Below, piece after piece: positions 1-33,923 of a DNA stretch of 33,923 nt. The notes under the pieces were generated by a model. It had not been told where the DNA came from. It did not search any database and worked only from the letters and a program-made list of their open reading frames with translations. A program made the translations under genes and the position numbers. Numbering within the stretch: position 1 is the stretch's first letter; every line of letters starts with the position of its first letter. The stretch lies in contig CAIRTT010000351.1 of NCBI GenBank assembly GCA_903881535.1, forward strand, positions 1 through 33,923. The letters are read 5' to 3'. The DNA is from an uncultured Armatimonadota bacterium (lineage in GTDB: Bacteria > Armatimonadota > Armatimonadia > Armatimonadales > Armatimonadaceae).

Positions 1-1268
1 CGGATTGCCGAGCGTGCAAGAAATGTATGAAATGTACAGACACGCGCCACATGCGCATCCCCATAGGTGTCACGGATAAAGGTAAAGACCTCATCCCGGC
101 GGTCACTGGGAAAGTCGACATCGATGTCCGGGGTTTTCCCCTCATACAGAAAGCGCGCAAAAGGAAGTCCACGTGCGATGACATCGACATCGGTGAACCA
201 CAAACAATACGCCACACAGCTATCCGCCGCCGAGCCGCGCCCCGCACAGCGGATTCCACGGGCGCGTGCCCACGAAACAATCCGGTGCACCATTAGGAAG
301 TAGTCTGCAAACCCAAGGGTACAGATGACATCGAGCTCGTGAGCCAGCCGCTTCTCAACAGCTGGTGAAAGCTCTCCTTTATCGGTAATTCCATAGCGCA
401 CCCGTGCCCCTTGCCGGACAAGCGTATGGAGCTCACGCTGCGGATCGCCATCTTTCCAAAGGGGAGTCAGGACCTCGCCGATAGGAAGGACATCAGTGCA
501 GGCATCAGCGATCAGCAATGTATTCCGGCAGGCATCCGGAAATGCGGCAAACTGCTGCTGCATAACTCCCGCTGGCTTCAGCCAGCGCTCGTGGTTAATG
601 GGCGTCAGGCCACGCTGTAAGCCAAGAGGCGTCCCGGATGACATCGCACGCAGCGCCTCGTGCACCACCGCATCCGCCTGTACTCCATAATGCACATTAT
701 TGGTTGCGACCAGCGGGATACCCGTGTGGTTGGAAAGCTGTGCCAGCGTCCGCTGAAGTGGGAGGCTGCCAGGTGTCCAGTCATCCTGCAGCTCGATGAA
801 ATACCACGCACCAAATGCCGCCTGGCAACGTTGCGCCAATACAAGGGCATCCTTGTAATCACGCTGCCGTATTAGGGTTGCCACCCGCCCGCGGGAACAG
901 CCACTCAGACAGACAACACCATCCGCATGGGCTAACAGGCTGTCCCAGCTGCAGCCGGGTGTCCGCCGCCCTCCAAGCGCATGCGCCTGACTCAGCAAAA
1001 TGCACAGATTCGCATACCCGGCACGGGTTCTCGCAAGCAGGGTGACATGACTGCCATCCTCCATGGTCAGCTCGGTGCCAAGAATTGGCCGGATGCCGTA
1101 CTGCCGGCACAGCTGGGTAAAGCGCACCGCTGCACAGACATTGTCATGGTCTGTTAGGGCGAGTGCGGGCATGCCTGCTTCCGCCGCCAGCAGGACCAGC
1201 TGGTCGATCTCTGTTGCGCCATCCAGCCAGCTCCAAGGGCTATGGACATGGAGATGAACAAATCCCAT
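1..1268 (-). CDS. dnaE2: Error-prone DNA polymerase III alpha subunit (DnaE2-like), N-terminal part; truncated by the window edge
   Basis: Minus-strand translation from ATG at 1268: MGFVHLHVHSPWSWLDGATEIDQLVLLAAEAGMPALALTDHDNVCAAVRFTQLC..., a PHP-domain start (HLHVHS, TDHDN), then ...GRGSAADSCVAYCLWFTDVDVIARGLPFARFLYE..DIDVDFPSDRRDEV typical of C-family polymerases. Starts 3 bp after the imuB-like stop. Confidence 0.92.
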   Translation of the reverse strand, partial: MGFVHLHVHSPWSWLDGATEIDQLVLLAAEAGMPALALTDHDNVCAAVRFTQLCRQYGIRPILGTELTMEDGSHVTLLARTRAGYANLCILLSQAHALGGRRTPGCSWDSLLAHADGVVCLSGCSRGRVATLIRQRDYKDALVLAQRCQAAFGAWYFIELQDDWTPGSLPLQRTLAQLSNHTGIPLVATNNVHYGVQADAVVHEALRAMSSGTPLGLQRGLTPINHERWLKPAGVMQQQFAAFPDACRNTLLIADACTDVLPIGEVLTPLWKDGDPQRELHTLVRQGARVRYGITDKGELSPAVEKRLAHELDVICTLGFADYFLMVHRIVSWARARGIRCAGRGSAADSCVAYCLWFTDVDVIARGLPFARFLYEGKTPDIDVDFPSDRRDEVFTFIRDTYGDAHVARVCTFHTFLARSAI

Positions 1269-1271
1269 GGG

Positions 1272-2783
1272 CTAATCGACCATCCCTGTCAAAAACCAAA
1301 GCTCGCCGCGCTGCCTCAGCTCAGCGATGGACCATGGCATGGTTTCCACACGGTAAACGATGTCATCCGTGGGGCCATCAAGGGTGCTTCGCAAAACCTG
1401 CTCCTCCCGCCAGCGGTCGTGAATAAACCGGATGTCATATGCCTGATGTGATGCATATCTGCACGTGCGCTCATAGTGTGCAGGGAGGCCTATCAGGTCA
1501 AGACGGACATCTATCCGCTCCAAAAGCCGCGTGCCAAGAGGAGAAATCCAGCCATCAGATGCTCGTACACTCCCCACACTTCTGCCACTCTGAAGAGCGC
1601 GATGTCCTTGGCGGGCGGTGAGGTAGGCGGCAGCTGAACGGAGGCGCCTGGCCCGCTCGGAGCCAGCACGCACATGGCCATCCGCGAGGCCATCATGGAT
1701 GTCATCCGTGACGCTTGCCGGACTTCCAAACAGGTCAAACAGCGTGCCCTGCGCCGCAGAACCAGCCTCAAGCCGCAGCGCACTCAGCGCAATTCCACTG
1801 AGTGGGCCCAGCGGAGGAAAGCGTGCCCAGAGCCGCCGAGCCGCCCGCAGCAAAGCACCTGCATCTGCAATTGGAGCCTTTAGGGTTGCCTCCTCCCGAT
1901 GCTCTTCGCCATCCTGATCAACCACTACCACTGCCAAACCCTTTGCGAAGACTCCACGTCGCTGCAATGGCTGGCTGATGACCTTTGTAAGCGCATCAAG
2001 GATCTGGATAACCTGCTCCTGAAAGCAACACTCATCCCCGGGAGCAAAGCGTTGCTGCTCAGTAAGCGAATCCGGAGGCCAAAGCGCCTGAACAGGGTTT
2101 GCATCATTGCCGACTGCAAGGTCCGCGAGATGCAGGGCATCCACACGCAGAGATTTCGGAAGACGCTGCGGCGTAACACGGATTACATCCCCAAGCTTTG
2201 TCACCCCCGCCTTACGGAAACGCTCCTGAAGCGCTGGAGACAACCCAAGCGAAATGTCTGAAAGCTCTATATTTCCCAGAGCCAGCCATGCATCCGATGC
2301 CTGTAAAACCGCCGTTGCAAACCTAGCATCTGGAAAGGGACGCTTACACTTGCGCATCGCATGAAATGCCAGCCACTTCGACCGTCCTGCACCTGCACGC
2401 ACCGCACACCCCAGAATCTCTGCAAGGTCAGCTCCAAGCGTTTCAAGCCATGGCTCGACCGGGATGTCATCCAAGTGCAGATAGCAGCGCTCAAGCCCAT
2501 CCGGTTCGACATAACACGACTCAATCGCAAGCCTGTCCCACGCCTGCTCAACCGCTGCACGCACTGCCTGAGGGTCATCTGGATGAACACATAAACCAGG
2601 ACAGAGTGAACGGGCTGCAAGAATTGTCTGACCACTTCGGATACCACTTGCACCTGCCTTGGGGCAGGCTTGATGAACGGTTGTGGTATCGGTTGTGATC
2701 ACCAATGGGGTTTCGGGGGTGATTCCCTGGATACTGCGGGCGATACGCAGACGGATTCCACGCCAGTCGAAGCAAGTAATCAT
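1272..2783 (-). CDS. imuB: ImuB-like Y-family polymerase homolog
   Basis: 503 aa; Y-family architecture, directly upstream of the dnaE2-like gene. The SIDE-motif region reads EPDGLERCYLHL (DGL instead of DE). Has a clamp-binding-like QGTLFDLF and an ImuB-type C-terminus (ELWFLTGMVD). Confidence 0.85.
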   Translation of the reverse strand: MITCFDWRGIRLRIARSIQGITPETPLVITTDTTTVHQACPKAGASGIRSGQTILAARSLCPGLCVHPDDPQAVRAAVEQAWDRLAIESCYVEPDGLERCYLHLDDIPVEPWLETLGADLAEILGCAVRAGAGRSKWLAFHAMRKCKRPFPDARFATAVLQASDAWLALGNIELSDISLGLSPALQERFRKAGVTKLGDVIRVTPQRLPKSLRVDALHLADLAVGNDANPVQALWPPDSLTEQQRFAPGDECCFQEQVIQILDALTKVISQPLQRRGVFAKGLAVVVVDQDGEEHREEATLKAPIADAGALLRAARRLWARFPPLGPLSGIALSALRLEAGSAAQGTLFDLFGSPASVTDDIHDGLADGHVRAGSERARRLRSAAAYLTARQGHRALQSGRSVGSVRASDGWISPLGTRLLERIDVRLDLIGLPAHYERTCRYASHQAYDIRFIHDRWREEQVLRSTLDGPTDDIVYRVETMPWSIAELRQRGELWFLTGMVD

Positions 2784-2801
2784 TAGTGGGGCATTTCCAA
2801 T

Positions 2802-2815
2802 CGAACAGTTGTTTG
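2802..2815. promoter_or_regulatory. Putative LexA (SOS) box, proximal
   Basis: CGAACAGTTGTTTG, close to the Gram-positive-type consensus CGAACRNRYGTTYG, 19 bp upstream of the imuB-like start. Confidence 0.75.
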
Positions 2816-2851
2816 CAGGATTACTATATTAATGGGTTGTAATCCGGAAAT

Positions 2852-2865
2852 CAAACAATTGTTTG
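2852..2865. promoter_or_regulatory. Putative LexA (SOS) box, distal
   Basis: CAAACAATTGTTTG, a perfect 14-bp palindrome of LexA-box type, exactly 50 bp from the proximal box. Confidence 0.7.
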
Positions 2866-2891
2866 CTTGTTTTTCAAACACTGGAAAATGC

Positions 2892-2927
2892 AAAAAAGGG
2901 ATGTCTCCACAGACATCCCTTTCTTTT
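2892..2927 (-). terminator. Intrinsic terminator for the GYF-domain gene (hairpin could act in both directions)
   Basis: 12-bp perfect stem AAAGGGATGTCT/AGACATCCCTTT (2895-2906/2911-2922), CCAC loop, U-rich tracts on both sides. Confidence 0.85.
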
Positions 2928-2953
2928 CAGCACCCTAAAATTCTGGGTAGAAA

Positions 2954-4774
2954 TCAGACATACGGCTCGAATGTATATGTCTCAGCAACGCGTTTTGAGC
3001 GGCGGAAGTAGATATCCCAAGCGCCACAGAAAATCTGCTCCAGGACAACCATGTAGAAAATACGTAGCTGGAAGGCAGACAGGGTCAGCTGGGATGCGGC
3101 ATCCGAGGAGACTGGTAAACCAGGCAGTGCCATCGGGACCGGACCTGCGATGAAAAACAAGGTCATCCAAATCGCCGGGAGGATAAAGCGGCGTAGCTCA
3201 AGGTGACGCTCTGCATAGATACGTCCCTTTTGATCACCCGTCAGAACCTTGTGTCCAACCACAACACCGTAGGAATGGAAGAGGAGCGCTGCCGCAGCCT
3301 CAACCAGATAGGGCACCACACCAGCCGTAATCTTGAATGTGCCTGCAGTTGCAATCTGAATTGCAAAACCATACGTTGCGAGGCTCACAAGTGGGATTGC
3401 ATACAGAAGGCCACCAAAAACTGCGATTCCACCCGTGGGCACGACACGTACATTGGATGACCGCATCCGGCGGTCAGCCAGCCGCGCTTCAATCCGTGAG
3501 CAGACATTGTTAATCTCAACATCTTCGGCACTCCGCTCGGCGGCAGTACGCCGCTCGGTTGGTACGCTTTGCACCGGCGTAACTGGAGGCTGTGACAGCG
3601 TAGCCGCAGGTTGAAATCCTGAAAAACTGGTATCCGCCACCGGATGCTGTAGAGCCGGTGCCGCAACAGGAACAACCGCTGTAGGGACTATGACTGCTTC
3701 CACCACGACCGTGGGCTGCGCAGGTTCAGGCACAACAACGGGATGCTGTACTTCTGCCACAACTTGAACCATTGCCGTTGATGAAGCGACAGGCACAGGT
3801 GTGGACTCAACAGGGGCATCCGTACTAAAGAAAGCTTCCAGACCCACTGGAACCACTGTCTCAAGCACTGGAGCGACAGCTGGTATCGGTTGCGGCTGGG
3901 CGATAGCAACTGGTTCTACCGATGCTTCTACCGATGCTTCCACCGCTGCAGGGACGTGGTTGACAACCGTAACCGGTTGGGCGACAGGCACCACAATCAC
4001 GGGAGGAGTAACCGCTGCTATATTGAGGCTGCTTTCCTCAACAACTTCTGCAACAACTTCTGCAACAACACCTTCGGCGCAGATATCAGCTGCATTCGAA
4101 TCATCGACAGTGGACATTGAGGTCAGAGGAAACTCAGCGGTGACCAGAAAATCTGCCGCAGCATCCTGCTGCAAAATAACATCCAGTGCCACAGCCTCAG
4201 GAGCCGTAGCCTGAAGGTCTGCTTGGGCCTCCGTGACAGTCTCTGAGGATGGCGCCGTTTCAACAACCGCATCTACACACACGTCAACGATGGGCTCATC
4301 GTCTGAGAGGACATTTGCAAAAGGACGCTCCTGATAGTCAACTGCGACTCTCAGAGGAAGGATGGCATCCACGGATGACAACCTGTCCATATCCATATCA
4401 AGGTTTAGAGGCGCGCGTTCGCTTGGCCAGTTTGGAACATCGGGGACGCCCGTTCCACGCGCATGCGGGATATCCGGGCCAACCACACTGTCATCCCATT
4501 GATGCGCAGGATGGGAAGGGACACCGACGGCTTCCAACTCCTGCTGACGCATTCCGTGGGAAACGGCAATAGGGGAATCGTGAACCGTATCAAGCTCTTC
4601 CTCGGCTGAGTTCTGCTCACCTGCAAACATCTGGTCAAGAGGAGTCCCTTCGGACTCTTCCACTTTCCATGCGCGGTCTGTAGCAGAAATGAGGCCGGCG
4701 CTGAGGAGCTCCTGAAGCTGGGATTCCGTAAAGGGTCCCAGTTTTCGATCATTCTTTAGCACAAAATACAGCAT
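2954..4774 (-). CDS. GYF-like domain membrane protein with long Val/Pro/Ala-rich linker
   Basis: 606 aa; N-terminus MLYFVLKNDRKLGPFTESQLQELLSAGLISATDRAWKVEESEGTPLDQMF resembles GYF_2/DUF4339; low-complexity middle; C-terminal hydrophobic segments. Confidence 0.8.
   Translation of the reverse strand: MLYFVLKNDRKLGPFTESQLQELLSAGLISATDRAWKVEESEGTPLDQMFAGEQNSAEEELDTVHDSPIAVSHGMRQQELEAVGVPSHPAHQWDDSVVGPDIPHARGTGVPDVPNWPSERAPLNLDMDMDRLSSVDAILPLRVAVDYQERPFANVLSDDEPIVDVCVDAVVETAPSSETVTEAQADLQATAPEAVALDVILQQDAAADFLVTAEFPLTSMSTVDDSNAADICAEGVVAEVVAEVVEESSLNIAAVTPPVIVVPVAQPVTVVNHVPAAVEASVEASVEPVAIAQPQPIPAVAPVLETVVPVGLEAFFSTDAPVESTPVPVASSTAMVQVVAEVQHPVVVPEPAQPTVVVEAVIVPTAVVPVAAPALQHPVADTSFSGFQPAATLSQPPVTPVQSVPTERRTAAERSAEDVEINNVCSRIEARLADRRMRSSNVRVVPTGGIAVFGGLLYAIPLVSLATYGFAIQIATAGTFKITAGVVPYLVEAAAALLFHSYGVVVGHKVLTGDQKGRIYAERHLELRRFILPAIWMTLFFIAGPVPMALPGLPVSSDAASQLTLSAFQLRIFYMVVLEQIFCGAWDIYFRRSKRVAETYTFEPYV
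3915..3950. repeat. 12-bp tandem repeat (tctaccgatgct) in the linker coding region
   Basis: Two exact units plus one degenerate unit; encodes EASVEASVE. Confidence 0.8.
4039..4071. repeat. 12-bp tandem repeat (caacaacttctg) in the linker coding region
   Basis: Two exact units plus a partial unit; encodes VVAEVVAEVVEE. Confidence 0.8.
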
Positions 4775-4935
4775 TAGAGTTTACTCGTACCGCAGGGTCA
4801 GGCCCTGTTCCGGCACGAAACAAAATGATAACACGTACCGTGCCAAACGAGGGTTGCGAAACACAGTACAATCACCCGTTTTTGGTGATCCTGCGACTAC
4901 TTTTGCGTAAGAACCCTGCATAACACCATAGTCAA

Positions 4936-6093
4936 TCAAGCACCAGACGGTACTTGATGCGCTTCGATCAACCGCACATACATCTGACGTATATGGGACA
5001 CCATTTCTGCGACGCTCGGACGGACTGGGGATGCCAGTGCTTCAGCAGACATCTGGTTGCGTAAAACATCATCCGCCACAAGCCGTAACAAGGCTCCAGC
5101 AAAAGCATCAAGCTCTGGAGGAACCACCAGAGCATCAATATTATTTCTGACAAACTCGGCAGCTCCACCGCCTGTTACCGCTACGCACGGCAGGCCACAG
5201 GACTGCGCTTCGCCAAGGACCAGCCCCTGGGTTTCTGTGTAGCTTGGAAATGCAAACAGATCTGCCATCCCGTAGTAATCCACCAAACGCTCCCGCGAGA
5301 CTGGTCCCACAAAATGTGTCCGCCTGTCCATCCCGAGCTCCGCAGCATACTCTGCCTGTGAGTCGCCATCCGGGCCACCACCAACCATCACCAAATGACA
5401 GTTCTCCGGCAAGCGGGCAAAGCTCTCCAGCAACAACCTGCAGTTCTTTTCCCAGGCAATCCTGCCTACATAAAGCACCACACGGTCATCTGGCAAAATG
5501 CCCATTAGCGTGCGCAGCGCTGCCGCGCGCTCTGCATCCACTACTCCTGGGAGCGAGACGCCTGTCGGATGCACTTCCATCGGGCATGGCATCTGCATTT
5601 CTGTGCGCAGCTGGTGTTCCGTATCCTTGCTGGGCACTGTCAAGAGAGCGCATCCACTGTAAAACTGCGACAGCACAGTCCGCAGCCACCAGCGGCTAAC
5701 AGGGGGTGGGAAGGGTGAGTAGTGGATGTACGAAAAGTACAGCGTGTGAAACGTGGAGACATGCGGCACACCCAAGCGCCGCGCAAGCCTGTGGCCGTAG
5801 AGGCCCAGCCCGAATGGGTGGTGGGAGTGAACGATGTCGACATCGATGTTATCCAACCGATGTGAAAGCGGCCCATATGGAGGGTATGCAAAAGGGTTTC
5901 GTGTGTTCCATGGGCTGACCCAGCTTGGGACACGCTGCACGTAGAGCGGGTCGAGGTCAGCACCAGGCATATCTGGACAGACGATGATGACTTCATCCCC
6001 ACCGGCCATCAGCTCATCCGCAAGCGTACGCACACTCGCCGTCACGCCATTGACAACCGGGTACCAGCTCTCCGTCAGCAGTGCGATTCTCAA
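4936..6093 (-). CDS. Glycosyltransferase family 4 protein (MgtA/UgtP-like)
   Basis: 385 aa; MRIALLTESWYPVVNGVTASVRTLADEL, HSHHPFGLG, VLYVGRIAWEKN, PSYTETQGLVLGEAQSCGLPCVA. Confidence 0.93.
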   Translation of the reverse strand: MRIALLTESWYPVVNGVTASVRTLADELMAGGDEVIIVCPDMPGADLDPLYVQRVPSWVSPWNTRNPFAYPPYGPLSHRLDNIDVDIVHSHHPFGLGLYGHRLARRLGVPHVSTFHTLYFSYIHYSPFPPPVSRWWLRTVLSQFYSGCALLTVPSKDTEHQLRTEMQMPCPMEVHPTGVSLPGVVDAERAAALRTLMGILPDDRVVLYVGRIAWEKNCRLLLESFARLPENCHLVMVGGGPDGDSQAEYAAELGMDRRTHFVGPVSRERLVDYYGMADLFAFPSYTETQGLVLGEAQSCGLPCVAVTGGGAAEFVRNNIDALVVPPELDAFAGALLRLVADDVLRNQMSAEALASPVRPSVAEMVSHIRQMYVRLIEAHQVPSGA

Positions 6094-6476
6094 CGGGCAT
6101 CCTTTATCGCTAGCTGTGCACCCTTTGGAAGATTGTCAAGCACATCCCCGGATGTTTCCAGAATCCCAATCGTTCCGGGCGGAGCCAAATAGACTTTATT
6201 GGGGAGCAGGGGCAGAGATCCAAGGCTGGTATGCGATGCTGAGAGCCAGACACCTGTCATTGGAAAACGCATCCCAACGGTATGCACGCCCACGGATGTT
6301 GGAATCATCACAACCCCATCCCACGTATCCGGAAATGCGTGGCGTCCAATGAGTTGTTGCCACAAGCTTTTACAAACTATCAGGTGTTCCGACCTGCGTG
6401 CACCATCGCACCACAGCTGCTGTATCGCGTTACGTGAGATCGTCCTGCCCCCCACTTTTTCCAAGACGGGTTTCAA
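6090..6476 (-). CDS. DUF192 family protein
   Basis: 128 aa; contains VHTVGMRFPMTGVWLS and APPGTIGILETSGDVLDNL typical of DUF192. 4-bp overlap with the GT4 gene; start codon uncertain. Confidence 0.7.
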   Translation of the reverse strand: MKPVLEKVGGRTISRNAIQQLWCDGARRSEHLIVCKSLWQQLIGRHAFPDTWDGVVMIPTSVGVHTVGMRFPMTGVWLSASHTSLGSLPLLPNKVYLAPPGTIGILETSGDVLDNLPKGAQLAIKDAR

Positions 6477-7101
6477 AAACCCGCATCACATCCGAGACGC
6501 GGAAGCGACGATGCTTCCCGATGGTCCGCCGGTGGACCAGTGTCCCGGCCTTTGTCATCCGCCGAACCGTTGCATCACAGACATCCAGAAGCTGCGCAGC
6601 TTCATCCAATGAAATCTCATTGTCCAGTATTTTGAGGATAGTTTGGTCCCGCGTCGGGTCTGTCGTTGGAGCAACATCCACAAGACGGCCATTCATCTGG
6701 TGGACCAGAATCTGAATATGCCGGGGGACTGCCTGCCAGAGGCGGAGGACATCCTCATATGTTTCGGGGGTTTCAGGTGGAATCGATGCACTATCCGCTT
6801 CAAGTTCGAGAACTCCCTGGCGGATTTTTCCACCTGCGATGGCATCGATAAGTGTCGATGCCGTGATAGCCGGTTGTACCACAGGGCCGCTGGTTACTTG
6901 CTGTGTTTGCTTCACCAGAGCGGGCGATGCAGCAGCGGAAGGGTCATCCAGCTTTGCCTTAGCAAGGCGCTGGGCTTCCTCGATGGGCATTGTCACGCCA
7001 TCCACGATGACATAGCGTCCCCGTGCTGTAGTCTCCCGAGGCGTGCCCGTGGTTACACCACGTGCCTTCAGAAAGTCTTGATATGCATCCATTGCCGGCA
7101 T
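6430..7101 (-). CDS. Excisionase/MerR-type helix-turn-helix DNA-binding protein
   Basis: C-terminus ISLDEAAQLLDVCDATVRRMTKAGTLVHRRTIGKHRRFRVSDVMRVFE is a typical excisionase-family HTH. Confidence 0.8.
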   Translation of the reverse strand: MPAMDAYQDFLKARGVTTGTPRETTARGRYVIVDGVTMPIEEAQRLAKAKLDDPSAAASPALVKQTQQVTSGPVVQPAITASTLIDAIAGGKIRQGVLELEADSASIPPETPETYEDVLRLWQAVPRHIQILVHQMNGRLVDVAPTTDPTRDQTILKILDNEISLDEAAQLLDVCDATVRRMTKAGTLVHRRTIGKHRRFRVSDVMRVFETRLGKSGGQDDLT

Positions 7102-7138
7102 GTTTTAGGTACCCGTGTCTCCGGATGATTCTACGCCA

Positions 7139-8188
7139 TCACGCCGCGTCAGGCAGAATCAGCATCGCATCCCCAAAGCTTAGAAACCGATAGTCATTTG
7201 CGAGGGCGGCTTCGTACGCGGAATGCAGGCCATCGATGCCAAGGAGGGTTGCGACCAGTAGCAGGAGCGTAGAGCCAGGCTGATGGAAGTTTGTGAGGAG
7301 GCCATCCACACTATGGATTTTCTGACCAGGATAAATATAGATGTTTGTGTCGCCATCGAAGGGAGCAACCCGGACGCCATCCGGGGCATTCCGTGCCGCC
7401 GTTTCAAGCGCTCGCAGACTGGTGGTCCCGATCGCAATCACGCGTCCGGTACATGCATTGACTTTGTCTGCGGTTTCCTGAGTCACGTGGATGTATTCGG
7501 CGTGCATCGGGTGTTTGGTGATGTCATCCGTGCACTTGATCGGCCGGAAGGTCCCGAGTCCAACGGAGAGGAGTACGCGTGTGGTTTCGATGCCATTTGC
7601 TGCGAGAGTGTCAAGGAGGTCTGCAGTAAAGTGCAATCCTGCGGTGGGGGCTGCGGCGCTTCCGGGGACCCGGTTGTAGACCGTTTGATAGCGCTCACGG
7701 TCATCGAGATGTTCGTGGATGTACGGTGGGAGCGGGACGCGGCCTTGCGTTTCCAGAATTTGGCGTGTTTTGTCCGGATCGCCTTGAAAGTGGAGTACCC
7801 GGATACCTTCTGTGAGGATATCGCCGACGGTGCAGGTGAGGTTGGTATCGGCGAAGTGGAGTGTGTCTCCGGGGCGAGCAGCCTTCCCTGGGCGTACGAG
7901 GGCTTCGTAGGCGGCTGGCCCGCCGGGGAGGTGGGGCCCAAGAACAAGCGCTTCCCGGTAGCCGCCGCCGGGACCTTCCCCGATAAGGCGCACAGCACTC
8001 ACACGGGTTTCATTGATGACCAGGAGGTCTCCGGGTTTCAGGAGATCTGTGATCTGGTGGAAGATGATGTGGGAGTGGGAGCCACTGCGCGGGTTGACGT
8101 GCAAAAGCCGCGCGGAGTCGCGCGGCTCAAGCGGTGTCTGCGCGATGCGGTCATCCGGGAGGATGTAATTAAACGCATCTAGTCGCAT
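7139..8188 (-). CDS. queA: S-adenosylmethionine:tRNA ribosyltransferase-isomerase
   Basis: 349 aa; MRLDAFNYILPDDRIAQTPLEPRDSARLL, PTAGLHFT, GLGTFRPI, GTTSLRALE, TNFHQPGSTLLLLV. Confidence 0.98.
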   Translation of the reverse strand: MRLDAFNYILPDDRIAQTPLEPRDSARLLHVNPRSGSHSHIIFHQITDLLKPGDLLVINETRVSAVRLIGEGPGGGYREALVLGPHLPGGPAAYEALVRPGKAARPGDTLHFADTNLTCTVGDILTEGIRVLHFQGDPDKTRQILETQGRVPLPPYIHEHLDDRERYQTVYNRVPGSAAAPTAGLHFTADLLDTLAANGIETTRVLLSVGLGTFRPIKCTDDITKHPMHAEYIHVTQETADKVNACTGRVIAIGTTSLRALETAARNAPDGVRVAPFDGDTNIYIYPGQKIHSVDGLLTNFHQPGSTLLLLVATLLGIDGLHSAYEAALANDYRFLSFGDAMLILPDAA

Positions 8189-8191
8189 AAG

Positions 8192-8608
8192 TTAGGCCAG
8201 GAGCTCACCTTCGGAGAACCAGAGAGCCATTTCCTCTGCAGCGGTTTCAGGAGCATCTGAACCGTGGATGAGGTTGCTCATCATGTCACAGGTGTAGTCA
8301 CCACGAATGGTTCCAGGGGTGGCATTTGTCGGCTTTGTAGCGCCAATCATCTGGCGGCAAAGAGCGATAGCATCATTGCCTTCCCAGACCATTGCGACAA
8401 CAGGGCCGCTGGTGACAAAGTCCACGAGCTCACCAAAAAATGGCTTGTCAGAGTGCACAGCGTAGTGTGCTTCTGCGGTCTCACGGGTCGGGACGACCAG
8501 CTTGAGAGCAACTAACCGCAGGCCGCGGTTTTCAAAGCGGCGGATGATTTCGCCGGAGAGCCGACGGGCAACACCGTCGGGCTTAACCATAATGTATGTG
8601 CGTTCCAT
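8192..8608 (-). CDS. ndk: Nucleoside diphosphate kinase
   Basis: From ATG at 8608: [36 protein letters not shown]...; active-site [15 protein letters not shown]. The longer ORF (8650) adds an unlikely N-terminal extension. Confidence 0.97.
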
Positions 8609-8712
8609 TGTTTGTGCGCTTCCTCGAATATCGCCGCTTGGTCGCGGCAAACCGGGAAAGTTTACCGCGCCTTCAGGGAGTTTTTACATCCCCAAAGGCG
8701 CGGCATGCACAA

Positions 8713-8958
8713 TTACTTACCGGTGACTTTCTTGAAGATCTTGTCTTGATCCTTCTTGACACCCTCGACACAGCCCTGGCAGCAGACCTTGACGGACTTG
8801 CCGGCATATGCCTTGTTCTTACCGCTGTACTTGACAGCGATTGGATTCTTGCCAAGTGCTTCACCCATGACTGGACATGTGGTCTGCGCCTTGGTTTGTG
8901 CCATTGCGATTGCTGCGAAAGCGGCTGTAACTGCGACAGCCAACATAATCTTGTTCAT
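8713..8958 (-). CDS. Small secreted Cys-motif protein (putative metal-binding, YHS/TRASH-like)
   Basis: 81 aa; signal peptide MNKIMLAVAVTAAFAAIAMAQ, then TCPVMGEALGKNPIAVKYSGKNKAYAGKSVKVCCQGCVEGVKKD. SD GGAGGAG upstream. Confidence 0.75.
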   Translation of the reverse strand: MNKIMLAVAVTAAFAAIAMAQTKAQTTCPVMGEALGKNPIAVKYSGKNKAYAGKSVKVCCQGCVEGVKKDQDKIFKKVTGK

Positions 8959-9364
8959 AGTAACTCCTCCAGAATTGAGCCCTACTCATATGAGATGGCT
9001 CTAATACGTAAGTTTACCGTAATACACGTGCAATAAATTTCCAGGGTTTCCGATGAATATTCAGGGTGCGAATTGACACCGGTATTTACTGGTCGATAGC
9101 ACGTTATGTGAACGAGCAGACCAGACTTACTGACGATAACTGGCACTTCAGACAATCCTTTGGATGCATGTTTGAATATATTGCCAAGGGTGAAATGTCG
9201 TTGCATATGACCTTTCCCGATATGGGCAATTCGCACGGGGAAGGGTTTTGAAAATTTAACAAAGGCTGCTCATTGACATTCAAAATCGCCTGCTTGAATC
9301 TCATCCACCTCCACTTCATAGAAACAATTAAAGGCTTCAGGAAGACATGGTTTGGGGAATCAGC

Positions 9365-10291
9365 CTACTTGCCATCAAAGTGGGCAGCGTGGGCATCTTT
9401 AAGCTGCTTGGGCCGGATACGCGTGTAAATCTGTGTGCTTGACAAGTCTTTATGACCAAGAAGCTCCTGGACGACCCGTATATCGGCTCCATTTTCCAGA
9501 AGGTGACTCGCAAATGAGTGACGCATCATGTGTGGCGTTGGCTTAACGCCGACCTGCCCGGATTTCCCCAGCTTGTCAAACAATCTCCGGATGGCTCTGT
9601 CCGACAGCCGTCCACCAAAGCGATTTAGGAAAAGTGCATCTGTGGTGGCACTTCCAGCCGCTGCCAGCAACGATTCACGGCCATCCTTGATATACATTTC
9701 CAAAGCCCTAAGAGCATGACTGCCGAGGAGTGCGTAGCGCTCCTGACCACCCTTAGCGTGCCGGATCCGTAGGGCGCCTTCATCGGTGCCGGTACGAAAA
9801 ACATCGTCCAAATCAAGACCAATGAGCTCTCCTGCACGGATACCGCTGGCATAAAGACACTCCACAATGGCTTTGTCACGAAGTCCGGCGGCGGAATCAT
9901 CACACTTAATATCGAGGAGCGCCCCAATATCTGATGCATCCAAAGCCTTCGGCAACGACTTTCCACGCTTTGGGATATCAACATCGGTGAATGGGTTGCT
10001 CTCAGTCAGCCCGGACTGAATAGCCCAGGTGAAGAATGTCCGCAAGGTTGCGACCCGGCGGGCAATGGATGTCTTCGCCAGGCCATCGACCTTCGTCATG
10101 TGACCAATCCACGAGCGGGCCGTTGCTGCATCCACTTTTAGCACGGATGACTGCTGCGAATGCATTAGATAGCTTACAAATGCTCTGATATCGGCCCGAT
10201 ATGCCCGAACAGTGTGCGGAGAAAGCTGTCGAAGGTCCGCAAGGTGGATACCGAACGCATCCAATGTCGGGTCAATCGCAAGCGCCATCAA
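9365..10291 (-). CDS. xerC: Tyrosine recombinase, XerC/XerD type
   Basis: 308 aa; ASGIRAGELIGL, HMMRHSFASHLLENGADIRVVQELLGHKDLSSTQIYT. C versus D assignment is uncertain. Confidence 0.9.
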   Translation of the reverse strand: MMALAIDPTLDAFGIHLADLRQLSPHTVRAYRADIRAFVSYLMHSQQSSVLKVDAATARSWIGHMTKVDGLAKTSIARRVATLRTFFTWAIQSGLTESNPFTDVDIPKRGKSLPKALDASDIGALLDIKCDDSAAGLRDKAIVECLYASGIRAGELIGLDLDDVFRTGTDEGALRIRHAKGGQERYALLGSHALRALEMYIKDGRESLLAAAGSATTDALFLNRFGGRLSDRAIRRLFDKLGKSGQVGVKPTPHMMRHSFASHLLENGADIRVVQELLGHKDLSSTQIYTRIRPKQLKDAHAAHFDGK

Positions 10292-10851
10292 GCCAGTATC
10301 TTACTCTGTTCCGCTCCCATAAGGTCAAGGCACGCGGGGAGGTAGTTCCGCCACAGCTGATTTTTCGAGCTCGCCACATATTGTGTAATCCCGATGTACG
10401 GTGTGTAGCGAGGGCGCTTTGGCGCCCGGATCAGACGCATCCCGGACTTTTCCAGAAACTTGTCGGCCTTGCGCGTATTGCACCGCTTGCAACACGTCAC
10501 CAAGTTCTCCCAGGACATGTCCCCACCGTGGCGGCGTGGACGGACGTGGTCGATTGTCATGTCCTTGCCATGCACACCGCAGTACTGGCACGTGTAGTTG
10601 TCGCGTGCGAAGACACTGCGACGGCTGACTTTGAGCTCAGGCATAGGGCGGCGAATCTGCGAGCGCAGCTTTACGACGGATGGAGGTCCTTCGGCCTGGG
10701 ATGGTGCATAAAGGGCATCAGGCAACTCTTCATCTGCTGCCGTATGCAAGATATCCGCCTTGCCCTTGTAAACCAGAATGACAGCCCTGCGCATGTTACA
10801 CACATTCAGTGGTTCATAGTCACAGTTAAGTACAAGAACTTCGCGTCCCAT
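10288..10851 (-). CDS. HNH endonuclease family protein
   Basis: 187 aa; MGREVLVLNCDYEPLNVCNMRRAVILVYKGKAD..., CQYCGVHGKDMTIDHVRPRRHGGDMSWENLVTCCKRCNTRKADK. 4-bp overlap with xer. Confidence 0.93.
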   Translation of the reverse strand: MGREVLVLNCDYEPLNVCNMRRAVILVYKGKADILHTAADEELPDALYAPSQAEGPPSVVKLRSQIRRPMPELKVSRRSVFARDNYTCQYCGVHGKDMTIDHVRPRRHGGDMSWENLVTCCKRCNTRKADKFLEKSGMRLIRAPKRPRYTPYIGITQYVASSKNQLWRNYLPACLDLMGAEQSKILA

Positions 10852-10888
10852 TTATCCCACGACCTCAGCAAGCGAAATAGGAGTTAAA

Positions 10889-10920
10889 GACAAAACCCCC
10901 GGCGCAACGCGCACAGGGGC
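10889..10920 (-). terminator. Intrinsic terminator downstream of alr
   Basis: Minus strand CCCCTGTGCGC-GTT-GCGCCGGGG followed by GTTTTGTC. Confidence 0.65.
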
Positions 10921-11046
10921 AGAATCAGCCAGACACAAGACTAACTGCAAGACATCGGTTCTTCGACACGGATGTCTCTCAAGATATAGCACAGCAGGTC
11001 TGTGAGGATACAAGATATGGTCTTATATCACATCCGGATGCGAACG

Positions 11047-12177
11047 TCACTCAAGCCCCGAATAGCGCCTTGGAACCCGGGGTGAGAGCCCTGTTGTCGG
11101 CCATTGCACGGGAACATCCGCCCACGCGGCCAGCATCGCCACCGTAATCGTGGTATTCCCTTCACTCCCAATCAGCGTCACCCAGTCACCTTCGGTGGCC
11201 TCCGCTATATCGGTAACATCCACCTGAAGCTGGTCCATCGAGACGACGCCGCAAATCTTCGCCTGCTGTCCACGTATCAGAATGTATGTTTCCAGCGCTA
11301 TGTGTCGGGGATAGCCATCCGCATAGCCGACGCCAACCGTTGCAATCCGGGTTTCCCTATCTGTCACAAATGTTGCACCGTAGCCGACAGCATGCCCGGC
11401 TGGGAGGTGTTTGATGAGATGAATACGTGCGCGCCAGCTGAGAACGGGTGTTGTGGGACAAGCTACAGTTGAAATTGGGGCGATGCCATACAAGAGTGCG
11501 CCTGGGCGATGGAGGATGGGGTTGGTAAGGGGGGAGATAATTGCATCCCAGAGTATCCCCGCCGAGTTGTTTACAGAAATGACCGTACTGTCATCGACCA
11601 AGTGGCACCGCATCAGCGCATGGATGTCATCCAACAGCGTGGAGTATTGCCGCTGCATCGATGTGTTATCAGCCGCATCCGCCGATGCCAAATGTGTCGA
11701 GACGCCGCCAAAGCAAACCGTCAGGTCTAGGTTTTGACATGCTTCGATCGCATCGGCGCAGAGTAAGCCCTCACGTCCCATACCCGTATCGAGCATTAGA
11801 AAGCAGTCGTGTGGGCTACCGCCAGCATCGAGAAACGCCTTGAGAAATCCTACACTTGAAATGTGGGGTGTTAGGCGTTGGTTTACGCACAGGCGGGCAG
11901 AGAGAGGTTCGGCGGGTGAGAGGACATGAATCGGGCTGTGCAGCCCACAGGCGCGAAGAAGCTGTCCTTCTGCCGGGGTCGCAACGGCGATGGCGGCGAC
12001 TCCGCCAGCGACAGCCGCGCGTGCGCAGGGGACCAGGCCATGGCCGTAGGCATCCGCCTTAACGACGGCACAAATAGCACCGAAACGCTTTGTGAGCTGC
12101 CTGGCATTCTTGCGGAGTGCCACCAAATCAACAGCGGCGAATGTACGTTGGACATCCGCCGCTGATGCGGCATTCAC
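11047..12177 (-). CDS. alr: Alanine racemase
   Basis: 376 aa; AVDLVALRKNARQLTKRFGAICAVVKADAYGHGLVPCA (PLP lysine motif), GYGATF, GVGYADGYPR, CGVVSMDQLQVDVT. Confidence 0.97.
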   Translation of the reverse strand: MNAASAADVQRTFAAVDLVALRKNARQLTKRFGAICAVVKADAYGHGLVPCARAAVAGGVAAIAVATPAEGQLLRACGLHSPIHVLSPAEPLSARLCVNQRLTPHISSVGFLKAFLDAGGSPHDCFLMLDTGMGREGLLCADAIEACQNLDLTVCFGGVSTHLASADAADNTSMQRQYSTLLDDIHALMRCHLVDDSTVISVNNSAGILWDAIISPLTNPILHRPGALLYGIAPISTVACPTTPVLSWRARIHLIKHLPAGHAVGYGATFVTDRETRIATVGVGYADGYPRHIALETYILIRGQQAKICGVVSMDQLQVDVTDIAEATEGDWVTLIGSEGNTTITVAMLAAWADVPVQWPTTGLSPRVPRRYSGLE

Positions 12178-12182
12178 ATCTG

Positions 12183-12650
12183 TCAGCTGACTGTGACGAC
12201 GGTGTAGTGTGTCGTGAACCCGTTCACGGTGACCGCGACAGAATCCCCAGCACGGTGACCATTTAGTTGTTTGCCCAGAGGAGAAGCCACACTGATTTGC
12301 TGATTGTCAGGGTCTGCCTCATAGTCACCAACGAGGGTGTACGACTCTTCCGTTTCATCATCCGTGTCACGAAGAGTTACGGTCGCACCCAGCCCGATTG
12401 TCCCTGGAGCATGATGATCATCCTCCACAACAATGGATCTCTCGAGCATCGCTTGCAAGTCTGCAATGCGGCCTTGGATAAAGCCCTGTTGCCGTTTGGA
12501 GTCTTGATAGTCGAAATTCTCAGACAAGTCACCGAGGTCGCGTGCCTGCCGGATACGCTCTGAGAGTGCCGGCATCTCGACGGCCTTCAACTGTTCCAGC
12601 TCAAGTACTATTTTTTGTTTGCCACTCGGCGTTAACACGAAATCTGCCAT
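12183..12650 (-). CDS. greA: Transcription elongation factor GreA
   Basis: From ATG at 12650: MADFVLTPSGKQKIVLELEQLKAVEMPALSERIRQARDLGDLSENFDYQDSKRQQGFIQGRI... The longer ORF start (12725) lies upstream of the predicted TSS. Confidence 0.95.
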   Translation of the reverse strand: MADFVLTPSGKQKIVLELEQLKAVEMPALSERIRQARDLGDLSENFDYQDSKRQQGFIQGRIADLQAMLERSIVVEDDHHAPGTIGLGATVTLRDTDDETEESYTLVGDYEADPDNQQISVASPLGKQLNGHRAGDSVAVTVNGFTTHYTVVTVS

Positions 12651-12716
12651 GATTGCTCCACCAAACGTGTGTGCTACTGCGTATACCAGTGCGTTATTTG
12701 GAACGCATGGTGCGCG

Positions 12717-12745
12717 AGTATACACGCGTACATTTCACTTGGCAA
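12717..12745 (-). promoter_or_regulatory. Putative sigma70-type promoter of greA
   Basis: Minus strand TTGCCA-(17)-TATACT. Confidence 0.65.
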
Positions 12746-12775
12746 CACAATACCCTTAACTGGACCAGATTATCC

Positions 12776-12804
12776 TTGACTGTTTGTGCTGGTGATGGTA
12801 TTTT
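12776..12804 (+). promoter_or_regulatory. Putative sigma70-type promoter of rpoBC
   Basis: TTGACT-(17)-TATTTT. Confidence 0.6.
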
Positions 12805-12816
12805 GAGGATTCGTGC

Positions 12817-12863
12817 CACACTGTGTCATTACAGGTATTCCTGTGACTTTTGACAGTAGTGTG
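12817..12863 (+). promoter_or_regulatory. Nested stem-loop in the rpoB 5' leader
   Basis: CACACT-g-TGTCA-tt-ACAGG-tatt-CCTGT-gacttt-TGACA-gt-AGTGTG: three nested stems, 16 bp in total. Confidence 0.5.
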
Positions 12864-12994
12864 ACGCGGGAAACATTTGCAGTCGTCGGTGTGGGGATTG
12901 GTTTGCGATAACCTAGCACAACTTGGTGTCGCACGTCAATCAACTGCATCGTCAGATGATAGATGTGCCCGACCTGGGAGGGGTTCAAACTGGT

Positions 12995-15900
12995 ATGGAG
13001 ATTCAGCATTCGGCAAAGCGCGCGCAGCATGCGGCCGGCATTCCCAACCTCATTCAACTTCAATTGGATTCGTTTCGTTGGTTTCTTGAGGAGGGATTGC
13101 ACGAACTGTTCCTATCGTTCTCTCCGATTCATGACCACACGGGCACCATCACCATTGAGTTGATTGACTTCACCCTTGGGGAGCCCAAATACACGCTCGA
13201 GCAGTGTCGCAGCCGTGATGTCACATTTGAGTCTCCGATCAAGGTGCGTGTTCGTTTAACCACGGCGCACGGTGAAGTTAAGGAATCCGAGGTTTACCTT
13301 GGCGACCTTCCACTGATGACGGAAAAGGGTACGTTTATTATCAACGGTGCTGAGCGCGTCGTTGTGTCTCAGCTTTCCCGGTCTCCTGGCATCTATTTCC
13401 GTGATGAACTTGACCTCACCCTGAACTGGCAGTTCTCGGCAACCCTGATCCCTTCTGAGGGTCCATGGGTTGAGATCGAGACAGATACATCCGAGGCAGT
13501 GATGGTCCGGATTGGTCAGAACAAGAAGTTTGCCATCACGACTCTCCTTCGTGCCTTAAACGATCCTAGTCTTCAAAACGACTTGGTGCGTGACCGCCTG
13601 TTGAACCAGGATGAGCTGAGCGGTGTCTTCAATGTTGACTACCGTGAGGCGGTTGGTAAGACGCTTGCCGAGCACGTTGTCGACAACGTAACCGGTGAAG
13701 TTATCTTTGAGGCTGGCTATTCTGTTGTCGCCGCTGACCGTGCAAAGTTCGTTGAACTCGCCGGTGGTGAAGAGTATCTGCGTAATCATCGCCTTAAAGT
13801 GATGTTCAAGGATCCGCAGTACGAAACCGACACACAGATTCTGGAGCGCTTCGGAACGCGTACTGAATTCCAGGCACCGCGCGGTGGCACGGATGAAGAA
13901 CGCGAGCTCTTCGTTACTTCCATTGTGGATACCTATGCCCTGCAGGACTTTGTGTCATCGGCAGGAAAAGTTGTTGCCAGTCCTTATCAGCGGGTTGACA
14001 AAACGGTTGCCAAGACCATTTTGGAGACACTTGAAGCTGAGAATTCAGATGGCATCGTCACGCTGTTGACAGTGCCTAAGTATCTGAACGCGACGCTTGA
14101 TATCGAAGAAGCGAATGTTGTAGATTCCAAGTCCGCGATGTTTGACATTCACCGTAAGCTGCGTCCAGGCGATCCGCCATCCGATGAATCTGTGAGAACC
14201 ATGCTCCGCGGCATGTTCTTCGATGTTCGCCGGTACGACATGGCCAAAGTTGGTCGTCACAAGCTAAACAAGAAGCTCTCGACGCTGCAGATTCCTCACA
14301 AGGTTCGCTGGATTACCCGTACGGATATCTGTGCGATTATTGACTACCTCATCGGGATGCAGGCTGCTGCACGCGCTGATGGTCAGGATGAATCACGTTC
14401 ACGCTATACCCCGGATGACATCGACCACCTTGAGAACAAGCGTGTACGTTCCGTTGGGGAACTGCTTTACTCACAGCTCCGAATGGGCTTCCTCCGTATG
14501 GAGAAGGTTGCCAAGGAGCGTATGACATCGATGGACTCCGATGACATGCTTCCGCCACTTGTCCTTTCGGTCAAGCCGGTGTCCGCTGCCATCAAGAGCT
14601 TCTTCGGGTCATCCCAGCTCTCCCAGTTCATGGACCAGACTAACCCGCTTGCTGAAATTACATCCAAGCGACGTTTGTCCTCCCTCGGACCGGGTGGTCT
14701 TTCCCGCCAGTCGGCCAAACTTGAAGTGCGTGACGTTCACCACTCCCACTACGGCCGGATCTGTCCTATCGAAACGCCTGAAGGACCTAACATTGGTCTG
14801 ATTGGTTCCATGGCAGTGCAGGCACGTGTTGACCAGTTTGGCTTCCTCGAGACGCCTTACCGTAAGGTTATCAATGGCCTTGTCACCCGTGACCTCGAGT
14901 GGCTGCCTGCTGACAATGAGCACCACTACAAGATTGGCCGCGCTCCGCTTGAGGAGGACATTAACGAGGATGGAACATTCAAGTCCAAAACCGTTCAGGT
15001 CCGCTTCAATAGTGACTACCCAGTTGTTTCGACTGGTGAAGTGCAGTTCGTGGATGTCTCTCCTCAGCAGCTGGTTTCTGTCGCGACTGCGATGATTCCA
15101 TTCTTGGAAAACGACGACGCAAACCGTGCACTTATGGGCGCGAACATGCAACGTCAGGCAGTGCCAACGGTTCGCCCGGCGGCGCCTCTTGTCAAGACTG
15201 GCATGGAGCGCAAGGCTGCAGTTGATTCTGGGGCTGTGATTCTTGCAAAGCGTAACGGAACTGTGCATCGTGTTACGAGCAAGGAAGTTGTCCTCAAGAC
15301 GCCACGCGGCGAGTTTGACCGCTACGTCCTGCTGAACATGGTCCGCTCTAACCAAGGTACCTGTATTTCACAGCGTCCAAAGGTTGATCTTGGTCAGGTA
15401 CTCCGTACGGGTGATCTGATTGCGGATGGGCCATGCTGTGACAATGGTGAGCTTAGCCTTGGACAGAATGTCCTCGTTGCGTTTATGCCATGGAATGGCT
15501 ACAACTACGAGGATGCTATTCTCCTTAGCCAGCGACTCGTAAAGGATGATGTTTTCACATCCATCCACATCGAGAAGTATGAACTCGAAGCCCGTGACAC
15601 CAAGCTCGGACCTGAGGAAATGACGCGGGACATCCCTAATGTCGGTGAAGATGCCCTCAAGGACCTCGATGAAGATGGAATCATCCGCATCGGTGCTGAA
15701 GTCCGCTCAGATGACATTCTGATCGGTAAAGTCGCGCCTAAGGGTCAGGGAGAGCTGACGGCGGAAGAGCGCCTGATTATCGCAATCTTTGGTAAGAAGG
15801 CTGAAGATACTCGTGATGTATCTCTCCGTGTTCCACACGGTGAGAAGGGCAAGATTGTCGACATCAAGGTATTCAGCCGTCATAAGTACCGGTGCCGCGT

Positions 15901-17113
15901 TTGTGATGCCGAATTCAACTTCTCCAAGAAGCCTGAGAACGAGGATTGTCCAAAGTGTGAAGCGCGTACAGGTCTGCAAAAGCTAGCCGGTGATGATGGT
16001 CTTCAACCAGGTGTCAATAAGCTCGTCCGTATCTACATCGCCCAAAAGCGTAAGATTATGGAAGGCGACAAGATGGCTGGACGTCACGGAAACAAGGGTG
16101 TTGTTTCCAAGATTCTGCCTGAAGCCGATATGCCATTCCTCGCGGATGGAACACCGGTTGACATCGTGCTGAACCCACTGGGTGTGCCTTCACGTATGAA
16201 CATTGGTCAGATCATGGAAACCCACCTTGGTCTAGTGGCAAAGGAATTTGGAATCCAGTTCAAGGAGCCAATCTTTGAAGGTTCAACGGAAGCCGAAATT
16301 CTGAGTGAAATGGGGCGCTATGGCCGCCGCCGCCGCCGGGAAATGCTGAATACCTACCTCCGGAGCGATCTGGAAGTGGATGTCGAGCTTTCCGACGACG
16401 ATGTCGATGTCGAAGACCTCCTTGCGACGGTTCGTGCTGCATTCGTTGAGCTGGATGCCGATGAACTCGATCGTATCTCTGAGATTCTTGCCGGTCCTCC
16501 GGTGGGCGACACGATTCCACGTAACTACGGATATGACCGTCTCTTGGAATCCCTCCGGGATCGTGTCTGGGCACGCGTAGGGTTCTATGACAAGACCTGC
16601 AAGTCCCAGCTGCGTGATGGCCGTACCGGTGATGATTTCAAGATGCCGATTACCGTTGGTCGTATCTATATGCTGAAGCTTGCCCACCTTGTGGATGACA
16701 AGATTCACGCACGTAGCACTGGTCCTTATTCGCTGGTTACCCAGCAACCACTTGGTGGTAAGGCACAGTTCGGTGGACAGCGCTTTGGTGAGATGGAAGT
16801 TTGGGCGCTTGAGGCCTACGGCGCCGCGTATACCTTGCAGGAGATTCTGACCATCAAGTCTGACGACGTCATCGGACGTGTGAAGACCTACGAGTCGATT
16901 GTCAAGGGAGATGCGATGCTTGAGCCTGGAGTACCTGAATCCTTCAAGATTCTCGTTAATGAGCTTCAGTCGCTTGGTTTGAAGGTGACCGTCGAAGATG
17001 CGAAGGGTGATGAGATCGATCTTCGTGACAAGGATGAGGACTACCTCGAGGATGAAGCGCAGCGTCGAAGGTCGCAGCTTCGCCAGCGCGAGGAGTATGA
17101 CGCACTGCCTTAG
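12995..17113 (+). CDS. rpoB: DNA-directed RNA polymerase subunit beta
   Basis: MEIQHSAKRAQHAAGIPNLIQLQLDSFRWFLEEGL..., GTFIINGAERVVVSQLSRSPG, GDKMAGRHGNKGVVSKI, KAQFGGQRFGEMEVWALEAYGAA. SD GGGAGGGG before ATG 12995; the ORF extends upstream to 12923. Confidence 0.99.
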   Translation: MEIQHSAKRAQHAAGIPNLIQLQLDSFRWFLEEGLHELFLSFSPIHDHTGTITIELIDFTLGEPKYTLEQCRSRDVTFESPIKVRVRLTTAHGEVKESEVYLGDLPLMTEKGTFIINGAERVVVSQLSRSPGIYFRDELDLTLNWQFSATLIPSEGPWVEIETDTSEAVMVRIGQNKKFAITTLLRALNDPSLQNDLVRDRLLNQDELSGVFNVDYREAVGKTLAEHVVDNVTGEVIFEAGYSVVAADRAKFVELAGGEEYLRNHRLKVMFKDPQYETDTQILERFGTRTEFQAPRGGTDEERELFVTSIVDTYALQDFVSSAGKVVASPYQRVDKTVAKTILETLEAENSDGIVTLLTVPKYLNATLDIEEANVVDSKSAMFDIHRKLRPGDPPSDESVRTMLRGMFFDVRRYDMAKVGRHKLNKKLSTLQIPHKVRWITRTDICAIIDYLIGMQAAARADGQDESRSRYTPDDIDHLENKRVRSVGELLYSQLRMGFLRMEKVAKERMTSMDSDDMLPPLVLSVKPVSAAIKSFFGSSQLSQFMDQTNPLAEITSKRRLSSLGPGGLSRQSAKLEVRDVHHSHYGRICPIETPEGPNIGLIGSMAVQARVDQFGFLETPYRKVINGLVTRDLEWLPADNEHHYKIGRAPLEEDINEDGTFKSKTVQVRFNSDYPVVSTGEVQFVDVSPQQLVSVATAMIPFLENDDANRALMGANMQRQAVPTVRPAAPLVKTGMERKAAVDSGAVILAKRNGTVHRVTSKEVVLKTPRGEFDRYVLLNMVRSNQGTCISQRPKVDLGQVLRTGDLIADGPCCDNGELSLGQNVLVAFMPWNGYNYEDAILLSQRLVKDDVFTSIHIEKYELEARDTKLGPEEMTRDIPNVGEDALKDLDEDGIIRIGAEVRSDDILIGKVAPKGQGELTAEERLIIAIFGKKAEDTRDVSLRVPHGEKGKIVDIKVFSRHKYRCRVCDAEFNFSKKPENEDCPKCEARTGLQKLAGDDGLQPGVNKLVRIYIAQKRKIMEGDKMAGRHGNKGVVSKILPEADMPFLADGTPVDIVLNPLGVPSRMNIGQIMETHLGLVAKEFGIQFKEPIFEGSTEAEILSEMGRYGRRRRREMLNTYLRSDLEVDVELSDDDVDVEDLLATVRAAFVELDADELDRISEILAGPPVGDTIPRNYGYDRLLESLRDRVWARVGFYDKTCKSQLRDGRTGDDFKMPITVGRIYMLKLAHLVDDKIHARSTGPYSLVTQQPLGGKAQFGGQRFGEMEVWALEAYGAAYTLQEILTIKSDDVIGRVKTYESIVKGDAMLEPGVPESFKILVNELQSLGLKVTVEDAKGDEIDLRDKDEDYLEDEAQRRRSQLRQREEYDALP

Positions 17114-17144
17114 GTAGGCTGTGCCCGGTCATCGATGTAAATAT

Positions 17145-17166
17145 GGCCGTCACTTCGGTGGCGGCC
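17145..17166 (+). promoter_or_regulatory. UUCG-tetraloop hairpin in the rpoB-rpoC intergenic region
   Basis: GGCCGTCAC-TTCG-GTGGCGGCC: 9-bp stem (one G-U) capped by C(UUCG)G; no downstream U tract. Confidence 0.75.
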
Positions 17167-17211
17167 GCAGGTTCGAACCTTCGGACCGATGGTTCGCGAT
17201 AAGGATTCGTA

Positions 17212-20200
17212 ATGGCAGACGCAAGTACATTCGACAAGATTCGCATTGGTATCGCATCCCCAGAACAGATTCGCATATGGTCACATGGCGAAGTCAAAAA
17301 GCCGGAGACGATTAACTACCGGACATACAAGCCGGAACGTGATGGTCTCTTCTGTGAGCGTATTTTTGGTCCTACCAAGGACTGGGAATGCCACTGTGGC
17401 CGCTACAAGAAGCATAAGTTCAAAGGCGTCGTCTGCGACCGTTGTGGCGTTGAAGTCACCCGGAGCAAGGTTCGTCGCGAGCGGATGGGACATATTGAGC
17501 TCTCAACACCTGTGTGCCACATCTGGTACCTCAAGGGTGTTCCAAGCCCACTAGCACTCATCCTTGACATGACGCCACGGCCACTTGAGAAAGTTCTATA
17601 CTTCCAAAGCCACATCGTCACAAGTGTCGACAAGGCTACCATCGCTGCACGTATGGATGAATTCACCCGTGCCGTCGATGAGGAATCCGAAGCTATTCGT
17701 GAAGAGCGAGATATTGCGATTCGTGAGTACCGTGAGGAGTCCGCAGAAGAAATCGCCAACGGTCGCATTGTTGAGGATTACGAAGATCCAGAGGCAGAGC
17801 CAATCCGTGAGCCGCTGACTGAAGAAGAAATCATTCATCTGCAAAAGCGCGTGCACGACCGTGTTGAGCAGGAAGCAAAGGATGCGGAAGACCGCATCAC
17901 CGAGCTCCGCCAAGCGCTGGATCTGATACCTAATATTGACAAAAAGGCCCTTATCGATGAAGACCAGTGGAGGTTGATTGAAACCCTCCTGGATGTCATC
18001 GCCAATCGTGTGGATGAAACTCTCTACACGGTTGTTGAGGCAGGCCAAGGTGGTGCATCCATCCGTAAGCTGCTTCTGGAAGTTGACCTCGACGTAGAAC
18101 AGCGCAAAATCCGCCAGGACATTAAGGAACTTCAAGAGCAAGCACGTCTGCGTAAGGCTGCACGCTCCGATGATGCGCCTGGTCCTAAGATTGTGCGTGC
18201 GATCAAGCGCCTCGATGTCTTTACTGCGTTTATCGATTCGAAGAGCCGCCCTGAGTGGATGATTCTCGACTGTGTACCGGTCATCTCGCCTGAGCTGCGT
18301 CCTATGGTCCAGCTCGATGGTGGACGTTTTGCGACGTCTGACCTTAATGACCTGTACCGCCGTATCATCAACCGTAACAACCGCCTGAAGAAGATTCAGG
18401 AAATCCGGGCACCAGAGTCGATTGTCAACCATGAGAAGCGCCTGCTGCAAGAAGCCGTCGATGCCCTCATCGACAACGGACGTCGTCAGCGCCCTGTAAC
18501 GGGCTCCAACGGTCGTGCACTCAAGTCGCTTTCTGACATGCTCAAGGGCAAGGAAGGCCGGTTCCGCAAGAATCTGCTTGGAAAGCGTGTTGACTACTCG
18601 GGACGTTCGGTTATTGTTGTTGGACCTGAACTCAAGCTGCACGAGTGTGGCTTGCCAAAGGAAATGGCCCTTGAGCTGTTCAAGCCATTCGTCATGAAGA
18701 CGCTGGTCGACAATGGCTCGACAAGCAACATCAAGACCGCCAAGCGGATGATTGAGCGGATGCGACCAGAGGTCTGGGATGCACTCGAAAAGGTGGTCAA
18801 GGAGCATCCAGTGATGCTCAACCGTGCACCAACTCTGCACCGCCTTGGAATTCAGGCATTCGAGCCTAAGCTCGTGGATGGCAAGGCTATTCAGCTCCAC
18901 CCACTGGTTTGTAAGGCATTCAATGCTGACTTCGATGGCGACCAGATGGCTGTTCACATCCCGTTGAGCTCCCATGCACAGGCGGAAGCCCGTGTATTGA
19001 TGCTTGCAAGCCACAACTTGTTCTCCCCGGCAGATGGTTCTCCAATCGTTTCGCCACAGCAGGACATTGTTCTTGGTGCGTTCTTCGTCACGATGGACAA
19101 GTGGGATTCAGTACCGTATTCCGAAGCTAAGCAGGCTATTGGCAAGGTCGTAATCGATGACATCTTCGAAACCTATCAGCCAGATGCAAGGGGCAAGACC
19201 AAGGAACCGAAGCTGATCGTTGGCAAGGATCGTTTGGTTACACTTGATGATGCTAAGAAACTGATAAAGTTAGGTGAGGGAACGCTGCGTTATGGCTCGT
19301 CGTTGATCTTCGGATCCCCTGGCGATGCGATGTATGCGTACGACAATAATAAAGTTGACCTCAACGAGTATGTTCTGTACCGCAAGGGTCCAGGGCAGCC
19401 ATTGTTCACAACCACGGTTGGTCGTGTGATCTTTAACGAGATCGTCCCAGATTCCCTTTGGGTGAACGTGGCGATGGACAAGAAGCAGATTACACGCCTG
19501 ATTGCCGCTGTCCACATGGGCTATGGTGCTGAGCGTACTGTCAAGTTCCTCGATGACCTCAAGGAAATCGGCTTCAAGTGGGCTACACGTGCAGGGATTA
19601 CCTTCGCGATGACAGACATGCAGTCGCCAGAATCCCGTAAGGAAATCCTTGACAAGACGGAACGTGATGTAGACAAGGCCAACAAGCAGTACCGCCAAGG
19701 AATGCTGTCTCCTGCAGAGCGAAAGCAGCGTGTGCTTAAGCTTTGGACGGATGCGACCGCCGAAATCGGAAACGAGATTGTCAAGCACATCGACCGCTTC
19801 AACCCGGTATCGATTGTTACGACATCTGGAGCCCGTGGTTCCATCAAACAGGTCTCGCAGCTGTCCGGTATGCGTGGTCTGATGGCTGATCCGTTTGGAA
19901 ACATCATCGAAAACCTACCAGTGAAGTCCAACTTCCACGAAGGCCTCTCGGTACTCGAATACTTTGTTACTACCCACGGTGCACGTAAGGGTCTGGCGGA
20001 TACCGCACTTCGAACTGCGGATGCTGGTTACCTCACACGCCGCCTCGTGGATGTCGCACAGGATGTGATTATCCGTGAGCTCGACTGTAAGACGATCAAG
20101 GGTGTGACTGTTAAGGCATTTACCGACATTGAGCCGCTTCATGAGCGCCTCCGTGGACGTACATCGCTGCATGACATCACAAATCCTAAGACGGGTGAGC

Positions 20201-21795
20201 TGCTGATTGCCTCGGGAAGCATCTTCTCTGAAGTTATCGCAAAGCGTGTTGAAGCATCTGGAGTTGAAAAGGTTGAGCTCCGCTCAGTCCTCACATGTGA
20301 GAGTCGTCAAGGCGTCTGCGCCAAGTGTTATGGCGAGGACCTCGCGACCCGTAAGCTCGTCGAAATCGGCGTTGCAGTCGGAATCATCGCAGCACAGTCC
20401 ATCGGTGAGCCTGGAACGCAGCTAACGATGCGAACCTTCCACACCGGAGGCGTTGCAACGGCCAACCAGTTGACCGGTGTGGCTAACGTCCGCCGTCAGC
20501 GAAACCAGAACCTCCAGGTCCTCTTTGAAGATCAGGAAAAGGGTCAGATCTCGCTTGGTGGAGATGGCGAAGGCAAGCAGCGTGAGAAGCAACGCCAGGT
20601 GCAACAGCTCCTGAAGGTTGCTGAAGAGCAGGTTGGTGGTCTTCTCCGTGTTGTCGAGCTCTTCGAAGCCCGCCAGCCAAAGGGTAAGGCTATCGTTACC
20701 GAGTTCTCCGGAATCGTTGACAAGATTGACTCGAGTGGTGGTCTCCGTAAGGTAATCGTTCACCACGAGAAGCAGGTCAAGAGAGCAAACTCTGATCTGT
20801 TCGATCCGAAGCAGGTTCAGGGCGAGTGGGCGGTCGTGGATGTTGTACATCCTGAAACCGGCGATGCAATCGTTGTCGCAGGACAGCAAGTCACCGAGCC
20901 ATTGGCACGTAAGGTCGCAGCCGCTGGTGTTGAGCGGGTCCTTGTACGCAAGGAAACACTCGTACCGCACCGTGGTGAGCTTCTTATCAAGGAAGGTCAG
21001 CGCCTCGAGCGTGGTGCACCGTTGACCCATGGACCGATGGATCCCCATCGTGTTCTTGAGCTCAATGGCGCGGATGGCCTAATGGAATACCTCGTTCGCG
21101 AAGTCCAAACGGTCTACAAGCAGCAGGGTGTGGACATCAATGACAAGCACATTGAAGTCATCGTCCGCCAGATGTCCCGTAAGCAAAAGGTTGTCAAGGC
21201 TGGAGCTACCGAGTTCCTGCCAGGGCAAGTTGTCGACAAGTTGATGCTCACTGATGCTAACAAGCGTCGTGAAGAGCTGAACATTATGCTTGAGAGCCAA
21301 GGACGTATTGTGGTTCGTGACCACGATATCCATACCGAGGATGACATGTCGGTTCCAGGTCAGCGTGCTATCGCTGCTCCGGTGCTGATGGGTATTACGG
21401 ATGCATCCCTGAACACGGAATCATTCCTCTCTGCGGCCAGCTTCCAGAAGACCACGCGTGTTCTGACCGAAGCAGCTGTACGTGGAAAGCGTGACCACCT
21501 CGTTGGACTCAAGGAAAACGTCATCATCGGACGCCTTATCCCAGCGGGAACCGGTTTGCCAACCTACCGAGCCATTGAAGTGGTCACGGAAGATGGCCGA
21601 GCAATCGGTGTCTTGGATATGCCCGAGATTCCAGATGTCGATGGTGGCACATCAAGGACTGAAATCCTGTCCATTGATGATGCTGCAGCAGCACTTGGTG
21701 GAGACATTGATCTCAGTGCGCTGATGGGGGATGTTGTTGTAGATGACACCCTTGAGGCCGTTGCAGATGTCTCTGTTGATGTCGACGCAGAGTAG
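17212..21795 (+). CDS. rpoC: DNA-directed RNA polymerase subunit beta'
   Basis: 1527 aa; [57 protein letters not shown] 6 nt upstream of the ATG. Confidence 0.99.
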
Positions 21796-21803
21796 TTGAC
21801 GGT

Positions 21804-21841
21804 AAGTTCAGCGCACTAAGTTAGTGCGCTGAACTTGTTTT
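21804..21841 (+). terminator. Intrinsic terminator downstream of rpoC
   Basis: Perfect 16-nt inverted repeat AAGTTCAGCGCACTAA/TTAGTGCGCTGAACTT followed by GTTTT. Confidence 0.85.
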
Positions 21842-21862
21842 ATGACGTATAGGTTATTAGAC

Positions 21863-22873
21863 ATGAAGAATTTGTCCATCTTTAGCACACTGGCACTCGT
21901 TGGCTTATTGGCCTCAGCATCCAGTGCACAGAAGCCAGCAACGAAGCCTGCCGCAAAGCCTCCTGTGAAGCCCACAGTTGTCGCTCCAAAGAAAGTCGTG
22001 CTTCCGGCAACGATAGTAGCTCGGGTAAACAACCGGGACATCACGACACAGGAACTGGTTGACCTCATCAACCGAACCGGCGCTCGGGACACCGTACAAA
22101 AGCTGATTCAGTACGCCATCATCGAGGAAGAAGCCCGCAAGGCAGGAGCCACCATCGATCCTAAGGATATTGCTGAGAAGGTGAAGACTGAGAAGCAGCG
22201 CATCGTCGCAAATATGGCATCCCAGACAGGAAGCCCACAGACATTCACTGAAATCACGTCACGCTATGGACTGACTGAGGCTGAAGTTGAGTGGGGTGTT
22301 CGCTTGCAAATTCTTTCCCAAAAGGCTTATGCCAAGCAAGTTGAGAAGCAGGTTCCAACGCTTGAAGCCCAAGTTAAGGTCGAGCATATCCTCCTCCTTA
22401 CGATGAACCAGCCGGGTCCAGATGGTAAGCCATTGTCCCCAGCGGATCAGAAGAAGAAGGAAGATGAGCAGCGGACACGCCTCGAAGGCATCGTCGCTGA
22501 CGTCAAGGCCGGCAAAATGACCTTCGAAGATGCTGCCAAGAAGTACTCTGATGACAAAGCATCTGGTGCTGAAGGTGGTGCGCTTCCATGGTTTGGCCGA
22601 ACAGGGATGATGGTCCCTGAATTCGAGACCGCGGCCTTCAACCTCGCCAAAGAGGGCGAGATAAGCCCCTTGGTCAAGACACAGTATGGTTTCCATGTCC
22701 TCAAGCTAGTCAAGCGTGGCAAGGAAGCATCCGCTGCTGAAAAGGCTAAGTTCAAGGCAGAAGAAATTAAAAAGCTGACGACTACCGGCACTGGTATGCA
22801 GCAGTGGCTTCAGGGCTTGGTCCAGAAGGCAACGATTACGCTCAACCCGCCTGCGGTAAATGTAAAGAAGTAA
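21863..22873 (+). CDS. Secreted parvulin-type peptidyl-prolyl cis-trans isomerase (PrsA/SurA-like)
   Basis: Signal peptide MKNLSIFSTLALVGLLASASSAQ; rotamase core VKVEHILL...FEDAAKKYSDDKASGAEGGALPWFGRTGMMVPEFETAAFNLAKEGEISPLVKTQYGFHVLKL. Confidence 0.93.
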   Translation: MKNLSIFSTLALVGLLASASSAQKPATKPAAKPPVKPTVVAPKKVVLPATIVARVNNRDITTQELVDLINRTGARDTVQKLIQYAIIEEEARKAGATIDPKDIAEKVKTEKQRIVANMASQTGSPQTFTEITSRYGLTEAEVEWGVRLQILSQKAYAKQVEKQVPTLEAQVKVEHILLLTMNQPGPDGKPLSPADQKKKEDEQRTRLEGIVADVKAGKMTFEDAAKKYSDDKASGAEGGALPWFGRTGMMVPEFETAAFNLAKEGEISPLVKTQYGFHVLKLVKRGKEASAAEKAKFKAEEIKKLTTTGTGMQQWLQGLVQKATITLNPPAVNVKK

Positions 22874-22891
22874 CGCGTTACGGATACTTCC

Positions 22892-22928
22892 AGCCCGCCC
22901 CTGCTAACGCAAGGGCGGGCTTTTCTTT
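22892..22928 (+). terminator. Intrinsic terminator downstream of the PPIase gene
   Basis: AGCCCGCCC-(12 nt)-GGGCGGGCT followed by TTTCTTT. Confidence 0.9.
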
Positions 22929-22935
22929 GTCATCG

Positions 22936-23829
22936 CTACGCTCTCGGATGCGTCAGCTTGTACACGCTCCGAAGACGATCGAGGGCAACATGAGTGTAAA
23001 TCTGCGTTGTCGTAATACGGGCATGGCCCAGTAACTCTTGAATAATCCGGATATCAGCTCCACCATTGAGCAAATGTGTTGCAAAGCTGTGACGAAGCCA
23101 GTGTGGACTCGGATGCCGGGGAAGATCTGCTGCCACGCTGTAGCGCTTAACAAGCCTCCATATTTGCGACCGGGTTAGACCGAAGACATTGGATGTTCGC
23201 GAAAGTGGAGCCGCTGCGGTGTTTCGTAGCTGCTCCAAGAGGGCAAGTGATGTCGCTGCCACAGGGACCATCCGCTCCTTGTCACCCTTGCCCAGAATCC
23301 GAAGCCAGCCACCAGACATGTCCACCGAATGCCAGCGTAGCTCAGCACACTCCGAGACACGCAAGCCGCAGCAATACATGACATCCAAGATTGCCGCATC
23401 ACGCAGACCCTTGATCGTCGTCCTGTCCGGTGCTTGTAAGAGGCGAACAACTTCAGCCTCATTCAGCGTTTTTGGAAGCGTCGGTTTAACGGCACGTGTT
23501 CTGCCGGCAGCGGTTACAGGATTGTTCGGAATATAGCCCTGACGACGGAGATAGCGACAAAAGGATGACAGTGCTGCACGGCGGCGGGCAATGGATGTGG
23601 ACTTGTATCCGCCTGATTTTCGGCTACTCAGCCAGCCTGTTATGCCGCTCGGGTCGAGAGCGAATCCACTGGTAAACCAATCGTCCAAGTCTCTCGCGTA
23701 GGCAAAAATGGTGTTCGTCGCGAGGCCACGTTCATTCCGCAAGTAATCCAAATAGGCCGGGAGATTCTCCCGAAAGCCTGTCAACCGGAAATCCACTCCG
23801 TGCGGACATCGATGCCGCGCTCCAGACAA
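22936..23829 (-). CDS. xerD: Tyrosine recombinase, XerD/XerC type
   Basis: 297 aa; CCGLRVSECAELRW, GKGDKERMVPVA, HWLRHSFATHLLNGGADIRIIQELLGHARITTTQIYTHV. A GTG at 23796 is an alternative start. Confidence 0.92.
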   Translation of the reverse strand: MSGARHRCPHGVDFRLTGFRENLPAYLDYLRNERGLATNTIFAYARDLDDWFTSGFALDPSGITGWLSSRKSGGYKSTSIARRRAALSSFCRYLRRQGYIPNNPVTAAGRTRAVKPTLPKTLNEAEVVRLLQAPDRTTIKGLRDAAILDVMYCCGLRVSECAELRWHSVDMSGGWLRILGKGDKERMVPVAATSLALLEQLRNTAAAPLSRTSNVFGLTRSQIWRLVKRYSVAADLPRHPSPHWLRHSFATHLLNGGADIRIIQELLGHARITTTQIYTHVALDRLRSVYKLTHPRA

Positions 23830-24023
23830 TGCGTCAGAAGACGGTCCTCCGTGGCTGAACTCGCTATCATCCGTACCTCAACACACTCAGTGATCGGGTC
23901 GAGACCGATGTCAACGACGCTGAGATGAAGCTGATCGAGGAGTGATTCAGCGATATCAAGGGCATTTCCATCCGGGCCCGCAGGAAACACGGCAAGGAGC
24001 TGGCTACCATCAGGAGTTGTCAT
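23781..24023 (-). CDS. Hypothetical 80-aa protein (possibly ACT-like fold)
   Basis: Fits tightly between the vanX-like and xerD genes in the same orientation; MTTPDGSQLLAVFPAGPDGNALDIAESLLDQLHLSVVDIGLDPITECVEVRMIA... No recognised family. Confidence 0.5.
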   Translation of the reverse strand: MTTPDGSQLLAVFPAGPDGNALDIAESLLDQLHLSVVDIGLDPITECVEVRMIASSATEDRLLTHCLERGIDVRTEWISG

Positions 24024-24034
24024 TTATCTAAACC

Positions 24035-24709
24035 TCACACCGCATTGTATATGGCTGCTTGTGCATCCGTTGCCGCCGCCCAACGCAGCGTTCCATACTC
24101 GAAGTGCCACCACTCACCAGGATAGTTCGCAAACCCACTCGTCGTCATCGCGTGGAAGAGCAAGCGCCGCCGCTCCGTGTAGACTGCATGCGGATGCCGT
24201 TCATAGTAGTCACAGACACTTGCTTCAACCGGCTCATCAAAGCCACTTCCCATGTCCAAGACATCACCGGTTGCAATGTCAAATATCGTCACATCTACCG
24301 CGCCACCTGTGCTATGCGGCGTTGGGCGGTTTGGAAAGAGCTCTGGATAGGCAACAAAGCGTCGCGCATGGGCATTGATCGCAGGGTCGTCCCACTCAGG
24401 ATGCTCGCTGCTTACAATCGTAACCATCTCATTCCAAAGCCATGCCTGCACATTGAGTGGTCGGTGTGCATCCAAAACAATCATCCCAAGTGTTGCCGGT
24501 AACATCGAAATTGCACTGTGAAGCCGATGCACAACGCTTTCCCGGAGGAGCATCGCATGCGTTAGTACTGGCGCACCTGCTCGCGCATACACGGGATCCA
24601 GCACAAGGCGTGTAGTTTCTTCGATCGCGATCAGCGGTTCATCTACCCAATCAAAGGCGACATCTAGGAAACCTGAAGGCTCAGCGTGCGATGCTATCGG
24701 TGGATACAC
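24035..24709 (-). CDS. ddpX: D-alanyl-D-alanine dipeptidase (VanX/DdpX family)
   Basis: 224 aa; HSTGGAVDVTIFD, DMGSGFDE, NYPGEWWHFEYG (zinc and catalytic motifs). Confidence 0.93.
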   Translation of the reverse strand: MYPPIASHAEPSGFLDVAFDWVDEPLIAIEETTRLVLDPVYARAGAPVLTHAMLLRESVVHRLHSAISMLPATLGMIVLDAHRPLNVQAWLWNEMVTIVSSEHPEWDDPAINAHARRFVAYPELFPNRPTPHSTGGAVDVTIFDIATGDVLDMGSGFDEPVEASVCDYYERHPHAVYTERRRLLFHAMTTSGFANYPGEWWHFEYGTLRWAAATDAQAAIYNAV

Positions 24710-24715
24710 GTATGG

Positions 24716-25375
24716 CTAGTGATCGAGGCCAGCAGCCCAGAGACAACCGCGCTCAAGGAGACGCAGGACTTCTGGCTGGGAAACCACGGCGTTGTCATGC
24801 CCGAGGCCGTTGTACGAAACGCGACCATCGCCGTACCACTTCGTCCACACAACTGGCATGTCCACAACGCCGTTGCGGACGTGAGGTCCATCGGCGACCG
24901 GGAAGCGCGTTGTTGCCAAAACATGGACAGCAGGATCGACGTGCATGTAGTACTGCTCGGAGACGACGGTAAACATGTTCGGTGAGCCGCTGGTGATGAA
25001 GTGATCTGGCACACGGATATCAACAGTGTAATTCACGCCATTGTCGCCCGGATGTGAGACCCACTGGCCGCCGGTCATGAACTGATACTCGGTTTCAGCT
25101 CGGAAGCTGTCGCACATTCCGCCGTGGCAACCCGCGATACCAACGCCGCCCTTTACCGCTGCGAGCAACGGATTCAGCTGTTCGGGGGTGATGGTGCCCA
25201 TCGTCCAGATCGGAACAATCAGGCGATACGTTGTCAGGTCTTCTGTAGCATAGGCATCCAGTGTGTCGGATACGGTAACCGAAAAGCCATGTTTCTCGAG
25301 CAGCTCAGTGTAAATCGCTGCGACTTCCTTTGGCTGATGTCCATCCCAGCCGCCATAAACCACTAATGCTTTCAT
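24716..25375 (-). CDS. ThuA-like domain protein
   Basis: From ATG at 25375 (SD GGAGGG): MKALVVYGGWDGHQPKEVAAIYTELLEKHGFSVTVSDTLDAYATEDLTTYRLIVPIW...GGVGIAGCHGGMCDSFR. Confidence 0.88.
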   Translation of the reverse strand: MKALVVYGGWDGHQPKEVAAIYTELLEKHGFSVTVSDTLDAYATEDLTTYRLIVPIWTMGTITPEQLNPLLAAVKGGVGIAGCHGGMCDSFRAETEYQFMTGGQWVSHPGDNGVNYTVDIRVPDHFITSGSPNMFTVVSEQYYMHVDPAVHVLATTRFPVADGPHVRNGVVDMPVVWTKWYGDGRVSYNGLGHDNAVVSQPEVLRLLERGCLWAAGLDH

Positions 25376-25403
25376 GATCAATCCCTCCAAACTCACGAAG
25401 TTA

Positions 25404-25907
25404 TTATTCCACGTTGATGCCCGGTTCAAGGTTGTAAAGAAGTGCTGGATGGAGATCGGCGTGGAGATAGCTGCTGTGCAGCGTCATCCCAAGTCGCTCC
25501 ATCACCCCCTTGCTCCGCTCGTTAGCAGGCAGTGTGGTGGCAGTAAACATCACGCTGGGATTCTCCGCCCGAAACTGGGCTATCAGCAACCTTGCTGCCG
25601 ATGTCGCAATCCCGTTGCCCCACGCATCCGGGTGGAGGCGCCAGCCAAGCTCGATGGCTCCATCTATATGAACACATGGCTTTGCATGGACCCAGCCGAC
25701 GGGGCGATTGTCACTCCTAAATTCGATGATGAAGTATCCATAGGGATCATCAAACGTCAGCCACCGCTCGATGACACTCTCAGCCTGCTCAAGTGTCGGA
25801 GGCGTAGCCATCAGGACATGCTCGCGAACGGCCGCGGGTGTATCAAGCCAGATAATAAAAGGAGCATCGGCCACCGTCGGGTTTCGGAGACGAAACTGCG
25901 GTGGCAT
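25404..25907 (-). CDS. GNAT family N-acetyltransferase (RimJ/RimL-like)
   Basis: 167 aa; FRLRNPTVADAPFIIWL..., ELGWRLHPDAWGNGIATSAARLLIAQF, ANERSKGVMERLGM. Confidence 0.9.
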   Translation of the reverse strand: MPPQFRLRNPTVADAPFIIWLDTPAAVREHVLMATPPTLEQAESVIERWLTFDDPYGYFIIEFRSDNRPVGWVHAKPCVHIDGAIELGWRLHPDAWGNGIATSAARLLIAQFRAENPSVMFTATTLPANERSKGVMERLGMTLHSSYLHADLHPALLYNLEPGINVE

Positions 25908-25915
25908 GATTGCGA

Positions 25916-28885
25916 TTACGCTCTTTTGACCAGGCTTTTACCGTTCAGGACGTGTTTGAGGTACTGACCGGTATAGCTCGCCTTCACCTTAGCGATATCT
26001 TCAGGAGTTCCCTTGGCAATGACCAATCCACCTCCATCACCACCCTCTGGGCCCATGTCGACAATCCAGTCCGCACATTTGATGACATCAAGGTTATGCT
26101 CGATGACCAGGACGGTTGAGCCGGCATCTACAAGGCGTTGCAGGAGGAGGAGGAGCTTTTCGATGTCCGCAAAGTGCAGACCTGTCGTTGGCTCATCGAG
26201 GATGTACAACGTCTTCGCTTGCAGCTTCTTGCCGAGCTCAGTCGCCAGCTTGACGCGCTGCGCTTCGCCGCCAGAGAGCGTGGTCGCCGGCTGCCCAAGC
26301 TTGATGTAGTCGAGGCCGACATCGGCGATAGTCTGGAGCTTTCTCGCAATGCTCGGAACCGCCGAGAAGAACTCGACGCCTTCCCCAACAGTCATATCGA
26401 GGACTTCGGCGATCGACTTTCCTTTGTATTTGACTTCCAGCGTCTCACGGGCGTAGCGCTTTCCATTACAGACTTCGCAGGGAACGTAGACATCTGGCAG
26501 GAACTGCATCTCGATTTTGAGGATGCCGTCGCCTTTGCACGCCTCGCAGCGGCCACCCTTGACATTAAACGAAAAGCGCCCTGGGCCATAGCCGCGTACA
26601 CGGCTTTCCTGGGTGGATGCGTAGAGATCCCGGATGACATCAAAGCAGCCCGTGTACGTCGCTGGGTTCGAGCGTGGTGTGCGGCCGATGGGAGACTGGT
26701 CAATATCGACAATCTTCTCAATGTGCTCGATGCCGGTAAGCGAATCGTGTGCTTCGGCAATCATGTGTGAGCGATAAATCTGCTGCATCAACTTTGGATA
26801 CAGCGTCTCCTGGATGAGCGTGGACTTACCGGAACCAGAGACGCCAGTGATACAGACCAGCGAGCCAAGCGGGATCTCAATATCCACGCCTTTGAGGTTA
26901 TGGCCCCTAGCACCTTTGAGGATGAGTGATTTGCCGTTGCCTTCCCGGCGTATTTTAGGGATTGCGATTTCCCGACGACCCGACAAGAACGCGGCCGTGG
27001 CGGATTCCGGGGCATTCAGGATGTCGGCTGGTGGGCCTTCTGCCACAACACGGCCTCCGTGAACACCTGCTCCTGGTCCAATATCGATCAGCCAGTCCGC
27101 GGCAGCCATCGTTTCTTCATCATGCTCAACTACAAGAATCGTATTTCCAAGGTCACGCAGGCGCGTGAGCGTTTGTACTAGCTTGGTGTTGTCGCGTTGA
27201 TGTAGCCCGATAGATGGTTCATCCAGGATGTACAGAACACCCATCAAGCCAGAACCGATCTGTGTCGCGAGGCGGATGCGCTGTGCTTCGCCTCCAGCGA
27301 GTGTGTTCGCGCTCCGGTCCATGGTGAGGTAGCCAAGGCCGACCGAAAAGAGGAAGCCAAGCCGCTCACGGATTTCCTTGACAATCTGCTTCGCGATGAT
27401 GGCTTCCCGGTTCGTGAGTGTCAGGCCATCGAAGAAGATCACCATTTTTTCGACACTGAACCCTGTCAGGGTACTAATGTCGGTGTCTCCAACCTTGACG
27501 CTAAGCGCCTCGGGTTTGAGACGTTTTCCCTTACAGTCAGGGCATGGGCGCTGCCGACGATATTGTTCGAGGTCTGCCTTGACTAAGTCGCTTGTGGTCT
27601 CGGCGAGGTGACGCTCAAGGATTGACAAAACACCGGCATACTCTGTGTCAAAGTAGCGTGTCTTGCCCCAGCGGTTACGATGTTCCATCGCAACATTGCC
27701 TTTGACACCATAGAAAACCGCATGGAGCTGCTCAGGAGTCAGGTCTTTGAGCGGAGTTTCCATGGTGAAGCCAAGCGATGTTGCTACGGCTGCAAAAAGG
27801 GCGGTTCGTGAATCCGACATGATTTGCTTGCCGGATTTATAGACAAAGTACCGTAGAGCGCCGGCCCCGATCGACATAGTGTGATCAGGAGCAATCAGTG
27901 CCGGGTCGAACTCTGCCTGAGTTCCAAGTCCATGACACTTTGGACAAGCACCATAGGGGCTGTTGAAGGAAAATGTCCGGGGCTCGATCTCTGGGAGGCT
28001 GATGCCGCAGTCGGTACAGGCGAACTTTTCGCTGTATGTATGACATTCGCCATCCACGATTTCGATGACTAAAACGCCATTGCCACGCTTTAGCGTTGAC
28101 TCGATCGAATCCGCGAGACGCTTTTCTGTACCTGCGCGTACGACAACGCGGTCCACAACGATGTCGAGATCGTGTTGCTTGTAGCGATCGAGGATTGGCA
28201 TTTCTTCCGAAATGTCGAAAATGGTGCCATCGATGCGGACGCGGACATAGCCTTCCTTGCGAATATCCTCGAGCTCTTTGCGGTACTCGCCTTTACGGCC
28301 ACGGGCAATCGGCGCCATCAGCTGCATCCGCGTGCCTTCCGGAAGCTGCATCAGCTGGTCGACAATCTGACTTGGCTGCTGCTGACTGACGGGTTTGCCA
28401 CACTGCGGGCAGTGTGGGCGTCCAGCACGTGCGTACAGAAGTCTGAGGTAGTCGTAAATCTCCGTGACGGTGGCTACGGTTGAGCGTGGGTTACGGCTGG
28501 TGGATTTCTGGTCGATGGCAACTGCAGGGGAAAGACCTTCAATTTGGTCGACATCCGGTTTGTCCATCTGACCGAGGAACTGCCTTGCGTAGGCTGAAAG
28601 GGACTCTACGTAGCGGCGTTGGCCCTCTGCATAGAGGGTGTCAAACGCCAAGGAAGACTTTCCACTACCCGAGAGGCCGGTGATAACCACCAGTTTGTCC
28701 CTTGGAATATCGATATCGATGTTCTTGAGGTTGTTCTGGCGTGCGCCGCGAATGCGGATTGCAGGGCCATCAATAATGATAGGGATGCGGCTGTCGGTGA
28801 CGGGTTCGATTTCCATAGGGCTCATACCGCCCACGGTCGGGATGTGGGCCACACGAGTGTACCTGTCATCCTGCAGACCTGTCAC
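25916..28885 (-). CDS. uvrA: Excinuclease ABC subunit A
   Basis: 989 aa; [67 protein letters not shown], two zinc-finger regions. GTG start at 28885; an internal ATG (MSPMEIEP) is an alternative. Confidence 0.99.
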
Positions 28886-29400
28886 ATTTCAGGTGGTATA
28901 CCGCCATCACCGATATTGGCAGGGATTGGGTAACCAATACGCAGGTCCTTTTGTGCTCGTAACCAAGCATATTGAAAGGCCGCATCCAGTAAGGCATCCC
29001 AGTGGTAGTACGTCTCACTCACATCTTCGACGTGAAACAACGCCCTTCCTTGAGAATCGCTTCCTGTAGGGGCATCGTGCATTTTGGTGACCGACGCAAT
29101 GTAAGCATTGGCTGCCCCAGCCGTACCATCTTCGGCAGTCAGGACAAATGCTCCCAGCTTAGTCAGCGGGCCGAGCTCGATTCCTGCTTCTTCCATCGCC
29201 TCGCGGTGTGCGGCAGCTTCTGGCTGTTCACCCGGCTCGATGTGTCCGCTGGGCGTGCACCATCCACGGTTGATAATTTCCGCGAGCACGATGAGGTCCC
29301 CGTAAAATGGAAAGACGACAACGTGGGTAACGGGTGCATCCGTGCTGAGGACGAACTCTGCTTGGTAGCTTCCCCACTTTGCTTTTGGGAATTCAGTCAA
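28882..29400 (-). CDS. NUDIX hydrolase
   Basis: 172 aa; Nudix box [29 protein letters not shown] overlap with uvrA. Confidence 0.93.
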
Positions 29401-29611
29401 TGCTGAGCAGGTCTTGCAGATTGGTGGCGAACAAATCGATGCGCCCGCACATTTCGCAGACTTTTGCTGTGACAGGGGATGTCGTTACGGAAGCAACACC
29501 GAGAAAGTCATCGGATGCCTTACCCGTGATTGTAATGCGAGCATCCCCATTACCAACCTGAAGGCGGCCTTTGTGCATTTGACCGCCGCACGCGGCACAT
29601 GTGTTTTTCAT
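29393..29611 (-). CDS. Small zinc-ribbon protein
   Basis: 72 aa; MKNTCAACGGQM...KVCEMCGRIDLFA; two CxxC pairs. Overlaps the Nudix start by 8 bp. Confidence 0.75.
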   Translation of the reverse strand: MKNTCAACGGQMHKGRLQVGNGDARITITGKASDDFLGVASVTTSPVTAKVCEMCGRIDLFATNLQDLLSID

Positions 29612-29643
29612 AGCGCGTCTATCCTACCAAACAGAAGCGGTAT

Positions 29644-30198
29644 CTAACCGGGGGTCATTTCCCAAAAGTCTTTGCCAACGATGTCAAATGGCAGGCGATG
29701 TTCATCTGGCGCGGTTGCATCGAAATGCTGGTTCACAAAATAAACCAGCTGGCTGGTGGTGTTACCAACATTTGCACAGCCGTGTGCGACGCCGCGTGGG
29801 ATGAAGAGGAGGCGCGAGACGCCGCCGCCGAGGAGAAGGCGCATTTGTGCATTCAGGGTTGGGCTGTCCGCGCGGGCATCCACGAGGCCAACCAGCAAGC
29901 GCTCCGTCGGTGGGACAAACCAGACATCATCCTGGTTGTAGTGAATATGAAAAGCCTTGATAGCCCCTACCTGCACGACAGACCATGAGGACTGCAAGAC
30001 TTGAAAGTCAGGGATTGCTACGAGGCGGCCATTTTGATCGAGGCGGATAATTTCAGCGAAGGCGCCACCATCATCCTGGAAGGTACGCAGCTCGATGATC
30101 TTGACACCCTCGATGTTTGTGCGGGGGGCATAGCTCTGCGTGGTCAGGACACTTGCGTAGTCGGGGTGGATGGCGGATGTGGACAGGCGTTCGGCCAT
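29644..30198 (-). CDS. rmlC: dTDP-4-dehydrorhamnose 3,5-epimerase-like protein
   Basis: 184 aa; NIEGVKIIELRTFQDDGGAFAEIIR, IKAFHIHYNQDDVWFV, IPRGVAHGCANVG, LVYFVNQHF; adjacent to rmlA. Confidence 0.85.
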   Translation of the reverse strand: MAERLSTSAIHPDYASVLTTQSYAPRTNIEGVKIIELRTFQDDGGAFAEIIRLDQNGRLVAIPDFQVLQSSWSVVQVGAIKAFHIHYNQDDVWFVPPTERLLVGLVDARADSPTLNAQMRLLLGGGVSRLLFIPRGVAHGCANVGNTTSQLVYFVNQHFDATAPDEHRLPFDIVGKDFWEMTPG

Positions 30199-30201
30199 AA
30201 C

Positions 30202-31098
30202 TTATCTGGTCTCCGGGAGGTTAGGTTTGGATTCGCTTGCGATACGACGCAGGTAAGAGGCATAGCCTGTTTTACCGAGGGCATCTGCTCCTGCAATGAC
30301 ATCTTGTGCAGAAATCCAGCCGCTTTGCAGTGCGATTTCCTCAAGACAGGCGATTTTCAGGCTTTGCCTTCGCTCGATGGCAGCGACAAAGTTACCTGCT
30401 TCGAGGAGGGCATCGTGGGTGCCGGTGTCGAGCCAAGCGGTTCCGCGGCCAAGAATCTCCGCGTGGAGATCATTTTTGGCGAGGTACATCTGGTTGACAG
30501 TGGTGATTTCCAGCTCACCGCGATGGCTTGGTTTTACGGCAGCTGCGACATCGGTGATGTCACTGTCATAGAAGTACAGACCTACAACAGCGTAGTTTGA
30601 CTTTGGCTGTTCGGGTTTTTCTTCAATGGAGATGACGCGTCCGGATGCATCAAAGTCCATTACGCCGTAGCGCTCTGGATCTGCGACGTGGTAACCGAAG
30701 ACGGTTGCACCGGACTCGCGGGTAGCGGCTCGTCGGAGCTGTTCGGGAAGACCGTGGCCGTAGAAGACATTGTCGCCGAGGACAAGGGCTGCTGGTCCGC
30801 CTGCGATGAAGTCTTTCGCAATGTGAAATGCCTGTGCCAAGCCTTCAGGGCGCGGCTGGACGGCGTATTGCAGATTAATTCCGTACGCACTCCCATCCCC
30901 GAGGAGGCGTTCAAACAGAGGCAGGTCATCAGGGGTACTGATAAGCATGATGTCCCGGATTCCGCTCAACATCAGGGTCGAAAGCGGGTAGTAAACCATC
31001 GGCTTGTCGTAGACAGCCATCAATTGCTTTGATTCGGCTTTTGTTGCTGGGTACAGGCGTGTTCCACTACCACCTGCGAGGACTATTCCCTTGCTCAT
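30202..31098 (-). CDS. rmlA: Glucose-1-phosphate thymidylyltransferase
   Basis: 298 aa; [78 protein letters not shown]. Confidence 0.97.
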
Positions 31099-31140
31099 TG
31101 TTACATTCTACGCCTCGGGTCGAAGTTGCGCCGGATAGGC

Positions 31141-31169
31141 TTGACGGGGCATATCGACCCCGCTACACT
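31141..31169 (+). promoter_or_regulatory. Putative sigma70-type promoter
   Basis: TTGACG-(17)-TACACT, ending 12 bp upstream of the ATG at 31182. Confidence 0.65.
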
Positions 31170-31181
31170 CTCCTACAGCGC

Positions 31182-32813
31182 ATGACCGAATCAGACGAAC
31201 TCCCGTGGAACAGTATGTCCATAAAATTGCCGGCGGAAGCATTTGTTTCCGGTGGCTTTTTCGATGAGGCGCTTGGTTTCAATGCGGCTGCTGGGCGTGG
31301 CACCCTGCGTGTTTCTGTTACAGCGACTGAGTCGTGGCTGTCGTTCGTGCCGAAAACATTTGCGCTTGCGGCGGGCGAGAGCATCGCTGCAAATGTCACT
31401 GTGGATATCGCTGCGGCGAAGCGGATGGTCGAAGGGGGCCGGCCTCCGATCGGCGAGCTGCAAATAACGTTTGAGCAACAAAACACGGCAGGTGTACGTG
31501 TCGAACGGACAGCAAACATTCCTGTCCAGCTTCCCGTCGCCGTTTGCCCATGTTGTAAACGCGTTCTACATATTCCAAGCCATCGTGGTGCCAAACCCCC
31601 GACAGTTTGTATCCATTGTTTTGAGCGCCTGCGCCCGTGCCCTCACTGTGGTGTTCTGAATACCTGGCGGGTTCGAACCTGTCTTGTCAGCCCAAGTCAC
31701 ATCATCCGGGCGAGCGAAGACTGGGTCACCCTTGGCGGAAACAGTCAACACACGAGCAACGCTGATGTGCCTCTTGGTGCCGGTGCCCTGATTTGGCAAT
31801 TCCCGTTAATGCTGCAGACCAATCCGCTCCGGCGTTTGCAATGGTCATCTGTGGTGACCGCGTTCGGTGTTGTCTATGCTGCAAGCACGACCGGGGATGG
31901 CGAGCATTTGCTGCACGCATTTGATGTCGAATCAGGCATGCCCATTTGGGATCCATATGTGCTGGCGGCGCCAGTTCACCCGGATCGCGGCGGAGTTTGT
32001 ATCGTCGGCGAGCTTGTCGTGGCAGGTTTGGTGAATGGAAGCGTGCTTGCGATCGATGCGATACGCGGGACGCGGCGCTGGCTGGTGGATATCGGTGGCT
32101 CCGTTTACGGCTCGGTCATTCCGGTGAACTTGGCAACCGTTGCCGTTCCGGTCGCGGATGGCATCCATGCAGGACGCTTGGTTATGCTCACCACGGATGG
32201 CGGTCGTATCAAGTTTGAGGTTCCGCTGACTGGCCGTCCGGAGTGCACACCCGCTGCCGGTGGGAATACAATTGTCGTCCACGATGACACCGGCGGTGTC
32301 CTTGCGGTAAACGCATCTACGGGGGACACGCTTTGGTACACACAGCTGGCTGACTGCTTTGATGCGGCTCCCGTTATCGCGGATGGCGTGGTTTATTCCG
32401 GCGGCCACGATGGCATTCTGCGTGCACTGATGATGACGAGCGGGACACTCATCTGGGAATCACCTGTTCTTGGCGGCGCCATTACAGGTACGCCCAGCAT
32501 CGGGGACAGTGTTCTTGCCGTTCCGACTGTTGAGGGCCTTTGCCTTGTCAGCCGCGAAACTGGGCAACCGGTCCAGCGCACCAGCCGCGGTCCAGTGCGC
32601 GCGCAACCGATTGTCGCCCCAGATGGCTTTCTCTTTGCAGGACGGGATGCACGCTTGCATCGCTTGGCGGCCGGGATGGCAGTGGATGATGTCTACGATG
32701 CTGGCGGTGGCGGGCCTCAAGTCAGTGTCCCAATGGCGTATGCCGATGGCAATGTGTTCCTTGCAACCACACGTGGCGTGCTCTACGCCCTACGCATGAC
32801 AGGGGTGCTCTAA
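31182..32813 (+). CDS. Ig-like domain, zinc ribbon and PQQ-like beta-propeller protein
   Basis: From ATG at 31182. N-terminal beta-rich domain (GTLRVSVTATESWLSFVPKTFALAAGESIAANVTVD); CPCC...CIHC...CPHC cluster; then propeller-type repeats (GALIWQFPL, GTRRWLVDIGGSVYGS, GDTLWYTQLADCFDAAPVIADGVVYSGGHDGILRAL, GTLIWESPVLGGAITGTPSIGDSVLAV). No signal peptide evident. Confidence 0.8.
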   Translation: MTESDELPWNSMSIKLPAEAFVSGGFFDEALGFNAAAGRGTLRVSVTATESWLSFVPKTFALAAGESIAANVTVDIAAAKRMVEGGRPPIGELQITFEQQNTAGVRVERTANIPVQLPVAVCPCCKRVLHIPSHRGAKPPTVCIHCFERLRPCPHCGVLNTWRVRTCLVSPSHIIRASEDWVTLGGNSQHTSNADVPLGAGALIWQFPLMLQTNPLRRLQWSSVVTAFGVVYAASTTGDGEHLLHAFDVESGMPIWDPYVLAAPVHPDRGGVCIVGELVVAGLVNGSVLAIDAIRGTRRWLVDIGGSVYGSVIPVNLATVAVPVADGIHAGRLVMLTTDGGRIKFEVPLTGRPECTPAAGGNTIVVHDDTGGVLAVNASTGDTLWYTQLADCFDAAPVIADGVVYSGGHDGILRALMMTSGTLIWESPVLGGAITGTPSIGDSVLAVPTVEGLCLVSRETGQPVQRTSRGPVRAQPIVAPDGFLFAGRDARLHRLAAGMAVDDVYDAGGGGPQVSVPMAYADGNVFLATTRGVLYALRMTGVL

Positions 32814-33923
32814 GTGTCTGATGTTCTCCCTGCTTTTCTGGTAAAGCAGATTGAAAATGCCGGAATCATGGCAACGCCCCAGCCCGATGTAACTGCGTGG
32901 ATTGGCTCGGATAAACGCACGGGTCGCCCGGTGATGGTTCGGCGGATACCCAACACACAAGTGGCACAAAGTCGACTGACGACAGCGCTTGATGCCGTCC
33001 ATCAAACGGTTGTACCGTTCCGCCGTTGGATGCTCATTGATGACAATATCTACACCGTCAGGGATGTCCTTAAGGGAAAGAATCTCCGCCAGTATTGGAT
33101 GGGTGTCGGCGGGCGTGCGGATACGGAGACGCTTCGGCGCTGGATTGTGCCACTCCTAGATGGACTAGCCGCTTTTCACGCTGTGGGAGCAGTACATGGT
33201 GGGCTTTCCTTGGACAACTTAATCGTCGGGGATGACCTACGGATGTACATTACCGATGGAGGCATCTGCGACCCCATGGCGGCACACCATGCAACTGTAT
33301 ACGGACCTGGAGCTGGGCCCGCATCTGATATTGCCGCTGTGACCAAGCTGGTAATCGCTCTTCTTCCAAAATCTGGTCCCTTTGCAAGCCCAGTTGTACG
33401 TGCCCGTGTTGAAGGACTTGTGTTGCGCTGCGAGACACTTGCCGCTATCCGGGAGGTCCTTGAAGGCCTGGACGGAATCGCGATGGACAGTATCACCAAA
33501 GCCGGTGGTCAACCCAGCGCGGGCGACATGCAGAGTGGATTGCCAGGAACGCGTGTCGACAAAGGACATCCAAGGCTGGTTTGTGATCAGCTCGATCGCT
33601 GCACCATTGTTGCAGGGAGTGGCGGCGAGCTGAATCTGTCTATTCGCAATACAGGCGAGGCGACATTACTCATTCGGGTCGTCGCCACCCAGCACCCTTG
33701 GCTCAATGTTCGCCAGATACCTCTACCGATTGTGATTGCTCCAAATGGAACAGGCAGAATCCCGTTTGTCGTGAGCGCTGCTCGCCTCGCCCCCGGGGAT
33801 TATAGGAGTCAGGTGTTTCTGTCGACCAATGCACCAGGAGGCCAGGCCGAAAACCTCGCCAGTGGATGGTATCGACACACAGCAGCTGTCACTGCACGTA
33901 TTATCAACGCAAGTTACCGGTGA
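32814..33923 (+). CDS. Ser/Thr protein kinase-like protein (probable pseudokinase) with C-terminal Ig-like domain
   Basis: GTG start directly after the upstream TAA. Kinase-like VHGGLSLDNLIV (HRDLKPxN position) and ITDGGIC (DFG position) without the catalytic HRD Asp; C-terminal beta-rich region GGELNLSIRNTGEATLLIRVVATQHPWLNV...LAPGDYRSQVFLSTN. Confidence 0.75.
   Translation: MSDVLPAFLVKQIENAGIMATPQPDVTAWIGSDKRTGRPVMVRRIPNTQVAQSRLTTALDAVHQTVVPFRRWMLIDDNIYTVRDVLKGKNLRQYWMGVGGRADTETLRRWIVPLLDGLAAFHAVGAVHGGLSLDNLIVGDDLRMYITDGGICDPMAAHHATVYGPGAGPASDIAAVTKLVIALLPKSGPFASPVVRARVEGLVLRCETLAAIREVLEGLDGIAMDSITKAGGQPSAGDMQSGLPGTRVDKGHPRLVCDQLDRCTIVAGSGGELNLSIRNTGEATLLIRVVATQHPWLNVRQIPLPIVIAPNGTGRIPFVVSAARLAPGDYRSQVFLSTNAPGGQAENLASGWYRHTAAVTARIINASYR

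Follow-up and report, generated by a model that had tools for sequence, protein, structure and literature searches.

What do the two genes that close this contig encode, and do they form a module of their own? The window, i.e., the whole stretch of DNA analyzed here, comprises 33,923 nucleotides of an Armatimonadota MAG (G000, 673 contigs). An initial annotation had described its last two genes as a two-gene module that it did not recognize as a named system, whose products may form a cytosolic scaffold assembled through a shared Ig-like domain. Below, we show that the pair is part of a larger operon, and that the set co-occurs with a poorly studied bacterial relative of tubulin.

Two abutting genes at a contig end

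The reported gene arrangement was borne out. Two plus-strand ORFs, hereafter gene 1 and gene 2, directly abut (TAA-GTG) and diverge from the minus-strand genes rfbC/rfbA, from which an 83-base gap separates them (Table 1). The gene 2 ORF is complete, its stop codon occupying the final three positions of the window. An Rfam scan of positions 29000-33923 found no RNA. The dTDP-rhamnose genes rfbC/rfbA (window 29644-31098) also lie divergent from the propeller gene in genera g1 and g6, as does rfbC in g4 (loci L049, L057, L060, L164, and L166).

Table 1 Features of the operon and its borders, in window coordinates
Feature	Position	Strand	Evidence or remark
Divergent intergenic region, rfbA to operon	31099..31181	.	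One sigma-70-like match, + strand 31141-31169; consensus match only
Gene 1, Ig-like / double zinc site / 8-bladed PQQ-BamB-like propeller, 543 aa	31182..32813	+	Pfam, AlphaFold, fold match
Gene 1 N-terminal Ig-like domain, residues 5-117	31194..31532	+	Strands E26-34 to E106-116; profile match to gene 2 Ig
Gene 1 two predicted zinc sites, residues 122-173	31545..31700	+	CPxC-x17-CxxC and CPxC-x10-Cx5H
Gene 1 beta-propeller, residues about 200-540	31779..32801	+	Pfam, AlphaFold, fold match
Gene 2, pseudokinase + C-terminal Ig-like domain, 369 aa	32814..33923	+	Pfam, AlphaFold, Foldseek, orthologue alignment
Gene 2 kinase-like domain, residues 7-231	32832..33506	+	AlphaFold pLDDT mostly 75-90; Foldseek to PknB/Stk1/PLK4
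Gene 2 degenerate HRD motif V-H-G-G-L-S-L-D-N	33192..33218	+	Catalytic Asp replaced by Gly, Asn135 kept
Gene 2 C-terminal Ig-like domain, residues 255-364	33576..33905	+	AlphaFold strands, profile match to gene 1 Ig
141-base overlap with contig C158	33783..33923	+	Operon carries on in C158

The operon continues beyond the window

The contig end, which coincides with the gene 2 stop codon, is an assembly break. Past the overlap, which occupies L003:1-141, contig C158 encodes a vWA protein (L003:166-1362), a TM protein (L003:1344-2012), and then a MATE transporter. Further members beyond position 33923, a prospect that the initial annotation had raised, were therefore found, and the idea of a module of only two genes did not hold: the vWA and TM proteins belong to it, and the set goes with Tubulin_2/FtsZl1. 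In the related MAG G003, the contig also breaks, no more than about 15 bases from the same stop and with an exact 141-base overlap (L049/L050); these twin overlaps were probably left by the k-mer limit of the assembler, in sequence that is shared or varies between strains. The gene order across the break is safe because in G002 the end of the propeller gene and the pseudokinase, vWA, TM, and MATE genes follow one another without a contig break (L051).

The vWA protein has a signal peptide, a TM segment, and a C-terminal beta domain. Its MIDAS is intact (DVSGSM, T126, and D154; 13 relatives aligned). The C-terminus gave no match to Pfam FHA and may be FHA-like by a reading of the alignment only. 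The TM protein, a small, multi-TM membrane protein, has a beta domain predicted to be extracytoplasmic, hydropathy being the basis for the topologies given here.

Domain architecture of the two proteins

Gene 1 was confirmed to encode a beta-rich N-terminus, a CxxC cluster, and a PQQ-like propeller. Pfam PQQ_2 matches it with an E of 1e-21, and two Cys/His sites (C122, C125, C143, and C146; C153, C156, C167, and H173) have all eight of their positions invariant in the orthologue alignment. The G003 orthologue is identical in start and length. The AlphaFold model (pLDDT 76.8) has BamB as its top fold match (TMt 0.79), which could suggest a role in outer-membrane assembly like that of BamB, or else a PQQ enzyme, the neighboring gene then being unrelated. 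While the 8-bladed PQQ-type propeller fold is common to both proteins, gene 1 carries additional Ig and zinc domains, its zinc ribbons are of a cytosolic type, and it has neither a signal peptide nor an N-terminal hydrophobic segment. It also scored 75 bits against the BamB equivalog, for which the cut-off is 285, and we regard this explanation as extremely improbable. A hydrophobic stretch at residues 273-291 was rejected as a TM helix since it sits in propeller strands. The Ig-zinc N-terminal part of gene 1 was detected in none of 232 genomes outside the order, with at most 13 candidates scored per genome.

Gene 2 likewise proved to be, as described, a degenerate kinase fold followed by a beta-rich domain. 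It matches Pfam Pkinase weakly (22.9 bits, cut-off 31.7), and its AlphaFold model is a two-lobed kinase fold. The fold, the Asn, and the DFG-Asp are common to gene 2 and the bacterial Ser/Thr kinases PknB/Stk1; in contrast to these, the gene 2 family lacks the HRD Asp and has an Ig-like C-terminus. The catalytic Asp is missing in 16/16 orthologues, where Gly, Ala, Ser, or Val takes its place, and because the replacement extends to all of them, the loss is ancestral to the sampled family. The Asn and the DFG-Asp are retained in all 16 and the VAIK Lys in 13, so that most members may still bind nucleotide; in the window genus, this Lys is Arg and the DFG motif reads DGG. Several orthologues, none of them in the window genus, have a C-terminal TM helix. 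This feature raised the candidate of type VII secretion, with an EssB-like pseudokinase, which we rejected since no secretion ATPase was recognized among the Pfam-scanned neighbors.

Searches for PADLOC and NCBIfam identities returned only generic matches. The kinase domain weakly matches MAD6 and PD-T4-6 in PADLOC, which would fit a conflict or anti-phage system with a kinase-like protein at its core. We consider such a system very improbable: only the generic kinase fold was matched, the distribution is family-wide rather than patchy, and none of the six other proteins tested (propeller, vWA, TM, Tubulin_2, and two coiled-coil proteins) matches PADLOC.

An Ig-like domain shared by both proteins

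Profile comparison relates the two Ig-like domains to each other, in agreement with the initial annotation. Their profiles aligned over 100 columns with an hhalign score of 34.7 (P 3e-5; 25.5 in the other direction), compared with 17.4 for the best of 100 column shuffles, 13.8 for the reversed profile, and 14.7-21.8 for an unrelated beta-rich TM ectodomain. In the two AlphaFold models, the order of strands corresponds one-to-one. The sequence motif proposed for the two domains fared less well: W-L-x-V holds to the letter for the pseudokinase alone (WLNV), since the window's propeller protein reads WLSF. Both profiles also match the same Ig proteins of family f3, which lie beside vWA and Tubulin_2.

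The Ig-like fold is common to the window domains, the HYDIN/VesB/CFA65-like Ig family (PF22544), and ASH domains. Those f3 proteins score 29.6 and 32.4 bits against PF22544, above its cut-off of 25.5, and the propeller orthologue in G011 also passes (26.3 bits), whereas the window domains stay under it, gene 2 matching weakly at 15.1 bits. One could imagine tubulin-family polymers assembled at the envelope by an ASH/HYDIN-type Ig, a pseudokinase switch, and a zinc-propeller scaffold. If true, the bacterial set would match in its composition the ASH-domain scaffolds of eukaryotic centrosomes and cilia. The parallel is tempting, but it is weakened because PF22544 is not enriched in genomes with Tubulin_2 (12/34 positive vs 12/27 negative genomes), and we give it little credence.

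Synteny and co-occurrence with Tubulin_2

In relatives, the full set reads propeller, pseudokinase, vWA, TM, coiled coil (CC), and Tubulin_2, the coiled-coil proteins being a membrane family. All six genes lie within about 12 kb in G008 of family f1 (L057; here with CC before TM), and pseudokinase-vWA-TM-CC-Tubulin_2 is contiguous in three loci of the sister family f2 (L059, L061, and L064). In g5, the set is split into propeller-pseudokinase (L052/L054), vWA-TM-CC-CC (L188/L189), and Tubulin_2 (L099/L100) loci. The adjacency of propeller and pseudokinase genes thus stood in part when homologs were surveyed: it is found in 9/12 f1 genomes (broken in one, with two too fragmented to judge) and is lost in f2, where 4 kb separate the two genes in G017 and about 45 kb in G014, while the remaining genomes have them on different contigs. 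Even without an adjacent propeller gene, the f2 pseudokinase stays with vWA-TM-CC-Tubulin_2.

Each of the four g1 genomes, as well as g6, has rfbA/rfbC beside the operon, and g4 has rfbC. The system could accordingly regulate how envelope polysaccharide (dTDP-rhamnose) is produced or exported, in a coupling with the divergent rfbC/rfbA. Other neighbors are found in g5, g7, and family f2, however, and no carbohydrate-binding domain was found in the operon proteins, making such a role rather improbable.

The genome from which the window derives also encodes Tubulin_2 (G000:C456:5681-6256, E 4e-40, cut by the contig end), as do G001-G003, and carries CC on a contig other than that of the window. 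Next to Tubulin_2 on the same contig (L095:1-6265), genes for proteins of 826, 209, and 139 aa are conserved within the window genus. Of the order's 19 genomes, 17 have Tubulin_2 and 17 have CC, 16 have the pseudokinase and 16 the propeller protein N-terminus, and 15 have vWA. G012 (96% complete) and G015 lack all five; the other gaps are isolated, and the genomes concerned are incomplete or fragmented. Because G012 and G015, both of f2, may share one loss event, the order-level p of 0.006 overstates independence. Among 61 genomes of the phylum, a full-length vWA protein was present in 18/34 Tubulin_2-positive and 0/27 Tubulin_2-negative genomes (p 1.9e-6, uncorrected for phylogeny). The pseudokinase and CC are almost confined to the window's order.

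Tubulin_2 shares an operon with vWA in L057, L059, L061, L064, L109, and L110 and is on a separate contig in the window genus, where the link to tubulin rests on co-occurrence and on the synteny of relatives. The vWA, pseudokinase, and propeller proteins might hence form a stand-alone envelope signaling complex, with Tubulin_2 a coincidental companion and not a partner. The tubulin locus is indeed separate in g1, g5, and g7, and locus L187 encodes DZR-Ig, ZnR-PQQ (profile A2, E 2e-61), vWA, and TM proteins in a row, with no pseudokinase and no adjacent Tubulin_2. Yet contiguous operons with Tubulin_2 occur in both families of the order, vWA lies beside Tubulin_2 elsewhere, the components are jointly absent from the same genomes, and vWA is missing throughout the Tubulin_2-negative set. 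We therefore judge a stand-alone complex unlikely.

A variant of the predicted vWA/FtsZl1 system

The context of the pair is not unknown, contrary to what was first supposed. Tubulin_2 (PF13809) is the FtsZl1 family, which was predicted to act in membrane remodeling together with vWA proteins, kinases, and GTPases, a prediction only (Makarova and Koonin 2010; PMC2875224). A study from 2023 left the family out of its trees on account of its excessive divergence (PMC9871819). Our literature search on FtsZl1/Tubulin_2, with most subscription journals outside its reach, returned comparative genomics and no experimental study. The set described here shares with the 2010 system a Tubulin_2 protein with a GGTGSG loop and a long C-terminal region, a vWA protein with a signal peptide and TM segment, a kinase-fold protein, and extra membrane proteins, often in one operon. 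It differs from it in several respects: the kinase is a pseudokinase fused to Ig, the main text of 2010 (PMC2875224) does not describe partners with a zinc-ribbon/PQQ propeller, an Ig-like domain, or a coiled coil, no GTPase or OmpA partner was seen, and the tubulin is encoded at a separate locus in the window genus. The set is a new Armatimonadota variant of the predicted vWA/FtsZl1 system, with components absent from that text.

The products of genes 1 and 2 are probably cytosolic scaffold or regulatory subunits of this membrane-spanning vWA/Tubulin_2 system. The earlier proposal of a cytosolic scaffold with a shared Ig domain is supported in part, by the missing signal peptide, the zinc-binding Cys residues, the pseudokinase, and the adjacency of the pair in most genomes of the family. 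The extracytoplasmic vWA domain, with its intact MIDAS, and the TM protein would serve as an envelope sensor or anchor. The pseudokinase, with its catalytic Asp lost and its Asn and DFG-Asp kept, would act as an allosteric switch that probably responds to nucleotide, and not as a phosphotransferase. The zinc-propeller protein may be a docking platform, and the Ig-like domains would connect the cytosolic subunits, either with one another or with the vWA and TM proteins. Once assembled, these parts would bring the tubulin-like GTPase to the inner membrane via the coiled-coil proteins and control it there, the outcome being envelope shaping or remodeling.

Within the tubulin superfamily, FtsZl1/Tubulin_2 forms a branch that is widespread but has hardly been studied. 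The analysis provides a defined parts list for one order. It comprises six families, and the five that were tested are all lacking in the same two genomes. A machine known only by prediction becomes directly testable in this way.

Related proteins in other Armatimonadota families

Other families of the phylum also link zinc-ribbon/propeller and Ig proteins to Tubulin_2. Four loci (L172, L173, L176, and L181) encode zinc-ribbon proteins of 459-486 aa upstream of Tubulin_2; of these loci, only L172 showed propeller evidence in the family search, a PQQ_2 match just below the curated cut-off. Their genes, at L172:3011-4468, L173:5286-6662, L176:3304-4728, and L181:4068-5486, belong to other Armatimonadota families or represent a second copy. 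Family f3 has the arrangement Ig-vWA-Tubulin_2 (L109/L110). The propeller, Ig, and vWA components reach further across the phylum than the pseudokinase does, a distribution suggesting that the latter joined the system later. Past Ig-vWA-Tubulin_2, the f3 locus L110:8967-15000 also encodes two coiled-coil-looking proteins, an Hsp70/MreB-like protein, and an Hsp70-vWA fusion.

Elsewhere in the window, rpoB (1396 aa, 12923-17113) and rpoC (1527 aa, 17212-21795) have Pfam domains stretched by large insertions, as in an Rpb2_1 match spanning residues 42-543.
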